Part shown: piece by piece, positions 1-64,000 of the stretch | How the letters are laid out: each line of letters begins with the position of its first letter | How positions within the stretch are numbered: the stretch's first letter is position 1 | Assembly: GCF_000379625.1 (NCBI RefSeq) | Contig: NZ_KB903246.1 | Coordinates: forward strand, 124,001-188,000 | Direction: 5' to 3' | Length of the DNA stretch: 64,000 nucleotides | From: Actinomycetospora chiangmaiensis DSM 45062 | GTDB lineage: Bacteria > Actinomycetota > Actinomycetes > Mycobacteriales > Pseudonocardiaceae | Program-made: the position numbers and the translations under genes | Notes under the pieces: generated by a model | Database searches by the model: none | What the model was told of the DNA's origin: nothing | Seen by the model: only the letters and a program-made list of their open reading frames with translations

Positions 1-1152
1 GGGTCCGCACTGACCGCGTTCACCGTCGGCTCCGGGGCCGGGGCGATCGCATTCATCTACCTGACCCGCTTCATTGCGGGGGCCGGCATCGGCGGGGAGT
101 ACGCGGCGATCAACTCGGCGATCGACGAACTCATCCCGGCGACCTACCGGGGACGCGTCGACATCGCGGTCAACGGCACGTACTGGGCGGGCGCCGCGAT
201 CGCCGCCGTCGTCCAGGTCCCGCTGCTCTCCGGGGCGCTCTCCCCCGCCATCGACTGGCGCATCGCGTTCCTGCTCGGCCCGGTCCTCGGCATCGCGATC
301 CTGTTCCTGCGCCGCAACCTGCCCGAGAGCCCGCGCTGGCAGATCATGCACGGCCGTGGCGAGGAGGCCGAGCGGTCGATCTCCTACATCGAGGAGGAGG
401 TCTCGTCGACCGGCAAGGAGCTGCCGCCGGTCGACGAGCGTCGGGCCATCGAGATCACGCCGACCGACCAGACCGGCTACCTCGCCCTGCTCCGGGTGCT
501 CTTCCGGACCTATCCCGGCCGCTCCACGCTCGGCGCGACGCTGATGATCACGCAGTCGTTCCTCTACAACGCGATCTTCTTCACCTACGCGACGGTGCTC
601 GGCACGTTCTTCGGCGTGCAGGACACGGCGCTGTACTACATCCCGTTCGCGGTCGGGAACTTCCTCGGTCCGCTGCTGCTCGGGCCCTTGTTCGACTCGA
701 TCGGCCGCAAGCCGATGATCTCCGGCACCTACATCCTGTCCGGCGGGCTGCTGGTGATCTCGGCGTTCCTGTTCCGGGCCGGGGCGCTGACGGCCACCAC
801 CCAGACGATCGCCTGGTGCGTGATCTTCTTCTTCGCCTCGGCGGGCGCGTCGGCCGCGTACCTGACGGTCAGCGAGGTCTTCCCGATGGAGGTCCGCGCG
901 AAGGCGATCGCCGTGTTCTTCGCGATCGCCCAGGGCTTCGGGTCCATCGCGCCGCTGTTCTACGGCTCGCTGATCGACAAGAACGCCCCCGACCCCTCGA
1001 AGCTGTTCATCGGCTACATCGTCGGCGCGGCGATCATGATCGTCGGTGGGCTCGTGACGATCGCGCTCGGCGTGAAGGCGGAGGGACAGTCGCTGGAGGA
1101 CATCGCCCAGCCGCTGTCGGTGGTGCGGGCGACGGGCGCGGCGAGTTCGTGA
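1..1152 (+). CDS. MFS transporter of the metabolite:proton symporter type, 5' end missing
   Basis: The frame is already open at base 1, so the first helices lie outside the window; 383 residues are visible. RFIAGAGIGGEY and the following RGRVD resemble the helix 4 region of metabolite:H+ symporters. A conserved MFS loop (FDSIGRKPM) and SEVFPMEVRAKA, typical of the sugar/organic acid porter branch, follow. Alternating hydrophobic stretches indicate an inner-membrane secondary transporter. The substrate cannot be told. A strong hairpin lies 8 bases after the stop, so this is probably the last gene of its transcript. Confidence 0.85.
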   Translation, partial: GSALTAFTVGSGAGAIAFIYLTRFIAGAGIGGEYAAINSAIDELIPATYRGRVDIAVNGTYWAGAAIAAVVQVPLLSGALSPAIDWRIAFLLGPVLGIAILFLRRNLPESPRWQIMHGRGEEAERSISYIEEEVSSTGKELPPVDERRAIEITPTDQTGYLALLRVLFRTYPGRSTLGATLMITQSFLYNAIFFTYATVLGTFFGVQDTALYYIPFAVGNFLGPLLLGPLFDSIGRKPMISGTYILSGGLLVISAFLFRAGALTATTQTIAWCVIFFFASAGASAAYLTVSEVFPMEVRAKAIAVFFAIAQGFGSIAPLFYGSLIDKNAPDPSKLFIGYIVGAAIMIVGGLVTIALGVKAEGQSLEDIAQPLSVVRATGAASS

Positions 1153-1160
1153 TCGGCGAG

Positions 1161-1201
1161 CGCCTGCGGTGGTCGGCGCGCCTCCCCGACCACCGCAGGC
1201 G
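1161..1201 (+). terminator. Perfect 16-bp hairpin after the MFS gene
   Basis: Bases 1161-1176 and 1186-1201 are perfect inverted repeats around a 9-base loop, starting 8 bases after the MFS stop. No U-tract follows, as is common in high-GC actinobacteria. Likely a factor-independent terminator. Confidence 0.7.
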
Positions 1202-1255
1202 TCCGCTCCCCGTCGGCGCTGCCGATCCGTCGGTCTCCCGGCAGCATCATCTGCC

Positions 1256-1735
1256 GTGAGCAGCCTCTCCGGGCCCGACCAGCCGGCACCGCCCGGGTGG
1301 CGGTCGCACCAGCACGTGCAGCGGTTCGTCACCCCGGCCCCGCGTGACCGGGTCTGGGCGTGGCTGAACGACCCGGCCACCTTCACCGACACCCAGATCC
1401 CGCCGTGGCGCGTGGAGTTCCTGGGCGGTGGGTTCGCCGAGGGGGTCGTGACGACCCACCACGGTCCGGGCCTGCACCTGCCGGGGGTGCTGGGCGAGAT
1501 CCGCGAGGGCGAGTCGCGCGACCTGCAGTACCTCTACGGCGCCTACGCGATCTCGTTCCGGCTGCTGCGCCCGACGCGGCTGTGGATCGGGGTCGCGGAC
1601 GCCCCCGGCGGCACGGCCGTGGAGCTCCGCATCGACGCGCACGTCCACCCGCGGCTGCTGCGGCTCTGGGCCTTCTCGCAGCGGCTGTTCTGGCGGCGCT
1701 TCGAGTCGTGGACGGCCCGGGCGACGGCGGCCTGA
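1256..1735 (+). CDS. SRPBCC-fold (START/polyketide cyclase-like) protein
   Basis: 159 residues from GTG 1256. The protein opens with a basic/aromatic segment, then VQRFVTPAPRDRVWAWLND, the usual first strand and helix of SRPBCC proteins, and ends with a C-terminal helix (LLRLWAFSQRLFWRRF). It should form a helix-grip fold that binds a small hydrophobic ligand or lipid in the cytosol. No catalytic residues can be assigned. An upstream start is possible but would run through the terminator of the previous gene. Confidence 0.65.
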   Translation: MSSLSGPDQPAPPGWRSHQHVQRFVTPAPRDRVWAWLNDPATFTDTQIPPWRVEFLGGGFAEGVVTTHHGPGLHLPGVLGEIREGESRDLQYLYGAYAISFRLLRPTRLWIGVADAPGGTAVELRIDAHVHPRLLRLWAFSQRLFWRRFESWTARATAA

Positions 1736-1814
1736 TCCACCGCGGCGAGGGTGACGCCACGGGCAGAGCTGCCCGGCGCGCGCCCGGCGAGCGGGACCCG
1801 CCGTCGGGAACGGG

Positions 1815-2333
1815 TTAGGTCTGCTCGGAGCCGATCGCGAGCTTGGCGAGCATGTCGCGGGCCTTCTCGGCGTTGCGTGGCTGGCACAGGACGTCGTAGC
1901 GGCCGGCGACGAGCTGGCTCGCCGAGGTGAAGTCCCGCCGACCGCGCGAGGCGCCGTAGGTGATCGCCCCGGAGACGACGCCGAACACGATGCCCATCCC
2001 GAGTCCGAGCAGGATCGCGCCGAACGACCCGTTGGCGCTGAACAGCGACAGGATCACGCCGACGAACAGGCCGAGCCAGGCGCCCGACGCCGCACCGGTG
2101 GCGAGGACACGACCCCAGGTCAGCCGGCCGATGACCCGCTCGACGAGCATCAGGTCGACCCCGACGATGGTGACGTCGGCGACCGGGAAGTCGTTGTCGG
2201 CGAGGTGGTCGACGGCCCGCTGCGCCTCCTCGTACTTGGCGTACGACCCGATCGGCCAGCCCGACGGCGGCTCCGGCAGGTTCGGCAGCCCGGGGGCTGC
2301 CCCGGGACGGTTGCCGAGGAACGGCGCGCTCAC
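1815..2333 (-). CDS. General stress protein 17M-like membrane protein
   Basis: 172 residues from GTG 2333, preceded by a good GGAGG. The N-terminal half matches the general stress protein 17M (YflT-like) domain: WPIGSYAKYEEAQRAVDHL, then a TIVGVDL strand. Two glycine-rich hydrophobic segments at about residues 85-130 (WLGLFVGVILSLF and ILLGLGMGIVFGVVSGAI) form a membrane hairpin. The C-terminus (VAGRYDVLCQPRNAEKARDML) is again soluble. Such proteins are common in actinobacteria and linked to general stress, but their biochemical role is unknown. Confidence 0.75.
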   Translation of the reverse strand: MSAPFLGNRPGAAPGLPNLPEPPSGWPIGSYAKYEEAQRAVDHLADNDFPVADVTIVGVDLMLVERVIGRLTWGRVLATGAASGAWLGLFVGVILSLFSANGSFGAILLGLGMGIVFGVVSGAITYGASRGRRDFTSASQLVAGRYDVLCQPRNAEKARDMLAKLAIGSEQT

Positions 2334-2489
2334 GACTTACCTCCGCTTGGCAGTTCGGCCCGGTGCTCTCCGGTCCGCGCATCCTTCCAACGGACGGAAC
2401 CGGGGGAAAGTGCCCTACGGAGTGTGTGTGCCCGCCGACGAGCGCGGCCGAACGGCGCAGCGCCTACCAACCGAGCGAATCGGAGACGC

Positions 2490-2526
2490 CACGAGGGAGA
2501 TGCTCCCCAGGAGCATCTCCCTCGTG
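2490..2526 (-). terminator. 17-bp perfect hairpin downstream of the acyl-CoA dehydrogenase
   Basis: Bases 2490-2506 and 2510-2526 are perfect inverted repeats with a 3-base loop. They lie in the 259-base gap between the stop of the dehydrogenase (2593) and the start of the stress protein (2333), so this is probably the terminator of the dehydrogenase transcript. The rest of the gap holds the repeat at 2552-2577 and no visible gene. Confidence 0.7.
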
Positions 2527-2551
2527 ACGATGTGGTCTCCCTGCCACTGGA

Positions 2552-2577
2552 TGACAGCAACGACGCTTCGCTGCCAC
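2552..2577. repeat. Copy of a 26-27 bp palindromic repeat also found inside a glycosyltransferase gene
   Basis: The 26 bases here, read on the minus strand, match 35261-35286 with one mismatch. The unit has imperfect palindromic ends (GTGGCAGC and GCTGTCAC). At 2552 it is intergenic; at 35261 a copy and a diverged second unit sit in coding sequence. Confidence 0.75.
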
Positions 2578-2592
2578 CGGGGAGGAGCCGGA

Positions 2593-3786
2593 TCAGCGCA
2601 GCTTGTAGTCCTTGAGCAGACCCCGGCTGATGATCGTCTTCTGGATCTCCGAGGTGCCCTCGCCGATGAGCAGGAACGGCGCCTCACGCATGAGCCGCTC
2701 GATCTCGTACTCCTTGGAGTAGCCGTAGCCGCCGTGGATGCGGAACGACTCCTCGGTGACCTCCTTGCAGTACTCCGAGGCGATCATCTTGGCCATGCCG
2801 GCCTCGACGTCGTTGCGCTCGCCGCGGTCCTTCAGGCGGGCGGCGTTGACCATCATGAGGTGGGCGGCCTCGACCTTGGTGGCCATCTCGGCGAGCTTGA
2901 ACGCGATCGCCTGGTGCTGCGCGATCGGCTTGCCGAAGGTGGAGCGCTGCTGGGCGTACTCGATGCCGAGCTCGAAGGCGCGGATCGCGATGCCGCACGC
3001 GCGGGCGGCGACGTTGACGCGGCCGACCTCGACGCCGTCCATCATCTGCGCGAAGCCCTTGCCCGGCAGCTCGCCGAGGACCTGGGTCTGCGGGATGCGA
3101 AAGCCGTCGAACACCATCTCGGTGGTGTCGACGCCCTTGTAGCCCATCTTGTCGATCTTGCCGGGGACCGAGAGCCCCTCGGCGACCTTGCCGAAGCCGC
3201 GCGGCTTCTCCACCAGCAGCGTCGTCAGGTTCTGGTACGGCTTCTCCGCGCCCTCGTCGGTCTTGACGAGCACCGCGGTGAGGTTCGACGAGCCGCCGTT
3301 GGTCAGCCACATCTTGGCGCCGTTGACGATGTAGTCGTCGCCGTCGCGGGTCGCGCGGGTCTTGATGGCGGCGACGTCCGAGCCGAGCTCCGGCTCCGAC
3401 ATCGAGAACGAGCCGGTGATCTCGCCGGTCGCCATCTTCGGGAGGTAGCGCTGCTTCTGCTCCTCCGTGCCGTGGTGGATGAGCATGTAGGCGACGATGA
3501 AGTGGGTGTTGATGACGCCCGACACGCTCATCCACCCGCGGGCGATCTGCTCGACCGTCAGCGCGTAGGTGGCCAGCGACTCGCCCAGGCCGCCGTACTC
3601 CTCCGGGATCATGAGCCCGAACAGGCCCATCTCCTTCATCCCGTCGACGATCTCCTGCGGGTACTCGTCGGCGTGCTCGAGTTCCTGGGCCTTCGGGATG
3701 ATCTCCTTGTCCACGTAGTCGCGGACGGTGGAGAGGATCTCCTCCTGGACCTCGGTGAGGCCGGCGGTCTGGGCGAGACGTGCCAT
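2593..3786 (-). CDS. Acyl-CoA dehydrogenase
   Basis: 397 residues from ATG 3786, with AGGAG 9 bases upstream. FAD-dependent acyl-CoA dehydrogenase, introducing the 2,3 double bond of an acyl-CoA and passing electrons to ETF. The family signatures are visible: the middle-domain motif ITGSFSMSEPELGSDVAA, MWLTNG, and the C-terminal RIHGGYGYSKEYEIER and EGTSEIQ. The length is normal. Upstream is a CoA-ester lyase on the same strand with a 44-base gap, which suggests a short catabolic operon for a branched or dicarboxylic acyl-CoA. The chain-length preference cannot be read from sequence. Confidence 0.92.
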   Translation of the reverse strand: MARLAQTAGLTEVQEEILSTVRDYVDKEIIPKAQELEHADEYPQEIVDGMKEMGLFGLMIPEEYGGLGESLATYALTVEQIARGWMSVSGVINTHFIVAYMLIHHGTEEQKQRYLPKMATGEITGSFSMSEPELGSDVAAIKTRATRDGDDYIVNGAKMWLTNGGSSNLTAVLVKTDEGAEKPYQNLTTLLVEKPRGFGKVAEGLSVPGKIDKMGYKGVDTTEMVFDGFRIPQTQVLGELPGKGFAQMMDGVEVGRVNVAARACGIAIRAFELGIEYAQQRSTFGKPIAQHQAIAFKLAEMATKVEAAHLMMVNAARLKDRGERNDVEAGMAKMIASEYCKEVTEESFRIHGGYGYSKEYEIERLMREAPFLLIGEGTSEIQKTIISRGLLKDYKLR

Positions 3787-3830
3787 GACGATGAGCTCCT
3801 GACGAAGGTTTGTTACCGGCGAGTATGCGC

Positions 3831-4790
3831 TCAGCTCTCCGGCGGGGTCCAGCGCTCCCCACGCGTCATGCCGGCGGCGCGACCCTTGCCCGCGATGACC
3901 AGGGCCATCTTGCGCGAGGCCTCGTCGATCATCTCGTCGCCGATCATCGCCGAGCCCTTCTTGCCCCCGGCCTCGGAGGTGAAGTACTCGTAGGCGTCGA
4001 GAATGTTCTCGGCGTGGTCGTAGTCGTCCTGGTTGGGCGAGAAGACCTCGTTGGCCGCGTCGATCTGGCCGGGGTGCAGCACCCACTTGCCGTCGTAGCC
4101 GAGCGCCGCGGAGCGCTGCGCGACGCGGCGGAACGCGTCGACGTCGCGGATCTGCAGGTAGGGGCCGTCGATGGCCTGCAGGTCGTAGGCGCGGGCCGCC
4201 ATGAGGATCTGCATGTAGATGTAGTGGTAGGCGTCGCCCTCGGTGTAGCCGGGGGGCTGCTCGCCGACCACGAGGGACTTCATGTTGATCGAGGCCATGA
4301 AGTCGGCCGGGCCGAAGACGATGGTCTCCATGCGCGGGGACGCGGCCGCGATCTCGTTGACGTTGGTCAGGCCCAGGGCGTTCTCGATCTGCGCCTCGAT
4401 GCCGATGCGGCCGACCTCGTAGCCCATCGACTTCTCGATCTGCGTGAGCAGGAAGTCCAGGGCGTGCACCTGCGCCGCGGTCTGCACCTTCGGCAGCATG
4501 ATCGCGTCCAGGTTGGCCCCGGCGCCCTCGACGACCTCTGTCACGTCGCGGTAGGTCCACTCGGTGGTCCAGTCGTTCACGCGGACGACGCGGGTCTTGC
4601 CCTCCCAGCCACCCTCGTTCAGGGCCGAGACGATCGTCTTGCGCGCGCCCGGCTTCGCCAGCGGCGCGCAGGCGTCCTCCAGGTCGAGGAAGATCTGGTC
4701 CGCCGGCAGGGTCCTCGCCTTGTCGATGAACTTCTGGCTCGACCCCGGGACCGCGAGACACGACCGACGCGGGCGGTTCTCGACACTCAC
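3831..4790 (-). CDS. HpcH/HpaI-family CoA-ester lyase (malyl-CoA or methylmalyl-CoA lyase-like)
   Basis: 319 residues from GTG 4790; GTG 4796 is also possible, but AGGAGG stands 9 bases before 4790 and only 3 before 4796. The protein is a TIM-barrel lyase of the CitE/malyl-CoA lyase family: RSCLAVPGSSQKFIDKA, DLEDACAPLAKPGARK, IEAQIENALG, VFGPADFMASI and KWVLHPGQI carry the usual substrate and Mg2+ ligands. Such enzymes cleave beta-hydroxyacyl-CoAs such as malyl-CoA or citramalyl-CoA to glyoxylate or pyruvate plus a CoA ester. Its pairing with the acyl-CoA dehydrogenase fits carboxylic acid breakdown. Confidence 0.88.
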   Translation of the reverse strand: MSVENRPRRSCLAVPGSSQKFIDKARTLPADQIFLDLEDACAPLAKPGARKTIVSALNEGGWEGKTRVVRVNDWTTEWTYRDVTEVVEGAGANLDAIMLPKVQTAAQVHALDFLLTQIEKSMGYEVGRIGIEAQIENALGLTNVNEIAAASPRMETIVFGPADFMASINMKSLVVGEQPPGYTEGDAYHYIYMQILMAARAYDLQAIDGPYLQIRDVDAFRRVAQRSAALGYDGKWVLHPGQIDAANEVFSPNQDDYDHAENILDAYEYFTSEAGGKKGSAMIGDEMIDEASRKMALVIAGKGRAAGMTRGERWTPPES

Positions 4791-4926
4791 TCGCACTGAC
4801 CTCCTCGAAGGCCTCCGCCTGTCGTCGCGGAGGCGCACGGTTGACCGGGATGTTGACACGCGGCGACACCGCTGTCCCGATTCAGGTGAGCACCCTCTCC
4901 GCCGCGAGCCGCGATGGCAACGCCGC

Positions 4927-4932
4927 TAACCT
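4927..4932 (+). promoter_or_regulatory. -10 element of a leaderless promoter
   Basis: TAACCT ends 6 bases before GTG 4939 and no Shine-Dalgarno sequence is present, so transcription probably starts at the GTG itself. Confidence 0.55.
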
Positions 4933-4938
4933 CAGCGC

Positions 4939-6273
4939 GTGACACGTCCCGCCACCACCGCGATGACCAGGGTGTTCGTCGCCCGGATGGTCGGTCTGCC
5001 CGTTCTCGGCCCCGACGGCGAACACATCGGTCGCGTGCGCGACGCGGTGTCGGCCGTCTCGGTCGGTCCGCGACCGCCCCGGGTGCTCGGTCTCGTCGTC
5101 GGGGTGGGGTCGCGACGACGGATCTTCGTGCCGATGCTGCGCATCACCGCCATCGACGCCGGGGCGGTGACCCTGACGACCGGTCAGGTCAACCTGCGGC
5201 CGTTCGCGCAGCGCCCGAACGAGGTCCTCGTCGTCGGCGAGATGCTCGACGCCGGCGTGCGGATCGTCGACCGGCAGACCGACGCCACCGTGGTCGACGT
5301 GCTGATGGAGCACACCCGCAGCCGCGACTGGCTGATCACGCGGCTCGCTGTCACCGAACGGGTGGGGGTTCTCGGCCGACGGGGCCCGGTGCAGGTGCTG
5401 CCCTGGGCCGCGATCAGCGGGCTCTCGCTCGCCGAGGAGGGCCAGGGCACCGAGCAGCTGCTCGCGACGTTCGAGGACATGCGCCCCGCCGACGTGGCGC
5501 GGGCCCTGCTGGACCTCCCGACCCGCCGTCGGTTCGACGTGGCCGACGGTCTCGACGACGAGCGCCTCGCCGACGTCATCGAGGAGCTCCCGAACGACGA
5601 GCAGCGCGACCTGCTGCGCCACCTCGCCTCCGAGCGCGCCGCCGACGTGCTCGAGGCGATGGACCCCGACGACGCCGCGGACCTGCTCGCCGACCTCCCC
5701 GACCCGGAGTCCGAGCAGCTGCTGGGCCTCATGGAGCCCGAGGACTCGCAGTCGGTGCGCCGGCTGCTGACCTACTCCGCCGACACGGCGGGCGGGATGA
5801 TGACGCCGGAGCCGATCGTGCTGGCCCCGGACGCGACGGTCGCCGAGGCGCTGGCGCGGGTCCGCAACCCCGACATCACGCCGGCGCTGGCCTCGATGGT
5901 CTTCGTCTGCCGCCCGCCCTCGGCCACGCCGACGGGGCGCTACCTGGGCTGCGTGCACGCCCAGCGCCTGCTGCGGGAGGCGCCGTTCGAGCTGGTGGCC
6001 GGGGTGCTCGACGCCGAGCTGACCCGGCTGCACCCGGACGCCTCGCTCACCGAGGTGACCCGCTACTTCGCGACGTACAACCTGGTGTGCGGGCCGGTGA
6101 TCGACGAGAACGACCACCTGCTCGGCGCCGTCACCGTCGACGACGTCCTCGACCACCTGCTGCCCGAGGACTGGCGGTCCCAGGACCCCGATCCCACGAC
6201 GACGGGCGGCATCCGCATCCCGGAGTCCGCCCTCCCGAACCCCGGCGCCGCCAAGGGAGCCCCCCGTGCCTGA
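4939..6273 (+). CDS. PRC-barrel/MgtE N-domain/CBS protein without membrane domain
   Basis: 444 residues from GTG 4939. Residues about 12-90 look like a PRC-barrel, as in a photoreaction-centre H-like fold. About 165-290 is an MgtE intracellular N domain with repeated ADVLEAMDPDDAADLLADL-type helices, and about 290-430 is a CBS pair (GGMMTPEPIVLAPDATVAEA and LGAVTVDDVLDHLLPEDW). The five-helix Mg2+ channel of true MgtE is absent, so this is a soluble regulator or Mg2+/nucleotide sensor, not a transporter. It overlaps the DUF1003 gene by 8 bases, which suggests that the two products act together. From memory, mycobacteria keep the same gene close to mrp. Confidence 0.85.
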   Translation: MTRPATTAMTRVFVARMVGLPVLGPDGEHIGRVRDAVSAVSVGPRPPRVLGLVVGVGSRRRIFVPMLRITAIDAGAVTLTTGQVNLRPFAQRPNEVLVVGEMLDAGVRIVDRQTDATVVDVLMEHTRSRDWLITRLAVTERVGVLGRRGPVQVLPWAAISGLSLAEEGQGTEQLLATFEDMRPADVARALLDLPTRRRFDVADGLDDERLADVIEELPNDEQRDLLRHLASERAADVLEAMDPDDAADLLADLPDPESEQLLGLMEPEDSQSVRRLLTYSADTAGGMMTPEPIVLAPDATVAEALARVRNPDITPALASMVFVCRPPSATPTGRYLGCVHAQRLLREAPFELVAGVLDAELTRLHPDASLTEVTRYFATYNLVCGPVIDENDHLLGAVTVDDVLDHLLPEDWRSQDPDPTTTGGIRIPESALPNPGAAKGAPRA

Positions 6274-6901
6274 GCGTTCCGTCCGCCGGCGGCTGGACCA
6301 GCCCGCCGGGCCCCAGCGCCGGCTCCGCGTCGACGTCGACACCGAGGCCTTCGGGCGCATGGCCGAGCGCCTCGCCCGCTTCCTCGGGACCGGGACCTAC
6401 CTGCTGTGGCAGACGGTCTTCGTGATCATCTGGATCGCGCTGAACCTGATCGGCATCATCGGCGAGTGGGACCCCTACCCGTTCATCCTGCTCAACCTGG
6501 CGTTCTCCACCCAGGCCGCGTACGCGGCGCCCCTCATCCTGCTGGCGCAGAACCGGCAGGACGACCGGGACCGGGTGTCGCTGGAGGAGGACCGCGCCCG
6601 GGCGCAGCGGACCATCGCCGACACCGAGTACCTCTCGCGGGAGCTCGCCGCGGTGCGGATCGCGGTCGGTGAGACCGTGACCCGCGACTTCCTGCGCAGT
6701 GAGCTCGCCGAGCGGGGCGCGGAACGCTCCGGGGTGGACCGCGAGTCCCAGAAGGCCCTCACCCGCGCGGTCGACAAGTCCCTCGACAAGACGCTGGAGC
6801 GGGCCCTCGAACGCGCGGTGGACAAGGCCGTCGAGCGCGCGCTGGGGAGGGTGCTGGAGCACACGGGTCCGTCGAACGGGGCCGTCGGTACCGACACGTA
6901 G
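6266..6901 (+). CDS. DUF1003 membrane protein
   Basis: 211 residues from GTG 6266, inside the end of the previous gene. Two membrane helices are clear: WQTVFVIIWIALNLIGII and FILLNLAFSTQAAYAAPLIL, joined by WDPYPF and followed by QNRQDDRDR, the DUF1003 signature. The C-terminal third is a charged, heptad-like helix with repeated RAVDK/LDK segments and is probably a coiled coil. Function is unknown; translational coupling to the MgtE-like sensor suggests a joint role in divalent cation or envelope homeostasis. Its stop codon is part of the -10 of mrp. Confidence 0.82.
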   Translation: MPERSVRRRLDQPAGPQRRLRVDVDTEAFGRMAERLARFLGTGTYLLWQTVFVIIWIALNLIGIIGEWDPYPFILLNLAFSTQAAYAAPLILLAQNRQDDRDRVSLEEDRARAQRTIADTEYLSRELAAVRIAVGETVTRDFLRSELAERGAERSGVDRESQKALTRAVDKSLDKTLERALERAVDKAVERALGRVLEHTGPSNGAVGTDT

Positions 6902-6904
6902 CAT
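6899..6904 (+). promoter_or_regulatory. -10 element of leaderless mrp promoter
   Basis: TAGCAT, whose first three bases are the stop of the preceding gene, ends 6 bases before ATG 6911. Confidence 0.5.
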
Positions 6905-6910
6905 CGGGGT

Positions 6911-8044
6911 ATGGCTGCACCGTCCGTCGAGGCGATCCGCACCGCACTGGGCGGTGTCGAGGACCCCGAGATCCACCGTCCGATCACCGAACTGGGCATG
7001 GTCAAGGACATCCGTGTCCTCGACCACGGCAAGGTCGAGGTCGCGGTCTACCTGACGGTCGCCGGCTGCCCGATGAAGGACACCATCACCAGCCGCGTCA
7101 CCACCGCGGTCTCCGGGGTGTCCGGCGTCAGTGCCGTCGCCGTCGAGCTCGACGTCATGAACGACGAGCAGCGGCGCGAGCTGCGCAAGACGGTCAAGGG
7201 CGACGCCGACGAACCCGTCATCCCGTTCGCCCAGCCCGGCTCGATGACCCGCGTCTACGCGGTCGCCTCCGGCAAGGGCGGCGTCGGCAAGTCCTCGGTG
7301 ACGGTGAACCTCGCCGCGGCCATGGCCGACCGGGGGCTGAAGGTCGGGGTCGTCGACGCCGACATCTACGGCCACTCGGTGCCGCGCATGCTCGGGACCA
7401 CCGACCTGCCCACCAAGGTCGACGAGATGATCCTGCCGCCGCAGGCCCACGGCGTGAAGGTCATCTCCATCGGCATGTTCACCCCGGGCAACACCCCGGT
7501 GGTCTGGCGCGGCCCGATGCTGCACCGCGCGCTGCAGCAGTTCCTCGCCGACGTCTTCTGGGGCGACCTCGACGTCCTGCTGCTCGACCTCCCGCCCGGC
7601 ACCGGCGACATCGCGATCTCGGTCGCGCAGCTCATCCCGAACGCCGAGCTGCTCGTCGTCACCACACCGCAGCAGGCCGCCGCGGAGGTGGCCGAGCGCG
7701 CGGGCGCGATCTCGCTGCAGACCCGCCAGCGCCTCGTCGGCGTCGTGGAGAACATGAGCTGGATGGACATGCCCGACGGGTCGCGCATGGACCTGTTCGG
7801 CTCCGGCGGCGGGCAGACCGTGGCCGACTCGCTGACGAAGTCGATCGGCTCCGAGGTCCCGCTGCTCGGCCAGATCCCGATCGACACCCGCCTGCGCGAG
7901 GGCGGCGACGCCGGCGTGCCGCTGGTGCTCTCGGCGCCGCAGTCGGCGGCGGGCGAGGCGCTGCGCAAGGTCGCCGACCGCCTCACCGTCCGGGCCCGCG
8001 GGCTCGCCGGGATGTCGCTGAACATCTCGCCGGCCGGGCGCTGA
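6911..8044 (+). CDS. mrp: Mrp/ApbC-type iron-sulfur cluster carrier ATPase
   Basis: 377 residues. An N-terminal MIP18/DUF59-like domain (ALGGVEDPEIHRPITELGMV, about residues 1-90) precedes a ParA/MinD-type P-loop ATPase with deviant Walker A GKGGVGKSS at 121-129, DADIYGHSVPRML, and LLLDLPPGTGD. Proteins of this family carry or insert Fe-S clusters in the cytosol. The CxxC found near the C-terminus of many homologues is not visible: after ENMSW comes MDMPDGS. Cluster binding would therefore need other ligands. Probably transcribed from its own leaderless promoter and ended by two hairpins. Confidence 0.92.
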   Translation: MAAPSVEAIRTALGGVEDPEIHRPITELGMVKDIRVLDHGKVEVAVYLTVAGCPMKDTITSRVTTAVSGVSGVSAVAVELDVMNDEQRRELRKTVKGDADEPVIPFAQPGSMTRVYAVASGKGGVGKSSVTVNLAAAMADRGLKVGVVDADIYGHSVPRMLGTTDLPTKVDEMILPPQAHGVKVISIGMFTPGNTPVVWRGPMLHRALQQFLADVFWGDLDVLLLDLPPGTGDIAISVAQLIPNAELLVVTTPQQAAAEVAERAGAISLQTRQRLVGVVENMSWMDMPDGSRMDLFGSGGGQTVADSLTKSIGSEVPLLGQIPIDTRLREGGDAGVPLVLSAPQSAAGEALRKVADRLTVRARGLAGMSLNISPAGR

Positions 8045-8051
8045 CCCGCCG

Positions 8052-8106
8052 CCGGACGTCAGCGGTGGCACACGGCTGACGTCCCGTGGCAGCAGCGCGC
8101 CACGGG
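8052..8106. terminator. Two hairpins between the convergent mrp and acetyltransferase genes
   Basis: The first stem is 8054-8063 with 8075-8084, and the second is 8083-8089 with 8100-8106. Together they fill the gap and probably stop transcription from both sides. The 27 bases 8052-8078 recur exactly at 31811-31837 inside the HpnG-like/IspH fusion gene. Confidence 0.75.
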
Positions 8107-8107
8107 C

Positions 8108-8587
8108 TCACAGGTCGCGCTGCATCCACGCGACGTCGTGCCAGTCGTCGAACTTCCACCCCACGCGTGGGAACGTGCCGATCGGCGCGAACCCGAGCGT
8201 GGCGTGGAGGCCGACGCTGGCCGCGTTGGGCAGGGTGATGCCGGCGGCCGCGCGGAGGAAGCCACGGGCGCGCAGTCGCGGGAACAACGCCTCGTAGAGC
8301 GCGCGGCCGGCCCCGGTCCGACGGCGCCCGGTCTCCAGGTAGACGCTGACTGTGCACGCGTACCGGTAGGCGTGCCGGTCGTTGAACCGGCCTGCGTAGG
8401 CGTACCCGACGATCCGGCCGCCGTCCTCGCCCACGAGCCACGCGTGCGCGGCCGCCATCCGGTCCGCCATCTCCGCGGCCGACGGCGGGTGCTCCTCGAA
8501 GCTGATGACGGTGTCCCGGACGTAGGGCGCGTAGATCGCCGCACACGCCGCGGCGTCGTCCACTCCTGCGTCTCGGATGGTCAGCAT
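8108..8587 (-). CDS. GNAT N-acetyltransferase, phosphinothricin acetyltransferase-like
   Basis: 159 residues from ATG 8587. It begins LTIRDAGVDDAAACAAIYA, continues ISFEEHPPSAAEMADR, and has the acetyl-CoA loop TGRRRTGAGRALYEAL followed by LHATLGFAPIGTFPRVGWK. This is the pattern of the bar/pat phosphinothricin or methionine-sulfoximine acetyltransferases. It probably acetylates a small toxic amino-acid analogue or another amine. It is divergent from an XRE-cupin regulator 23 bases away, and the two -10 elements overlap, so the regulator is likely to control it. Confidence 0.82.
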   Translation of the reverse strand: MLTIRDAGVDDAAACAAIYAPYVRDTVISFEEHPPSAAEMADRMAAAHAWLVGEDGGRIVGYAYAGRFNDRHAYRYACTVSVYLETGRRRTGAGRALYEALFPRLRARGFLRAAAGITLPNAASVGLHATLGFAPIGTFPRVGWKFDDWHDVAWMQRDL

Positions 8588-8594
8588 GAACGGC

Positions 8595-8604
8595 CACTAT
8601 AGTG
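8595..8604. promoter_or_regulatory. Palindromic shared -10 of two divergent leaderless genes
   Basis: The perfect 10-bp palindrome CACTATAGTG gives TATAGT on each strand. On plus it ends 7 bases before GTG 8611; on minus it ends 8 bases before ATG 8587. The symmetric core extends to a near-perfect 16-mer (8592-8607), which could also be the operator of the XRE protein. Confidence 0.6.
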
Positions 8605-8610
8605 ACCTCC

Positions 8611-9159
8611 GTGGACCTGACGACCTCGCTCGCCACGGTCGTGCGCGAGCGGCGACTGGAGCGTGACCTCACCGTCCGCGCGCTCGCCGACCGCGCCGGG
8701 GTGTCCCGGGCGATGATCGCCAAGGTCGAGGCGGGCGAGGCCCAGCCCACGGCCGCGCTGCTCGGCCGACTGTCCGGGGCGCTCGGACTGAGCCTGTCGG
8801 AGCTCGTCGCCCGCGCCGAGGGCGGCGACCGCCTCGCCCGCCGCGCCGACCAGCCGACCTGGACCGACCCGACGTCGGGCTACGTCCGCCGGGCGGTCTC
8901 CCCGCGGGCCGGGGGTGACCTCGAGCTCGTCGAGGTCACGATGCCGCCGCACGCGCAGGCCGGGTTCGCCGCGGACACCCACGCGTTCCTGCGCCACCGG
9001 ATCTGGGTGCTCGAGGGGGTCCTGGAGTTCGTCGAGGGGACCACCGTGCACCGCCTGCACACGGGCGACTGCCTCGAACTCGGACCGCCGGTCGACTGCG
9101 TCTACCGCAACGCCACCGACGAGCCGGTGCGCTACCTGGTGGCGGTGACCCGGCGCTGA
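8611..9159 (+). CDS. XRE-family regulator with C-terminal cupin
   Basis: 182 residues from GTG 8611; GTG 8602 is in frame but lies inside the -10. Residues about 8-65 form an XRE/HipB helix-turn-helix (VRALADRAGVSRAMIAKVEA). The C-terminal half is a cupin_2 barrel (MPPHAQAGFAADTHAFLRHR, then GDCLELGPPVDCVYRN) that should bind a small effector. This architecture is typical of one-component repressors of neighbouring detoxification or catabolic genes. The divergent acetyltransferase is the obvious target. Confidence 0.88.
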   Translation: MDLTTSLATVVRERRLERDLTVRALADRAGVSRAMIAKVEAGEAQPTAALLGRLSGALGLSLSELVARAEGGDRLARRADQPTWTDPTSGYVRRAVSPRAGGDLELVEVTMPPHAQAGFAADTHAFLRHRIWVLEGVLEFVEGTTVHRLHTGDCLELGPPVDCVYRNATDEPVRYLVAVTRR

Positions 9160-9162
9160 CGA

Positions 9163-9195
9163 CCTGACCCGACCCGTCGTCGGGACGGGGTCAGG
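9163..9195. terminator. Bidirectional hairpin between XRE-cupin and dioxygenase genes
   Basis: The outer arms 9163-9170 and 9188-9195 enclose the inner hairpin CCCGTCGTCGGG. The stop codon of the minus-strand dioxygenase lies inside the stem. Confidence 0.65.
9173..9185. repeat. One copy of the dispersed 13-mer CCCGTCGTCGGGA
   Basis: Exact copies start at 9173, 13225, 26165, 31088, 36896, 40498, 58711 and 60476 on plus, and at 34846 and 39331 on minus. The variant with C at position 5 starts at 1797, 29568, 37383, 44209 and 46328 on plus, and at 50840 on minus. The ends can pair (CCCG with CGGG) around a 4-base loop. Most copies are inside genes. Confidence 0.8.
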
Positions 9196-10069
9196 CGAGG
9201 GAGAAGGAGCGCCGGGAGAGGCCCCACATCATCCCGTCGATCTCCGTGCGCACGGGCGCCTCGGGATCGGTGGCCGCGCCGAGGGCGACGAAGAGCGGCA
9301 CGTAGTGCTCGGCGGTGGGGTGGGCGTAGGGCATGCCCGGCGCGTCGCGGAAGCGGCGGAGCTCCTCGACGTCGCCGTGGGCGAGGGCGTCGGCGACCCA
9401 GGCGTCGAAGTCGTCGGTCCAGCCGGGCACGGCGTCGCCGCGCAGCATGTCGCGGGTGAGGAAGGGCAGACCGTGGGTCATGAAGCCGGACCCGACGACG
9501 AGCACGCCCTCGTGGCGCAGCTCGCGCAGCCGGGCGCCGATCCGCATGAGCCGCTCGGGGTCCTCGTCGGGCATGGAGACCTGCAGCACCGGGACGTCGG
9601 CGTTCGGGTACATCACCGAGAGCGGCACCCAGGCGCCGTGGTCGAGCCCGCGGGCGGACCGGTGGACCTGCTCGGTGCCGTCGCCCAGCAGGCCGGCGAC
9701 GCGGTCGGCGAGCGTCGTCGCGTCGGGCGTCGCGTAGGTCATCGTGTAGTAGCGCGGGGCGAAGCCGCCGAAGTCGTAGACCAGCGGCGTGCCCTCCTCC
9801 GGGGCGGAGAGGGTCAGCGGGGCGGACTCCCAGTGCGCGGAGACGATGACGATCGCGCGCGGCTGCGGCATGCGGTGCGCCCAGCCGAAGAGGTCGCGCA
9901 TCCACCCGCCGTCGTCGTAGAGCGGCGGCGCGCCGTGCGAGAGGTAGATCGCCGGCATGGGACCGTCGGTCGGGCTCCACGGACGCCGACCCGACGCGGT
10001 GTCCCGGGCCGGGCCGATGAAGGCGTCGAAGGCGGCGCCGGGGACGGCCGTGTCGAACGGGGAACTCAT
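9191..10069 (-). CDS. LigB-type class III extradiol dioxygenase, DODA/YgiD-like
   Basis: 292 residues from ATG 10069, preceded by AGGAG at 8 bases. Fe(II)- or Zn-dependent class III ring-cleavage fold: metal-binding histidines in IYLSHGAPPLYDD, VSAHWES and the C-terminal MPYAHPTAEHYVPLFVALGA, plus GSGFMTHGL. E. coli YgiD and plant DOPA 4,5-dioxygenases belong here, so a catechol or DOPA-like substrate is likely. It is divergent from a MarR regulator over an inverted repeat (10123-10134), which indicates control by an aromatic ligand. Confidence 0.87.
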   Translation of the reverse strand: MSSPFDTAVPGAAFDAFIGPARDTASGRRPWSPTDGPMPAIYLSHGAPPLYDDGGWMRDLFGWAHRMPQPRAIVIVSAHWESAPLTLSAPEEGTPLVYDFGGFAPRYYTMTYATPDATTLADRVAGLLGDGTEQVHRSARGLDHGAWVPLSVMYPNADVPVLQVSMPDEDPERLMRIGARLRELRHEGVLVVGSGFMTHGLPFLTRDMLRGDAVPGWTDDFDAWVADALAHGDVEELRRFRDAPGMPYAHPTAEHYVPLFVALGAATDPEAPVRTEIDGMMWGLSRRSFSLA

Positions 10070-10122
10070 GGCGGACACTCCTGCTACGTGATGGTTCGGC
10101 CACGGACGTTACCCGTGCACAG

Positions 10123-10143
10123 TTGAAGCATCAAGTGTAAAGT
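10123..10143. promoter_or_regulatory. Putative MarR operator and -10 of marR
   Basis: The 12-mer TTGAAGCATCAA (10123-10134) is a TTGA-N4-TCAA inverted repeat typical of MarR sites. TAAAGT (10138-10143) ends 7 bases before ATG 10151, which suggests a leaderless, self-regulated marR and coordinate control of the dioxygenase. Confidence 0.55.
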
Positions 10144-10150
10144 GGTGGAC

Positions 10151-10639
10151 ATGGCCGACTGGTTGACCGCAGAGGAACAGCGGGCGTGGCGACGCACCGC
10201 CGCCATGTTCACCCTGCTGCCCGCCGCGCTCGACGCGGCGATGCAGCGCGACGCCGGCCTCACCCAGTTCTCGTACCTGGTCCTCGCCATGCTCTCCGAG
10301 GAGCCGGGGCGCACCATGCCGATGAGCGAGCTGGCGTCCATGGTCAGCTCGTCGCTGTCCCGTCTCTCCCACGTGGTCTCGCGGCTCGAGAAGCAGGGCT
10401 GGGTCACCCGCGAGCCGTGCCAGGACAACGGCCGCGTGACGATGGCCCGGCTCACCGACGCCGGGTGGGACAAGGTGGTCGCGGCCGCACCCGGGCACGC
10501 CGCCGAGGTGCGGCGGCTCGTGATCGACGCCGTGGGCCCCGACCGCATCGCCGACCTGGACGCCATCACGGGCGCCATCCTCCGCCGCCTCGACCCCGGC
10601 GGGAAGATGCGCGCCAACCCGCTGAGCCAGGGCTGCTGA
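10151..10639 (+). CDS. MarR-family transcriptional regulator
   Basis: 162 residues from ATG 10151; two GTG codons upstream overlap the -10 and are less likely. Winged helix typical of MarR: LTQFSYLVLAMLSEE, then the recognition helix SELASMVSSSLSRLSHVVSRLEKQGWVTRE, wing DNGRVTMARLTDAGWD, and flanking dimerisation helices. It should bind as a dimer to the inverted repeat just upstream and be released by a phenolic ligand or oxidant. The dioxygenase is the probable regulon member. Confidence 0.87.
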   Translation: MADWLTAEEQRAWRRTAAMFTLLPAALDAAMQRDAGLTQFSYLVLAMLSEEPGRTMPMSELASMVSSSLSRLSHVVSRLEKQGWVTREPCQDNGRVTMARLTDAGWDKVVAAAPGHAAEVRRLVIDAVGPDRIADLDAITGAILRRLDPGGKMRANPLSQGC

Positions 10640-10643
10640 GGGC

Positions 10644-11114
10644 TCAGGTCGCGTCGGGGTCGAACGGGGCCGCCTCGCCCGGCTGGAGCGGGGTCGCCCG
10701 GTCGGACTGCCCCTTGATCGTGCCGCCCGCCCCGGCCGCCGGGAGCCCGTGGGCCATGCCGTTCGAGCCGTTCGTGCCGTACGAGCCGTTCACGGGCGGG
10801 GGCGCCGTGTCGGCCGGCGTGGCGGCGCCGGTCCAGGTGCCGTCCTGGACCGGGTCGAACAGCGAGCGCCGCACGGCCGCCCGGGGGTCCATGTTGCGGA
10901 TCTGGCGCAGGTCCTCGAGCGGCTTGCGGAACTCGTCGAACTCGGGCCCGATCTCGTCGCGCAGCTGGTCGCGGGCGCCCGCGGCGTACTCGCGGACCGT
11001 GCGCATGGTGTCGGCCACCCAGCGGATGGCGCCGGGCAGCCGTTCCGGGCCCAGCACGAACAGCCCGATCAGCGCGAGGACGAGGATCTCGCCCCACCCG
11101 ACGCTCTCGAACAC
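10644..11114 (-). CDS. tatB: Twin-arginine translocase subunit TatB
   Basis: 156 residues from GTG 11114, with AGGAGG 7 bases upstream. The N-terminal membrane helix and hinge are classic: VGWGEILVLALIGLFVLGPE then RLPGAIRW, followed by an amphipathic helix (VREYAAGARDQLRDEIGPEF). The C-terminal third is low-complexity, Gly/Pro/Asn-rich and probably disordered. The gene ends the sigE-rseA-htrA-tatB block found in mycobacteria. TatB forms the Tat substrate receptor with TatC, which is not in this window. Confidence 0.92.
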   Translation of the reverse strand: MFESVGWGEILVLALIGLFVLGPERLPGAIRWVADTMRTVREYAAGARDQLRDEIGPEFDEFRKPLEDLRQIRNMDPRAAVRRSLFDPVQDGTWTGAATPADTAPPPVNGSYGTNGSNGMAHGLPAAGAGGTIKGQSDRATPLQPGEAAPFDPDAT

Positions 11115-11130
11115 CGGAGGTCCTCCTGGC

Positions 11131-12795
11131 CTACAGCTGCGCCTGCAGCGACAGGGGCCGGCCACCGCGGACGACCCCGAGCGTCACCGCGTCCCCGGGA
11201 CGGTGCTCCCGGATCGCGACGACCAGCTCGTCCGCCGAGGCTATCGGGCGCTGGTCCACGCGAGTGACGACGTCGCCCTCCAGCACCCCGGCGCGGGAGG
11301 CCGGGCCGCCCTGGACGACGTTCAGCACCTGCGCGCCGTCGGAGGTGCCGTCGGTGACCGACTTGGCGTTCACCCCGAGGTCGGTGTGCGCGAAGGAGCC
11401 GGTGCGGATGAGCGACTCGGCGATCACCCGCACGTCGTCGATCGGGATCGCGAACCCGAGGCCGATCGACCCGCCCTGACCCGAGGAGTCCGAGCCCCCG
11501 AGCGTGCGGATGGCGGTGTTGATCCCGACGACGGCTCCGGTGGAGTCCACGAGCGCCCCGCCGGAGTTGCCGGGGTTGATCGCGGCGTCGGTCTGGATCG
11601 CGTCGATCACCGGGTTCACGTTCGCGGTCTCGGCGTCGAGCCGCACGGGCCGGCGCAGCGAGCTCACGATGCCGGTGGTCACCGTGCCGGCGAGACCGAG
11701 CGGCGAGCCGATCGCGATGACGCCGTCGCCCACCCGCAGGTCCGACGACCGCCCGAGCTGGGCGACGACCGGGTCGGCGACGTTCACCTTGATCACCGCG
11801 ATGTCGGTCTGCGGATCGCGCCCGACGATCTGCGCCGGCGCGCGGACGCCGGAGGCGAACACCGCCTCGAGCGTCGCGCGCGGGTCGGTGGCCGCGAGGG
11901 AGACGACGTGGTTGTTGGTGACGATGTCGCCGCGCGGGTCGACCACGACGCCGGACCCGGTGCCGCCGGTGGTGCCGGAGCGCACCTCGATGGAGACCAC
12001 GGCGGGGACGACCCGCCCGGCCACGTCCGCGACCGATCCCGCGGGCCGTTCCTTGCCGGCGTCGACCTGCGCGAGGGTGGCCCCCGGGTCGACGACGGTG
12101 GCCGCACCTTCGGCGGTGAGGTGCCCGACGACGCCGCCGACGGCCCCGACGAGCAGGGCCAGCACGGCCAGCATCGCGATGGCGCTCGGCGCGACCCGGC
12201 GGCCGAAGAGCAGCTCGCGGGCCGACAGGCGGGGCCCGGTGGCGCGGCGGTCGGGCGCGGGGGCGCTCTCCCGCACGGCCGGCCCACCCAGTTCGACGGC
12301 GGCCGCGGGGTCGCGCCACGGGTCGCGCTCGGCGGTCTCCCCGGCCCAGAAGTCGTCGGGGACGTCCGTCGGGGTCCGCGCGCCGTCCCGCGGGCGCTGC
12401 AGCGGCTCCGCGGCGTCGGCGGGCCGCCCGAAGGCGCCGGCCAGCGCGACCGACGGCTCCCGCGACCCCGACGGTGCCGTGGCCCCGTCCGTGGTCGGGC
12501 GGTCGGCGAAGGAGCCCGCGGACCCGGCGGGCCGGCCGAACTCGGTCGCGAGGTCGGCCGAGGCGGGCTCGGCGTGGCCGTTGCGCTCGGCATGACCGTT
12601 GCGCTCGGCATGGCCGTTGGGCTCGGCGTCGCCGTTGGGCTCGGCGTCGCCGTTGGGCTCGGCGTGGCCGTTGGTCCGGCCGTTCACGCGGTGTGCGTGT
12701 CCGTTGCGGTGGCCGTCGGCGGCGGCCTCCGTGTCCGGTTCCGGGGGCGCCTCGGGGCGTTCCGTCGTCGCGTTCCGCGACCAGGGGCTGCTCAT
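11131..12795 (-). CDS. htrA: HtrA/DegP-type membrane-anchored serine protease
   Basis: 554 residues from ATG 12795. A long hydrophilic cytosolic N-terminus (about 190 residues, with NGHAEP-type repeats) precedes one membrane helix (IAMLAVLALLVGAVGGVVG). The extracytoplasmic trypsin-like domain carries the triad His296 (TNNHVV), Asp331 (TDIAVIKV) and Ser411 (NPGNSGGAL), and a C-terminal PDZ domain starts near residue 455. It degrades misfolded envelope proteins. Position after sigE and rseA indicates membership of the envelope-stress regulon. The start is uncertain because Shine-Dalgarno pairing is weak; TACCGT near 12885 on this strand could be an extra promoter. Confidence 0.88.
   Translation of the reverse strand: MSSPWSRNATTERPEAPPEPDTEAAADGHRNGHAHRVNGRTNGHAEPNGDAEPNGDAEPNGHAERNGHAERNGHAEPASADLATEFGRPAGSAGSFADRPTTDGATAPSGSREPSVALAGAFGRPADAAEPLQRPRDGARTPTDVPDDFWAGETAERDPWRDPAAAVELGGPAVRESAPAPDRRATGPRLSARELLFGRRVAPSAIAMLAVLALLVGAVGGVVGHLTAEGAATVVDPGATLAQVDAGKERPAGSVADVAGRVVPAVVSIEVRSGTTGGTGSGVVVDPRGDIVTNNHVVSLAATDPRATLEAVFASGVRAPAQIVGRDPQTDIAVIKVNVADPVVAQLGRSSDLRVGDGVIAIGSPLGLAGTVTTGIVSSLRRPVRLDAETANVNPVIDAIQTDAAINPGNSGGALVDSTGAVVGINTAIRTLGGSDSSGQGGSIGLGFAIPIDDVRVIAESLIRTGSFAHTDLGVNAKSVTDGTSDGAQVLNVVQGGPASRAGVLEGDVVTRVDQRPIASADELVVAIREHRPGDAVTLGVVRGGRPLSLQAQL
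12571..12675. repeat. Tandem 18-bp repeat in htrA
   Basis: Five 18-base units (12571-12660) and a partial sixth encode, on the minus strand, NGHAEP, NGHAER or NGDAEP in the disordered N-terminus of HtrA. The units at 12625 and 12643 are identical, which points to recent slippage or duplication. Confidence 0.85.
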
Positions 12796-12949
12796 GGCTG
12801 CGCTCTCGTCAACGACGCCGCCGTCGCCGGCCGGGGGCCGGGAGTGTTCGGGCGCGCGCGGTGGGTGGTCATCGTCCTGCCACGGTAGAGCGCGGACGAC
12901 TCCCGGGGCGACACCACCCGATCGTCCGGGTCGGTCCGTGAAGGAGCGG

Positions 12950-13609
12950 TCAGGACGACGGGCGCGCCCGGGTGGCGTCCGGCGGTGCCATCGGCGGCGT
13001 GGTGGGCGTCGTCGTGGCGGCGCGCGCCGCCGCGTCCTGCACCACCGCGCCGACCACGACGTTGCCGCGGTCGCCGACCGCGGGCGCCGCAGCCGTGAGC
13101 GAGGCACCGACCTCGGGGGCACGCCCGGGGGTGGGTGCGGGGGACACCGCGCCCGCGGCGAGCACCGGGCCCGCGACCGCCGCCGCCCCGGCCACGAGGC
13201 CGGAGGCCACGACGGCCGGGAGGACCCGTCGTCGGGAACGGGGACCGCGACCACCCCGCCGGCCGTGCCGGGCGGGCGGCGCCTCGGCGGGCACGACGAA
13301 GCGGCCCTGCGCGTCGATCCCGAGCCCCGCGGGGGCCTCGGGCAGCTCGGCGTCGTCGGGGATGTTGCGCAGCGACGCCAGCAGCGAGGACGGGACGCCG
13401 GGGCAGTCGGCGGCGCGAAGCCGACGGCGGGCCTGCCGCTGCGCGGCGACCTCCGCGGCACAGCTCGGGCAGTGGTCGACGTGGGCGGCGGCCCGCCCGG
13501 CAGCGGCCTCGCCGAGCTCGCCGTCGACGAAGGCGACGACCGCGTCGAGCGTCAGGTGGCCGGAGTCGGACCAGCGCGACCAGGGCGCGCCCGGGGCGCG
13601 CCCGATCAC
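12950..13609 (-). CDS. rseA: Anti-sigma factor with ZAS zinc motif (RseA-like)
   Basis: 219 residues from GTG 13609, overlapping the sigE stop in a GTGA junction (13606-13609). Residues about 17-60 form an anti-sigma domain with the zinc signature HVDHCPSC (H-x3-C-x2-C). One membrane helix follows near residue 130 ([20 protein letters not shown]), with an Ala/Pro/Thr-rich tail outside. It should hold SigE inactive until redox or envelope stress releases it. One copy of the dispersed 13-mer starts at 13225. Confidence 0.87.
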
Positions 13610-14208
13610 GTCAGCTCCCCCGCCCGCTCCGCGTCGCCGCGACGACGCTCCAGCGCACTGCGCAGGGCCTGCCGGCCCCGGTGGATTCGACTGCGCACGG
13701 TCCCCAGTTTGACATCCAGGGTGGCCGCGATCTCCTCGTACGAGAGCCCTTCCACGTCACAGAGCACCACGGCCGCGCGGAACTCCGGCGCGAGCTCGTC
13801 GAGGGCGCCCTGCAGATCGGGGTCGAGGTGGGCCTCGGAGAAGACCTGCTCGGGGTCCGGGCCGCCGCCGGGGAGCCGGTCGGTGTCCTCGGGCAGGCCC
13901 TCCATCCGGAGCCGGCCGCGGCGACGCACCATGTCGAGGAACAGGTTCGTCGTGATCCGGTGCAGCCAGCCCTCGAAGGTGCCCGGCTTGTACGCGGCGA
14001 GCGAGCGGAAGACCCGGATGAAGGTCTCCTGGGTGAGGTCCTCGGCGTCGTGCGCGTCGCCGGTCAGCCGGTAGGCGAGGCGGTACACGCGGTCCGCGTG
14101 CTCGCGCACGACGTCGTCCCAGGACGGCGGGGTCGACGCCGCGTCCTCGGTGAAGCCCGGGACGTGCCCCTCACGGTGGTCGGGGCGCGCGGCGAGCGTC
14201 TCGGTCAT
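13606..14208 (-). CDS. sigE: ECF sigma factor SigE-like
   Basis: 200 residues from ATG 14208, with GGAGAG at suitable spacing; ATG 14232 lacks a ribosome site. Region 2 is visible as [20 protein letters not shown] and [19 protein letters not shown], then [20 protein letters not shown]. Region 4 is [40 protein letters not shown] and [12 protein letters not shown]. Group IV sigma factors of this type activate envelope and surface stress genes, and the next gene is its anti-sigma factor. The block matches the mycobacterial sigE locus. Confidence 0.92.
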
Positions 14209-14363
14209 GGCAACACTCTCTCCGTCGGTCATGACATGCGGGTGAGGTTCGTCTGAGAGGGGGCTGAGGAACACCCCCGGCCGACGCGACCGCCATCACT
14301 CCCGTGGGCGCCACCATCCGGACGCGCGCGGCGCGGCGCGGTGATCGACCGGCGCGGTCGATC

Positions 14364-14369
14364 TAGCCT
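14364..14369 (+). promoter_or_regulatory. -10 element of leaderless O-methyltransferase promoter
   Basis: TAGCCT ends 7 bases before GTG 14377; no Shine-Dalgarno sequence is present. Confidence 0.55.
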
Positions 14370-14376
14370 GGGCCGC

Positions 14377-15432
14377 GTGAGCGAGGACGGGGGACTCGAG
14401 GGGACGCGACGCGTGCGCACACTGCGAGTCGTCGGTCCCGATCCCACGTCGCCCCCTCCCGCCCCGCCGGCGGCCGGCCCGCCCCCCGGGAGGACACCCG
14501 TGCGGGGCACCGATGACGCCAGCCGCCGCAGCACCCACCGACCGGGGCGCAGCACCGCGCGCATCCCCGTCTACCCGCGCGTGCCGACCGGCCCGCTGCG
14601 GTTGCCGAGCACGTCCTTCGCCGGCCGCCCGCGCGTGCCCGAGGACCCCGGCGCCGCGGAGGCGACCACCACCCCGCACACGCTGCCGCGGCTCGTGTCC
14701 GCCGATCCCGCTCTCCCTCCTGACGCCGGGTCGGTGCCGGTCGAGCCGGTTCCCCCGGGTCCCGGGGACGGCGACGTGCGCGACGACCGCGACCAGGACG
14801 CCGGGGAGCGCGAGCGGCTGCGGGCGCGCGCCGAGCACTTCAGTCCGGAGGACGAGGTCCTCGCCGCCGCACGCGAGCGGGCCGCGGAACACGGCATCGT
14901 CCCGGTCGGGGTCGGCGCCGCCGCGGCCCTGACCTTCCTCGCCGCCGCCGGTCGCGCCCGTGCCGTCGTGGAGATCGGCACCGGCGCCGGGGTCGGCACC
15001 ATCAGCCTGCTGCGCGGGATGCCCCGCGAGGGCCTGCTGACGAGCATCGACACCGAGGTGTCGCACCAGCGCCTGACCCGTGTCTCCTGCGCCGAGGCGG
15101 GCTTCGGGTCCGGTCGGGTCCGGATGATCACAGGACGGGCCCTCGAGGTGCTGCCGCGGCTCTCCGACTCCGCCTACGACCTCGTGCTGGTCGACGCCGC
15201 CACCGTCGAGTACCCGCTCTACCTCACCGAGGCGATCCGGCTGCTGCGCCCGGGCGGCGTGGTCGTGCTCGACAACGTCTGCTGGACCGGGCGCGTCACC
15301 GACCCCGCCCGCCGCGACGCGATCTCCGCGGCCCTGCGCGAGACGGTGCGGATGGTGCGCACCGACGAGCGGCTCGCCCCGCTGCTCCTGCCGCTGTCCG
15401 ACGGGCTGCTCTGCGCCTCACTGCTGGGCTGA
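14377..15432 (+). CDS. O-methyltransferase with long disordered N-terminal extension
   Basis: 351 residues from GTG 14377. The C-terminal 200 residues are a class I SAM O-methyltransferase of the catechol/caffeoyl-CoA type: VEIGTGAGVGTISLLRGM (SAM loop), LTSIDTEVSHQRL, YDLVLVDAATVEYPLYL, LRPGGVVVLDNVCWTG. The first 140 residues or so are Pro/Arg/Asp-rich with no domain, unlike the usual 210-220 residue family members. The divergent position next to sigE is the same as in mycobacteria (Rv1220c/sigE, from memory). The substrate is unknown. Confidence 0.87.
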   Translation: MSEDGGLEGTRRVRTLRVVGPDPTSPPPAPPAAGPPPGRTPVRGTDDASRRSTHRPGRSTARIPVYPRVPTGPLRLPSTSFAGRPRVPEDPGAAEATTTPHTLPRLVSADPALPPDAGSVPVEPVPPGPGDGDVRDDRDQDAGERERLRARAEHFSPEDEVLAAARERAAEHGIVPVGVGAAAALTFLAAAGRARAVVEIGTGAGVGTISLLRGMPREGLLTSIDTEVSHQRLTRVSCAEAGFGSGRVRMITGRALEVLPRLSDSAYDLVLVDAATVEYPLYLTEAIRLLRPGGVVVLDNVCWTGRVTDPARRDAISAALRETVRMVRTDERLAPLLLPLSDGLLCASLLG

Positions 15433-15474
15433 GCGACGGCACCGCCCCGCCCGGAACCGCACCGCCGGCCGGAC

Positions 15475-15518
15475 GAACGACCCTCTCGAGCACGGCGATG
15501 CTGCGAGGGTGCCGTTCG
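15475..15518. terminator. Imperfect hairpin between convergent O-methyltransferase and pepA
   Basis: Arms 15475-15492 and 15499-15518 (GAACG, ACCCTC and AGCA blocks paired with short bulges) lie in the 100-base convergent gap. Confidence 0.5.
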
Positions 15519-15532
15519 CTCGGACGGGCGGC

Positions 15533-17020
15533 TCAGACGTGGGCGGCGCAGAACTCCACGAGGGTGCGCGCGGAGAAGCCGGTCGCACCCTTGGCGACCT
15601 CCTCGTGCGGGCTGTCGCACCGGGCGGGGCCGGCGATGTCGAGGTGCGCCCACGGCACGTCACCGACGAACCGGCGGAGGAACAGCGCCGCCACGATGCC
15701 GCCCGGGCCGGGCGGGGCCTGGCGGACGTCGGCGAGCTGCGAGTCGACGTCACCGTCGTGCCCGGCGGCGAGCGGCACGCGCCACCACGCCTCGCCGCTC
15801 GACTCCCCCGCGGCCGTGATCGCCGACGCGAGGTCGTCCGTCGTCGCGAACAGGCCACCGGTGCGTACGCCGAGGGCGACCTTCATCGCCCCCGTCAGCG
15901 TCGCGACGTCCACGACCACGTCCGGGGCGAGCGTCGCGACCGCGTACCCGAGCGCGTCGGCGAGGACCATGCGGCCCTCGGCGTCGGTGTTGGTGACCTC
16001 GGTGGTGCGGCCGTCGTAGTGGCGGACCACGTCGCCGGGCCGGTAGGCCGACCCGGAGACGTGGTTCTCCGCGAGCGGCACCAGCCCGGTGACCCGCACC
16101 GGCAGGTCGAGCGCGGCGACAGCGGCGAGCGCGCCGACCACGGCGGCCCCGCCCGAGCAGTCGGTGCGCATGTCGGCCATGCCGGCGTTCGGCTTGATGG
16201 AGATGCCGCCGGTGTCGAAGGTGATGCCCTTGCCGACGAGCACGACGTGCGTCCCCGCGCCGGCCGGCGCCCACGTGAGCTCGAGGAACCGCGGCGGACG
16301 GGACGAGCCGCCCCCGACGGCGAGCACGCCGCCGAAGCCGTGCTCGGCGAGCCACCGCTCGTCGCGCACCACGGCGTCGACACCGTCGGCCGCGGCGAGG
16401 GCAGCCAGCGCCTGCTCGGCGAACCACTCGGGCGACTTCGCACCCGACGGGCTGTCCGCGAGGTCGCGGGCGATCGCCGTCGCGCCGGCGAGCACGAGCG
16501 CGCGCTCGACGACGGGTCGCTCGGCGGCCGGGACCTCGACCGTCACGTGCGGCGGGTCGGCGGGCGCCGACGAGCGCACCGAGAAACGGTGCGAGCCCAG
16601 GAGCAGCCCGGTGGCCAGCGCCGCCCAGTCCGGGGTCACGCCGTCCTCGGGGACGACGTGCAGGCGCGCCGGGCCGCCGTCGGCCGAAGCTCCGAACAGC
16701 GCGCCCGGGTCGGACCGGCCGCTCGCGACGCGGACGGCGGCCGCGCCCGCACCACGCCACTCCGTGGCGCCCGCGGACCCGGCGCCCACCAGCCATCGGC
16801 CCGCCCCGTCCTCCGGAGCGAGCGCGGCGACGGCACCCGCGGACGGCACCCAGCCGCTCGGCGCGTCGGCCGGTGCCCCGGCATCGTCGCCGGTCCGGCA
16901 CAGGCGGACGAGCGCCGCGCCGGACGCGCCCACCCCGGGGTCGACGAGACGGATCTCCGCGAGCGGGGTCGGCAGCGTCGGCGCGGCGAAGGGCGTGGCC
17001 GGAAGCCTCAGGGCGGTCAC
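15533..17020 (-). CDS. pepA: M17 leucyl aminopeptidase
   Basis: 495 residues from GTG 17020. The C-terminal half carries the M17 two-metal centre: VLVGKGITFDTGGISIKP, the signature NTDAEGRMVLADAL, VDVATLTGAM, and late in the chain DIAGPARC with GATGFSARTLVEF. The N-terminal half is the usual divergent domain. It removes N-terminal residues in protein turnover and possibly in cysteinyl-glycine metabolism. The DUF3117 gene ends 2 bases before the start, so the two may be cotranscribed. Confidence 0.9.
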   Translation of the reverse strand: MTALRLPATPFAAPTLPTPLAEIRLVDPGVGASGAALVRLCRTGDDAGAPADAPSGWVPSAGAVAALAPEDGAGRWLVGAGSAGATEWRGAGAAAVRVASGRSDPGALFGASADGGPARLHVVPEDGVTPDWAALATGLLLGSHRFSVRSSAPADPPHVTVEVPAAERPVVERALVLAGATAIARDLADSPSGAKSPEWFAEQALAALAAADGVDAVVRDERWLAEHGFGGVLAVGGGSSRPPRFLELTWAPAGAGTHVVLVGKGITFDTGGISIKPNAGMADMRTDCSGGAAVVGALAAVAALDLPVRVTGLVPLAENHVSGSAYRPGDVVRHYDGRTTEVTNTDAEGRMVLADALGYAVATLAPDVVVDVATLTGAMKVALGVRTGGLFATTDDLASAITAAGESSGEAWWRVPLAAGHDGDVDSQLADVRQAPPGPGGIVAALFLRRFVGDVPWAHLDIAGPARCDSPHEEVAKGATGFSARTLVEFCAAHV

Positions 17021-17022
17021 CG

Positions 17023-17190
17023 CTACGACGAGATCGAGGAGAGGGCCTCCCGCAGATCGCCCGCCTCGTCGGCGGTCATCTCGACGACGAGCCGGCCCCC
17101 ACCCTCGAGCGGCACGCGCATCACGATGCCGCGCCCCTCCTTGGTGACCTCGAGGGGACCGTCACCGGTCCGGGGCTTCATGGCCGCCAT
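17023..17190 (-). CDS. DUF3117 small protein
   Basis: 55 residues from ATG 17190, with a strong GGAGGGAG 7 bases upstream that decides the start. The sequence MAAMKPRTGDGPLEVTKEGR, then GIVMRVPLEGGGRLVVEMT and ADEAGDLREAL, is the complete DUF3117 family, which is highly conserved in actinobacteria (Rv1211 in M. tuberculosis, from memory). It is a small cytosolic protein of unknown function. As in mycobacteria it sits next to tag and the DivIVA-like gene. Confidence 0.88.
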   Translation of the reverse strand: MAAMKPRTGDGPLEVTKEGRGIVMRVPLEGGGRLVVEMTADEAGDLREALSSISS

Positions 17191-17320
17191 AGTCGTGCTC
17201 CCTCCACATGGTCGTCGTGGCAGTGAACCCAGTGCGGGAACGCTGCACACCGCGCGACGATTCTTCCCCATTCCGTCGCCGACCACGACACCGGAGCGAT
17301 CATCGGCCCCGGTGTGTCGC

Positions 17321-17974
17321 TCAGCGCGTCGCGCGGAAGCACCCGGCCAGGTGTTCGTCGACCATGCCGGTGGCCTGCATCAACGCGTGCGCGGTGGTCG
17401 GACCGACGAACCGGAAGCCCCGCCGGCGCAGTTCCCGCGCCATCGCCGTGGACGCCGGCGTCGTCGCCGCGACCTCGCCGAGGGTGCGCGGCGGCGCCGG
17501 CGGCGGGTCGGGCGCAAAGGACCACAACAGGGCGTCGAGGCCCGGCCCGTCCGCCTCGACCCGCAGCACGGCCGCCGCGTTGGAGATCGCCGCCTCGATC
17601 TTCTGCCGGTTCCGGACGATGCCCGCGTCGCCGAGGAGACGCTCCACGTCGCCCTCGTCGAAGTCCGCCACTGCGTCCACGTCGAAGCGCGCGAACGCCG
17701 CCCGGAACGCCGGGCGCTTGCGCAGGATCACCAGCCAGGACAGCCCCGACTGGAACGCCTCCAGGCACAGCCGCTCGTACAACGCGTCCCGGCCGTGCAG
17801 GACGTGCCCCCACTCCGTGTCGTGGTACTCGCGCAGGAGCGGGTCCTGCGCGCCCCACGGGCAGCGGGCGACGCCGTCCTCCCCGACGACCGCGTCGTCC
17901 CCCGTCGCTGCGCTCGCCCGCTCGTCGTCCCCCGTCGCTGCGCTCGCCCGCTCCTCGTCGAGCGGCGTGCTCAC
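17321..17974 (-). CDS. tag: DNA-3-methyladenine glycosylase I
   Basis: 217 residues from GTG 17974, which overlaps the previous stop as GTGA. It excises 3-methyladenine from alkylated DNA. The Tag signature is clear: RCPWGAQDPLLREYHDTEWG, FQSGLSWLVILRKRPAFRAA, GDAGIVRNRQKIEAAISNA, then FRFVGPTTAHALMQATGMV. The zinc ligands correspond to the Cys of RCPW, the His of YHDTEW, and the His and Cys of DEHLAGC. The N-terminus has a 10-residue tandem duplication ERASAATGDD, encoded by the 30-bp repeat at 17894-17953. Homologues normally start near the RCPW motif, so this tail is an addition. Confidence 0.92.
   Translation of the reverse strand: MSTPLDEERASAATGDDERASAATGDDAVVGEDGVARCPWGAQDPLLREYHDTEWGHVLHGRDALYERLCLEAFQSGLSWLVILRKRPAFRAAFARFDVDAVADFDEGDVERLLGDAGIVRNRQKIEAAISNAAAVLRVEADGPGLDALLWSFAPDPPPAPPRTLGEVAATTPASTAMARELRRRGFRFVGPTTAHALMQATGMVDEHLAGCFRATR
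17894..17953. repeat. Tandem 30-bp duplication in the 5' end of tag
   Basis: Two identical 30-base units (17894-17923 and 17924-17953), each containing CCCGTCGCTGCGCTCGCC, a dispersed motif also found near 18459, 40916, 48945 and, on minus, 56019. Confidence 0.9.
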
Positions 17975-18420
17975 CGCTCGGCCTCGCAGCGCGCCGCGAG
18001 CTTGCGCAGCGAGTACTTCAGCCCGAGGGCGAACGCCGGCGACACGAGGGGCCACCCGAGGGCGCCGAGCGCCCCGAGCGGCAGGTCGAGGCGCTCCCCC
18101 CACTCGAACCGCGACCGGCCCGGCCCCAGCTCGATGACGGTGAACGTGCCCGACCCGCGCACCACGGAACCCGTGTGCACCACGGTGGCCCGGTGCGGGG
18201 GGTCCCAGCCGACGATCCGCATCGTGTCGGTGACCCCGAGCGGCCCGACGCCGGTGGTGGCCGCCAGCTCGGACCCGACGCCGACCCCGTCGCCCTTCGT
18301 CACCCGGACCCCGGTGCCGAGCATCCAGTCGCCCTGGCCCTCCCAGTCGGTGACGGCCTTCCAGACGACGTCGGCCGGGGCGTCGATGTCGACGCCGACC
18401 GTGATGTCACGGGTGGCCAT
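17971..18420 (-). CDS. SRPBCC-family polyketide-cyclase/dehydrase-like protein
   Basis: 149 residues from ATG 18420. VGVDIDAPADVVWKAVTDWE opens a helix-grip fold, followed by LGTGVRVTKGDGVGVGS, MRIVGWDPPHRATVVHTGS and a C-terminal helix. It is predicted to be a cytosolic ligand- or lipid-binding protein of unknown substrate. The gene overlaps the DivIVA-like gene by 14 bases and tag by 4, so it sits in one tight operon running from the LOG genes to tag. Confidence 0.72.
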   Translation of the reverse strand: MATRDITVGVDIDAPADVVWKAVTDWEGQGDWMLGTGVRVTKGDGVGVGSELAATTGVGPLGVTDTMRIVGWDPPHRATVVHTGSVVRGSGTFTVIELGPGRSRFEWGERLDLPLGALGALGWPLVSPAFALGLKYSLRKLAARCEAER

Positions 18421-18874
18421 GTGCGGCTCCTCCGGTGGCTCCGGCTGAAGTGGTCATGCCCGTCGCTCCGCTCACGTCGGTGGGGTCGGTGGGCGTGGGG
18501 TCCCCGACGTCAGGTCGGGCTCCGCTCCGCCCGGCCTCCGTGCCGGGCACCGCGGTCGGCGCGTCCGCGTCCCCGTCGTCGGCGCGAGGGGGCCCCTCGT
18601 GGACCGCCAAGCGGGAACGCAGCGTGTCGACCTCGGCGGCCAGTCGGTCGAGCGCCCAGTCCACCTCGCTCATCCGGTATCCGCGGAACGCCTGTTGGAA
18701 CCGCAGGCCCCGCACGTCGGACCCGAGGAGGTCCCGCGCCGGCAGCCGCGTGGGCGTGGCGCCCGGGGGCATGGGGGCCATCTCCTCCCCCCGCCCGGCC
18801 AGCAGCGACGTCGCGAGGTAGATCACCGCCGCGACGGCCCCGACGACGAGGACGTACACCAGAGCACTGCCCAT
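18407..18874 (-). CDS. DivIVA-domain small membrane protein
   Basis: 155 residues from ATG 18874. One N-terminal membrane helix (MGSALVYVLVVGAVAAVIYL) is followed by a DivIVA-type segment (FRGYRMSEVDWALDRLAAEV, then DTLRSRL). The last 60 residues are a disordered Asp/Thr/Pro/Gly-rich tail that ends in sequence contributed by the dispersed CCCGTCGCTCCGCTC motif. Between gpgS and tag it matches the mycobacterial Rv1209 position (memory). A role at the membrane or growing pole is plausible but unproven. Confidence 0.75.
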   Translation of the reverse strand: MGSALVYVLVVGAVAAVIYLATSLLAGRGEEMAPMPPGATPTRLPARDLLGSDVRGLRFQQAFRGYRMSEVDWALDRLAAEVDTLRSRLAVHEGPPRADDGDADAPTAVPGTEAGRSGARPDVGDPTPTDPTDVSGATGMTTSAGATGGAAHGHP

Positions 18875-18910
18875 GGGACCGATGGTGGCAGAGGGGTCCG
18901 ACAACCCGCG

Positions 18911-19849
18911 TCAGCGGCGGGCCGAGTACTGCCGGATCGGCGGCCGGTCGTGCACCGCCACGGCGTGGTCCTCGGGCAGCCAGTGCCCCCCGACCGGGAC
19001 GAACTGCGTGAGCCGCCCCGCCCCCCTGTCGGCGTGCTCAGCTGCATTGTCGGGAAGGCCGCACCGGCGGAGCACCGCGGAGAGCACCTCCGCGGAGGTG
19101 ACCCCCAGCTCGCGCAGCGAGCGGTGCCGGTGCTTGCGCACCCCGAGGTCGACCTGACCGATGGCGTCGAGGCCGCGGCGCTCGTGGGTGTCGAGCAGCA
19201 GGCCGATCTCCACGCCGTAGCCGCCGGCGAACGGCAGCGACTCCAGCAGGTCCCGCGTCGCGGCGTACTCCCCGCCGAGCGGCTGGACGATGCCGGCGAG
19301 CTCCGGGCGCAGGGCCGCCAGCGCGGGGCGTGCCACCAGTTCGGTCACCCGTCCGCCACCGTCGCGGACCGCGTCGTGGTCCCCGAGACGCAGCGGCCGG
19401 TGGTAGAAGCCCTTGACCAGCTCGACGCCCGGGGCGGTCAGCAACGGCCCGAGCAGCGACGGGACGAAGCCGGGGTCGAGGTCGACGAGGTCGGCGTCGA
19501 GGTACACCACGAGGTCCCCGGTCGTGGCGGCGAGCGCCCGCCACAGCACCTCGCCCTTGCCCGGGCGCACCGCGACCCCCGGCAGCGCCTCCTCACGGGT
19601 GACCACCCGCGCGCCCGCCGCCCGCGCCACGGCCGCGGTCGCGTCGGTCGAGCCGGAGTCCACGACGACGAGCTCGTCGACCAGCGAGCCGAGCATCGGG
19701 TGCACCGCGGCCACGACGCCCCCGACCGTCGCCTCCTCGTCGAGCGCCGGCAGCACCACCGACACCGTCCGGCCCGCCTTGGCCGCCACGAGCCCGGCCA
19801 CCGTCCACGAGGGCTCCGCCCACGTGCGGCGCTCGAACCACTCAGCCAC
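18911..19849 (-). CDS. gpgS: Glucosyl-3-phosphoglycerate synthase
   Basis: 312 residues. GT-A fold glycosyltransferase transferring glucose from NDP-glucose to 3-phosphoglycerate, the first step of methylglucose lipopolysaccharide synthesis. Motifs: TVSVVLPALDEEATVGGVV, VVDSGSTDATAAVARAAGA, the metal-binding LDADLVD, VKGFYHRPL, GGGRVTELVARPALA, LSGEY-like LGGEYAA, and GGYGVEIGLLLDT. The neighbourhood, with LOG genes upstream and the DivIVA-like gene, tag and DUF3117 downstream, is that of mycobacterial gpgS. The gene starts inside the end of the upstream LOG gene. Confidence 0.9.
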   Translation of the reverse strand: MAEWFERRTWAEPSWTVAGLVAAKAGRTVSVVLPALDEEATVGGVVAAVHPMLGSLVDELVVVDSGSTDATAAVARAAGARVVTREEALPGVAVRPGKGEVLWRALAATTGDLVVYLDADLVDLDPGFVPSLLGPLLTAPGVELVKGFYHRPLRLGDHDAVRDGGGRVTELVARPALAALRPELAGIVQPLGGEYAATRDLLESLPFAGGYGVEIGLLLDTHERRGLDAIGQVDLGVRKHRHRSLRELGVTSAEVLSAVLRRCGLPDNAAEHADRGAGRLTQFVPVGGHWLPEDHAVAVHDRPPIRQYSARR

Positions 19850-20381
19850 AGGCGTCCAGGGCCGCGTCCACCGTCGTCGTGCGGACCAGGGCCTCGAGCG
19901 AGAGGTTCCCGACGAACCCGGTGCCGACCAGGCCGTCGAGCCAGGCGAACAGCCCGTCGAAGAAGCCGTGCGGGTCGCAGACCACGACCGGCTTGTCGTG
20001 CATCTGCAGGTAGCGCGAGGTCCAGGCCTCGAAGAGCTCCTCCAGGGTGCCGAGCCCGCCCGGCAGCGCGATCCACGCGTCGGAGCGGGCGTCCATCTCG
20101 GCCTTGCGTTCCCGCATGCCCGGCACGACGACGAGCTCGGTCGACTCCTCGTCGGCCACCTCGCGGTGTACGAGGCCCTCCGGGATGACGCCGACGGTGT
20201 GCCCGCCCGCCGCCCGCGCGGCGCGGGTGACCTCGCCCATCATTCCGACGCGGCCGCCGCCGGAGACCAGCGTCCAGCCGCGCTCGGCGATGCCGGTCCC
20301 GACGTCGCGGGCCAGGGCCAGGTACTCCTCGCCGACCGGCCCGGAGGCACAGAAGACGCAGACCGCCTTCGTCGAGCTCAC
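19842..20381 (-). CDS. LOG-family (TIGR00730) protein, cytokinin-type phosphoribohydrolase
   Basis: 179 residues from GTG 20381, overlapping the previous stop as GTGA. Rossmann fold with VCVFCASGPVG, LVSGGGRVGMMGEV and the catalytic signature PGGLGTLEELFEAWT (PGGxGTxxE), plus MRERKAEM. Enzymes of this family hydrolyse the N-glycosidic bond of cytokinin riboside monophosphates or AMP-like nucleotides. It is the smaller of two adjacent LOG genes. Confidence 0.85.
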   Translation of the reverse strand: MSSTKAVCVFCASGPVGEEYLALARDVGTGIAERGWTLVSGGGRVGMMGEVTRAARAAGGHTVGVIPEGLVHREVADEESTELVVVPGMRERKAEMDARSDAWIALPGGLGTLEELFEAWTSRYLQMHDKPVVVCDPHGFFDGLFAWLDGLVGTGFVGNLSLEALVRTTTVDAALDACG

Positions 20382-21151
20382 TTCTCGACCAGCTCGTGGA
20401 AGCGCTGCTCCACGATGGCCACGACCTCCTCGACCTCGTCCACCACGTGGATGAGGTCGACGTCCTTGGGGCTGATCACGCCGTGCTCGAGCGCGGTGGT
20501 GCGCACCCAGTCGACGAGCCCGCCCCAGTACGCCGACCCGAGCAGCACGACGGGGAAGCGGGTCACCTTCCCGGTCTGCACCAGCACGAGCGCCTCGAAC
20601 AGCTCGTCGAGCGTGCCGAAGCCGCCCGGCAGGCAGACGAAGGCCTGGGCGTACTTCACGAACATCGTCTTGCGGGCGAAGAAGTAGCGGAAGCCGACGC
20701 CGAGGTCGACCCACGGGTTGAGCCCCTGCTCGAACGGCAGCTCGATCCCCAGCCCCACCGACAGCCCGCCCGCCTCGGAGGCGCCGCGGTTCGCGGCCTC
20801 CATGATCCCGGGCCCGCCGCCGGTGATCACGGCGTAGCCGGCGTGCGCGAGGGCGGCGCCGAGGGCCATGCCAGTGGCGTAGTCGGGGTGATCGGGCTGG
20901 GTACGGGCGGAGCCGAACACGGTGACGGCACGCGGGATCTCGGCGAGCACCGAGAAGCCCTCGACGAACTCGGCCTGGATGCGCTGCACCCGCCAGGCGT
21001 CGGAGTGCACCCAGTCGCCCGGGCCGCGCGAGTCGAGCAGCCGCTGGTCGGTGGTGGAGGACAGCCGCGCCGGGTCCTTGTGTTCGGGACGCCGCTTGTC
21101 GATGGTCGTCGGCCGCGGCGTCGTCAGGTCGTCGAATCGGGCTTCCGTCAC
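20378..21151 (-). CDS. LOG-family (TIGR00730) protein with N-terminal extension
   Basis: 257 residues from GTG 21151. TACGCT on this strand ends 6 bases before the GTG, so the mRNA is probably leaderless. The N-terminal 60 residues (TTIDKRRPEHKDPARLSSTT) are an addition typical of the longer LOG clade. The core has TVFGSARTQPDHPDY, VITGGGPGIMEAANRGASEA, and PGGFGTLDELFEALVLVQTG. Predicted nucleoside 5'-monophosphate phosphoribohydrolase. It is the first gene of the operon that runs on into gpgS. Confidence 0.85.
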   Translation of the reverse strand: MTEARFDDLTTPRPTTIDKRRPEHKDPARLSSTTDQRLLDSRGPGDWVHSDAWRVQRIQAEFVEGFSVLAEIPRAVTVFGSARTQPDHPDYATGMALGAALAHAGYAVITGGGPGIMEAANRGASEAGGLSVGLGIELPFEQGLNPWVDLGVGFRYFFARKTMFVKYAQAFVCLPGGFGTLDELFEALVLVQTGKVTRFPVVLLGSAYWGGLVDWVRTTALEHGVISPKDVDLIHVVDEVEEVVAIVEQRFHELVEK

Positions 21152-21286
21152 ACCGCCAGCGTAGGGACGCCGGATCGGACGGTTCGCGGCGGACGCGAGG
21201 CGGTCACCCGGAATTCAGCGTGTGCGCCCCCGCCCGCCGGGTATGCGGTTGAAGAAGCAACCACATCCGACGTCGGGAAGGAACCC

Positions 21287-21913
21287 ATGGCCACCAAGGT
21301 CGCCGTCATCTACTACAGCCAGACCGGCACGATCCACCAGCTGGCGCAGGAGTACGCCGCGGGTGCCGAGAAGGCCGGCGCCGAGGTCCGACTGCGCACC
21401 GTGCACGAGCTCGCGCCGCAGGCCGCCATCGACTCGAACGAGAAGTGGAAGGCCCACCGCGAGGAGACCGCGGACACCCCCGAGGCCACCGCCGACGACG
21501 TCCTCTGGGCCGACGCCGTCATCTTCGGCACGCCGACCCGGTACGGGAACGTCTCCGCGCAGCTCAAGCAGTTCATCGACACCCTCGGCCCGCAGTGGGC
21601 GCAGGGCCTGCTGGCCGACAAGGTCTACTCGGGCTTCACCTCGAGCTCGACGCAGCACGGCGGCCAGGAGTCCACGCTCCTCGCGCTGTACAACACGATC
21701 CACCACTTCGGCGGGATCATCGTGTCGCCCGGCTACACCAACGCGATCATGTTCGCGACCGGCAACCCCTACGGCGTCTCGCACGTCGACGGGCAGGGCT
21801 CGATCCCGATCTCCGACGAGACCCGGCAGGCCGCGCAGTTCGCCGGCGAGCGGGTCGCGGGGATCGCCGCGCAGCTGACCGCGGGCCGCGACGCGGCGCT
21901 CGCGGCCAGCTGA
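21287..21913 (+). CDS. wrbA: WrbA-type NAD(P)H:quinone oxidoreductase
   Basis: 208 residues from ATG 21287, with GGGAAGGA upstream. Flavodoxin-like FMN protein: VAVIYYSQTGTIHQLAQEYA (phosphate loop), FGTPTRYGNVSAQLKQFIDT, FTSSSTQHGGQESTLLALYN, and GNPYGVSHVDGQG. It performs two-electron quinone reduction and protects against oxidative stress. It is a single-gene unit ending in a 40-base perfect palindrome shared with convergent dapE. Confidence 0.92.
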   Translation: MATKVAVIYYSQTGTIHQLAQEYAAGAEKAGAEVRLRTVHELAPQAAIDSNEKWKAHREETADTPEATADDVLWADAVIFGTPTRYGNVSAQLKQFIDTLGPQWAQGLLADKVYSGFTSSSTQHGGQESTLLALYNTIHHFGGIIVSPGYTNAIMFATGNPYGVSHVDGQGSIPISDETRQAAQFAGERVAGIAAQLTAGRDAALAAS

Positions 21914-21925
21914 GGTGCTTCGCAG

Positions 21926-21965
21926 GTGAGCACAAAGTGGGGCTATAGCCCCACTTTGTGCTCAC
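21926..21965. terminator. 40-bp perfect palindrome between convergent wrbA and dapE
   Basis: Every base from 21926 to 21945 pairs with 21946-21965; the arms begin GTGAGCACAAAGTGGGG. The run of A/T near the base on both strands suits bidirectional termination. Its ends (GGTGAGCAC and GTGCTCACAGG) and the flanking AGGTGCTTCGC resemble the elements at 61353 and 62637. Confidence 0.85.
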
Positions 21966-21971
21966 AGGCCG

Positions 21972-23030
21972 TCAGGCACACAGGTACCTCCGCAGCGTCT
22001 CCGTCCCGGCCGTGATGCGGCGGACGTCGACGTGCTCGTCCCGGGTGTGCGCGAGGTTCGGGTCGCCCGGGCCGAAGTTGACCGCCGGGATACCGAGGGC
22101 GGAGAAGCGGGAGACGTCGGTCCACCCGTACTTCGCCACCGGAGTCTCGCCCGAGGCCGCGACGAACTCGGCCGCCGCGGGGGCTGACAGCCCCGGGAGC
22201 GCGCCCGGGGAGCGGTCGGTGATCTCGAGCGGCACGCCGTCGAACACCTCGCGGACGTGCTGCTCGGCCTGCTCGACGGAGCGGTCCGGCGCGAACCGGA
22301 AGTTGACCGTCACCTGGCAGGTATCCGGCACGACGTTGCCCGCGACGCCGCCGGCGATGCGCACGGCCTGCAGGCCCTCGCGGTAGACGCAGCCGTCGAT
22401 GTCGACGGTGCGCGGCTCGTACGCCGACAGCCGGTCGAGCACGGGCGCCGCGGCGTGGATCGCGTTCTCCCCCAACCAGGACCGCGCGCTGTGCGCCCGG
22501 CGGCCCGACAGCGTCAGGACCGCGCGCATCGTGCCCTGGCAGCCGCCCTCGACGAAGCCCGACGTGGGCTCGCCGAGGATCGCGAGGTCGGCGTCGAGCC
22601 AGTCCGGCAGCGTGCGCTCGATGCGGCCCAGCCCATTGCGCGTCGCCTCGATCTCCTCGCAGTCGTAGAGCACGAGCGTGATGTCGTGGGCGGGCGCGGC
22701 GAGCGTGGCCGTGAGGTGCGCCATAACCGCCACCCCGGCCTTCATGTCGGAGGTCCCGCAGCCGTAGAGCAGGTCGCCCTCGCGCCGGGAGGGCACGTTG
22801 TCGGCGATCGGCACGGTGTCGAGGTGCCCGGCGAGCAGCACGCGGCGGTCGCGTCCGAGCAGCGTGCGGGCCAGCACGGCCTCGCCGGAGCGGACCACCT
22901 CGAGGTGGTCGTGCTCGCGCAGCGCGATCTCCACGGCGTCGGCCAGCACCTTCTCCTCCCCCGACACCGAGGGGACGTCCACGAGCGCCGCGGTGAGGTC
23001 GACGGGGTCGGCGGACAGATCGATGCGCAC
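21972..23030 (-). CDS. dapE: Succinyl-diaminopimelate desuccinylase
   Basis: 352 residues from GTG 23030. M20 zinc peptidase fold: [62 protein letters not shown] and [10 protein letters not shown]. It hydrolyses N-succinyl-LL-DAP to LL-DAP in lysine and peptidoglycan synthesis. It is divergent from dapD, the earlier enzyme of the same route, across 40 bases with one -10 element for each gene; dapC lies at 40 kb. TACCCT ends 8 bases before the GTG, so the mRNA is probably leaderless. Confidence 0.92.
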
Positions 23031-23038
23031 GGCCGTCC

Positions 23039-23062
23039 AGGGTAGTCGGACACCGATAGGCT
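23039..23062. promoter_or_regulatory. Back-to-back leaderless promoters of dapE and dapD
   Basis: TACCCT on minus (23044-23039) ends 8 bases before dapE GTG 23030. TAGGCT on plus (23057-23062) ends 8 bases before dapD ATG 23071. Confidence 0.55.
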
Positions 23063-23070
23063 GGCGGGCG

Positions 23071-24051
23071 ATGAGCACCGCTAGCGCCACCCCGGGAAGG
23101 GCCGTCGGACTCGGCCTCGCGACCGTCGCCCTCGACGGCACCGTCCTCGACACCTGGTACCCGCTGCCGGAGCTGTCCTCCGACGCCGACGACATGGCCA
23201 CCGAGCCCGGCACCGTCGTCGTCCCCGCGGGCGAGCTCGAGCCGTCGCTGGTCGACGCGCTGGGCACCGACGAGGTCCGCGGCGTCGAGGTCGTGGCGAT
23301 CCGCACCGTCGCCGACCTGACCGGCCCGCCCACGTCGGCCTACGACGTCTACCTGCGGCTGCACCTGATCTCCCACCGCCTGGTCCCGCCGCACGGCGTC
23401 GACCTCACCGGCCTGTTCGGGCTGCTCGCGAACGTCGTCTGGACCAACCACGGGCCCTGCCCGGTGCCGGAGTTCGAGCGGGTCCGTGCGCGGCTGCGCG
23501 GCCGCGGTCCGGTGACGGTGTACGCGGTCGACAAGTTCCCGCGGATGGTCGACTACGTGGTGCCGACGGGCGTGCGCATCGGCGACGCCGACCGCGTCCG
23601 GCTCGGCGCGCACCTCGCCGAGGGCACCACCGTCATGCACGAGGGCTTCGTCAACTTCAACGCCGGCACGCTGGGCGCCTCGATGGTCGAGGGGCGCATC
23701 TCCGGCGGCGTCGTGGTGGGCGACGGTTCCGACGTCGGCGGCGGCGCCTCGATCATGGGGACGCTCTCCGGCGGCGGCAAGGAGGTCATCTCGATCGGCG
23801 AGCGCTGCCTGCTCGGCGCGAACGCCGGCATCGGGATCTCCCTCGGCGACGACTGCGTGGTCGAGGCCGGCCTCTACGTCACCGCCGGCACGCGGGTCAC
23901 GCTGGACGACGGAGCCGTCGTGAAGGCGGCCGAGCTCTCCGGCCGCTCCGGGCTGCTGCTGCGCCGCAACTCCACCTCCGGCGCCGTCGAGGCGCTGCCG
24001 CGCACCGAGGGCGCGAAGGTGGAGCTGAACGAGGCGTTGCACCAGAACTAG
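23071..24051 (+). CDS. dapD: 2,3,4,5-tetrahydropyridine-2,6-dicarboxylate N-succinyltransferase
   Basis: 326 residues from ATG 23071. It succinylates tetrahydrodipicolinate in DAP/lysine synthesis. The C-terminal half is a left-handed beta helix with hexapeptide repeats ([20 protein letters not shown], then [20 protein letters not shown]) and the catalytic region [15 protein letters not shown]. The length fits the longer actinobacterial DapD type. Divergent from dapE. Confidence 0.93.
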
Positions 24052-24060
24052 GCCGGCGGC

Positions 24061-25215
24061 CTACCAGCCGAGCGCGAGCTGCATCCGCGCCCGGACGTCG
24101 GGGGCGTCGAGCGCGTCCCCGAAGATCTCGTGCAACCGGTTCATCCGGTACCGCACGGTCTGCGGGTGCACATGGAGCTCCTCGGCCATCGCCCGCCGGT
24201 CGCCCATGTGACGCAGCCAGGACCGCAGGGTCTCGCGGAGCCGGTCGCGCGAGGACGGCGGACACGCCTCCAGCGGGGCGAGCACCTGGTCGCCGAGGGC
24301 GTCGAGCAGCGGCTGGTCGCGGTGCACGATGATCGCGTCGAGGTGGTCGGCGACGAAGAGCGGGTCGTCGTCGAGCAGGTGCTCCCGGCCGAGGCGTGCG
24401 GCGATCTCGGCGAGGGCGAGCGAGCGGGGCACCAGCTCCAGCGGCACCGGGGCGCCCACCGTGGCGTGCGCGCCCCGCAGCAGCGTCCGGAGGGCGGCGC
24501 GCTCACCGCCGCGAACCGTCCGGTGCGGGACGATCGCCCCGACCACCCCGGGACGCCGCACCGGCAGCGCCTGCCCGTCGAGGCGGGAGAGCACCCGCAC
24601 GTCGTCCGGATCGACCAGCACCACCGACACCTTCTCGGGCACCGGCCACTCCGCGCGCCGCGCGGCCGCCCGCACCGCCCCCGCCTCGGCCGGGCCACGC
24701 AGCAGCAGGTCGGCGAGCTCGTCGCGGTGGCGTTCGCGCAGTGCCCCGGACTCCTCCTGCTCGAGCACGTACCCGTGCGCGGAGGCCGAGGAGAGCTCGT
24801 CGACGTACGCGAACACCGCCTCGGCCAGCCCGGCGAGGTCCGCGGGCGGCAGGCCGACCTCCAGGGCGGCGGCCGAGACGTGCCGCCAGAACACCCGGCC
24901 GCCCACCTGGTAGGCGGCCAGCAGGTCCGGGAGCTCCCGGCCCTCCCGCCACTGCCCACGGCCGATGGACTCGAAGAAACCCGTCTCCCCGTCGCGCTCG
25001 AGGGTCGGATCGCACGCGAGGGACACGATGCGGCCGACGACGGCGGCGGTCGAGGACACGACCTCCTCGAGGTGCTCGTCGAGGAAGCGCGCGTAGTCCG
25101 GCACCCGCCCGGCCAGGGCGTCGCGGACCTCGGCGACGAGCGTCGGGACACGGCGCGCGACCGCGTCGCCGAGGACGTCCCGTGACTCGGCGGAGATGAC
25201 CGACACGACCCACAC
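24061..25215 (-). CDS. PucR-type helix-turn-helix regulator
   Basis: 384 residues from GTG 25215; GTG 25206 is an alternative. The C-terminus has the PucR HTH_30 signature: [20 protein letters not shown], then [20 protein letters not shown]. The N-terminal 170 residues are an all-helical sensor domain with [20 protein letters not shown], shared by many actinobacterial PucR-like proteins, and a middle GGDEF-related region follows. It is divergent from the hopanoid operon across 120 bases, so it is the leading candidate for its regulator. Confidence 0.85.
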
Positions 25216-25335
25216 CCCCCACGTGGAACAAGCTGGGCCCCGGGAGTCGAACCGAATCCGACGGTAGTCCGCGTCGAGTTGTGCCGCACCGACAAAAAGC
25301 CTTGTTCGACTTGATCGGGAGGGTCAAGACTTGTC
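25216..25335. promoter_or_regulatory. Divergent control region of pucR and the hopanoid operon
   Basis: The only obvious structure is CTTGATCGGGAGGGTCAAG near 25308-25326, an inverted repeat of CTTGA and TCAAG that may be an operator; GGGAGGG within it may also be the hpnC ribosome site. No clear TANNNT -10 is visible for hpnC. Confidence 0.4.
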
Positions 25336-26256
25336 GTGTCCGCCACAAGCACCATCGGACCCATGCCCGCAGGCCCCTCGGCCCCCACCGGTCCGGCCAC
25401 CCGGCTCGCGCAGGCCGAGGGCGCCGAGAACTTCCCGGTGGCCCTGCGGGTGCTCCCCGCCGCACGCCGCGCCGAGCTGCGTGCGGTCTACGCCGTGGTG
25501 CGCACCGTCGACGACGTCGGCGACGAGGGCGACGCCGCCCCGGCCGACCGGCTGGCCGCCCTCGACGCGCTCGACGCGGACGTGCGCCGGGTCTTCGCCG
25601 GGGAACCGGCCCACCACCCGGTGGTCGCCGCCCTCGCCCCGCACGTCGCCCGCCTGCCCGAGGCGCCCTTCCACGACCTGGTGGCCGCGAACCGGCAGGA
25701 CCAGCACGTCACCGCGTACGCCACCCACGACGAGCTCCTCGCCTCCTGCCGGCTCTCCGCGGTGCCGATCGGCCGGCTCGTCCTCGCCGTCTTCGCGGTC
25801 CCGACGACGCCGTCCGTGCTGCGGGCCTCCGACGCCGTCTGCACCGCGTTGCAGCTCCTCGAACACCTCGCCGACGTGGGCGAGGACCGGCGCCGCGGCC
25901 GGATCTACCTGCCCGCCGACGCGATGACGGCCGCCGGCGTCACCCCCGCCGACCTCGACGCCCCCGTCGCCGCGGACCCGCTGCGCCGCCTCGTCCTCGC
26001 CCGGACGGCGGAGGCGCAGGAGCTCCTGACGGCGGGCGACCCGCTCGTCGCCCACCTGCACGGACCCGCCCGGCTCGCCGTCGCGGGCTACGCCGCGGGC
26101 GGGCACGCCGCGGCCGACGCCCTGCGCCGCACCGGCGGCGACGTCCTGGGCCGGACCGCCCGGACCCGTCGTCGGGACGTCGCCCGTCACCTGCTGCGCC
26201 TGCTCGTCACCCGTGCACGGGCCACCCGTCCCGCCCAGGCCGAGGAGCCCCGATGA
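25336..26256 (+). CDS. hpnC: Hydroxysqualene synthesis protein HpnC
   Basis: 306 residues from GTG 25336; ATG 25363 is the alternative and would remove nine residues. Squalene/phytoene synthase fold: [20 protein letters not shown], the first aspartate-rich stretch [12 protein letters not shown], and [20 protein letters not shown] as the second. In bacteria HpnC, HpnD and HpnE replace squalene synthase: HpnD makes presqualene diphosphate, HpnC converts it to hydroxysqualene, and HpnE makes squalene. It is the first gene of a seven-gene operon with overlapping or nearly abutting junctions and overlaps hpnD by ATGA. Confidence 0.9.
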
Positions 26257-27170
26257 GCGTCCCGACCACGACTCCCGCCGACGCGTACGCGGCGTGCGAG
26301 CGGATCACCCGCACCGAGGCCCGCAACTTCCACTACGGCATCCGGCTGCTCCCACCGCCGCGCCGCGCGGCGCTGTCGGCCGTCTACGCGCTGGCCCGCC
26401 GCATCGACGACATCGGCGACGGACCGGGCGCCGCCGCGCCGAAGCAGGCCGCCCTCGAGGACCTCCGCCTGCGGATCCGGCGCCTGCCCGACGAGGCGGG
26501 CGACGACCCCGTGCTCGTCGCCGTCGCCCACGCCGTGCGGCGCTTCCCCATCCCCCTCGACGCGTTCGACGAGCTCGTAGACGGCGTGGCGGCCGACGTC
26601 GCCGCCGACGACGCCGTCACGACGACGGGTGTCCCCGCGCGGCCGTACCGGACCTTCGACGACCTGCTCGGCTACTGCCGCTGCGTGGCCGGCTCGGTCG
26701 GGCGGCTCTGCCTCGGGGTGTTCGGCACCCGCGCCGGGGTGCCCGTGCAGGACGCCGCACCCCTGGCCGACACCCTCGGCCTCGCCCTGCAGCAGACGAA
26801 CATCCTGCGCGACGTCCGGGAGGACCTCGGCAACGGACGGATCTACCTGCCCGCCGAGGAGCTCGACCGGGCCGGCGTCACGCTCGCCCTGCGGCCCGAC
26901 GGTGTCCTCGACGACCCGGACGGCGCCCTCGCCGACCTCCTGCGCGACGCCGCCGTCCGGGCCCGGGGCTTCTACGCCGAGGGCCTGCGGCTGGTGCCGA
27001 TGCTCGACCGCCGCTCCGCCGCCTGCACCACCGCGATGTCGGGGATCTACCGGCGGCTGCTCGACGAGATCGCCGACGACCCGCGCAGGACCTACGACCG
27101 GCGGCTCTCGCTCTCGGGCCGACACAAGGCCCTGGTCGCGGTCCGGTCGCTCGCGGGCGCCGCCCGGTGA
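26253..27170 (+). CDS. hpnD: Presqualene diphosphate synthase HpnD
   Basis: 305 residues from ATG 26253. Condenses two farnesyl diphosphates to presqualene diphosphate. Motifs: [32 protein letters not shown] (first Asp-rich), [18 protein letters not shown], and [20 protein letters not shown] (second Asp-rich, NxxRDxxED). The family is close to phytoene synthases, but the adjacent hpnC, hpnE and shc fix its role. Downstream hpnE starts within its stop (GTGA). Confidence 0.92.
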
Positions 27171-28504
27171 GCCGGGTCGCGGTGCTCGGCGGCGGCCTCG
27201 CCGGGATCCGCGCCGCGCTCGACGCCGCCGACGCCGGCCACGCGGTGACACTCCTCGAACGCGCCCCCCGTCTGGGCGGCCTGGCGGGCTCCTTCGAGCG
27301 GGCGGGCCGGGGCGTCGACACCGGCCAGCACGTGTTCCTGCGCTGCTGCACCGCCTACCGCGCGCTGCTCGACCGGCTTGCCGTCACCGACGCCACCGTG
27401 CTGCAGGACCGCCTCGACGTCACCGTACTGCGCCCCGGCCGCGCCCCCGCCCGGCTGCGCCGCACCGGCGCCCCCGCGCCGCTCCACCTCGCGGCGAGCC
27501 TGCTGCGCTACGACCCCGTGCCGCGACGCGCGCGGGTCGCCCTCGGCCGGGCCGCCCTCGCCCTGCGCGCGGTCGACCCCGCCGACCCGGCGGCCGACCG
27601 CGAGACCTTCGGCGCCTGGCTGCGCCGTCACGGGCAGGGTGCCGTCGCGGTGCGCGGGGTGTGGGACCTGATCGGGCTCCCGACGCTGAACCTCCCGGCC
27701 GACGAGGCGTCGCTGGCCCTCGCCGCGGTCGTCTTCCGCGTCGGCCTGCTCGGCGCGGCCGACGCCGCGGACCTCGGCTGGGCGCGGGTCCCCCTCGGCG
27801 AGCTCCACGACGTCGCCGCCCGCCGGGCGCTCACGGGGGCCGGGGTGACGGTGGCGACGGGCACGCGGGTGGTCGCGGTCCACCGTGACCTCCGGGTCAC
27901 GACGACGGGGCGCGACGGCCGACGCGACACCCTCGCCGCCGACGCCGTGGTGTGCGCCCTGCCCCCGGAGATCGCGGCCGCCGTGCTGCCCGCGCCGCTC
28001 GCGACCCGGCTCGCCGTCGACGCCGCCGCCCTCGGGACGAGCCCGATCGTCGACGTCCACCTGCGCTACGACCGCACGGTCCTCGACGTGCCGTTCGCCG
28101 CGGGCCTGGACACGCCGGTGCAGTGGGTCTTCGACCGCACGCGCGAGGGCGACACCGGCCAGTACCTCGTGGTGTCGCTGTCCGCGGCCAACGCGTACCT
28201 GGCCCGGCCGAGCCGCGACCTCGTCGCGACCTTCACCGCCGCGCTCGCGTCCCTGCTCCCCCGGGCCCGCGCCGCGCGCGTGCTCGACGCCTTCGTCACC
28301 CGCGCCCCGCGGGCGACGTTCCGGCCGGTCCCGGGCACCGCCGCCCACCGACCGGCCGCGGCCACACCCCTGCCCGGCCTCGCGCTGGCCGGGGCGTGGA
28401 CCGACACCGGATGGCCCGCGACGATGGAGGGTGCCGTGCGCAGTGGTTCGACGGCGGCCGCACTGGTGGCGGCACCCCGGGCGGCGGACCGGGTGGCCGC
28501 GTGA
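27167..28504 (+). CDS. hpnE: Hydroxysqualene dehydroxylase HpnE
   Basis: 445 residues from GTG 27167. FAD-dependent amine oxidase-like fold: [20 protein letters not shown] (dinucleotide loop), [50 protein letters not shown], and the C-terminal [20 protein letters not shown]. It reduces hydroxysqualene to squalene, completing the HpnCDE route. It is related to phytoene desaturases, but the GQHVF region and the gene context support HpnE. Confidence 0.92.
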
Positions 28505-29550
28505 CGGCCGCGCCGGCGGTCGGGACCGCGATCGACGTCCCCGCGGTCCTCGCGCGGTGCCGGGAGCAGGTCGACCCGGGGCTGCGGGCCGCGATCGCCC
28601 GGCTCGACCCGACGAGCGCCGCCCGCAGCGGCTACCACCTGGGGTTCACCGACGCCGACGGCCGCCCCGGGCGCGGCGCCGGGAAGGCGCTGCGGCCCGC
28701 GGTCACGCTGCTCGCCGCGCAGGCCTGCGGGGCCGCGCCGGCCGACGCGGTGCCCGGGGCGGTCGCGGTGGAGCTGGTGCACGACTTCTCCCTGGTGCAC
28801 GACGACCTCATCGACGGCGACACCGAGCGCCGGCACCGGCCCACCGTGTGGGCGCTCTGGGGAGCCGCCGCCGCGGTCCTCACAGGGGACGCGCTGCTGG
28901 CGCTCGCCACCGAGGTGCTGCTCGAGGCCGACGGCGCCACGGCGGCCCTGCTCCTCGCCCGGACCGTCCGCGAGCTCGTCGGTGGCCAGGTCGCCGACGT
29001 CGCCTTCGTCGGGCGCGACGACGTCGGGGTCGCCGAGTGCCTCGCCATGGCGCACGGCAAGACCGGCACGCTCCTCGCCGCCGCGGCCGAGATCGGGGCC
29101 GTCCTCGCCGGCGCCCCGGCCGCGTCCCGCGCGGCGCTGCACGTCTTCGGGTCCGAGCTCGGCCTCGCGTTCCAGCTCGTCGACGACCTGCTCGGCATCT
29201 GGGGCGACCCGGCGGTCACCGGGAAGCCCGTGCTCTCCGACCTGCGGGAACGCAAGAAGTCGCTGCCCGTGACCTGGGCCCTGACCCACGGCGGCCGGGC
29301 CGGGCGGGAACTCGCGGCCTGGCTCGGGACGCCCGACGACGGCGACCGCGACCGCGACGGCGACGGCGACGAACCCGGCCTGCGCCGCGCCGCCGCGCTC
29401 GTCGAGGCGGGCGGCGGTCGCGCCTGGGCGGAGGCCGAGGCCGGGCGGCGGCTCCTCGCCGCGGAGGCCGCCCTCGCGGAGCTGCCCGACACCACGGCCC
29501 GGGCGGAGCTCGTCGCCCTCGGCCGCCACCTCGCGCACCGGGAGGCCTGA
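28501..29550 (+). CDS. Polyprenyl diphosphate synthase (farnesyl/geranylgeranyl type)
   Basis: 349 residues from GTG 28501. All-alpha trans-isoprenyl diphosphate synthase with the first aspartate motif DDLID at 101-105 and the second DDLLGIWGD at 228-236; GKALRPAVTLLAAQAC and GKPVLSDLRERKKSLPVTWA bind diphosphate. In this operon it should supply farnesyl diphosphate to HpnD. A hydrophilic insert of alternating Asp/Gly/Arg (GDRDRDGDGDE, about residues 281-291) comes from a short slipped repeat. Exact chain length needs assay. Confidence 0.88.
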   Translation: MTAAPAVGTAIDVPAVLARCREQVDPGLRAAIARLDPTSAARSGYHLGFTDADGRPGRGAGKALRPAVTLLAAQACGAAPADAVPGAVAVELVHDFSLVHDDLIDGDTERRHRPTVWALWGAAAAVLTGDALLALATEVLLEADGATAALLLARTVRELVGGQVADVAFVGRDDVGVAECLAMAHGKTGTLLAAAAEIGAVLAGAPAASRAALHVFGSELGLAFQLVDDLLGIWGDPAVTGKPVLSDLRERKKSLPVTWALTHGGRAGRELAAWLGTPDDGDRDRDGDGDEPGLRRAAALVEAGGGRAWAEAEAGRRLLAAEAALAELPDTTARAELVALGRHLAHREA

Positions 29551-31472
29551 TGACCGCCGTCACCGCACCCGCCGTCGGGACCCGGACCGCCGCCGACGCG
29601 CTCGTCGCCGGCGTGGCGCACCTGCGGGCGCGCCAGGACGCCGCCGGCTGGTGGAAGGGCGACCTCGACACCAACGTCACGATGGACGCCGAGGACCTCC
29701 TGCTGCGCCACGTGCTCGGGCTGGCGGACCCGGAACGCACCGCGGGCGCGGCGCGCTGGATCCGCTCGCAGCAACGGTCCGACGGGACCTGGGCGACCTT
29801 CCCCGGCGGCCCCGGCGACCTGTCCACCACCGTCGAGGCCTGGGTCGCGCTGCGCCTGGCCGGCGACCCGCCCGACACCCCGGCGATGCGCCGCGCCGCC
29901 GCCTTCGTCCGCGCGGAGGGCGGGGTGGAGCGGACCCGGGTGTTCACCCGCATCTGGCTCGCGCTGGTCGGGCTCTGGAGCTGGGACGACCTGCCCTCGA
30001 TGCCGCCCGAGCTGATCCACCTGCCGCGGTGGTTCCCCCTCAACGTCGCGGACTGGGCCTGCTGGGCCCGGCAGACGGTGGTGCCGCTGACGGTCGTCGC
30101 GACGCTGCGGCCGTCGACGCCGGTCGCGTTCGACGTCGAGGCGCTGCGGGTGCCGCAGCCGGCTCCGCGCCGCGTGCCGCTGCTGTCGTGGTCGGGCGTC
30201 TTCGCCCGGCTCGACGGGGTGCTGCACGCCTACGGCCGCGCCGCCCGGCGCGGACCGCTCGCCGTCGTCCGGCGCGGGGCGATGCGGCGTGCCGCCGAGT
30301 GGATCCTCGCCCGCCAGGAGGCCGACGGCGGGTGGGGCGGCATCCAGCCGCCGTGGGTGTACTCGGTGATGGCGCTGGTGCTGCTCGGCTACCCGCACGA
30401 CCACCCCGCCGTCGCCGCGGCGATCCGGGGCCTCGACGGCTTCACGCTGGTCACCGACTCCGACGAGGGGCCCGTGATCCGGCTGGAGGCCTGCCAGTCG
30501 CCGGTGTGGGACACCTGCCTCGCGGTGAACGCCCTGCTCGACGCCGGGGTGGCGCCGGACGATCCCGCCGTCGTCGCGGGGAGCACGTGGCTGCTCGACG
30601 AGCAGGTCACCGCCGACGGCGACTGGCAGGTCCGCCGGCCGACGCTGCCGTCCGGCGGCTGGGCCTTCGAGTTCGCCAACGACGTCTACCCCGACACCGA
30701 CGACACCGCCGAGGTGATCCTGGCGCTGCGCCGGACCGCGCACCCCGACCCCGCCCGGCTGCGCGCCGCGGTCGACCGGGGTCTCGACTGGCTCGTCGGG
30801 ATGGCGAGCGCCGACGGCGGGTGGGCCGCGTTCGACGCCGACAACGTCGGGACCCTCGTGACGAAGCTGCCGTTCTGCGACTTCGGCGAGGTGATCGACC
30901 CGCCGTCGGCGGACGTCACCGCGCACGTCGTCGAGGCGCTCGCCGCCGAGGGCCGCGACGCCACGGCCGGGGTCCGGTGGCTGCTCGAGCACCAGGAGGC
31001 CGACGGGTCCTGGTTCGGGCGGTGGGGGGCGAACCACCTCTACGGCACGGGCGGGGTGGTGCCCGCGCTCGTCGCCGCCGGGGTCGACCCGTCGTCGGGA
31101 CCGGTCCGCCGCGCCGTGCGCTGGCTGGCCGAGCACCAGAACGACGACGGCGGCTGGGGCGAGGACCTGCGCTCCTACCGGGACCCGGCCTGGATCGGCC
31201 GGGGGACGTCGACCCCGTCGCAGACGGCGTGGGCGCTGCTGGCGCTCCTCGCGGCGGGCGAGCGCGGACCGGTCGCCGAGCGGGGCGTCGCGTGGCTCGT
31301 CACGCACCAGCGGCCCGACGGCGGGTGGGACGAGGACCGGTTCACCGGCACCGGGTTCCCCGGCGACTTCTACATCGCCTACCACCTCTACCGGGTCGTG
31401 TTCCCGGTGGCGGCGCTGGGTCGGTGGGAGACGCAGCGGAGCGGAGCTCGACCCGGCGGGGAGCAGGGATGA
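29550..31472 (+). CDS. shc: Squalene-hopene cyclase
   Basis: 640 residues from ATG 29550, the usual length. Class II terpene cyclase: catalytic acid motif DTDD at 382-385 and QW repeats such as QEADGGWGGIQPPWVYSVMA, QNDDGGWGEDLRSY and QRPDGGWDEDRFTGTGFPGD. It cyclises squalene to hopene/hopanol at the membrane. Upstream genes supply squalene; downstream hpnH acts on the product. It carries both 13-mer forms nearby, the exact copy at 31088 and the variant at 29568. Confidence 0.95.
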   Translation: MTAVTAPAVGTRTAADALVAGVAHLRARQDAAGWWKGDLDTNVTMDAEDLLLRHVLGLADPERTAGAARWIRSQQRSDGTWATFPGGPGDLSTTVEAWVALRLAGDPPDTPAMRRAAAFVRAEGGVERTRVFTRIWLALVGLWSWDDLPSMPPELIHLPRWFPLNVADWACWARQTVVPLTVVATLRPSTPVAFDVEALRVPQPAPRRVPLLSWSGVFARLDGVLHAYGRAARRGPLAVVRRGAMRRAAEWILARQEADGGWGGIQPPWVYSVMALVLLGYPHDHPAVAAAIRGLDGFTLVTDSDEGPVIRLEACQSPVWDTCLAVNALLDAGVAPDDPAVVAGSTWLLDEQVTADGDWQVRRPTLPSGGWAFEFANDVYPDTDDTAEVILALRRTAHPDPARLRAAVDRGLDWLVGMASADGGWAAFDADNVGTLVTKLPFCDFGEVIDPPSADVTAHVVEALAAEGRDATAGVRWLLEHQEADGSWFGRWGANHLYGTGGVVPALVAAGVDPSSGPVRRAVRWLAEHQNDDGGWGEDLRSYRDPAWIGRGTSTPSQTAWALLALLAAGERGPVAERGVAWLVTHQRPDGGWDEDRFTGTGFPGDFYIAYHLYRVVFPVAALGRWETQRSGARPGGEQG

Positions 31473-32992
31473 TCATGACACCGCTGACCGTCGAGCGTTG
31501 GGCCGTCCCGGGTGCGCGCCGCTCCGGCGCCGGGCCGCGGCGTGCCGCCCGCACGGCCGCGGCGGTGGGCGACCGACCGCGACTGGTCGCCGGCGCCGGC
31601 GGCGCGCTCGTCGGCGGGATCGCGCCGGGCGACCTCGTCGTGGCCTCCGAGGTCCGGGGTCCCGACGGCGCGTCGGTGGCACTCCCGACGGCGCCGGTGC
31701 TCGCGGCGGCGCTGCGGGCGACGGGGTTGACCGTGCACGTGGGGCCGGTCGTGTCGGCCGACCACGTCGTGACCGGGGCGGAGCGCGCGCGCCTGTCGTC
31801 CGGGTCGGCACCGGACGTCAGCGGTGGCACACGGCTGCCACCCGTCGTCAGCGGTGGGCCACCGCTGACCGGCGCCCCCGCCGTCGCCGTCGACACCGAG
31901 TCGTCGTGGCTGGTGTCAGGCACCGCGCCGTCCGCGGTGGTGCGCGCGATCGTCGACACACCCGACCACCCGCTGCTGCGTCCGGGGACGGTGCGGCGGG
32001 GTCTCACGGCGCTGCGGTCCCTGCGCCGGGCCGCGCCGGTGCTGCGCGCCTGGTGCGACGCCACGGGCGAGCGGGAGGTGCTGCTCGCCGCGCCGCGGTC
32101 GTTCTGCGCCGGCGTGGACCGGGCGATCGCCACCGTCGAGCGGGCGCTCGACCGCCACGGCGCCCCGGTCTACGTGCGGCGCCAGATCGTCCACAACGAC
32201 CACGTCGTCGCCGAGCTCGAGCGCCGGGGGGCCGTGTTCGTCCGGGAGGCCGACGAGGTCCCGACGGGCGCGGTGCTGGTGCTCGCCGCGCACGGGGTCG
32301 CGCCGGCGGTGCGGCACACCGCGGCCGAGCGTCGGCTGCGGGTGGTGGACGCGACCTGCCCGCTCGTCACGAAGGTCCACGCCGGGGTCCGCCGCCACGC
32401 CCACCGGGGCGCCACCGTCCTGCTCATCGGCCACGCCGGACACGAGGAGGTGGAGGGCACCGTCGGCGAGGCCCCCGACGACGTCGTCGTGGTCGGCAGC
32501 GTCGCCGAGGCCGAGACCGTGGCGGTCCGTGACCCGGCCGCGGTCGCGACCGCGGTGCAGACCACGCTCGCCGTCGACGAGGCCGAGGCGATCACCGCCG
32601 TGCTGCGCCGCCGCTTCCCCGCGCTCGCCGAGCCCCGCACCGCCGACATCTGCTACGCGACGACGAACCGCCAGGACGCGGTGCGGGCGGTGGCCGCCGA
32701 GGCGGACCGGCTCGTCGTCGTGGGCTCGCCCCACTCGTCGAACTCGGTGCGGCTGGCCGAGGTCGGCGCCCGCGCCGGCGTCCCCGCCGTCCGCATCGAC
32801 CACGCCGCGGAGCTGGACCTCTCCTGGCTCGCCGGCGCCCGCCGCGTCGCCGTCACCGCCGGGGCCTCCGCCCCGGAGCACCTGGTCGACGACGTCGTCG
32901 CCGTCCTGGGCGGGCTCGGCCCCGTCACCGTCACCCCCCGGTCGACCACGACCGAGGACGTCCGCTTCACCCTCCCCCAGGAAGTGAGCTGA
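31469..32992 (+). CDS. Fusion of an HpnG-like nucleosidase domain with IspH (HMBPP reductase)
   Basis: 507 residues from ATG 31469 (ATG 31475 is the alternative). The C-terminal 300 residues are IspH, the [4Fe-4S] reductase making IPP and DMAPP: cluster cysteines C213 (SFCAGVD), C297 (DATCPLVTK) and C395 (DICYATTNRQD), with AHGVAP, GHAGHEEVEGT and SPHSSNS. Residues about 35-150 resemble nucleoside phosphorylases of the HpnG group (GGALVGGIAPGDLVVASEV and AVAVDTESSWLV, compare VDMES), but that domain looks shortened at its N-terminus. HpnG removes adenine from adenosylhopane, the product of HpnH, the next gene. Residues about 115-134 are encoded by palindromic repeat DNA (31811-31869). Confidence 0.8.
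   Translation: MIMTPLTVERWAVPGARRSGAGPRRAARTAAAVGDRPRLVAGAGGALVGGIAPGDLVVASEVRGPDGASVALPTAPVLAAALRATGLTVHVGPVVSADHVVTGAERARLSSGSAPDVSGGTRLPPVVSGGPPLTGAPAVAVDTESSWLVSGTAPSAVVRAIVDTPDHPLLRPGTVRRGLTALRSLRRAAPVLRAWCDATGEREVLLAAPRSFCAGVDRAIATVERALDRHGAPVYVRRQIVHNDHVVAELERRGAVFVREADEVPTGAVLVLAAHGVAPAVRHTAAERRLRVVDATCPLVTKVHAGVRRHAHRGATVLLIGHAGHEEVEGTVGEAPDDVVVVGSVAEAETVAVRDPAAVATAVQTTLAVDEAEAITAVLRRRFPALAEPRTADICYATTNRQDAVRAVAAEADRLVVVGSPHSSNSVRLAEVGARAGVPAVRIDHAAELDLSWLAGARRVAVTAGASAPEHLVDDVVAVLGGLGPVTVTPRSTTTEDVRFTLPQEVS
31811..31869. repeat. Palindromic repeat inside the HpnG-like/IspH coding sequence
   Basis: 31811-31837 is identical over 27 bases to the intergenic hairpin at 8052-8078. Next to it, 31847-31857 and 31859-31869 form an 11-bp perfect inverted repeat around one base (GTCAGCGGTGG arm). 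The reading frame stays open. Confidence 0.88.
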
Positions 32993-32994
32993 CC

Positions 32995-34008
32995 GTGGGA
33001 TTCCCCCTCCGGCAGAGCCTCCGGCTCGGCACATACCTCACGGCGCAGAAGCTGCGCCGCCGCGAGAAGTTCCCGATCCTCGTCGAGCTCGAGCCGCTGT
33101 TCGCCTGCAACCTCAAGTGCGCGGGCTGCGGGAAGATCGCCCAGCCGGCCTCCCTGCTCAAGCAGCGGATGCCGGTCGAGCAGGCCGTCGGCGCGATCGT
33201 CGAGGCCGGCGCGCCGATGGTCTCGATCGCGGGCGGCGAGCCGCTGATGCACCCGCAGATCGACGAGATCGTGACGCAGCTGCTCGATCGGAAGAAGATC
33301 GTCTTCCTGTGCACCAACGCGCTGCTGCTGCCGAAGCACCTGCACCGCTTCACACCGCACCGCGACTTCGCGTGGATGGTCCACATCGACGGGCTGCGCG
33401 AGCGCCACGACGCGTCCGTGCGCAAGGCGGGTGGCTTCGACGCGGCGGTCGACGCGATCCGGCAGGCCCAGGCGGCGGGCTTCAAGGTCTACACGAACAC
33501 GACGTTCTTCGACACCGACACCCCGCAGGACGTCATCGACGTCCTCGACTACCTCAACGACGACCTCGGCGTCGACAACATGCAGATCTCCCCCGCGTAC
33601 GCCTACGAGCGGGCCCCCGACCAGGAGCACTGGCTCGGCGTCGACCAGACCCGCGAGCTGTTCCGCAAGGCCTTCGCCGACGGCCGCCGGAAGAAGTGGC
33701 GCCTCAACCACTCGCCGCTGTTCCTCGACTTCCTCGAGGGGCGCACGGACTTCGCCTGCACGGCGTGGGCCATCCCGTCGTACTCCCTGCTCGGGTGGCA
33801 GAAGCCCTGCTACCTGCTCGACGACGGGTACGTGGCGACCTACCGGGAGCTGGTCGAGGAGACCGACTGGTCGGCCTACGGGCGCGGGCGCAACGAGAAA
33901 TGTGAGAACTGCATGGCCCATTGCGGGTACGAACCCTCCGCGGTGTTCGCCACGATGGGTTCGCTGCGGGAGTCGATCCGCGCCGCGATGGACACGGTGG
34001 GTAGTTGA
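32995..34008 (+). CDS. hpnH: Adenosyl-hopene transferase, radical SAM protein HpnH
   Basis: 337 residues from GTG 32995. Radical SAM CxxxCxxC at C38, C42 and C45 (LFACNLKCAGCGK), SIAGGEPLMHPQIDEI, CTNALLLPKHLHRF, HIDGLRERHDASVRKAGGFD and the C-terminal Cys-rich CENCMAHCGYEPSAVF. It adds the 5'-deoxyadenosyl radical to hopene, giving adenosylhopane, the base of C35 hopanoids. It closes the operon, two bases after the fusion gene, and is followed by a hairpin. Confidence 0.95.
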   Translation: MGFPLRQSLRLGTYLTAQKLRRREKFPILVELEPLFACNLKCAGCGKIAQPASLLKQRMPVEQAVGAIVEAGAPMVSIAGGEPLMHPQIDEIVTQLLDRKKIVFLCTNALLLPKHLHRFTPHRDFAWMVHIDGLRERHDASVRKAGGFDAAVDAIRQAQAAGFKVYTNTTFFDTDTPQDVIDVLDYLNDDLGVDNMQISPAYAYERAPDQEHWLGVDQTRELFRKAFADGRRKKWRLNHSPLFLDFLEGRTDFACTAWAIPSYSLLGWQKPCYLLDDGYVATYRELVEETDWSAYGRGRNEKCENCMAHCGYEPSAVFATMGSLRESIRAAMDTVGS

Positions 34009-34011
34009 TCT

Positions 34012-34051
34012 CCCGTGAGGCCCGGGTGAAACGGGTGGGTCCCCTCACGGG
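34012..34051 (+). terminator. Hairpin after the hopanoid operon
   Basis: 9-bp perfect arms 34012-34020 and 34043-34051, with a second inner CCCG/CGGG pairing, 3 bases after the hpnH stop. Confidence 0.7.
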
Positions 34052-34113
34052 GCGTCATCGCGCCGTCTACCGTGAGGCGGGTCCGGTCCCCGGTCGAGAG
34101 GTCGTGCACCCCC

Positions 34114-34770
34114 ATGGCGCACCCCCACGTGACGATCCACCTGCCGCACTGGCGGGAGATGGCCCGGCACGCGCTCGTCCCGCTGCTGGAATCGACGGTG
34201 ATCCCGCTGCTGCTCTTCGCGGTGCTGCTGCGCACCGCGGGGTTCGACGCCGGCCTGTGGGCGGCGCTCTCCTGGTCGGGCCTCGCGATCACGGCGCGGC
34301 TCGTCCGCCGTCGTGCGCTGCCCGCCATCCTGCTGCTGTCCACCGCGATCCTGGTCGTGCGCACCGTCGTGGGTCTCTGGACGGGCAGTGCCCTGCTCTA
34401 CTTCCTGCAGCCCTCGGCGCAGAACTTCCTGTTCGCGGCCGCGCTGCTGGTGACGCTGGTCGGCGGCGGACGCCCGTTGCTGGCGCGGCTCGCGGAGGAC
34501 TTCGTCGCGTTCCCGGAGGCGCTGACGTCGCGCCCGAAGGTCCAGCAGTTCTTCCGCCGGGTGTCGCTGCTGTGGGCGGCGGTGTTCGTCATCAACGGCA
34601 TCACCACGGTGACCACGCTCGCGCTGTCCACCGTCGAGGAGTACCTCGTGGTGTCCACGGCGGGGTCCTGGTCGGTGGTCGCGGCCGGGATCGCGATCTC
34701 GCTGTGGTGGTTCCGGTCCTCCCTCGCGGGCGAAGGCGTGCGCCTGCGGCTGGGCCCCGCCGCCGCCTAG
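34114..34770 (+). CDS. VC0807-like integral membrane protein
   Basis: 218 residues from ATG 34114. About six hydrophobic helices (for example HALVPLLESTVIPLLLFAVL, LPAILLLSTAILVVRTVVGL, FLFAAALLVTLVGG and VSLLWAAVFVINGITTVTTL) with a cytosolic loop of about 40 residues containing RPLLARLAEDFVAFPEALTS. This is the pattern of the uncharacterised VC0807 family, related to intracellular septation A-like proteins. Its stop overlaps the stop of the convergent glycosyltransferase by 3 bases. The link to hopanoids or glycolipids is positional only. Confidence 0.7.
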   Translation: MAHPHVTIHLPHWREMARHALVPLLESTVIPLLLFAVLLRTAGFDAGLWAALSWSGLAITARLVRRRALPAILLLSTAILVVRTVVGLWTGSALLYFLQPSAQNFLFAAALLVTLVGGGRPLLARLAEDFVAFPEALTSRPKVQQFFRRVSLLWAAVFVINGITTVTTLALSTVEEYLVVSTAGSWSVVAAGIAISLWWFRSSLAGEGVRLRLGPAAA

Positions 34771-35885
34771 CCGCGCGCGGCCAGGGCGGTCAGCTCGGCG
34801 TCGAGGTCACGAGCGGAGAACGTCCGCGCCGCCCGGAAGAGCTCGTCCCGACGACGGGGGTCGGCGGCCAGGGCCGCGACCTCACGGGCCACGTCCGCGA
34901 CGGTCGGGCAGGCGACGGCGAGCCCGGCGTCGGCCAGCGCGCGGGCGGCCGCCCGCCCGTGCCCGGGCACCGGTGTGGCGAACAGGACCGGCCGACCGAC
35001 CGCCAGTGCCTCGCTCGCGATCATCCCGCCGCCGGTGGTCAGCACGACGTCGGCCGCGGCCATCTCGACGGGCACTGTGTCCGTCCAGCCGAGGACCCGG
35101 AGCCGGGGGTCGCCCCGGGCGTCGAGCCGGCGGCGGAGCGCGTCGTTGCGCCCGGCGAGCACGACGGCGTGCGCACCCGCCGTCAGGACCGCGTCGGTGA
35201 CCGCCTCGAGCGACCCGAAGCCCAGCGATCCGCCGGTGACGAGGACCGTGATCCCCCCTCGTGGCAGCAAAGCGTCGTTGCTGTCACCCGGTGGCAGCAA
35301 CGACACTCCGCTGTCACGAAGCGACGGCGTGAACCGCGGATCGACCGCCGGCGGGACGACCCGGACCTCCCGGGCCCCGAGCCGACGGGCGTCGGCCGCG
35401 GCGGCGTCGAGCATCGTCCAGGTCTCGTCGACGTCGGGCCAGATCCAGAAGGGGTGCACGGCGGGGTCGGTGACGACGGCGACGGTGCGGGCGGCCAGCT
35501 CGCCGCGGCGGCGCAGCAGCGCGAGCCCGCCGGTGGTGACGGGGTAGGTGCACACGACGAGGTCCGGGTCGTGGGCGCGCAGCACCGGGCGGAGGGCTCG
35601 CGCGGTCGCCGGGGCCCCGAGCCGCTGGAAGAACGCGGCGACGGGGGGCAGCCGGCCGAGCACGTCGTAGGCGAGGCCGTACAGCCCGGGCGCCGACCGC
35701 ATCACCACGCGGTAGGCCGCCGTCAGCAGCGCCGTGCGGCGCGGGCCGCCCGCGACCGTCTCCACCTCGGTGACGACGGCGGCCGGCCACAGCGCCCGCA
35801 TCCGCGTCGCGAGCGCCCGGGCGGCCGCGACGTGACCCTCGCCGACCGGCGCCGACAGCACCAGGACCCGCCGTGGTGACCGCAC
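34767..35885 (-). CDS. MGDG-synthase-like GT-B glycosyltransferase
   Basis: 372 residues from GTG 35885; TAGCGT on this strand ends 6 bases before it, so the mRNA is probably leaderless. The N-terminal lipid-acceptor domain starts RRVLVLSAPVGEGHVAAARA (G-E-G-H as in monogalactosyldiacylglycerol synthases). The C-terminal nucleotide-sugar domain has VTGGSLGFGSLEAV and TTGGGMIASEALAVGRPVLF followed by PVPGHG. It probably glycosylates a membrane lipid on the cytosolic face. Residues about 190-210 are encoded by repeat DNA (35261-35317). The paralogue at 35873 starts inside its 5' end. Confidence 0.82.
   Translation of the reverse strand: MRSPRRVLVLSAPVGEGHVAAARALATRMRALWPAAVVTEVETVAGGPRRTALLTAAYRVVMRSAPGLYGLAYDVLGRLPPVAAFFQRLGAPATARALRPVLRAHDPDLVVCTYPVTTGGLALLRRRGELAARTVAVVTDPAVHPFWIWPDVDETWTMLDAAAADARRLGAREVRVVPPAVDPRFTPSLRDSGVSLLPPGDSNDALLPRGGITVLVTGGSLGFGSLEAVTDAVLTAGAHAVVLAGRNDALRRRLDARGDPRLRVLGWTDTVPVEMAAADVVLTTGGGMIASEALAVGRPVLFATPVPGHGRAAARALADAGLAVACPTVADVAREVAALAADPRRRDELFRAARTFSARDLDAELTALAARG
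35261..35317. repeat. Two palindromic repeat units inside the glycosyltransferase gene
   Basis: 35261-35287 and 35291-35317 are 27-base units with common ends GTGGCAGCAA and GCTGTCAC. The first matches the intergenic copy at 2552-2577 (minus strand) with one mismatch. They add about 20 residues between the two Rossmann domains without breaking the frame. Confidence 0.82.
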
Positions 35886-38164
35886 GACCGCACGCTAACG
35901 ACCCGACGCGCGTCCTGGTCCTCACCGGGTCGGTCGGCGCGGGCCACGACGCGGCGGCCGCGGCCGTCGCGGAGCGGGTCGCCGCACGGTGGCCGGACGC
36001 GTCCGCGCCCGTGGTGGACGTGCTCGGCGGCTCCGCCACGTCGGAACGCATCTACGCGGCGTGCGTCCGCACCCTGCCGTGGCTGTACGCGCTGCACCAC
36101 TGGCTGCTGGGGCACGTCCCGGTGTTCCGCGCCGGCACCCGGGCCGTGCTGGGTCGGCTGCACGCCCGGGCCGTCGCCGCCGCGCTCCGCGACCACGCCC
36201 CCGACCTCGTCGTCACGACCGTTCCCGAGGGCGTCCAGGCCCTGGCCCACCTGCGACGACGCGGGCGGGTGGCCGCCCCCGTCGTCGTGGTCCTCGCCGA
36301 CCCCGCCCCGCACCCGCTGTGGTGCGACGCCGACCTGGACCTGCACCTGGTGACGACCCCGGAGGCCGCCCGCCGCGTCGCGCGGCACGCCCCGGGGGCG
36401 CGGGTCGGGCTCGCGGAGGTCCCGGTCGCCGCGGCCCGGCGGGGCGTCCCCGCCGTCGGCGGACACGCGGGACGACGGGTGTTCGTGACGACGGGCTCGC
36501 TCGGCTTCGGCGACCTGCCGGCGATCGTCGCGGCGGTGCGGGCGGCCGGCGCCGAGGTCGTCACCGCCCACGCCGACCCGACCGTCCGTGGCCGCCTCGC
36601 CGGGCCGGGCGTCGAGGTCCACGCCTGGATCGACGACCCCGCGGCCGTCCTCGGGGCCGTGGACGCCGTCGTCACCACCGGCGGCGGCGCGAGCTGCTTC
36701 GAGGCGCTGGCCGCGGGCGTCCCGCTGCTCGTGGTCGACCCGGTCCCCGGGCACGGCCGCGCCAACGCCCTCGTCCTCGCCCGGGCCGGCCTGGCCCGGT
36801 ACTGCCGGACCACCGCCGAGCTCACCACGGCGCTGCGCGGGGATCTCCCCGCCGCCCACGTCGGGACGGCGCCCGACCTCGCGGCGGCGATCGCCCCCGT
36901 CGTCGGGACCGCCCGGGCGCCGCTGCGGGCGGAGGACGCCCTGTTCCTCGACGCCGCGACCGGGACGGTGCCCCAGGTGCTCGGGGCGCGGATCGTGGTG
37001 GCGGCGGGCCCCGAGGTGGACTGGCCCGCGCTGCTCGCCGGCCGGGTGCGGGACCGGGCCGCCGGCCTGGACCTGCTGGCCCGGCGCCTCGTCGGCCGGA
37101 CGTGGGTGCCGGTCGTGCCGGACCCGGCCGACCACGTCGTGCCGACCCGGGCGACCGATCCCGACGACCTCGCCACCGAGGTGCTCACCGCCCCGGTCGA
37201 CCCGCGCGGTGTCGGCTGGCGGCTCGCCGCGGCGACCACCGGCGGGGAGACCACGATCGTCGCCGCCGTGCACCACGCGCTCGGCGACGGTCTGGCCGTC
37301 ACCGACGCGCTCGTCCGGCTGCTCACCGACGAGTCGGCAGCCCTCCCCACCAGCGCCCGGACCGGCGCCGGTGACCCGCACCCACCCGCCGTCGGGAGCC
37401 TCCGGGGCGTCGTCGCGCTGGCGTCGCGGGGGTTCGCCGGGAGCCGCCCGTTCCCCGCGGGGAACGCCCGGGGCGTGCACCACGTCGGCCGGGTGTGGGA
37501 CGCCGCGACGATCCGGCGGACCGCCCGGGCGCACGGGACGTCGACGACCGTGGTCGTCCTGACGGTCCTCGCGGAGGCGTTGTCCGGCACCGGGGCCCCG
37601 ACGATCCGGGCGATGGTGCCGCTGACGACCCGGCTCCGGGGCGCCGCGTGGTCCGCCGCCGCGGGTAACCGGACGGCCGCCGTCGCGATCGACCTGCCGA
37701 CCGCACCCTTGTCCCCCGCAGACCGCCTCGCCCGGGTCGCGTCGACGCTCGAGGCCGCCCGGCGCTCCGGCCAGGCCGACGGGGCGGTCGCGGTGCTGGC
37801 CGTGCTCGGCCGCCTGCCGGCCGGCGTGCAGCACGCCTTCGCCCGCCTGACCTACCGGTCGGCGTTCTTCCACCTGCTGACGTCGGTGATGCCGGGCGTC
37901 CGGCGCCCGCTGCACGTCGCGGGCGGCCGGATCCGGCAGGTGGTGCCGATCCTGCCGCTCGCCCCGGGGGTGGGGCTGGCGTTCGGGGCGATCGCGTGGG
38001 CCGACACGCTCGGGGTGGGCATCACCCTCGACGACGCCGTGGTCGACCCGGCCCTCGACGTCCCCGCCCGGGTGGGCGCGGCGCTGGCACGCCTCTGCGG
38101 CCCGGCGGCCCGGCGCGGGACGGAGGATCGTGGGCTCGCGCCGACGGGAAGGAGCGCGCGATGA
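35873..38164 (+). CDS. Fusion of MGDG-synthase-like glycosyltransferase and WS/DGAT-type acyltransferase
   Basis: 763 residues from GTG 35873 (or GTG 35876); no later start keeps the first strand. Residues 1-330: GT-B fold, LTGSVGAGHDAAAAAVAERV, FVTTGSLGFGDLPAIVAAVR, TTGGGASCFEALAAGVPLLV and DPVPGHGRAN. Residues about 345-750: wax ester synthase/DGAT-like domain beginning LRAEDALFLDAATGTVPQVL, with catalytic HHALGDG at 467-473. The fusion suggests one enzyme that glycosylates a lipid and acylates it, or acts on the product of its head-to-head paralogue. The first 13 bases overlap that gene antisense. It is coupled by ATGA to a DMT permease. Confidence 0.85.
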   Translation: MVTARPHANDPTRVLVLTGSVGAGHDAAAAAVAERVAARWPDASAPVVDVLGGSATSERIYAACVRTLPWLYALHHWLLGHVPVFRAGTRAVLGRLHARAVAAALRDHAPDLVVTTVPEGVQALAHLRRRGRVAAPVVVVLADPAPHPLWCDADLDLHLVTTPEAARRVARHAPGARVGLAEVPVAAARRGVPAVGGHAGRRVFVTTGSLGFGDLPAIVAAVRAAGAEVVTAHADPTVRGRLAGPGVEVHAWIDDPAAVLGAVDAVVTTGGGASCFEALAAGVPLLVVDPVPGHGRANALVLARAGLARYCRTTAELTTALRGDLPAAHVGTAPDLAAAIAPVVGTARAPLRAEDALFLDAATGTVPQVLGARIVVAAGPEVDWPALLAGRVRDRAAGLDLLARRLVGRTWVPVVPDPADHVVPTRATDPDDLATEVLTAPVDPRGVGWRLAAATTGGETTIVAAVHHALGDGLAVTDALVRLLTDESAALPTSARTGAGDPHPPAVGSLRGVVALASRGFAGSRPFPAGNARGVHHVGRVWDAATIRRTARAHGTSTTVVVLTVLAEALSGTGAPTIRAMVPLTTRLRGAAWSAAAGNRTAAVAIDLPTAPLSPADRLARVASTLEAARRSGQADGAVAVLAVLGRLPAGVQHAFARLTYRSAFFHLLTSVMPGVRRPLHVAGGRIRQVVPILPLAPGVGLAFGAIAWADTLGVGITLDDAVVDPALDVPARVGAALARLCGPAARRGTEDRGLAPTGRSAR

Positions 38165-39087
38165 CCGACACGGTGTCCCTGCTCGTGGCCGTCCCCGCGG
38201 CGATCCTCGGGGCGGCCGGATTCGGGATGTCCAGCGCCGCCCAGCAGCGCGCCACCCACGAGGTGCCGGTCGCACCGACCCTGTCGCCCCGCCTGCTCGT
38301 CGAGCTGGCCCGGCACCCGTGGTGGCTGCTCGGACTCGGCACGACGGTGCTCGCGCTGGCCATGCAGCTCGTGGCGTTGGCGTTCGGCCCGCTGACGATC
38401 GTGCAGCCGCTGCTCGTCACCGGCTGCGTGTTCGCGGGCGTCTTCGCCGCGCTGCTGCACCACCGCGCCCCCGACCGGTGGGTGGTCGGCGGCGGCCTGC
38501 TCACCGCCGCGGGCCTCGCCGGTTTCCTCCTGCTGGCCCGGCCGGTCGCGGCCGGCCCGAACGCCGAGCACCTCGACGTCACCGACAACCCGACCTTCCT
38601 CGTCACGCTGGTCGTGGTGCTCGCCGGGTGCCTGGTGTGGGCGGGGGTCTCGACCCATCCGAGCCGTGTCCTCGCCCTCGCCCTCGGCACCGGGATCCTC
38701 TTCGGCGTCACCGCCGCACTCATGAAGGCGGTGACCACAGCCGTGCGCGGCGGCGCCGGGGAGCTGTTCACCACGCCCGCGCTCTACGCCGCCTGTGTGA
38801 TCGGACCCATGGGCTTCCTGCTCAGCCAGAACACCTTCCAGCAGGGCCGGCTGGTGTCGCCGTCGGTCGCGGTGATCACCACCGCCGACCCGATCGTCGC
38901 GGTCTTCGCCGGCATCGCGTGGCTCGGCGAGTCGATCGACACGTCCTGGCCGCTGCTCGTCGGCCAGATCGTGTCCGGCGTGGTCGTGCTGGCCGGGATC
39001 GCGTCGGTGACCCTGCGCAGCACGATCCTGCTCCGACGCGGCACCGCCCCCGAGGACGCCGCCGCCTGGGAGGCCCGCGACCCGTGA
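38161..39087 (+). CDS. DMT-superfamily permease
   Basis: 308 residues from ATG 38161, in an ATGA overlap with the fusion enzyme. Nine or ten hydrophobic helices, including AVPAAILGAAGFGMSSAAQQ, WLLGLGTTVLALAMQLVALA, FGPLTIVQPLLVTGCVFAGV and SVAVITTADPIVAVFAGIAW with the EamA-like LGESID end. It resembles the Mg2+-transporter NIPA-like or EamA branch of DMT proteins. In this operon it could move a sugar-lipid precursor or flip a lipid; that is inference. Confidence 0.78.
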   Translation: MTDTVSLLVAVPAAILGAAGFGMSSAAQQRATHEVPVAPTLSPRLLVELARHPWWLLGLGTTVLALAMQLVALAFGPLTIVQPLLVTGCVFAGVFAALLHHRAPDRWVVGGGLLTAAGLAGFLLLARPVAAGPNAEHLDVTDNPTFLVTLVVVLAGCLVWAGVSTHPSRVLALALGTGILFGVTAALMKAVTTAVRGGAGELFTTPALYAACVIGPMGFLLSQNTFQQGRLVSPSVAVITTADPIVAVFAGIAWLGESIDTSWPLLVGQIVSGVVVLAGIASVTLRSTILLRRGTAPEDAAAWEARDP

Positions 39088-39779
39088 CGATCCTCGTGAC
39101 CGGCGCCTCGTCGGGCATCGGCGCGGCCGTCGCCCGTCGGCTCGCGGGCCGACCGCTGGTACTCGTCGGCCGCGACGCCGCCCGCCTGGACGCCACGGCG
39201 ACCGCGACCGGCGGCACCCCGGTCCGCGCCGACCTCACGAACGCTTCGGGCCGCGCCGCCGTCTCCGCCGCCTGCGCCGGCCCCGTCGAGCTCGCGGTGC
39301 ACGCCGCCGGGATCGGCGCCCACGGCCCCTTCCCGACGACGGGTCCTGCCGGACCCCTGCTCGCCGCCGACCTGGAGGCGCCGATCGAGCTGACGCGCGC
39401 GCTGTGGCCGGGACTGGTCGCCGCCCGGGGGCACGTGGTGTTCGTGGCGTCGATCGCGGCGCTCGGGGTCGCGGGCGAGACGACGTACTCGGCGGCGAAG
39501 GCGGGGCTGCGGACGTTCGCGGACGCGCTGCGCCTGGAGTCCCGCGACGTCGGCGTGACCACCGTGCTGCCCGGGGCGGTCGACACCCCGTTCCTGGCCC
39601 GGCGCGGCTACGACCGCCGCGTCCCCCGGCCGGTGTCGGCGGACGCCGTGGCCGACGCCCTGCTACGCGGGGTGGCCCGGCGTCGGGCGGAGGTGTTCGT
39701 CCCGCGCTGGCTCCGCGCCGCGTCCGTGGTGCAGGGCGCGGCGCCGGGGCTCTACCGCCGGTGCGCGCCGCGCTCGTGA
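39084..39779 (+). CDS. Short-chain dehydrogenase/reductase
   Basis: 231 residues from GTG 39084, overlapping the permease stop by 4 bases. Classical SDR: TILVTGASSGIGAAVARRLA (NAD(P) loop), VHAAGIGAHGPF (NAG equivalent), FVASIAALGVAGETTYSAAK with the catalytic Ser and Y-x3-K, and LPGAVDTPFLARRGYDR. The Arg in LVLVGRDAARL suggests NADP(H). It is the last gene of the glycosyltransferase-acyltransferase operon; the substrate may be a lipid alcohol or ketone. Confidence 0.85.
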   Translation: MTILVTGASSGIGAAVARRLAGRPLVLVGRDAARLDATATATGGTPVRADLTNASGRAAVSAACAGPVELAVHAAGIGAHGPFPTTGPAGPLLAADLEAPIELTRALWPGLVAARGHVVFVASIAALGVAGETTYSAAKAGLRTFADALRLESRDVGVTTVLPGAVDTPFLARRGYDRRVPRPVSADAVADALLRGVARRRAEVFVPRWLRAASVVQGAAPGLYRRCAPRS

Positions 39780-39828
39780 GCGCCGCGGGACCACGGGGCC
39801 TCAGGGCGCTCACGGGCGTGGCGCTCAC
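39776..39828. terminator. Hairpins between convergent SDR and dapC
   Basis: GTGAGCGCC (39776-39784) can pair with either GGCGCTCAC copy (39805-39813 or 39820-39828), giving two alternative stems. The SDR stop is inside the first arm. Confidence 0.6.
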
Positions 39829-39834
39829 CGGCAC

Positions 39835-40953
39835 TCAGAGGCGCGAGGCGCCCCGCTCGATCCGCTCGTCCGACGCCGTGAGCGCGATCCGCACGTGCTC
39901 GCCGCCGTCGGGCCCGTAGAACTCCCCGGGCGCGACGAGGACGCCGCGTTCGGCGAACCACCCGACGGTCGTCCGGCACGGTTCCCCGCGGGTCGCCCAC
40001 AGGTAGAGCCCGGCCTCGGAGTGGTCGATCGTGAACCCGGCCTTCTCCAGCGCCGGACGCAGCACGTCACGGCGGGCGTCGTAGCGCTGGCGGGTCACGG
40101 CCACGTGGAAGTCGTCCGACAGCGCCGCCGTCATCGCCTCCTGCACCGGGCGCGGCACGATCATCCCGGCGTGCTTCCGGACGGCGAGCAGCGAGGCCAC
40201 CAGCGCCGGGTCACCCGCGACGAACGCCGCCCGGTACCCCGCGAGCTGCGAGGTCTTGGACAGCGAGTGGACCGCCAGCAGGCCCTCGAGCGACCCGCCG
40301 TGGACCCTCGGGTCCAGCACCGACACCGGGTCGGACCCGGGTCCGGGCAGGCCCAGGTAGCACTCGTCGGAGGCCACGACCGCGCCGATCTCCCGCGCCT
40401 CGGCGACCCGTGCGGCCAACGCCTCGGCCGACAGCACCCGACCGGTCGGGTTGGACGGCGAGTTCAGCCAGACCAGCCGCGCGTCGCGCGGCAGCGGCCC
40501 GTCGTCGGGAACGCGGACCGCCTCGGCGCCCGCCAGCAGCGCGCCGACCTCGTAGGTCGGGTACGCCAGCGACGGGATGGCGACGGTCGCACCGCGCAGT
40601 CCCAGCAGCGTGGGCAGCCACGCGACCAGCTCCTTGGAGCCGATCGTGGGCAGCACCGCGTCGGGCTCCAGCCCGGCGACGCCGAAACGCCGCGAGAGCG
40701 CCTCGACGACGGCGTGCCGCAGCGCCGGCGTGCCGTGGGTCTGCGGGTAGCCCGGCGAGTTCCAGGCCTCCTGCAGGGCGGTCGCGACGACGGCGGGCAC
40801 CGGGTCGACCGGGGTGCCCACGGAGAGGTCGACGACGCCGTCGGGATGCGACCGCGCCGTCGCCGTCTCCGCGGCGAGACTGTCCCAGGGGAAGTCCGGG
40901 AGGACCGGGAGACCTCCCGTCGCTCCGCTCGCCCGATCCGGCCCCGGTGTCAC
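39835..40953 (-). CDS. dapC: Succinyldiaminopimelate transaminase
   Basis: 372 residues from GTG 40953, coupled to the ferredoxin gene as GTGA. PLP fold type I aminotransferase: [67 protein letters not shown] and the PLP lysine in [20 protein letters not shown]. In actinobacteria the ferredoxin-linked gene is DapC, acting between DapD and DapE of this window. The first residues (DRASGATGG) derive from the dispersed CCCGTCGCTCCGCTCGCC motif. Confidence 0.88.
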
Positions 40954-41270
40954 TCGCCCTGCGGGGGCAGGCTCGGCACGGGGCCCGCGTCCTTGTCGAC
41001 CTTGCCGACCTTGGAGGCGCCGCCCGGCGACCCCAGCTCGTCGAAGAAGTCGACGTTGGCCTGGGTGTAGACGGACCACTGGTCCGGCACGTCGTCCTCG
41101 TAATAGATGGCCTCGACCGGGCACACCGGCTCGCAGGCACCGCAGTCGACGCACTCGTCGGGGTGGATGTACATCATCCGGCCGCCCTCGTAGATGCAGT
41201 CGACCGGGCACTCCTCGATGCACGCCTTGTCGAGCACGTCCACACACGGTTCGGCGATCACGTACGTCAC
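40950..41270 (-). CDS. fdxA: 7Fe ferredoxin (FdxA/FdxC type)
   Basis: 106 residues from GTG 41270, with AGGAG upstream. The N-terminal cluster ligands [17 protein letters not shown] form the 3Fe-4S site together with a fourth motif, and [20 protein letters not shown] gives the 4Fe-4S site. [20 protein letters not shown] is the typical extension of actinobacterial FdxA. Small electron carrier; its partner cannot be stated. The pairing with dapC is conserved in mycobacteria (fdxC, from memory). Confidence 0.92.
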
Positions 41271-41376
41271 GTCGGCTCCTGCTCCCTACTCAACTCGAGG
41301 TGTCCTCACCACCGGGCCGGTGGTGGTCGGCCCGCACGGGTGATGAAACGCCCCCGCAGTATTCCGTCCGGCGGCG

Positions 41377-41410
41377 CGTCGTGCCCGGGCGGGTCGCCCG
41401 TCCCACGACG
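41377..41410 (-). terminator. Hairpin downstream of the 41448 gene
   Basis: CGTCGTG (41377-41383) pairs with CACGACG (41404-41410), with an inner GGGCG/CGCCC pairing. A second small stem (ACCACC/GGTGGT near 41310) lies closer to fdxA. The 177-base gap shows no gene. Confidence 0.55.
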
Positions 41411-41447
41411 TGTCGGGCGCCACACCCGTCACGGGGGACCCCGACGG

Positions 41448-42293
41448 CTACCCGTGCTCCCGGGCCACCCATGCGGCGGCCCGCTTGGCGGCCCGCTTGA
41501 GGCCCGAACGCTCGGCCTTGTAGGCCCCGAACGCGCCCACGACAGGCAGGTTCGCGAGCGCCCGCCAGAACCGTCGGCCCTGGGGTCGGCGTCCCAGCTC
41601 GTCGTGCAGCGCGAAGAGCGACCGTCCCATCCGCCACACCGCCCGCGCGAGCGATCGCAGCCGGCTGTCGCCGGAGTGGTCGCGGTGCAGGTCCCCGGTG
41701 AGGTCGGCGGCGTCGCGCTCGATCTGCTCGCCGTGGGCGTCGCCGGCGGGGTCGAGATCGCGCTCGAACAGCACGGACGCGAGGAGCCGGACCTGCTCGT
41801 CGCGGCCGGTCAGCCCGTGCTCGCCCGCGATCGCGCAGATCACCAGACCCTGCGCGGAGAGCCCGAGGATGTCCGACACGGGCAGACGGCGGGCCAGCGC
41901 CCCACCGATCCCGGGGAACGCCGCGATCGCCGAGGTGAAGCGGCCGACCCGCCCGACCCACCACTGGTCCCGCTCCTCGGGCGACATCACGGCCCAGCGC
42001 GGGGTGCCGGGCAGGCGCGAGGTGGCGAGGCGGTCCAGGACACGGCCCCGCAGCCGCCGCACCGTCCGCCCGATCTTCTGCCGCCGGCTCCGCGCGGGCG
42101 GCTCCTCGGTGGTCGGGCCCTCCAGCTCCAGCGACCGCCGCTGGGCGAGCCTGCCCAGCCGGAACGGGTCGGCGTCGCGCAGCCCGGACAGCACCGGCCC
42201 GGTCGCCGCGACGAAGGGTCGCAGCACGCTGATGATGTACTCGTCGGACACGGCGGCCATGTCCGCCTCATGCCCGATCCGGGGGGTGGCCAC
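41448..42293 (-). CDS. Conserved hypothetical protein, EcsC- or DUF697-like in character
   Basis: 281 residues from GTG 42293; ATG 42260 would remove 11 residues. I do not recognise the family. It is basic overall, with Arg-rich segments (ARSRRQKIGRTVRRLRGRVL) and a moderately hydrophobic glycine-rich centre (FTSAIAAFPGIGGALARRLP followed by VSDILGLSAQGLVICAIAG) that may be membrane-associated. The C-terminus is Lys/Arg-rich. It is a separate unit, divergent from the next gene over an overlapping -10 pair (42310-42316). Confidence 0.55.
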   Translation of the reverse strand: MATPRIGHEADMAAVSDEYIISVLRPFVAATGPVLSGLRDADPFRLGRLAQRRSLELEGPTTEEPPARSRRQKIGRTVRRLRGRVLDRLATSRLPGTPRWAVMSPEERDQWWVGRVGRFTSAIAAFPGIGGALARRLPVSDILGLSAQGLVICAIAGEHGLTGRDEQVRLLASVLFERDLDPAGDAHGEQIERDAADLTGDLHRDHSGDSRLRSLARAVWRMGRSLFALHDELGRRPQGRRFWRALANLPVVGAFGAYKAERSGLKRAAKRAAAWVAREHG

Positions 42294-42309
42294 ACCGCAT
42301 GGCGTGGGT

Positions 42310-42316
42310 CACAGTA
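42310..42316. promoter_or_regulatory. Overlapping divergent -10 elements
   Basis: CACAGT (42310-42315) ends 6 bases before GTG 42322 on plus. TACTGT (42316-42311) on minus would start a transcript about 10 bases before GTG 42293. Confidence 0.4.
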
Positions 42317-42321
42317 GGCGG

Positions 42322-42915
42322 GTGGACGTCCGGGGCAACGCGGTGCGCGCCGAGGTCGGCGCGCACCTGACCGCGCTCGGCGCCCACCCCGGAGCCTGCC
42401 GCGCGGGCGCGGTCTCGTGGTGGTTCCCGCCGTCGGGCCGCCGCGAGCGACGCCTGCTCTTCCGGCCCGTCCGCGGCCTCGACGAGTGGGAGGTCGAGTA
42501 CGCGGAGCACTCCGCCGACGGCCGTCGCGTGCTCTCCCACGGGACCCGCACGGTGCGCGTCCCCCGCGCCGACCTGACCGCCGCGGTCGACGAGCTCGTC
42601 GGCCGTGGGCTCCCCCGCCGCCGCGGACGCCTCCTTCCCGACGCCGGGTCGGGGCCGGTCGTCGCGGACGGTCCGGCTCCCGGACCCCGCGCGGCCGCCG
42701 CCGCCGCGGCCGCGCACCGCCCGCCTCCCCCGCCGCGGACGGTGCGGGTCGCCGACGGGATGCTGGGGATGCTCGTCGCGGTCGCCCTGCTCGCGGCGTG
42801 CCGGATCGACATCGACCTGGCGCCGAACATCGCGGCCTTCGCCGTCCCGCTGCTCGGCGTCTCGGCGGTGTGGACCCTCATCGGGCTGTCCGGGGCGGAG
42901 CATCGGCGGCGCTGA
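42322..42915 (+). CDS. Hypothetical protein with C-terminal membrane helices
   Basis: 197 residues from GTG 42322. The first 90 residues are a compact soluble domain (VSWWFPPSGRRERRLLFRPV, then LDEWEVEYAEHSADGRRVLS). A Pro/Ala linker follows, and two hydrophobic helices (GMLGMLVAVALLAACRIDI and IAAFAVPLLGVSAVWTLIGL) end the protein. No known family is recognised. It probably acts at the membrane with a cytosolic head. Divergent from 41448-42293. Confidence 0.55.
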   Translation: MDVRGNAVRAEVGAHLTALGAHPGACRAGAVSWWFPPSGRRERRLLFRPVRGLDEWEVEYAEHSADGRRVLSHGTRTVRVPRADLTAAVDELVGRGLPRRRGRLLPDAGSGPVVADGPAPGPRAAAAAAAAHRPPPPPRTVRVADGMLGMLVAVALLAACRIDIDLAPNIAAFAVPLLGVSAVWTLIGLSGAEHRRR

Positions 42916-42953
42916 TCCCGGGCCGCTGCCGCCGGCTCCTCCCCGGCGCACGG

Positions 42954-43715
42954 TCACCGATCCCGAAACCCGTGTGCTGCGAGCCAGGCGTCGAACTCGG
43001 TGGCCACCAGGCGCTCGTCGTGGACGCCCGCTGCCGCCTCGGAGCACAGCCAGCGCAGCGGCCGCACCATGACCTCGGGATCGAGCAGGCCCTCGATACG
43101 CGCCTCGTCGGGCACCATGCCCGTGCGCGTCGCGCCACCGGGCAACAGGATGTTGACCGTCACCGGACCGCCCTCGAGGTCGGCGGCCATGATGCGGGCC
43201 AGCGCCTCGGCGCCGGCGCGCGACGGGCCGTAGGGGACGAAGCCGCGCCGCACCATCGTCGAGTGGTTCATCGAGACCACGACGAGGCGCCCGCCGCCGT
43301 CGCGCAGGGCGGGCAGCGCCGCGCGGGCGGTGAGGAAGTAGCCGGTCAGGTTGGTGTCGACGACCGCCCGGAACGCGTCCGGGTCGACCTCCCAGAACGG
43401 CTGGGGGTCGGTGAGGAAGTCCGGGTTGACGGTGCGCATGCCGATGCCCGCGTTGAGCACGACGACGTCGAGGCCGCCCAGCAGCGCCACCGCGCGCCCG
43501 GTTCCCGCGGCGACCGCGTCGGCGTCCCGCACGTCGACGCCGAGGCCGTGCGCGGTCCCCGGGCCGTCGAGCCGGGCGGAGACGGCGGCCGCCCGGTCGG
43601 TGTCCCGTCCGGTGAGCACGACGTGGTGCCCGTCGTCGACCAGCGCGCGGGCCATGGCGAGCCCGAGCCCGCTGGTGCCGCCGGTAAGCAGGACGCGGAG
43701 GTGTTCGTTCGGCAT
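42954..43715 (-). CDS. SDR-family protein with Tyr-x3-Arg in place of Tyr-x3-Lys
   Basis: 253 residues from ATG 43715. SDR fold: VLLTGGTSGLGLAMARALVD (nucleotide loop), LTGRDTDRAAAVSARL (NADP type), VVLNAGIGMRTVNPDFL, VVVSMNHSTMVRRGFVPYGP. The active-site tyrosine is followed by GPSR, so the usual catalytic lysine appears to be arginine. The C-terminus EFDAWLAAHGFRD is normal for the family. Either activity is reduced or the substrate class is unusual. It is the downstream neighbour of the mshB group, after a 113-base gap. Confidence 0.72.
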   Translation of the reverse strand: MPNEHLRVLLTGGTSGLGLAMARALVDDGHHVVLTGRDTDRAAAVSARLDGPGTAHGLGVDVRDADAVAAGTGRAVALLGGLDVVVLNAGIGMRTVNPDFLTDPQPFWEVDPDAFRAVVDTNLTGYFLTARAALPALRDGGGRLVVVSMNHSTMVRRGFVPYGPSRAGAEALARIMAADLEGGPVTVNILLPGGATRTGMVPDEARIEGLLDPEVMVRPLRWLCSEAAAGVHDERLVATEFDAWLAAHGFRDR

Positions 43716-43828
43716 GCGCGTGCGTTCCCGTGCAGGGCACGGGGGCACACCCGCCCGGGCGCGTCGGCGGGTGAGGACGGTCTCCCGGAGGTCGCGCCGT
43801 CGAGCATGCCGCGCGACGCCTTGGGGGA

Positions 43829-44191
43829 TCAGGCCGCGGCGTCCGCCTCGACGGGCCGCACCGGACGGCTCGCCACCCACACGCCCGGGAACAGGCCGGC
43901 CGCGATGAGCACGAGCGGGCGCCAGTCCGCGGGGAACGTGCCGCTGCCGGCCGGACCCCAGAAGCCGAAGACGACCACGACGAGGAACCACGTCACCAGC
44001 GGCGCGAACACCGCCCGCGACCCGGGGAAGCACCGGTCGACCACGCGCACCGCGAGCGGGGTCGTCAGCGCCGCCACGAGGATCGACACCGGCAGCGGGA
44101 CCGACCCGACGGCCAGGGTCAGCCACGCGACCTCGGCGAACGCGAGCAGCGCGACGTCGAGCAGCACCACCGCCAGGACGGCCACCCTCAC
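43829..44191 (-). CDS. Small membrane protein downstream of mshB
   Basis: 120 residues from GTG 44191, in a GTGA overlap with mshB. Four hydrophobic helices: VLAVVLLDVALLAFAEVAWL, LPVSILVAALTTPLAVRVVD, FAPLVTWFLVVVVFGFWG and WRPLVLIAAGLFPGVWVASR. It corresponds by position to the conserved membrane protein after mshB in mycobacteria (Rv1171, from memory). The function is unknown; translational coupling suggests a link with mycothiol or with the envelope. Confidence 0.72.
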   Translation of the reverse strand: MRVAVLAVVLLDVALLAFAEVAWLTLAVGSVPLPVSILVAALTTPLAVRVVDRCFPGSRAVFAPLVTWFLVVVVFGFWGPAGSGTFPADWRPLVLIAAGLFPGVWVASRPVRPVEADAAA

Positions 44192-45039
44192 GCCGAGAGC
44201 GCCGCCAACCCGCCGTCGGGACCCCGCAGGAGGATGAAGCCCTCGCTGCCGATCACCGGCTGCGCCAGCTCGTTGGAGAGGGCGAAGGCCGGCGGCTCGG
44301 ACCCGTCGTCGTGCACGGTGATCTGCGTGGCGTGCGCCCGCAGCGCGGCGAGCTTGCGCACGCGGGCGCGGCCGAGCTCGATCCGCACCGTGATGTCGTC
44401 GTCGGGGACCGTCGGCAGCCCGCTGACGTCCGGCACCGGCAGCCCCAGCCACGGACGGCGGCGCAGCGCCGCCAGGCCGCGCGCCACCTCGTCGTGCGGG
44501 GCGACGGCCGCGTACAGCGCGACGCGCTCGGCGAGCGGGTCGATCCGCTCCACCGCGCCGCCGGTGATCTCGTGGGCGCGGACGTGGTCGGGGTGGCCGT
44601 AGCCGCCCGAGGCGTCGTAGCTGATCACGACGTCGGGCGTGGTCTCGGCGAGGATCGCCACGAGCTGGTGGACCTGGAGGTCGACGTCCGGGCGCGCGGC
44701 GAACGCGCCCGCCGACAGGTGGGCGGGCGCCGCCGCGCGGATGCCCTCGCCGGTGGAGACCATGCCGGAGTCGTGCCAGCGGCCCTCCTCGCCGAGCAGG
44801 CGGTGGTCGGTGACGCCGAGGGCGGCGCACGCGGCCGCGAGCTCCTTGGCCCGGTAGGGCGCGAGGTCGGCCGAACCTTCCAGGTACCTCAGCTCCGGCG
44901 GGATGACCTCGCCGAGCTCGCCGAGGGTGCAGGTCACGAGCGTGACGTCCCACCCGGCGTCGACCGCGCGGGCCATGAGGCCGCCGGACGTGATCGTCTC
45001 GTCGTCGGGGTGGGCGTGGACGAGCACCATGCGGCTCAC
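44188..45039 (-). CDS. mshB: GlcNAc-Ins deacetylase MshB (mycothiol synthesis)
   Basis: 283 residues from GTG 45039. Zinc deacetylase of the LmbE/PIG-L family: VLVHAHPDDETITSGGLMAR (metal ligands in AHPDDE), VTCTLGELGEVIPPELRYLE, HRLLGEEGRWHDSGM, and YGHPDHVRAHEIT (third ligand). It removes the acetyl group of GlcNAc-inositol in the pathway to mycothiol. It overlaps by GTGA with both the upstream maleylpyruvate isomerase-type gene and the downstream membrane protein gene. Confidence 0.92.
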   Translation of the reverse strand: MSRMVLVHAHPDDETITSGGLMARAVDAGWDVTLVTCTLGELGEVIPPELRYLEGSADLAPYRAKELAAACAALGVTDHRLLGEEGRWHDSGMVSTGEGIRAAAPAHLSAGAFAARPDVDLQVHQLVAILAETTPDVVISYDASGGYGHPDHVRAHEITGGAVERIDPLAERVALYAAVAPHDEVARGLAALRRRPWLGLPVPDVSGLPTVPDDDITVRIELGRARVRKLAALRAHATQITVHDDGSEPPAFALSNELAQPVIGSEGFILLRGPDGGLAALSA

Positions 45040-45713
45040 TCGGTCCGGTCCTCCTCCGGGAGGTCCCCGAGCGTGGCGAAGGCGTCGAGGATCGGCTCCA
45101 CGTCGCCCTTCGTGGTCCACGACCGCAGCTGGTCCGCCGACCGGCGGGCGAGCGAGGCGCGGTGCAGCTCGAACTCGTCGGCGTGGAGCACGACGTCGGC
45201 CTGCTCGGGGTCGCCGTCGTCCGACGCCCAGGACCAGTTCCGCCCGACGAGGCCCAGGGTCGTGCCCTCGGGCAGCCGGCCGCCCACGCGCGGGGCGAAG
45301 CGGTCGCGGATGAGGGCCACCCCGCCCGAGTCCTTGCCGCCGGGCACGCCGAGGGCGCCGCGGAGGTCCTGCTCGTGGATGATCACGTCGCCGAGGGGGC
45401 GCGGGCCGTTCTCGCGCATCCACGCGCGCAGCGGCTCGGCCGTCCGCCGCCACTCCTCGATCAGCTGCGCGACCGAGTGGTCGCGGCGCGCCTCGACCTG
45501 CTTGGCGGTCCACGTCTCGTTGTGGTCGTCGGGCTCGTCACCCGCGACGACGTCGGTGCCGAGCCCGACCATGTGGCTGAACAGGTCGCGCACCGTCCAG
45601 TCCGGGCAGGAGGGCACGCGACGCTCCACCTGCTCCTCGGACGCGCCCTCCAGCAGCGCGATCACGCGCTCCTGGGCCTTGCTCCACTCCTCGATCGGGT
45701 CCACACCGATCAT
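45036..45713 (-). CDS. Mycothiol-dependent maleylpyruvate isomerase-family protein
   Basis: 225 residues from ATG 45713. MDMPI_N four-helix bundle related to DinB: IEEWSKAQERVIALLEGASE, the signature VPSCPDWTVRDLFSHMVGLG, and IIHEQDLRGALG carrying metal-ligand histidines. A C-terminal SCP2-like domain (VVLHADEFELHRASLARRSA) follows. Enzymes of this family use mycothiol for isomerisation or S-transfer detoxification. The GTGA overlap with mshB supports that link. The substrate is unknown. Confidence 0.85.
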   Translation of the reverse strand: MIGVDPIEEWSKAQERVIALLEGASEEQVERRVPSCPDWTVRDLFSHMVGLGTDVVAGDEPDDHNETWTAKQVEARRDHSVAQLIEEWRRTAEPLRAWMRENGPRPLGDVIIHEQDLRGALGVPGGKDSGGVALIRDRFAPRVGGRLPEGTTLGLVGRNWSWASDDGDPEQADVVLHADEFELHRASLARRSADQLRSWTTKGDVEPILDAFATLGDLPEEDRTE

Positions 45714-45719
45714 CGTGCC

Positions 45720-46925
45720 TCACTTCAGCGGGAGCTCGTTCCGCAGGAGCGGGGAGAACACGACCGGTGCCGCCGCGAGGAGCGTCACGCCCGCGGCGAT
45801 CCACAGCACGGTGGCGAGGCCCAGCGCGCCGGCCAGCCCGCCGCCGATCAGGGCCCCGACCGGCGGCGTCCCCCACACCACGGTGCGGATGGAGGCGTTC
45901 ATCCGCCCGAGCAGTGCGGGCGGGCAGGTGCGCTGCCGCATGCTGACCTGCGCGACGTTGTAGGCCACCGCGACGAACGCCACGCCGGCCGAGGACACCG
46001 CGAGCAGCACCGCCCCGTCCGCGAGCGGCGTGAGCGCGGCGAAGGGGACCTCGACCAACGCCATGAGGGGCACGACGCGGCCCTGCCCGACGAGATCCGC
46101 GAGCCGGCCGGCCGACACCGCCCCGAGCACGCCGCCGACCGCACCGACGGACAGGGTGAGGCCGAGCGTCGACGGTGACAGCCCCAGGGTGCGCAGGGCG
46201 AACAGCACGACGACCGCGTCCCGCAGCCCGGAGGCGAGGTTGATGCCGGCGGTGCACACCGTGATCCGGCGGATCACCGGGTGCCCGACGACGTACCGCA
46301 GCCCCTCCGCGATCTCGGCGAGGAGCGCCCGCCGTCGGGACGGGACCGGGCGCGGCGGGGCCGGCACCCGCAGCAGGAGCAGCGCCGACAGCAGGAAGCT
46401 CGCCACGTCGGCGAGCAGCGCCACGGGGGCCGACACGACGCGCAGGAGGAGCCCGCCGACTCCAGGGCCCGCCACCTGGGCCGCGGTGGCGCCGGTCATG
46501 AGCACCGAGTTCGCCCGCACCAGGTCGTCCCGGTCGACGAGCCCGGGCAGGATGCTCTGCGAGGCGACGTCGCCGAACACGGTCGCCACCCCGACGGCGA
46601 ACGCGACGGCGACGAGCTGGCCCGGGGAGAACCCGCCCAGCCACGCGGTCAGTGGCACCGTGACGAGCAGCAGGGCCCGGACCAGGTCGCACACGACCAT
46701 CACCCGCCGCGGGCGCCACCGGTCGACCAACGCCCCCGCGGGCAGCCCCACCACGAGGAACGGCGCCATCCCGGCCGCCGACAGCACGCCCATCTCCCAC
46801 GGGGTGGCTGCCAGCACCGTCGCCGCGATCACCGGCAGCACCAGCACGCTGACCTGGCTGCCGACCTCGCTGACGGTCGCGGACGTGACCAGGGACGGGA
46901 AACCCCGTCGCCGCCATGGGCTCAC
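45720..46925 (-). CDS. MFS efflux transporter (MFS_3/enterobactin exporter-like)
   Basis: 401 residues from GTG 46925. Twelve-helix permease: SLVTSATVSEVGSQVSVLVL, VGLPAGALVDRWRPRRVMVV (MFS loop motif), DRDDLVRANSVLMTGATAAQ and VAGPGVGGLL, then LSVGAVGGVLGAVSAGRLAD. The DLVRANS block is typical of the MFS_3 exporters of siderophores and macrolides. It is divergent, with 17 bases between starts, from an antibiotic kinase gene, so the pair looks like an export-plus-inactivation resistance module. Confidence 0.82.
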   Translation of the reverse strand: MSPWRRRGFPSLVTSATVSEVGSQVSVLVLPVIAATVLAATPWEMGVLSAAGMAPFLVVGLPAGALVDRWRPRRVMVVCDLVRALLLVTVPLTAWLGGFSPGQLVAVAFAVGVATVFGDVASQSILPGLVDRDDLVRANSVLMTGATAAQVAGPGVGGLLLRVVSAPVALLADVASFLLSALLLLRVPAPPRPVPSRRRALLAEIAEGLRYVVGHPVIRRITVCTAGINLASGLRDAVVVLFALRTLGLSPSTLGLTLSVGAVGGVLGAVSAGRLADLVGQGRVVPLMALVEVPFAALTPLADGAVLLAVSSAGVAFVAVAYNVAQVSMRQRTCPPALLGRMNASIRTVVWGTPPVGALIGGGLAGALGLATVLWIAAGVTLLAAAPVVFSPLLRNELPLK

Positions 46926-46930
46926 GTCGG

Positions 46931-46937
46931 CACCCTG
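46931..46937. promoter_or_regulatory. Overlapping divergent -10 elements of MFS and kinase genes
   Basis: CACCCT (46931-46936) ends 6 bases before ATG 46943. CAGGGT (46937-46932) on minus ends 6 bases before GTG 46925. Both keep the A2 and T6 positions of a -10. Both genes would be leaderless, although GGAG precedes the ATG closely. Confidence 0.4.
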
Positions 46938-46942
46938 GAGCG

Positions 46943-47800
46943 ATGATCGAGGTCCCCGACGAGGCGCGGCGGCGGATGCTGGTCCGCCACGGCCCGGACG
47001 TCGAGGGGTGGCTCGCCGCCGTCCCGGCGCGGGTGGAGCGGCTCGCACGACGGTGGCACGTGACGCCGGACGGCCCGGTGCTCTCCGGGAACTCCGGGCT
47101 CGTGGTCCCGGCCGACCGGGGCGTCCTGAAGCTGACACCCGACGTCGGGATCGCGACGACGGAGGCGGCGGCGCTGCGGCACTGGGCCCCGCAGGAGCAC
47201 GTGGTCGACCTGCTCGAGCACGACGCGGGCGCGCTGCTCCTCGCCCGTGTCCGGCCGGGGACCGCGCTGCCGGCCAGCACCCGCGTGCTCGACGTCCTGC
47301 CCGCGCTGCGCGACCTCCTCGCGGCCGACGGCCCGCTGCCGGACCTGCCCCCGCTGGGCGCGCGGATCGCGTTCTGGCTGGGCCGGGTGCGCGAGCAGGT
47401 CGTCGAGGACGCCCTGGACGACCGGATCCCGCTCGACCTGCTCGACGCCGCCGCGCAGCGGGCGGCCGAGCTCGGGGCGGAGTGCGGTCACCCCGGGGTG
47501 GTGCACGGCGACCTGCACCCGGCGAACCTGCTCACCGGGCCGGACGGGGCCGTCGTCATCGATCCCCGCCCGCACCTCGGCGACCGCACGTTCGACCTCG
47601 TGGACCTCGTCCTGCTCGACCCCGACGCCCTGGACGCGACGGTCGACCGCCTCGCCCGGGAGCTCGGCGGCCTCGACCCCGACCGGGTGCACGCCTGGTG
47701 CCGCGCCCTCGCCCCGGCGAACGCGGTCGCGGCGCTGCGGGCCGCCCCGGACAGCCCGCACACCGCAGCGCTGGTCCGGCTGGCCCAGCACCCCGGATGA
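46943..47800 (+). CDS. APH(6)/hydroxyurea-type antibiotic phosphotransferase
   Basis: 285 residues from ATG 46943. Aminoglycoside kinase fold: VLSGNSGLVVPADRGVLKLT (ATP lobe lysine), catalytic loop VVHGDLHPANLLTGPDGAVV and metal aspartate in VIDPRPHLGDRTFDLVDLVL. This pattern matches the streptomycin 6-phosphotransferase and hydroxyurea kinase family. It is probably a housekeeping resistance or sugar-alcohol kinase. The stop codon lies within the stem of the next hairpin. Confidence 0.82.
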   Translation: MIEVPDEARRRMLVRHGPDVEGWLAAVPARVERLARRWHVTPDGPVLSGNSGLVVPADRGVLKLTPDVGIATTEAAALRHWAPQEHVVDLLEHDAGALLLARVRPGTALPASTRVLDVLPALRDLLAADGPLPDLPPLGARIAFWLGRVREQVVEDALDDRIPLDLLDAAAQRAAELGAECGHPGVVHGDLHPANLLTGPDGAVVIDPRPHLGDRTFDLVDLVLLDPDALDATVDRLARELGGLDPDRVHAWCRALAPANAVAALRAAPDSPHTAALVRLAQHPG

Positions 47801-47850
47801 CCGGACGGCACTCCCGCTCACCTCGGTGCAGCGGGAGTGCCGTCCGGTCA
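47798..47850. terminator. 21-bp perfect stem between convergent kinase and ABC genes
   Basis: Arms 47798-47818 and 47830-47850 are perfect over 21 bases with an 11-base loop. The first three bases are the kinase stop codon TGA. Likely a bidirectional terminator. Confidence 0.85.
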
Positions 47851-47864
47851 GCACGGGTCGGAGC

Positions 47865-48923
47865 TCACGCGGCCGAGTCGGCGTCGCCCATCGGGAAGTG
47901 GCAGGCGAACGTGTGCGTGCCGGCCGGGTCGCTCGCCCGCAGCACCGGGACCTCGTCGGCACAGCGCTGCTGCGCCTTCGGGCACCGCGTGCGGAAGCGA
48001 CAGCCCGACGGCGGGTCCGCCGGGCTGGGGATGTCGCCGGTGAGCACCACGCGGGACTTCCGTCGACGACGCTCCGCGGCCGGGTCGGGCAGCGGGACCG
48101 CCGAGAGCAGCGCCTGCGTGTAGGGGTGGCGCGGGTTCTCGTAGACCGAGGCCGCGTCACCCAGTTCGACGACCTTGCCCAGGTACATCACGGCGACGCG
48201 GTCGGAGATGTGGCGGACCACCGACAGGTCGTGGGCGATGAACAGGTAGGACAGGCCGAGCCGTTCCTGCAGGTCCTCGAGCAGGTTGACCACGCCGGCC
48301 TGCACGGAGACGTCGAGCGCGGACACCGGCTCGTCGAGCACCACCACCCGCGGGTCCGCCGCCAGCGCCCGGGCGATCCCGATGCGCTGGCGCTGCCCGC
48401 CCGAGAACTCGTGCGAGTAGCGGTTGCGGTGCTCGGACTTCAGCCCGACCAGCCCGAGCAGCTCGTCGACCCGGTCCCGCAGGTCCGACTCCGACGGGTA
48501 CACCTGGTGGATCCGCAGCGGCTCCGCGATGAGCTCGGAGACCGGCAGGCGCGGGTCGAGGGAGCCGAACGGATCCTGGAACACCATGGACAGCTCGCGC
48601 CGCAGCGGCCGCATCTCCTTCGCGGAGAGCCCGACGAGCTCGCGGCCGTCGTAGCGCACCGACCCGGAGTCGGGCCTGATGAGCTGCAGGATCGAGCGGC
48701 CGGTCGTGGACTTCCCGCAGCCGGACTCGCCGACCACCCCGAGGGTCTCGCCGGCGTCGACGTCGAGCGAGACCTCCGTGACGGCCTGGACCTTCCCGAC
48801 GACCCGCCGGAGGACCCCCTGGCTGCGGACGGGGAACGTGGTGGTGAGGTCGCGGACCTGCAGCAGCGCGCCGTCGCGCTCGCCCGCCGTCCCGGGGTGC
48901 GCCTCGGTGCTGGGTGCGCTCAT
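47865..48923 (-). CDS. Oligopeptide/dipeptide ABC transporter ATPase (OppF/DppF-like)
   Basis: 352 residues from ATG 48923, overlapping the previous stop as ATGA. ABC motifs: Walker [17 protein letters not shown]-loop [15 protein letters not shown], signature [16 protein letters not shown], Walker [16 protein letters not shown], and H-loop [11 protein letters not shown]. The C-terminal oligopeptide extension has [14 protein letters not shown], which in this family can bind an Fe-S cluster. It is the last gene of a five-gene peptide import operon. Confidence 0.9.
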
Positions 48924-49963
48924 GCGGACACCTCCATCTCGGTTCCCGTCGCTCCGCTCGCCGTATCCGTCCGGGAGAAGAGGTTCTCGGTCGGGCTCTC
49001 GGCGAGCACCTGCCAGCGCCGGCACCGGGAGAGGTGGTCGGTGCCCACCGCCACCAGCTCCGGCTCCGCCTCGCGGCAGGCGTCCTCGACGAGGGGGCAG
49101 CGGGGCGCGAACGAGCACCCCGGCGGGAGGGACACCAGCGACGGCGGGGCCCCGGGGATCGGGTGCAGCCGGCCGCCGATCTGGTCGACCGCGGGCAGCG
49201 AGGACAGCAGCCCCACGGTGTAGGGCATGCGCGGCCGCTCGAAGACCTCCTCGGTCGGGCCGGTCTCGACGATCGTCCCGCCGTACATGACCTGCACCCG
49301 GTCGGCCGTCCCCGCCACGACGCCGAGGTCGTGGCTCACGAGCACCAGCGAGGCGCCCGACTCGACGCGGGCCTGGTCGAGCACCTCCAGGACCTGGGCC
49401 TGCACCGTGACGTCGAGGGCCGTCGTCGGCTCGTCGGCGATGATCAGGCGCGGCCGGTTCACCATCGCCATGGCGATCATCGCGCGCTGGCGCATGCCAC
49501 CGGAGAACTCATGCGGGTACTGCTTCGCCCGCGTCTCCGGCTGCGGGATGTCCACCAGGGCCAGGGCGGCGACGGCGTCGCGCCACGCCTCGTCCTTGGA
49601 CACCGCCGCGTGCGCCCGCCGGGCCTCGGCGATCTGGCGGCCCACGGTGTGCACCGGGTTCATCGAGCTCATCGGGTCCTGGAAGATCATGGCGATCTCG
49701 GAGCCGCGCAGCCCCCGCAGCGTCTCCGACTTCGCGCCGACCAGCTCGGTCCCGTCGAACCGGACCGAACCGGTGACCCGGGCGGTCGCGGGCAGCAGCC
49801 GCGGGACGGCCATGAGCGACACCGACTTGCCGGACCCGGACTCCCCCACGACGCCGAGCACCTCGCCCGGCTCCACGGTGAAGCTCACGTCACGGACGGC
49901 GTGCACCTCGCCGTCCTCGGAGGGGAACGTGACGGACAGGCCGTCCACCTCGAGCAGGGACAT
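48920..49963 (-). CDS. Oligopeptide/dipeptide ABC transporter ATPase (OppD/DppD-like)
   Basis: 347 residues from ATG 49963. Walker [17 protein letters not shown]-loop [16 protein letters not shown], signature [17 protein letters not shown], Walker [17 protein letters not shown], and H-loop [10 protein letters not shown], with the oligopeptide C-terminal [14 protein letters not shown]. It forms the heterodimeric ATPase with the next gene. The tail ([14 protein letters not shown]) is encoded by the dispersed motif at 48945, beyond where most homologues end. Confidence 0.9.
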
Positions 49964-49966
49964 GTC

Positions 49967-50905
49967 CTACCGCCTGGTCTGGCGTGGGTCGAACGCGTCG
50001 CGCAACCCGTCGCCGATGAAGTTGATGGTCAGCGAGATCAGCACGATCGCCACGAACGGCGCCCAGAACAGCCACGGACGCGTCCCGAGCTGGGTGTAGT
50101 TCTGGTTGAGCACCAGCCCCAGCGAGGTGTCCGGGATCTGCACGCCGAGCCCGATGAACGACAGCGCCGCCTCGGTGAGGACGGCGAGCGCGAGGGTCAG
50201 GGTCGCGTTCACCACGATCGTGCCGATCATGTTCGGCACCAGGTGCCGGGTCACGATCCGCCATGTCGTCGCGCCGGAGGCCCGGGCCGCCTCGACGAAC
50301 TCCCGCTGCGAGAGCGCCAGGGCCTCGGCCCGGGTCACGCGGGCGATCGGCATCCACAGGAAGAAGCCGAGGATGAGCCCGACCAGCCACCAGGACCCGC
50401 CGAGCCCGGCGATGAGGATGGCGGCCACGGCCTGCAGCGGGACGACGAGGAAGAGGTCGGTGACGCGGGAGACGGCGGTGTCGGTCCCGCGCCGCAGGTA
50501 GCCAGCGGTGGTGCCGAGGAGCACCCCGACCACCGTCGAGATGATCGCCGCGATGAACCCGATCTGCAGCGAGAACTGCGAGCCCTTCATCACCAGCGAG
50601 AACACGTCCGCGCCGACCTGGTCGGTGCCGAAGACGTGCGCCGGGCTCGGGTCCTCGTAGGAGCCGGCCGAGAGGTTCGTCAGCGAGTAGCCCAGGAAGA
50701 ACGGGGCGATGTAGACGAACAGGATGAACAGCACCAGGATCGTCAGCGCCGTCATGGCCGCGCGGTGACGCAGGAAGCGCCGCCGCACCAACTGGCCCTG
50801 GGAGAGGAACGCGCCTCCCACGTCGCCCCCGTCGGAGCGTCCCGACGGCGGGTCGGGCACCTTGCCCGGGTGGAGGGTCGGGGTGGCCTGTGTCGTCTCA
50901 GCCAA
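49967..50905 (-). CDS. Peptide ABC transporter permease (OppC/DppC-like)
   Basis: 312 residues from TTG 50905, which overlaps the oppB stop by 8 bases and has GAGGAT just upstream. Inner-membrane permease with six helices; the EAA loop is EAARASGATTWRIVTRHLVP. The N-terminal extension and the opening helix (AAMTALTILVLFILFVYIAP) fit DppC proteins. It pairs with the next permease. Confidence 0.88.
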   Translation of the reverse strand: MAETTQATPTLHPGKVPDPPSGRSDGGDVGGAFLSQGQLVRRRFLRHRAAMTALTILVLFILFVYIAPFFLGYSLTNLSAGSYEDPSPAHVFGTDQVGADVFSLVMKGSQFSLQIGFIAAIISTVVGVLLGTTAGYLRRGTDTAVSRVTDLFLVVPLQAVAAILIAGLGGSWWLVGLILGFFLWMPIARVTRAEALALSQREFVEAARASGATTWRIVTRHLVPNMIGTIVVNATLTLALAVLTEAALSFIGLGVQIPDTSLGLVLNQNYTQLGTRPWLFWAPFVAIVLISLTINFIGDGLRDAFDPRQTRR

Positions 50906-51896
50906 GACGGATCCTCGGGTCGAGGTAGCTGTACGCGATGTCCGCGATGAGGTTGAACAGCACGACGATGGTCGCCGTGACGATCAGCCAACCCATGAGC
51001 ATGTTGGGGTCGTACTGCTGGATGGACCGGACGAGCAGCGAGCCCATCCCGTTCCAGCCGAACACCTGCTCGGTGACGATCGCCCCGCCGAAGACGGCGC
51101 CGAAGTTGTAGGCGAAGTAGGTGGTCACCGGCAGCAGTGCGTTGCGCAGGGCGTGCCGGAGCACCACCTGCCGCTCGGTGAGCCCCTTGGCCCGGGCGGT
51201 GCGCACGTAGTCCGACCGCATGGTCTCGAGCATCGAGGCGCGCTGGAACCGGCTGTAGGCCGCGAAGCTGATCGCGGCGAGGGCGATCGTCGGGAGGAGG
51301 TACGCGCCGGTGAACTTGAAGAACACCTCGCCGGGGGACCCGGTGAACCCGCCGGCGGGAGGACCCGCCGTCGTGAGCCAGCGGTCGAGCCCGAGGTCGA
51401 TCAGCAGCACGTTGAACTGGATGCCGTAGACCTTGAGGATGATGCCGATGCAGAACACCGGCATCGCGAACAGCACGAACGCCAGCGTCGTCGCGGTGTA
51501 GTCGGTGATCGAGTACTGGCGCAGCGCGGCGATCGCGCCGACCGCCCCACCGACCAGCAGCGCGATGATCTCCGCGATCACGACGAGCCGGATGGTCACC
51601 CAGAGCGCGCTGCCCACGGCGGGGAGCACCTGGGCCTGGGCCTGCCCGAGCGCGACGCTCGTGCCCCAGTTGCCGGACAGGATCCCGGTCAGCCACTCCC
51701 AGTAGCGCACCAGGATCGGCTGGTCGAGCCCGAGCTGGCGGGCCGTCGCGTCGATGGCCTCGGGGGTGATCCCGGGCCGGGCCCGCAGGCCGGCGAGCGG
51801 GTCACCCGAGCTCGCCACCATCACGTAGAGCAGGAACGACGCCACGAGGAGGACGCCGATCGAGATCAGGACGCGCCGCACGATGTACGCGGCCAC
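50898..51896 (-). CDS. Peptide ABC transporter permease (OppB/DppB-like)
   Basis: 332 residues from ATG 51896. N-terminal YIVRRVLISIGVLLVASFLL is the classical DppB start. The EAA loop is DYVRTARAKGLTERQVVLRH, and FGGAIVTEQVFGWNGMGSLL precedes the last helices. It forms the peptide channel with the DppC-like gene. The 80-base gap to the binding-protein gene holds a strong hairpin. Confidence 0.9.
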   Translation of the reverse strand: MAAYIVRRVLISIGVLLVASFLLYVMVASSGDPLAGLRARPGITPEAIDATARQLGLDQPILVRYWEWLTGILSGNWGTSVALGQAQAQVLPAVGSALWVTIRLVVIAEIIALLVGGAVGAIAALRQYSITDYTATTLAFVLFAMPVFCIGIILKVYGIQFNVLLIDLGLDRWLTTAGPPAGGFTGSPGEVFFKFTGAYLLPTIALAAISFAAYSRFQRASMLETMRSDYVRTARAKGLTERQVVLRHALRNALLPVTTYFAYNFGAVFGGAIVTEQVFGWNGMGSLLVRSIQQYDPNMLMGWLIVTATIVVLFNLIADIAYSYLDPRIRLG

Positions 51897-51921
51897 GTGT
51901 CACCTCTTTCCGTCGAGCGCA

Positions 51922-51954
51922 CCCGACGGGGCCGGGATCGCCGGCCCCGTCGGG
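51922..51954 (-). terminator. Hairpin between binding-protein and permease genes
   Basis: 14-bp perfect arms 51922-51935 and 51941-51954 with a 5-base loop, just after the substrate-binding gene. Such stems usually stop part of the transcription or protect the 3' end, so the binding protein is made in excess. Confidence 0.65.
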
Positions 51955-51976
51955 CGTCGCTGACCTGTAGGCCGAG

Positions 51977-53761
51977 CTACTGGCTGACCGCCCACTCGTT
52001 CGCGTGCAGCATCGCACCGAGGTTCGGCTGGTACCAGACGTTGTCGATCTTGTCCGTGTACCCGACGGTGTTGGGCTGGACGTAGAGCGGGATCGACGGG
52101 AGGTCCTGCGCCATCAGCTTGTCGGCCTGCTGCCACTGGGCGAGGTAGCCGTTCGGGTCGAGGTTCCCGGACGCCTGGGTCATGAGGGCGTCGAGCTGCG
52201 GGTTCGAGTAGCCCTGGTAGTTCTGCGAGCCACCGGTCTTGTAGATCGACTCGTGCGACGACGTGAACGGGTCGTTCTGCCAGGCGTAGAGCGCGACGTC
52301 GTAGTCACCGGCCCCGAGACGGGTGTCGAGGAAGTTCGGGTCGTTGTCGTCGACGATCTTGATGCCGGCCTGGCCGCACGCGGCCTGGATGAGCTGCACG
52401 GTCTGCACGCGCCGGGGCACGTTCGTGTGGCTGATGCGGAACTGCAGCGGCTTCCCGGCCTTCGCGAAGACGCCGTCCGGTCCCTTGACCCAGCCGTCCT
52501 GGGTGAGGGTCTGGGCGGACTGCTGGGCGTTCCCGGTCCCGATGAGCTGGGAGTAGGAGTCCTGATAGCCCTTCTGGGACGGCAGGAACATCAGGCTCTG
52601 CAGCGGCGCGGCGTCGGGCTGCACGCCCTTCACCAGCTTGTCGGTGATGTCCTGGCGCGGGACGCACTGGGCGAACGCGGTGCGGACGGCCTTGTCGGCG
52701 AACAGCGGGTTCTTGAAGTTCATGTCCAGGTGCTCGTAGGAGGCACCCGAGGTGGCCTGGAACTTCACGCCCTGCGCGGAGAGGCTGCGCAGCAGGTTCG
52801 CGGCGTTGACGTCCGGCTGGTTCGCCGTCACCTGGATCTCGTTGTTCTGCAGCGCCTGCGCGGCGGCCGTGGCGTCGGCGATGTTGCGGTAGGTGATCCG
52901 CTCCGGTCCGCCCGGGTTGCCCTTCCAGGCCGGGTTGCGGGTCATCGTCACCGACTGGTCCTGCACCCAGCTGTCGAGCTGGTACTGGGCCGACGCCGGC
53001 ATGACGGACTTGTCGAAGCCGTTCCAGCCGGTGTTCCAGAACTGGGTGATGCGGGCCAGCACGTCGGGCGGCGACTGCGGGTTGATCTGGCGGATGTCCG
53101 CCACCCCGGTCTTCTGCTCGAGGACGTGGGCCGGGAGCAGGTCACCGTTGTTCTGGCTGAACAGGCCGATGTAGTCGGCGAACGGCTGGGCGAACGTCGC
53201 CTGGAAGGTCGTGTCGTCCAGGCACTGCGCCTGGCCGATGTTGCCGTAGCCGTTCGAGCTCGCCGCCGTGAAGCCGGGGATCTTGCCGCTGCCGGCGAGG
53301 TAGGCGAGGTAGAAGTCCTTGCAGTTCCAGGGCTGGCCGTCCGACCAGGTGACCCCGGGCTTCGTCTTCCACTGCACGACCTGCGGGTTGGTCGAGACCT
53401 CGGTGATGCCGGCCATCATGTCGCCGTTGACCAGCGGGGTGCCGTCGTTGTCGAGGACGGTCGCCGAGGCGAGGACCGGGAGCGAGGCGTACAGGTTGTA
53501 GACCGTGTTGTTCGCCGCGGTGTCGTTGTTGTACGCCGTGTACGCGGTGTCGGCGGCGACGGTGACGGCGGGGCCCGACGGCACCTGGGGCGACACGTAG
53601 GTGTTGCCCTGCCGACCCTTCGCCTGGGGCGCAGTGGTGGAGCCGAAGTTGTTGTCGCCCCCGCCCCCGCCGCAGGCGGAGAGCACGAGCGCACCGGCGG
53701 CGACGAACGCCCCGGCAGCAATCCAGCGCGACCGACCGCGCCTGGTGAACCTGGTCACCAC
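51977..53761 (-). CDS. Peptide ABC transporter substrate-binding lipoprotein (OppA/DppA-like)
   Basis: 594 residues. The signal peptide has a basic start (MVTRFTRRGRSRW), a hydrophobic core and the lipobox LSAC with Cys30 as the lipidated residue. The family 5 solute-binding fold is visible in VVQWKTKPGVTWSDGQPWNC, FQATFAQPFADYIGLFSQNN, WKGNPGGPERITYRNIADAT, and VRTAFAQCVPRQDITDKLV. It sits outside the membrane and delivers peptides or related solutes. First gene of the transporter operon. Confidence 0.92.
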   Translation of the reverse strand: MVTRFTRRGRSRWIAAGAFVAAGALVLSACGGGGGDNNFGSTTAPQAKGRQGNTYVSPQVPSGPAVTVAADTAYTAYNNDTAANNTVYNLYASLPVLASATVLDNDGTPLVNGDMMAGITEVSTNPQVVQWKTKPGVTWSDGQPWNCKDFYLAYLAGSGKIPGFTAASSNGYGNIGQAQCLDDTTFQATFAQPFADYIGLFSQNNGDLLPAHVLEQKTGVADIRQINPQSPPDVLARITQFWNTGWNGFDKSVMPASAQYQLDSWVQDQSVTMTRNPAWKGNPGGPERITYRNIADATAAAQALQNNEIQVTANQPDVNAANLLRSLSAQGVKFQATSGASYEHLDMNFKNPLFADKAVRTAFAQCVPRQDITDKLVKGVQPDAAPLQSLMFLPSQKGYQDSYSQLIGTGNAQQSAQTLTQDGWVKGPDGVFAKAGKPLQFRISHTNVPRRVQTVQLIQAACGQAGIKIVDDNDPNFLDTRLGAGDYDVALYAWQNDPFTSSHESIYKTGGSQNYQGYSNPQLDALMTQASGNLDPNGYLAQWQQADKLMAQDLPSIPLYVQPNTVGYTDKIDNVWYQPNLGAMLHANEWAVSQ

Positions 53762-53911
53762 ACCTCCAGAAGACGTTTGACAGGCGGGATCGCCGCCGGG
53801 GGGAACCTAAGTGGTCCAGACCTGTTCCGCTACCCCAGGGTGTTGCCTCCGTGTCACGAGTTCGTCGCCCAGTGTCCGGTCGGGCACACTCGAACGGGGC
53901 ACGACCTCGGA
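53762..53911. other. 150-base gap between lpqW and the binding-protein gene
   Basis: The gap holds only a weak hairpin (AGTGTCC/GGGCACACT near 53872). The promoter of the transporter operon must lie here, but no clear -10 or -35 could be chosen. Confidence 0.35.
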
Positions 53912-55987
53912 CTAGTTGTTGGCGTCGCCGTTCGCCTGGGCCTGCCGGGCGGGGGGCGCCCACCGGTCCGCCGAGGCGAAGGGGCTTACGCCGAACGGCG
54001 GTACCATCGCGTCCGTCCGGGTCTGCGGGGCCACCAGCGTGGACGTCGCCTGGAAGAGCGGGACCAGCGGCGAGGCCCGCCAGAGCATCGGCTCGGCGAG
54101 CGCGAGCGCGGTGTCGGCGTCGATCGACCCGGAGGACGCGCCGTCGAGGATCGACTGCAGCGTCGGGTCGCAGTACCCGGTCACCGACAGCGCCTCGGAG
54201 GCCTCCGGCGTGCCCCGGGCCGCGAGCGGGGCGGCGGTCGTCGTGGTGGGCGCCTGCGGCGTCGACGTCGGTGCGGCGTTGGTGGTGGTCGGCGGCGGCA
54301 CCGGCGAGGTGGTCGGCGGGGCGGTCGCCGTCGTGGTGCGCGGGACGGCGGGCGACACCCCGGAGGTCGTCGGGGCCTGGCGGCCGGGGCAGCCGACGAT
54401 CGAGTCGAGCCCGGCGATCGGGTCGGGCCCGACGGGCAGCGCGAGCACGGTGAGGTCGGCGACCGCCATGTCGGAGGGCGACTTCGGGATCGGCGGGACC
54501 GAGGTGGTGGTCCCCGCCGCGGACGTCGTCGTGGACGGGGTCGTGGACGACGGCGGCGGCGAGGTCGTCGTCGTCCCCGGGACGGCCGAGGAGGTCAGCG
54601 GCCCGGGCACGGACGGGGTCGCCACCACCGACGGCGTGTCCGACGGGATCGGACCCCGGCCGGGCGGGAAGGGGTTGGCCCCGGCGTCCGCGACGACCGT
54701 CGTCCCGATCCCGGCGGCGTTCAGCTGCGCGGCGACGGTGGTGAGGAGCCGACCGAACGGAGAGGCCTGCGACGGGGCGGCGAGGCGCAGCCGCAACGGG
54801 GAGCCGTCGCGCGTCCACCGGCCGTCGGGGCCCACCAGGTAGCCGGCCTCGGCGAGCAGCCGCGTCGCCGCCGCCCGGTCCGGGGCGCGGGCCGGGGCGT
54901 CGGCGGTGATCGTCGGCCGGTAGCCGGGCTCGCTCGGCGCCGTCGCGTAGGCGTCGGCCCGCAGGGCGGTGCCGGGCCCGCCGTTCGCGCCGGCGGCGAT
55001 CAGGGCGTCACGGTCCAGGAGCGAGACGACGGCCCGCCGCACCCGGGGATCCGCCAGCGGGCCGTCGTCGGAGCGCAGCGCGAGCTGCACGAGCTGCGCC
55101 TCGGGCACCGTGCGGACGGCCAGCGGGCCGGCCGGGCCGGGCGCGGCGGCGGCGAGCGCGTTCAGGGCCGCGAGGTCGTCGCCGTCGGCGCGGAACTGGG
55201 TGGCCTGCACGTCCCCGGTGCGCACCCGGTCGATCAGCGAGGCGTGGTCGGCGGCCTGCAGCACGATCTGGTCCGGCACCCCCGGGGTGCCCCAGTAGAC
55301 GCTGTTGCGGACCAGGGTCACCTGGCCGCGGATGCGGTCGACGAGCCGGATCGCGTAGGGCCCGCCGGAGACCGGGATGCTGTCCTGCAGAGCGCCGCCC
55401 CAGGACCCCGGCGCGTCCTTCAGCAGGTGGGCGGGGAGCAGCGAGTCGAACAGCGTCGGCCACGCCGGGTACGGCCGGTCGAACACCACGTCGACGGCCT
55501 TGCCGCCCGCCCGCGACCGGACGTCGGAGATCGCCCGGTACCCGGCCGCGTCGACCACCGCGGGCTGCGAGCGCATCTGTTGCCACAGGTAGACGAAGTC
55601 CTCGGCCGCGATCGGGGCGTTGTCGCTCCACGCCGCGGCGGGGGTGATCTCGTAGGAGACGGTGTAGGGGCGGGTCGACGTGACCCGCGCCGAGGTCACC
55701 ACGGTCGGGTCCGGTCGGCGCACCCCGTCGGGCCCGACGCGGAAGGCGCTGGGCAGGACCAGGGACGCCGTGGCGCGGCTCGTCGGCGTGAGGTCGGCGA
55801 TGCGGTGCGGGTTGAACCCGATCCCGAGGTCGTCGACGCCGATGCGCAGCTGCGTCGGGTCCGGCTCGAGCTGCGGCCGCGGTCGCACCGCCGTCGTCGG
55901 CGCCTGGCCGACCACCGGCGGGGGCGACGACGAGCACCCGGCCAGCACCAGCAGACCGGCGAGCACGGCGACCAGGAGAGCTCTCAT
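53912..55987 (-). CDS. lpqW: LpqW-like lipoprotein with Thr/Pro/Ser-rich inserts
   Basis: 691 residues from ATG 55987. Signal peptide MRALLVAVLAGLLVLAGC with lipidated Cys18. It is homologous to solute-binding family 5 (PDPTVVTSARVTSTRPYTVS, ITPAAAWSDNAPIAAEDFVY, SGGPYAIRLVDRIRGQVTLV). In mycobacteria LpqW has no transporter partner and modulates mannosylated glycolipid synthesis; the position near mshB fits that locus. Two low-complexity stretches rich in Thr, Pro and Ser (about residues 442-500 and 545-596) interrupt the C-terminal half and may be glycosylated. It could still be a binding protein serving the adjacent ABC transporter. Confidence 0.8.
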   Translation of the reverse strand: MRALLVAVLAGLLVLAGCSSSPPPVVGQAPTTAVRPRPQLEPDPTQLRIGVDDLGIGFNPHRIADLTPTSRATASLVLPSAFRVGPDGVRRPDPTVVTSARVTSTRPYTVSYEITPAAAWSDNAPIAAEDFVYLWQQMRSQPAVVDAAGYRAISDVRSRAGGKAVDVVFDRPYPAWPTLFDSLLPAHLLKDAPGSWGGALQDSIPVSGGPYAIRLVDRIRGQVTLVRNSVYWGTPGVPDQIVLQAADHASLIDRVRTGDVQATQFRADGDDLAALNALAAAAPGPAGPLAVRTVPEAQLVQLALRSDDGPLADPRVRRAVVSLLDRDALIAAGANGGPGTALRADAYATAPSEPGYRPTITADAPARAPDRAAATRLLAEAGYLVGPDGRWTRDGSPLRLRLAAPSQASPFGRLLTTVAAQLNAAGIGTTVVADAGANPFPPGRGPIPSDTPSVVATPSVPGPLTSSAVPGTTTTSPPPSSTTPSTTTSAAGTTTSVPPIPKSPSDMAVADLTVLALPVGPDPIAGLDSIVGCPGRQAPTTSGVSPAVPRTTTATAPPTTSPVPPPTTTNAAPTSTPQAPTTTTAAPLAARGTPEASEALSVTGYCDPTLQSILDGASSGSIDADTALALAEPMLWRASPLVPLFQATSTLVAPQTRTDAMVPPFGVSPFASADRWAPPARQAQANGDANN

Positions 55988-56131
55988 GACGGGGCGGTGA
56001 GCAGTGCCTCTCGGACTCGGCGAGCGGAGCGACGGGCCCTCGGGAGGCGTCCGGTCCCGGGGGCGAGACATCGTGACACGCGACCCTGTCTGACCCGCGT
56101 TCGGCCCTTTCCCGCGAGCAGTCGATCAGGT

Positions 56132-56137
56132 TAGCCT
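56132..56137 (+). promoter_or_regulatory. -10 element of the leaderless gene at 56144
   Basis: TAGCCT ends 6 bases before ATG 56144; no Shine-Dalgarno sequence is present. Confidence 0.5.
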
Positions 56138-56143
56138 CACCTC

Positions 56144-56419
56144 ATGGGGAAGGCTGCTGCGTCGTCGTGGGTGGACGCCCTCGCGCGTCTGCGGCCCCGG
56201 GACCGGGTCGCCGCCGGTCCGCCGCCCCGCCCCGTCGCGGTCGACCCGGTGCAGGCCTGCGCGATCACCGGCGCGAAGCGGGCGAAGAAGAAGTGCTGCC
56301 GGTCCACCCCGCGCTGCAAGGGCTGCCCGGTGGTGCTCATGCGCGCGGCCCGCGCCGCCGAGTCCGGGCTCACCGGCAAGGACCTGGCGAAGGCCGTCAA
56401 GCGCGCCCGCGCGGCCTGA
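56144..56419 (+). CDS. Small conserved cysteine-cluster protein
   Basis: 91 residues from ATG 56144, leaderless. The centre is basic and Cys-rich: KRAKKKCCRSTPRCKGCPVV, with an additional Cys in QACAITG upstream, so five cysteines could bind zinc or an Fe-S cluster. The C-terminus is a basic helix (LTGKDLAKAVKRARAA). Similar short CC-x5-C-x2-C proteins occur in other actinobacteria, as far as I recall; no function is known. It is convergent with the Nudix gene. Confidence 0.65.
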   Translation: MGKAAASSWVDALARLRPRDRVAAGPPPRPVAVDPVQACAITGAKRAKKKCCRSTPRCKGCPVVLMRAARAAESGLTGKDLAKAVKRARAA

Positions 56420-56427
56420 CCCGGCCC

Positions 56428-56859
56428 TCAGCTCTCCAGCGCCGCCCGCAGGGCCGGCAGCAGCACCTCGTCGGCCGGGAGCCACGCGATGCCGTCGAGC
56501 TCGTCGGCGCGCACCCACCGCAGCGCCAGGTGCTCCAGCGCGACGGGTTCGGCCCCGTTGGCCGGCCGGCACCGGTAGAAGCGGAGCACCAGCGACTCGC
56601 CCGAGCGCCCCGTCACCGGCACGTCCGGCCCGAGCCGCTCCTCGACGACGACGGCGTACGCGAGCTCCTCGCGCAGCTCCCGCACGAGGGCGTCGGCCTC
56701 GGACTCGCCGTCCTCGACGGAGCCGCCGGGCAGCTCCCAGCGCCCCCGCATGTCCGGGGGTTCGGCCCGCTGCGCCACGAGCAGCCGGCCGCCGCGCACC
56801 ACCGCGGCGCCCACCACGATCTTCACGTCCGTTCCCCCGTCGTCGGCGATCACGTGCAT
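56428..56859 (-). CDS. mutT2: Nudix hydrolase, MutT2-like
   Basis: 143 residues from ATG 56859, with GGGAGG upstream; ATG 56862 and GTG 56826 are alternatives. The Nudix box is GGSVEDGESEADALVRELRE followed by EL, and it is preceded by VGAAVVRGGRLLVAQRAEP, as in mycobacterial MutT2, which hydrolyses oxidised dNTPs and dCTP-type nucleotides. The 11-base spacing to the divergent pterin dehydratase gene is the mycobacterial arrangement (from memory). Confidence 0.82.
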   Translation of the reverse strand: MHVIADDGGTDVKIVVGAAVVRGGRLLVAQRAEPPDMRGRWELPGGSVEDGESEADALVRELREELAYAVVVEERLGPDVPVTGRSGESLVLRFYRCRPANGAEPVALEHLALRWVRADELDGIAWLPADEVLLPALRAALES

Positions 56860-56870
56860 CATGACCTCCC

Positions 56871-57164
56871 ATGGCCGACCTGCTCTCGGACGACGCCGTC
56901 GCGACCGCTCTTTCCGACCTGCCGGGCTGGGAACGGGACGGGGATTCCCTCGTCCGGACGGCGCAGCTGCCGGGCTTCCTCGACGCCATCGCCGTCGTCG
57001 ACGCGGTCGCGCAGGAGGCCGAGGCCGCGGACCACCACCCGGACATCGACATCCGGTACTCCACGCTGACGTTCCGGCTCTCGACGCACTCCGAGGGCGG
57101 GCTCACCGCCAAGGACCCCGACCTCGCGGCGAAGATCTCGGCCGCCATCGACGCGCACTCCTGA
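56871..57164 (+). CDS. Pterin-4a-carbinolamine dehydratase
   Basis: 97 residues from ATG 56871. The signature EAADHHPDIDIRYSTLTFRL, then THSEGGLTAKD, contains the active-site histidines and the strand of the PCD/DCoH fold. It dehydrates 4a-hydroxytetrahydropterins. No aromatic hydroxylase is in the window, so its partner is unknown; in many bacteria it also supports molybdopterin or folate chemistry. The next gene starts just after its stop. Confidence 0.9.
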   Translation: MADLLSDDAVATALSDLPGWERDGDSLVRTAQLPGFLDAIAVVDAVAQEAEAADHHPDIDIRYSTLTFRLSTHSEGGLTAKDPDLAAKISAAIDAHS

Positions 57165-57168
57165 CCCG

Positions 57169-58323
57169 CTGCGCAGCGCCCCCTTCCTCGCCGTCCTCGC
57201 GGCGACCCTCGCGACGTTCGGCGGCTACGCGCTGCTGCTGCCGGTGCTGCCGCTGTGGGCCTCCGACGGCGGGGTCGGCCCGGGTCTCGCCGGGGCGGTC
57301 ACCGGCGTCTTCATGGCGGCGACCGTGCTGTCCCAGCTCGGCGTGCCGGCCCTGCTGCGCGCGGTCGGGCACCGTGCGGCCCTCGCCCTCGCCGCGCTGG
57401 GCCTCGGCGTCCCGGCCGCGCTGCTGCCGCTGAGCTCCTCGCTCGCGCTGCTCGTGCCCGTCGCCGTCGTGCGCGGGATCGGCTTCGGCGTGCTCACGGT
57501 GACCGGTGCCGCCCTCGTCTCCGACCTCGTCCCGCCGCGGATCCGCGGCCGCGCCACGGGGGTGTACGGCATCGCGATCGGCCTCCCGCAGCTCGTGCTC
57601 CTCACCGGCGGCGTCTGGGCGTGGACGCACCTGGGCCCCACCCCCGTCCTCCTCCTCGGCGCGGCACTGCCGCTCCTCGCCCTGCCCGCGACGCTGCTGC
57701 TCCCCCGCCGGGTCCTTCCCGACGACCGGTCGGGGCCGGTCGCGCACGGACGGGCGCTCCACGTCCGCACGGTCGCCGGGCCGTGGGTCGTGATGCTCGT
57801 CTGCGCGGCGAGCGCCGGCGGGGTGATCACGGTGCTCCCGCTCGTCGGAGCGGCGGCGAGCGGCACGGCCGCGGTCTCGCTGTTCGCGCTCACGCTTGCC
57901 CAGCTCGTCGGGCGGGCCGTGTCCGGCGAACTCGGCGACCGGTTCCGGCTCGCCGGCCGCATCACCCGGCCCGCCCTCGTGGTCACCGCCCTCGGCGCGG
58001 CCGTCGCGGCGTGGGGGCTGCTCGCCGGCGGCGCACCCGTCGTCGTGACCGGGGCCGGGCTCGTCGGGCTGGGATTCGGCGCCGTGCAGAACGACACGCT
58101 GGTCACGCTGTTCGACCGCGCCGGACCCGGCCGCTCCGGCACCGCCAGCAGCGTGTGGAACACGGCGTACGACGCGGGCACGGGCATCGGCGCCACGGCA
58201 CTGGCGGCGGTGCTCGGCGCGTCGGGGGCGCCCTGGTCGTTCGCGGTCGCGGCGCTGGCCTGCACGGTCGCGCTCGGAGCAACGTGGCGGCGCTCGGCGA
58301 CCGGCGATGCGACGGTCGGGTGA
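57169..58323 (+). CDS. MFS transporter lacking a standard start codon
   Basis: 384 residues if CTG 57169 is used, 4 bases after the previous stop. The frame is open from 57070, yet no ATG, GTG or TTG occurs before GTG 57244. Starting at 57244 would remove the first membrane helix, which is clearly present (FLAVLAATLATFGGYALLLP). Later helices and loops are normal MFS, for example VRGIGFGVLTVTGAALVSDL, PPRIRGRATGVYGIAIGLPQ and GRSGTASSVWNTAYDAGTGI. Probably an efflux permease of unknown substrate. The unusual start may also reflect a sequencing error. Confidence 0.78.
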   Translation: MRSAPFLAVLAATLATFGGYALLLPVLPLWASDGGVGPGLAGAVTGVFMAATVLSQLGVPALLRAVGHRAALALAALGLGVPAALLPLSSSLALLVPVAVVRGIGFGVLTVTGAALVSDLVPPRIRGRATGVYGIAIGLPQLVLLTGGVWAWTHLGPTPVLLLGAALPLLALPATLLLPRRVLPDDRSGPVAHGRALHVRTVAGPWVVMLVCAASAGGVITVLPLVGAAASGTAAVSLFALTLAQLVGRAVSGELGDRFRLAGRITRPALVVTALGAAVAAWGLLAGGAPVVVTGAGLVGLGFGAVQNDTLVTLFDRAGPGRSGTASSVWNTAYDAGTGIGATALAAVLGASGAPWSFAVAALACTVALGATWRRSATGDATVG

Positions 58324-58384
58324 ACCCGGGCCGTCGACGCCCGTCACCGCTAATACCGCGCGCGACCGGCCCGACAACGGAGTC

Positions 58385-58840
58385 ATGCGCCGGATGCTGC
58401 TCGCCGTCGCCGGTGGCGCTCTCGCGATGATGCTCGTGGCGCAGGTGGCGACCGTGCTCACGCGCGTCGCCGAGGACGCCGACGCGGCGGTGCCGGCGAC
58501 GACCGCCCCGGCCGTCGTCGCCCCGTCCACCGTGCTCGCGCCGCTCGCGGTGGTGGGCCCGGCTGCCGGCACGACCACCCCGGCGCCCCTGCCGCCGCCG
58601 GTGCCGGCGGTCCGGCCGACGGCCCCGGCGGCGACCTCCGGCAACGGCCCCGTCGTCCCGGAGGCCGCTCCCGCCCCGATGCCCGGCGCCCGCGCCGCGG
58701 CGCCGCGCAACCCGTCGTCGGGAACGGCGGCGTCTCCCCCGGTGAGCGCGGCTCCGGGTGCCGCGTCCCCGGCTCCGCGGGAGCCGGTGGCGCGGGTGTG
58801 CCTGCAGGTCGTCGCCGGGACGTGCGTGCGGCTCGGCTGA
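58385..58840 (+). CDS. Small secreted or membrane-anchored Ala/Pro-rich protein
   Basis: 151 residues from ATG 58385. It starts with a signal-anchor (MRRMLLAVAGGALAMMLVAQ), followed by about 110 residues of Ala, Pro, Thr and Val with no domain (disordered), and ends in a conserved-looking short tail ARVCLQVVAGTCVRLG with two cysteines that may form a disulfide outside the cell. No family is recognised. One dispersed 13-mer is at 58711 in the disordered region. Confidence 0.55.
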   Translation: MRRMLLAVAGGALAMMLVAQVATVLTRVAEDADAAVPATTAPAVVAPSTVLAPLAVVGPAAGTTTPAPLPPPVPAVRPTAPAATSGNGPVVPEAAPAPMPGARAAAPRNPSSGTAASPPVSAAPGAASPAPREPVARVCLQVVAGTCVRLG

Positions 58841-58842
58841 GG

Positions 58843-59457
58843 TCAGCCGGCGGCGGCCGGGGCGGCGATCTCCGTCCGGGCCCCGCGCAGCGAGGCGAGG
58901 CAGTCGTCGAGCAGGGCCAGCATCATCGCGTCCCGACCCGCCCCGTCGAGACCCGCGGCGCGGGCGGCGACGAGCAGGTGGGCGCAGGCGTGGTTGACCG
59001 GCCCGACGTGGAGCAGCGTCGCGACGCGACCACCCCCGCCGTCGCCGGCGTCCTGCCCGGCCGCGCGTCGGGCGGCGGCCCGCTCCTGCGCGGCGGACAC
59101 CCGGCGGACCAGCCGGGTGAAGAAGCGGTTGCCGGGGTCGAGCGCGAGCCCGGCGCGGGCCACGGCGGCCAGGACCAGCGGGCGCACGGGCCCGTCGGTC
59201 CCGCGGCCGGCCCCGACCAGGTCCACCGCGCGGAGCCCGAGTCGCTGACGCACCTCGTGGGAGACGGCGTCGTTGACCTGCCAGGCGAGCGCGGCGACCG
59301 CCGGGTGCGTGCAGGCGGGTCGATCGGTGAAGCGTTCGCCGGCCAGCACGGAGACGTACTCCATGACGCAGCTCCCGGAGCGGGCGTCGCGATGGGCGCC
59401 GGCCTCCAGCACGGGGAGCCCCTCGGGCGTGGCGGACGACGGCTGCGTGTTCGGCAT
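58843..59457 (-). CDS. Conserved hypothetical protein
   Basis: 204 residues from ATG 59457, with AGGGGG 6 bases upstream; an upstream GTG is possible. An all-helical cytosolic protein is predicted. The most specific segment is GSCVMEYVSVLAGERFTDRP followed by ACTHPAVAALAWQVND, where Cys and His residues could bind a metal. I do not recognise the family with certainty. It ends 2 bases from the stop of the convergent secreted protein, and the GPP34 gene lies upstream on the same strand. Confidence 0.6.
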   Translation of the reverse strand: MPNTQPSSATPEGLPVLEAGAHRDARSGSCVMEYVSVLAGERFTDRPACTHPAVAALAWQVNDAVSHEVRQRLGLRAVDLVGAGRGTDGPVRPLVLAAVARAGLALDPGNRFFTRLVRRVSAAQERAAARRAAGQDAGDGGGGRVATLLHVGPVNHACAHLLVAARAAGLDGAGRDAMMLALLDDCLASLRGARTEIAAPAAAG

Positions 59458-59568
59458 GGGCTGCCCCCTGGAGGAACGCTGCGCGTGGAACTCCACGAGA
59501 CTAGACCGCCGAGGCCCCGATCGGGACCCCTCGTCGATCCGACCTCGGAGGACGTGCTAGCGGACGGG

Positions 59569-60276
59569 TCAGCCGCCGGAGCTGAGGACCTCGGTGGCCG
59601 TCAGCGCGGCGAGCACCGTCTGCACCGTCGGGCTCACGAGCCGGACGATGTCCTGGTCGATCCCCGGCCGGACGAAGCGTCCCGCGGCGATCGCGCGGGC
59701 CCGTCCACCGGCGGCGGGCACGTCGAGCGGGTGCAGCGCCCGGACCCGGCGCCCGTGGTGGAGCAGGACGACCACCATCGCGGTGTCCTCGTCGGGCTCG
59801 GCGCCGTCGAGCACCTGGCGGACGACGCTGCGGTCGTGGTGCAGCGCGTTCGTCTCGTGCACGCGCAGGGCGGAACCGAACACCGGCATTGCGAGGTAGC
59901 CGAACACCCGGCGCGGCTCGCGGTGGGCGAGGCCGCGCTCGACGAGCCGGTCCATGGTGCGGCGGATCATCTGGGCGCCGCGGGGGCCGGTGACCGCGTG
60001 CCCGAGGTCGCTCTTGTGCCCGCCCGGGCGGAGCAGGCCATCGGCGACCCAGCACAGCAGCGGGTCGGTCGGCTCGACGGGCCCGCGGCGGTAGGTGGAC
60101 CCGGCGTCGAGCAGGGAGGCGTCGAGCAACAGCTCGACCATCGCGGCGGCGACGAGCAGCCCCGCCGGCTCGGTGAGGCTCGAGACCGGACGTCCGTCCT
60201 CGTCGCCGAGCACCCACGCGATGCGCTCGGGCAGGGTCAGTTCCCGGGTGGGGGCCGACCATCGTTCGGAACGCAC
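59569..60276 (-). CDS. GPP34-family (Golgi phosphoprotein 3-like) protein
   Basis: 235 residues from GTG 60276; TACGCT on this strand ends 7 bases before it, so it is probably leaderless (GTG 60294 is the alternative). The GPP34 pattern is TRELTLPERIAWVLGDEDGR, MVELLLDASLLDA, TDPLLCWVADGL, IRRTMDRLVERGLAHREPRR and FGYLAMPVF. In eukaryotes the fold binds phosphoinositide at the Golgi; bacterial members are uncharacterised, and membrane association is plausible. Confidence 0.78.
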   Translation of the reverse strand: MRSERWSAPTRELTLPERIAWVLGDEDGRPVSSLTEPAGLLVAAAMVELLLDASLLDAGSTYRRGPVEPTDPLLCWVADGLLRPGGHKSDLGHAVTGPRGAQMIRRTMDRLVERGLAHREPRRVFGYLAMPVFGSALRVHETNALHHDRSVVRQVLDGAEPDEDTAMVVVLLHHGRRVRALHPLDVPAAGGRARAIAAGRFVRPGIDQDIVRLVSPTVQTVLAALTATEVLSSGG

Positions 60277-60579
60277 GGCGGACAGCGTAGGCACACGACC
60301 CGAGGAGATCTCACCCGGTCGGGCGCCCGGATCGACCGCTCGCCCTCACCGATCGTCGATCTTCGGCCCCGCCGACCGGTCGTCGCACCGGAGGGACCAC
60401 CCGTCCGCGCCGCTCCGGCGACACGCCGAGATCAGAATGTCAGGTCCCGGATCGCCGCCGCGGCGGCGGCGAGGACCCGTCGTCGGGAAACCGTGATGAC
60501 CGGGATGCCGTGTCCCCGATTCGGGTGACTGACCGCACAGGAGGAAATCGGTTGTGCACAATGAGGGTTTCCTGCCGAC
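60277..60579. other. 303-base intergenic region upstream of the PEP-mutase/isocitrate-lyase gene
   Basis: It contains the leaderless promoter of the GPP34 gene (TACGCT, minus, 60289-60284), a dispersed 13-mer at 60476-60488, and, at its right end, the leader ORF described separately. I see no other gene or RNA. Confidence 0.5.
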
Positions 60580-60583
60580 ATGA
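60554..60583 (+). CDS. Putative 9-codon leader ORF coupled to the next gene
   Basis: AGGAGGAAA (60539-60547) stands 9 bases before GTG 60554, which encodes MHNEGFLPT and stops with TGA 60581-60583. The stop overlaps the ATG of the next gene (60580-60582) as ATGA, and that gene has no ribosome site of its own. A second short frame from ATG 60561 (MRVSCRHEHC) is also open but has worse spacing. Whether it is a sensing leader peptide or just a loader for ribosomes is unknown. Confidence 0.45.
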   Translation: MHNEGFLPT

Positions 60584-61347
60584 GCACTGCTGACAAGGCC
60601 ACGGACCTGCAGGCGCTGCACGCCGCGCCCGAACTGCTGCGCGTCGTGAACGTCTGGGACGCCATCACCGCCAAGGTCGTGTCCGAGATCCCCGGCACGA
60701 AGGCCCTCGCCACCGCCAGCCACGGCATCGCCGCGTCGCGTGGCTACGAGGACGGCGAGAACATCCCGCGCGACGAGATGATCGCCGAGGTCGGCCTGAT
60801 CGCCCGCCAGACCTCGCTCCCGGTCTCGGCCGACCTCGAGGCCGGCTACGGCGACCCGGGCGGCACGGTGGCCCGCGCGATCGGCGTCGGGATCGTCGGG
60901 GCGAACCTCGAGGACCAGATGAAGCCGCTGGCCGACGCCGTCAAGGCCGTCGAGGCCGCCGTCGCCGCGGCGCAGCAGGAGGGTGTGGACTTCGTCCTCA
61001 ACGCCCGCACCGACGCGTTCCTCAAGGTGAGCGACCCGTCCGAGGCCCTCAAGGAGGCCATCGAGCGTGGCCGCGCCTACCTCGACGCCGGCGCGTCGAA
61101 CTTCTTCGTGCCCGGCAAGCTCGACGAGTCGCAGTGGACCGAGCTGGTCTCGGCGCTGGGCGAGCGCAAGGTCAACATGATCGGCATCCCCGGGTCGATC
61201 TCGCAGGAGGCCGCGCAGCGCATCGGGCTCGCCCGCATCTCCTTCGGCCCCTGGTCGCAGAACACCGCGTTGACCGCCCTCGCGGAGCTCGCGGAGCGCG
61301 CCTACGAGCACGGCGGGCTCGCACAGAACGTCCGCAAGCTCAACTGA
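60580..61347 (+). CDS. Isocitrate lyase/PEP mutase-family enzyme
   Basis: 255 residues from ATG 60580. TIM barrel of the ICL/PEPM superfamily: LRVVNVWDAITAKVVSEIPG, TASHGIAASRGYEDG, SLPVSADLEAGYGDPGGTVA (metal-binding DLEAGYG), GIVGANLEDQ and VLNARTDAFL. The EDKxxxxxNS loop of true phosphoenolpyruvate mutase is not present (LEDQMKPLADA), so it is more likely a C-C or C-P lyase of small acids, for example a methylisocitrate- or oxaloacetate-type enzyme. It follows a leader ORF and ends before a palindromic repeat. Confidence 0.82.
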   Translation: MSTADKATDLQALHAAPELLRVVNVWDAITAKVVSEIPGTKALATASHGIAASRGYEDGENIPRDEMIAEVGLIARQTSLPVSADLEAGYGDPGGTVARAIGVGIVGANLEDQMKPLADAVKAVEAAVAAAQQEGVDFVLNARTDAFLKVSDPSEALKEAIERGRAYLDAGASNFFVPGKLDESQWTELVSALGERKVNMIGIPGSISQEAAQRIGLARISFGPWSQNTALTALAELAERAYEHGGLAQNVRKLN

Positions 61348-61352
61348 GCGGC

Positions 61353-61422
61353 AGGTGCGCTGCGCGCCTGTGAGTACTTCTCCGTGTCCCGACACGGATT
61401 TCTGCTCACAGGCGCAGCACCT
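61353..61422. repeat. Palindromic element, copy B
   Basis: 70-base near-complete inverted repeat: AGGTGCGCTGCGC at the left answers GCGCAGCACCT at the right, with inner arms CCGTGTC and GACACGG. It is closely similar to 62637-62702 and shares end sequences with 21926-21965. It lies between genes, so it probably also terminates transcription. Confidence 0.85.
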
Positions 61423-61446
61423 GGCACCTCCCACGGTGTGAGGACC

Positions 61447-61452
61447 TAGCGT
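61447..61452 (+). promoter_or_regulatory. -10 element of the leaderless MerR-methyltransferase gene
   Basis: TAGCGT ends 7 bases before GTG 61460. Confidence 0.5.
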
Positions 61453-61459
61453 CCGTCGG

Positions 61460-62653
61460 GTGGACGAACGGACGTGGACGGTCGGCGAACTCGCGGCGGC
61501 GTCGGGCCTCTCGGTGCGGGTGCTGCGGCATTGGGACGAGGTCGGCATCGTGCGTCCCGACCGGACGACGAGCGGGCACCGCCGCTACGGCGGCCCCGAC
61601 GTCACCCGGCTCTACCGGGCCCTCGCGCTGCGGCGCACCGGGCTGGGTCTCGAGGCCATCGGCACGGCGCTGGACGAGCGGACGCCCGACGCGACGGCCG
61701 TACTGCAGGACCACCTCGAGCGGCTCGAGACCGAGATCGAGCGGTCGGTCCGCCTGCGTGACCGGCTCCGGGCCGCGCTCGACGGCGAGGGCTCGGTCAT
61801 GTCGGTGATCTCGGCGATGACGATGGTGGACGGGTACGTCCACGGTTACCGCGCCGAGGAGGGCGCGCGTCTCGCCGACCAGGCCGACGCCCTCGAGGAC
61901 CTCCTCCACCACGACACTGCCTTCCCCGCGGGGAGCCACATCCTGGAGGTCGGGTGCGGCGTCGGCGCCCAGACCGCGGTCATCGCCCGCCGCAGCCCGG
62001 GCGCCCGCATCACCGCGATCGACGTCTCGGCCGAATCGCTCGCCCGCGCCCGACGACGGGTCCGGTCGGCCGGTTTCGCCGCCGGGGTCACCTTCCGCCG
62101 GCTCGACGTCCACGACCTTCCCGACGCCGGGCTCGGGCCGATCGACCACGTCGTCGTCTGCTTCGTGCTCGAGCACCTGTCGGACCCGCTCGCGGTGCTG
62201 CGGACCGTGCGCGACGCGCTCCGTCCGGGCGGGACGATCACCGTGATCGAGGGCGACCACGCCAGCACCGAATTCACCCCGGACAGCGCGGCCGCGCGGG
62301 CCGCGGTCGACTGCCAGGTCGTGCTGCAACGCCAGGCCGGCGGGGACCCGATGATCGGTGGCCGGCTCGGTGCGCTGCTTGCCGAGGCGGGCTTCGCCGA
62401 CGTCCTCACCTCACCGCGCGAGGTCCGGGTCGACGACGCCGGACCCGCCGAGGCGTTCGTCCTGCGCACCTTCACCGCGATGATCGCCGGAGTCCGGGAA
62501 CCCGCCGTTGCAGCCGGGCTCGCCACCCCCGAGGCGTTCGACGCCGGGATCGCCGACCTCCGCCGCACCGCCGAGCCCGGCGGCACCTTCCGCTACACCT
62601 TCACGCGCGCCGCGGGCTCCGCGCCGCGGACCTGCCAGGTGCTGCGCCGGTGA
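61460..62653 (+). CDS. MerR-type regulator fused to a SAM-dependent methyltransferase
   Basis: 397 residues from GTG 61460. Residues 1-110 are a MerR domain: WTVGELAAASGLSVRVLRHW, GIVRPDRTTSGHRRYGGPDV and a coiled coil that ends HLERLETEIERSVRLRDRLR. Residues about 150-390 are a class I methyltransferase: HILEVGCGVGAQTAVIARRS (SAM loop), ITAIDVSAESLARAR, LDVHDLP, VVVCFVLEHLSDPLAVLRTV. A transcription factor carrying its own methylase suggests autoregulation by SAM or by the methylated substrate. The last residues (CQVLRR) are encoded by palindromic element C; element B lies just upstream. Confidence 0.87.
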   Translation: MDERTWTVGELAAASGLSVRVLRHWDEVGIVRPDRTTSGHRRYGGPDVTRLYRALALRRTGLGLEAIGTALDERTPDATAVLQDHLERLETEIERSVRLRDRLRAALDGEGSVMSVISAMTMVDGYVHGYRAEEGARLADQADALEDLLHHDTAFPAGSHILEVGCGVGAQTAVIARRSPGARITAIDVSAESLARARRRVRSAGFAAGVTFRRLDVHDLPDAGLGPIDHVVVCFVLEHLSDPLAVLRTVRDALRPGGTITVIEGDHASTEFTPDSAAARAAVDCQVVLQRQAGGDPMIGGRLGALLAEAGFADVLTSPREVRVDDAGPAEAFVLRTFTAMIAGVREPAVAAGLATPEAFDAGIADLRRTAEPGGTFRYTFTRAAGSAPRTCQVLRR

Positions 62654-62702
62654 GTACTTCTCCGTGTCCTGACACGGATGTGTGCTCACAGGAGCAGCAC
62701 CT
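62637..62702. repeat. Palindromic element, copy C, overlapping the MerR-methyltransferase stop
   Basis: 66 bases; arms AGGTGCTGC and GCAGCACCT outside, CCGTGTC and GACACGG inside. It shares TGAGTACTTCTCCGTGTC with copy B. The gene stop (62651-62653) lies in its left arm. Confidence 0.85.
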
Positions 62703-62725
62703 CGCTCCGGCCTTCGGGACCACGG

Positions 62726-63445
62726 TCACGAGCGGGCGCGCACGGTCATGAGGGTGATCGTGGTGACGTCGGGCCGGTGCCGGTCGTCGGACCACTCGAG
62801 CGGCGTCCCCCGGGAGTCGGTGGTCACGCGACGCTCGCGCAGCAGCGGCGCGCCCGGGGCGACCTCGAGGAGCCGGGCGTCCGTCGCGTCGGCGGGCACG
62901 GCGTCGAGCGTGTGGCGGGCGGCGTGGAGATCGACGCCGCCCGCCATCAGGACGGCGTAGATCGACCCGGCGTCGAGGTCCGCGTCGAGCAGCAGGTCGC
63001 CGACGGGCGCGACGAAGGTCGTCCGCTCCACCATCGCGGGGCGGTCGTCGAGCAGGCGCAGGCGCAGCAGCACGACGGCGGGTTCGCCGGGCTCGAGTCC
63101 GAGCGCGGCCGCGGCCGGCGGGTCCGGGACCCGCCGGCCGATGTGGCAGGTGCGCTGCCCCGGCCGGTGCCCGGTCAGCTCCGCGCGGCGGGTGAACGAC
63201 TGGAACGACTCGAACGGCTGCCCCGGCACGTCGGTGAGCACCACCGCGCGTCGGCCCTGTCCCCCGCCGATCAGGCCCTCGTCGCGCAGGGCCGCGAGCG
63301 CCTGGCGGACCGGGCCGCGGGAGGCGCCGAACTCGCGACACAGCGCGGCCTCCGACGGCACGGGCGTCCCGACGGCGAGCTCCCCGCGGCCGATGCGCGC
63401 GCGCAGGCTCGCGGCGACGGTGCGGTGCAACGCTTCGGCGGCCAC
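62726..63445 (-). CDS. GntR/HutC-family regulator with UTRA domain
   Basis: 239 residues from GTG 63445. N-terminal winged helix: LHRTVAASLRARIGRGELAV, then PSEAALCREFGASRGPVRQA and LAALRDEGLIGGGQGRRAVV. The C-terminal UTRA effector domain spans residues 85-235 (EPAVVLLRLRLLDDRPAMVE, then RTTFVAPVGDLLLDADLDA). It faces the FAD oxidoreductase gene across a perfect inverted repeat at 63463-63478, which is probably its operator. HutC members sense sugars, amino acids or phosphonates. Confidence 0.87.
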   Translation of the reverse strand: MAAEALHRTVAASLRARIGRGELAVGTPVPSEAALCREFGASRGPVRQALAALRDEGLIGGGQGRRAVVLTDVPGQPFESFQSFTRRAELTGHRPGQRTCHIGRRVPDPPAAAALGLEPGEPAVVLLRLRLLDDRPAMVERTTFVAPVGDLLLDADLDAGSIYAVLMAGGVDLHAARHTLDAVPADATDARLLEVAPGAPLLRERRVTTDSRGTPLEWSDDRHRPDVTTITLMTVRARS

Positions 63446-63462
63446 AGGTGAACACTACCCCA

Positions 63463-63478
63463 ACTTGTATTGACAAGT
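63463..63478. promoter_or_regulatory. Putative GntR operator
   Basis: ACTTGTATTGACAAGT, 6-bp perfect arms around 4 bases, in the 61-base divergent gap between the GntR gene and the FAD oxidoreductase gene. Confidence 0.65.
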
Positions 63479-63506
63479 GCGGTGCCCAGGACGAGCGTGG
63501 CTGCCC

Positions 63507-64000
63507 GTGAGCGACCTGATCGTGGTGGGCGGCGGCATCGTCGGCCTGGCCCACGCCCTGGAGGCGACCGAGCGCGGCCTGTCCGTGACCGTCGTCGAAC
63601 GCGACGACCACCCGGTCGGCGCGTCCGTCCGCAACTTCGGCCACGGCTGCTTCACGGCCCAGGCCGGCGAGGCGCTCGAGTTCGCCCGGCGGGCCCGCGG
63701 GACGTGGCTGCGCGCCGGCAAGGCCGCGGGCTTCGACGTCGCCGAGTGCGGCACCGTCGTGGTGGCGCGGGCCGAGGAGGAGCTCGCAGCGCTGGAGGAA
63801 CTCGCGGGCCTGCGCGACGACGAGGTCCGCCTGTTGAGCGCGGCCGAGGTCGCCGACCGGCTCCCGGTCCACCCCGAGGGCCTGCTCGGCGGGGCGTTCC
63901 TGCCCCGGGACGTGCGGGTCGAGCAGCGGGTCGCCGCGCCGCGCCTGCTCGACCACCTCGAGCAGCAGCCGGGGGTGACGGTCCTGCGCGGCACGCCCGT
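63507..64000 (+). CDS. FAD-dependent oxidoreductase (TIGR03364/HpnW-like), 3' end missing
   Basis: Starts at GTG 63507 and is open to the window end (164 residues). DAO-type FAD fold: DLIVVGGGIVGLAHALEATE (dinucleotide loop), VTVVERDDHPVGASVRNFGH, and GCFTAQAGEALEFARRA. The RNFGH segment is characteristic of FAD oxidases found next to phosphonate-degradation genes (TIGR03364, from memory); such genes often carry a HutC-type regulator, as here. Substrate probably an amine or amino-phosphonate; the continuation outside the window should decide. Confidence 0.8.
   Translation, partial: MSDLIVVGGGIVGLAHALEATERGLSVTVVERDDHPVGASVRNFGHGCFTAQAGEALEFARRARGTWLRAGKAAGFDVAECGTVVVARAEEELAALEELAGLRDDEVRLLSAAEVADRLPVHPEGLLGGAFLPRDVRVEQRVAAPRLLDHLEQQPGVTVLRGTP

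Follow-up and report, generated by a model that had tools for sequence, protein, structure and literature searches.

A glycosyltransferase-acyltransferase fusion associated with hopanoid genes in Actinomycetospora and other actinobacteria

A gene encoding a glycosyltransferase (GT) fused to a WS/DGAT-type acyltransferase lies beside the hopanoid genes of Actinomycetospora chiangmaiensis DSM 45062, and its association with hopanoid genes in other genomes is not due to chance. With a probability of roughly 0.6, we consider that the cassette containing this fusion constitutes the late decorating part of the actinobacterial hopanoid pathway, in which the SDR, GT, acyltransferase and permease would act on bacteriohopanetetrol (BHT).

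Organization of the locus and domains of the fusion

The initial annotation of the window, namely the whole 64,000-nucleotide stretch of DNA analysed here, described a head-to-head GT pair, one of which is fused to a WS/DGAT-like acyltransferase with an intact HHALGDG motif (residues 467-473), followed by a DMT permease and an SDR and adjoined by hopanoid genes. All of these were found as described (Table 1). The called starts of the divergent GT1 and fusion genes overlap by 13 bases, and overlaps of 4 bases connect the fusion to the permease (38161-38164) and the permease to the SDR (39084-39087). Curated models of HpnC, HpnE, SHC, IspH and HpnH all exceeded their cut-off, and a second squalene/phytoene synthase was recognized by Pfam; the neighborhood counts as an hpn cluster by the presence of both SHC (TIGR01507) and HpnH (TIGR03470). 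The HpnG phosphorylase domain (PF01048) had no match in the IspH ORF in a Pfam search, and the N-terminus of this ORF matched the HpnG-like protein of locus L041 weakly (blastp 7.6e-4). The DUF3159/IspA-like membrane gene recurs in many relative loci, where it is often kept beside HpnH or the SDR.

Table 1. Features of the hopanoid cluster and the adjoining cassette in the window
Feature	Position	Strand	Evidence
HpnC, squalene synthase half	25336..26256	+	TIGR03464 5.6e-75, just above cut-off
Second squalene/phytoene synthase, HpnD position	26310..27170	+	PF00494 1e-65, residues 344-613 of ORF 25281-27170
HpnE	27176..28504	+	TIGR03467 2.1e-116, residues 322-753 of ORF 26213-28504
SHC, squalene-hopene cyclase	29559..31472	+	TIGR01507 1.7e-210, residues 559-1185 of ORF 27885-31472
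IspH (LytB) at ORF end, possible HpnG-like phosphorylase segment before	31469..32992	+	PF02401 8.9e-88, residues 204-480
HpnH, adenosylhopane synthase, radical SAM	32995..34008	+	TIGR03470 1.8e-148
DUF3159/IspA-like membrane protein	34072..34770	+	PF11361 3.1e-6, under cut-off
GT1, stand-alone MGDG/UgtP-like glycosyltransferase	34767..35885	-	PF06925 (MGDG_synth) 8e-14
Fusion, GT28-type GT (~1-330) and WS/DGAT-type acyltransferase (~350-745)	35873..38164	+	763 aa
DMT-family permease, proposed flippase	38161..39087	+	NF038012 DMT_1 2.7e-26, above cut-off
SDR, candidate ribosylhopane reductase (BHT-forming)	39084..39779	+	PF00106 4.2e-24

Both GT1 and the fusion contain MGDG_synth and the GT28 C-terminal domain above cut-off, and the Pfam scores of the fusion were 3.9e-9 for MGDG_synth, 1.9e-6 for GT28_C and 3e-15 for WS_DGAT_C (PF06974). 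Because PF03007, the N-terminal WS_DGAT_cat domain, had no match in the fusion in the Pfam search and TIGR02946 fell far short of its cut-off (8.3e-28, 97.5 bits against 310), the fusion is a divergent relative of the WS/DGATs and not an ordinary member. The fusion profile matched UgtP, MGD1 and the WS/DGAT structures 6chj and 7nxg (AbWSD1) at the sequence level, and in the structural prediction that had been proposed as a check, the AlphaFold model of the fusion (pLDDT 88.3, pTM 0.80) was closest to 6chj and 7nxg (Foldseek top hits, TMt 0.66-0.71). Thus the acyltransferase shares the fold, the HHxxxDG motif and the C-terminal domain with WS/DGATs, but differs from them in lacking PF03007, in being the C-terminal half of a fusion and in its phylogenetic position. 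In a tree of 29 of the 62 fusion acyltransferase domains and 13 others, the fusion domains formed a single clade (29/29 sampled), sister to five PAP2 fusions, and the candidate identity as one of the ordinary WS/DGATs of the genome was ruled out, as it fell outside all eight of them.

After removal of 10 loci whose match stops at the GT end, 70 of 80 fusion loci were retained as named loci, and HHxxxDG is kept in 68 of these, 10 of the 70 falling outside the scripted motif-spacing rule. In the 62 aligned fusion rows, GT residues G22, G24, H25 and E277 and the acyltransferase motif residues are invariant. The alignment omits seven loci for which the script chose another frame, in most cases one without the motif (L051, L064, L087, L097, L101, L105 and L108) and two at contig ends (L058 and L071); when these nine were rechecked, HHxxxDG was found in seven, the exceptions being L097, an open fusion carrying LHAQADG at this position, and L105, whose best alignments covered the GT part only. 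Since the open fused frame recurs with identical active-site residues in 61 named relatives, the fusion is not a chance ORF.

Among solved structures, GT1 matched 9wde (UgtP, a processive diacylglycerol beta-glucosyltransferase; 1.7e-21) and 4wyi (MGD1; 8.7e-10) by phmmer, and its best NCBIfam match was diglucosyl diacylglycerol synthase, well under the cut-off. In a tree of 31 of the 62 fusion GT domains and 38 other GTs, the GT1 clade formed its own group (11/11 rows, support 100/100), and a recent duplication as the origin of the GT pair was therefore rejected. The fusion GTs were not monophyletic (six label changes), because Amycolatopsis stand-alone GTs and paralogues were placed among them; paralogous GT genes with a DMT gene nearby also occur elsewhere in the window genome (L033 and L035). 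Among the loci examined, GT1 occurred in Actinomycetospora, in the majority of Pseudonocardia and in one further genome of the family, so that the divergent GT pair is present in the window and is not a general feature of the cassette.

Co-occurrence and linkage of the fusion with hopanoid genes

In 61 genomes (the own genome and 60 relatives), the fusion was found in 13 and a true SHC in 18, and all of the 13 were within the 18. Within the genus, the fusion and SHC each occurred in five of 18 genomes, and the fusion was present exactly where SHC was. SHC, DMT and SDR genes were located within ~10 kb at 12/12 relative loci, where gene order varies, and the flanking sequence (up to 10 kb) contained SHC, HpnH or HpnC at 61 of the 70 named fusion loci. 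For the remaining nine, eight genomes carry SHC elsewhere (E<=1.1e-131); L099, from a MAG (G063), has the fusion and only a weak SHC-like match (3e-21). The linkage of fusion and SHC extends over Pseudonocardiaceae, Actinopolysporaceae, Micromonosporaceae and Micrococcaceae, including rearranged gene orders. The initial annotation would have been refuted by homologues of the fusion mostly in genomes lacking hopanoid genes; instead, co-occurrence with SHC is near complete and physical linkage is the usual arrangement. On these grounds, genomics gives good support to a cassette for the glycosylation, acylation and transport of hopanoids. The nine of 70 loci without hopanoid genes in the flank are an observation on the other side, as is the fact that diacylglycerol is the acceptor of the closest GTs of solved structure.

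In the class sample, the fusion was found in 2/72 SHC-positive genomes, with the best three candidates per genome scored. This indicates a lineage trait, and the rule that every SHC-positive actinobacterium has the fusion was rejected. Relatives may be missed in this sample, since three candidates per genome were scored for the fusion and nine for the SDR.

The GT relationships described above, i.e. UgtP and plant MGD1 as nearest solved relatives, the subthreshold NCBIfam match of GT1 and the paralogous GTs with a nearby DMT gene, would fit a cassette that makes an acylated glyco-diacylglycerol or similar lipid and is near hopanoid genes since both shape the same membrane. We regard this as unlikely, because linkage to SHC is kept across four families from Pseudonocardiaceae to Micrococcaceae even where gene order is rearranged, and because the fusion within the genus follows SHC exactly. 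A GT and an acyltransferase are also the finishing pair of staphyloxanthin, and HpnCDE provide squalene, so that a squalene-derived C30 carotenoid glycoside ester formed from HpnCDE products before SHC could be imagined from this resemblance; it is very improbable, as the cassette goes together with SHC, HpnH and the SDR, none of which is needed for carotenoids.

Other enzymes were found at the position of the acyltransferase. At the hopanoid clusters of three other genomes a related acyltransferase is fused to PAP2, and in other actinobacteria a NodB-type deacetylase (PF01522) is located beside the GT where this stands alone. In 4/4 loci examined from family f31, which appears Streptomyces-like, GT, SDR, DMT and deacetylase genes form one unit away from SHC. 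Judged by gene content, the acyltransferase slot is filled elsewhere by a stand-alone GT with a NodB-type deacetylase or by the PAP2-acyltransferase fusion. Frankia has acylated hopanoids, and the PAP2 partner is consistent with an acyltransferase that esterifies BHT itself while the GT forms a hopanoid glycoside of its own, both domains then using one substrate in parallel. Acylated hopanoid side chains do occur in nature, as a passage of PMC8537080 describes, but the GT fusion is kept in one frame at nearly all fusion loci, which favors action of the acyltransferase on the glycoside and makes the parallel arrangement rather improbable.

Distribution of the SDR and its candidate function

The window SDR has both classical motifs, TGxxxGxG and YxxxK. 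At a line of at least 100 bits, chosen after the scores were seen and located in a score gap from 110.8 to 96.3, the SDR was present in 17/18 SHC-positive versus 0/43 SHC-negative genomes of the 61-genome set. In the class sample (296 genomes; best nine candidates per genome), at a line of at least 140 bits likewise chosen after the scores were seen, it was present in 44/45 SHC-positive genomes outside f31 and in 2/224 SHC-negative genomes. No such gap exists at 140 bits, and a 137-bit line adds G091 (SHC-negative) and G298 (f31, SHC-positive), whose SDR (L163) is not placed within the node of hopanoid-linked SDRs in the tree.

Of the 44 positive genomes, 35 have the SDR at most 9 kb from SHC on one contig, and three also have HpnO. 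HpnO was found in 27/27 SHC-positive f31 genomes, seven of which have the SDR too, away from SHC, and G159 has SHC with neither SDR nor HpnO at the thresholds used. A strict mutual exclusion of SDR and HpnO was rejected, as both occur in G089, G124 and G189 and in the seven f31 genomes, all SHC-positive; it is also contradicted by G109 and G137, which have both the SDR and HpnO without SHC at E<=1e-60, and by G091, likewise with the SDR at 137.8 bits.

In a tree of 58 of the 123 SDRs, from which L043 dropped out, the window SDR was inside a node supported 98/98 that contains hopanoid-linked SDRs. The 'hop' label needs six changes in this tree because SDRs of f31 and of HpnO genomes are nested inside; L092 and L094 are mislabelled, the second SDR of each being the one adjoining the fusion. 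The SDR is also present at hopanoid clusters without the fusion. Seven fusion genomes with an SDR have the fusion and SHC at separate places; the SDR is located by SHC in five of them and by the fusion in two. From these two observations, the SDR is probably a core hopanoid enzyme and not a decorating one. Of the glycolipid or acylated glyco-hopanoid pathway originally suggested, the glycosylation, acylation and transport parts are well supported by genomics, the redox step is probably core, and the product is a predicted one.

According to a passage of PMC12583986, the enzyme making BHT is not established. Among the titles and abstract openings listed, mostly of literature outside subscription, none ties a WS/DGAT or the hopanoid-linked SDR to hopanoids. 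The SDR shows the distribution expected of a ribosylhopane reductase, i.e. presence in hopanoid producers that lack HpnO together with linkage to SHC and HpnH (44/45 SHC-positive genomes outside f31, three of the 44 with HpnO as well), and is a candidate for the BHT-forming enzyme, which would convert ribosylhopane to BHT. A different role in the hopanoid pathway, for instance as an enzyme that oxidises or epimerises the side chain or the sugar, is a real possibility though clearly short of even odds. SDRs catalyse many reactions, and SDR and HpnO genes adjoin in G089, G124 and G091, so the split between the two is not strict. This alternative is disfavored by the nifH-bearing genomes of family f30, which we infer to be Frankia-like and which have the SDR with no HpnO match, considering that Frankia envelopes contain mainly BHT and its derivatives (a passage of PMC4058466), and by the Streptomyces-like lineages, which have HpnO and mostly no SDR, considering that S. 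coelicolor makes aminobacteriohopanetriol (a passage of PMC8537080). An observation against the proposed pathway is that a review passage names BHT among the compounds of S. coelicolor work (PMC10301674).

Proposed pathway and comparison with known systems

In the established chemistry of these families, HpnC, HpnD and HpnE with SHC give the hopene skeleton, adenosine is attached to it by HpnH, and the action of an HpnG-like enzyme yields ribosylhopane. In the window, these enzymes would supply ribosylhopane, the HpnG-like one being represented by the weak match described above. The SDR may then reduce ribosylhopane to BHT. A sugar would be placed on this polyol by the fusion's GT domain and, in Actinomycetospora, also by GT1. 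The fused WS/DGAT-type domain would transfer an acyl group to the sugar or the side chain, the fusion possibly channeling the glycoside from the GT to the acyltransferase domain, and the DMT permease would carry the acylated glyco-hopanoid across the membrane. More broadly, and with somewhat less than even confidence, we suggest that actinobacteria convert ribosylhopane into exported acylated glyco-hopanoids by a hitherto unrecognized route of their own, with the SDR as BHT reductase, an MGDG/UgtP-like GT acting on BHT and interchangeable finishing enzymes (the fused WS/DGAT-type acyltransferase, the PAP2-acyltransferase or the NodB-type deacetylase) that define lineage-specific heads.

The proposed pathway resembles the proteobacterial HpnI/HpnK/HpnJ route from BHT to BHT cyclitol ether, where a GT puts a sugar on BHT and a second enzyme finishes it, as outlined in part of PMC12583986. 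Where other actinobacteria have a stand-alone GT, the deacetylase beside it parallels HpnK with HpnI, but the actinobacterial GT is MGDG/UgtP-like (MGDG_synth and GT28_C), the deacetylase is NodB-type, and the predicted finishing enzyme in the window is a fused acyltransferase rather than a deacetylase. The GT and deacetylase families are not known to be related to HpnI and HpnK, respectively. Unlike UgtP and MGD1, which both GT1 and the fusion match in sequence, the cassette GT would have a hopanoid polyol as acceptor, and the fusion GT is joined to an acyltransferase. HpnO of Streptomyces, an aminotransferase, and the SDR would both act on ribosylhopane at the same step of the pathway; reduction to BHT by the SDR would replace amination, and their distributions are largely, not strictly, complementary. 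As for the product, acylated glyco-hopanoids exist naturally, since Alicyclobacillus has N-acylglucosaminyl BHT (a passage of PMC8537080), although this organism is a Firmicute and the linkage is an N-acyl amide.

The SDR is a small conserved protein with a clear presence pattern, and this opens the question of the BHT enzyme to a direct test. A genetic basis for acylated and glycosylated hopanoids could lie in the fusion and its alternatives, from which the producing genera could also be predicted. Hopanoids are the principal membrane fossils left by bacteria. Such predictions may be of use in lipid biomarker work and in studying the membranes of industrial actinomycetes, Saccharopolyspora among them.

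Gene arrangement and the fusion protein

The initial annotation placed a divergent glycosyltransferase (GT) pair, a GT-acyltransferase fusion, a DMT-family permease (DMT) and an SDR beside hopanoid genes, and the coordinates and Pfam domains agree with this. Upstream of the cassette lie HpnC, a synthase in the HpnD position, HpnE, squalene-hopene cyclase (SHC), an ORF ending in IspH, and HpnH. GT1 and the fusion are head-to-head, and their start codons as called overlap by 13 bases. Among named genomes, those most similar at this locus are Actinomycetospora. In Actinomycetospora (the window and loci L048-L050) the divergent starts abut or overlap as called, with zero intergenic DNA, so that the promoters would fall within the genes themselves unless the starts are miscalled; Pseudonocardia locus L052 may have a gap of about 130 bases between the pair. 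The IspH ORF has a possible HpnG-like N-terminal segment and is seemingly an isoprenoid precursor enzyme fused to a hopanoid side-chain enzyme; the HpnG-like part stands alone, without IspH, in some other loci. Elsewhere the window genome carries another divergent GT pair with DMT and SDR nearby (L033, contig C13), and on contig C17 (L036) a GT is accompanied by a NodB-type deacetylase; these genes perhaps serve other glycolipids.

Coordinates of the features (window positions unless a locus is named)
Feature	Position	Strand	Domains or remarks
IspH ORF	31469-32992		compare L041:2998-3876
GT1	34767-35885	-	MGDG_synth + GT28_C
Fusion	35873-38164	+	MGDG_synth + GT28_C + WS_DGAT_C
DMT permease	38161-39087		4-base overlap with preceding fusion
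SDR	39084-39779		4-base overlap with preceding DMT
PAP2-WS/DGAT fusion	L041:11348-13336		by hopanoid cluster
PAP2-WS/DGAT fusion	L127:5960-7777		by hopanoid cluster
PAP2-WS/DGAT fusion	L128:11930-13885		by hopanoid cluster

Structural prediction had been proposed for the fusion by the initial annotation. The best PDB matches of an AlphaFold model built from the window sequence and 61 relatives (pLDDT 88.3, pTM 0.80) were the WS/DGATs 6chj and 7nxg, and the 50 matches listed were all WS/DGATs, other acyltransferases or enzymes of the condensation type; the GT half matched UgtP and MGD1 by sequence profile. Residues G22, G24, H25 and E277 of the GT and H467, H468, D472 and G473 of the acyltransferase were invariant in the 62-row fusion alignment. 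HHxxxDG was present in 68 of 70 fusion loci of named genomes; among nine named loci left out of the alignment, seven had it, L097 had LHAQADG, and for L105 the best alignments covered the GT part alone. L097, from an Amnibacterium MAG, is an open full-length fusion adjoining HpnH and SHC; with the first His missing, its acyltransferase activity is possibly changed or lost.

Co-occurrence with hopanoid genes

Among 61 genomes (its own and 60 relatives), the full fusion was found in 13 and true SHC (E < 1e-100) in 18, ten further genomes having only weak SHC matches. The co-occurrence check called for by the initial annotation came out in its favor, since all 13 fusion genomes fell within the 18 with SHC (hypergeometric 1.3e-9, kinship ignored); at the genus level, SHC was present in 5 of 18 genomes and the fusion in the same 5. 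In all 12 relative loci examined, SHC, DMT and SDR lay within some 10 kb; the gene order was not the same throughout.

Named genomes were then scanned with the fusion alignment, using two patterns both in the GT domain and independent of hopanoid genes. In the best 80 of 194 relatives, 70 matches ran into the acyltransferase and 10 were GT alone. SHC, HpnH or HpnC was found in the flank (up to 10 kb) at 61 of the 70 fusion loci; eight of the genomes of the other nine had SHC at E ≤ 1.1e-131, and the ninth, a MAG (L099), gave a weak match only (3e-21). All 10 GT-only genomes also had SHC. Taxa with fusion loci include Actinomycetospora, Pseudonocardia, Saccharopolyspora, Actinopolyspora, Prauserella, Kutzneria, Amycolatopsis, Micromonospora, Arthrobacter terrae and Sinomonas humi. 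Genomes of family f30 (loci L148, L150, L154, L156) carry a second SHC copy, beside which none of the other searched hopanoid genes was found.

Apparent alternative partners of the glycosyltransferase

The acyltransferase domains of all 29 sampled fusions grouped in a single clade (100/99), whose sister group comprised five PAP2-fused acyltransferases (99/97); the window genome's 8 ordinary WS/DGATs fell outside. GT1 formed its own clade (11 of 11 rows, 100/100). Because stand-alone GTs of Amycolatopsis nest among the fusion GTs, the acyltransferase was probably lost there.

The PAP2-WS/DGAT proteins are a second kind of acyltransferase fusion at hopanoid clusters. One adjoins the cluster in G057, where both domains were assigned by Pfam, and in G117 and G097, where they were assigned by similarity; in G296 and G369 the fusion is present and hopanoid genes are not near.

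Five genomes (G047, G060, G149, G199, G352) have a stand-alone GT and DMT at the hopanoid cluster, and tblastn placed a NodB-type polysaccharide deacetylase next to the GT in all five. Three of the deacetylases, two of them from these loci and the third from an f31 locus, were compared with Pfam, and all matched PF01522. Across loci L047-L126, 80 in all, no such deacetylase was found at E ≤ 1e-8. It therefore seems that the GT, DMT and SDR set is joined by either a deacetylase or an acyltransferase, though the stand-alone GTs of the deacetylase loci belong to a different GT clade.

The SDR and its proposed role in the bacteriohopanetetrol step

With the window SDR as query, 17 of the 61 genomes scored at least 110 bits (next best, 96) and all had SHC; the one missing SHC genome, G041, is a fragmented draft assembly. 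Of 296 genomes sampled from the class, 72 had SHC (E ≤ 1e-60). Outside the putatively Streptomyces-like family f31, the SDR (at least 140 bits) was present in 44 of 45 SHC genomes, in 35 no more than 9 kb from SHC on one contig and in 9 on other contigs of drafts, and among the 224 genomes lacking SHC it was found in 2. These two are G109 (L175) and G137; at 137.8 bits the SDR is also present in G091 (L176, contig C109), directly beside HpnO. No SHC was found in these genomes at E ≤ 1e-60, which for G091 and G109 may reflect draft gaps or hopanoid-independent use. Within f31, 7 of 27 SHC genomes had the SDR, never beside SHC (on another contig or distant), and in all four loci examined (L158-L161) it accompanied GT, DMT and NodB deacetylase away from the hopanoid cluster.

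HpnO, the aminotransferase branch at ribosylhopane (E ≤ 1e-90), was present in all 27 f31 SHC genomes, in G089, G124 and G189, which also have SHC, and in G091, G109 and G137, which lack it. At these thresholds, therefore, every SHC genome except G159 has SDR, HpnO or both.

The SDR was also present in 17 of the 19 named genomes searched for SHC (9 fusion, 10 GT-only): in 13 it shared a contig with SHC at up to about 13 kb, in two (G075, G079) it was on another contig, and in two (G061 and G066) it was with the fusion, SHC being some 22 and 48 kb away. Among the fusion genomes it lay by SHC in five and by the fusion in two. Sampled SDRs that are hopanoid-linked, from f31 units or from HpnO genomes fell in one node (98/98, 41 rows) and the remaining SDRs outside it; the sole hopanoid-labelled row outside, L092, is a second SDR of its locus.

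nifH exceeded the cut-off in 4 of 7 f30 genomes tested, which suggests that these four are Frankia-like; all four have the SDR, and none gave an HpnO match at E ≤ 1e-90. Bacteriohopanetetrol (BHT) and its derivatives predominate in Frankia vesicle envelopes (PMC4058466), whereas aminobacteriohopanetriol is produced by S. coelicolor (PMC8537080). A 2025 paper describes the enzyme converting ribosylhopane to BHT as not established (PMC12583986). A review passage names BHT among compounds determined in S. coelicolor work (PMC10301674); if BHT is made there without this SDR, another route exists, which counts against a sole role for the SDR.

We propose that the SDR would reduce ribosylhopane to BHT, the GT would add a sugar, the fused acyltransferase domain an acyl group, and DMT would flip the product; GT1 may add a second sugar. 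The glyco-hopanoid pathway suggested by the initial annotation is thus partly supported: gene content, linkage, co-occurrence and conserved active sites are observed, and the chemical steps are predicted. The main value of the result is a specific, testable candidate, the SDR, for the BHT-forming step, and a group of putative enzymes that would finish the hopanoid head and could replace one another.
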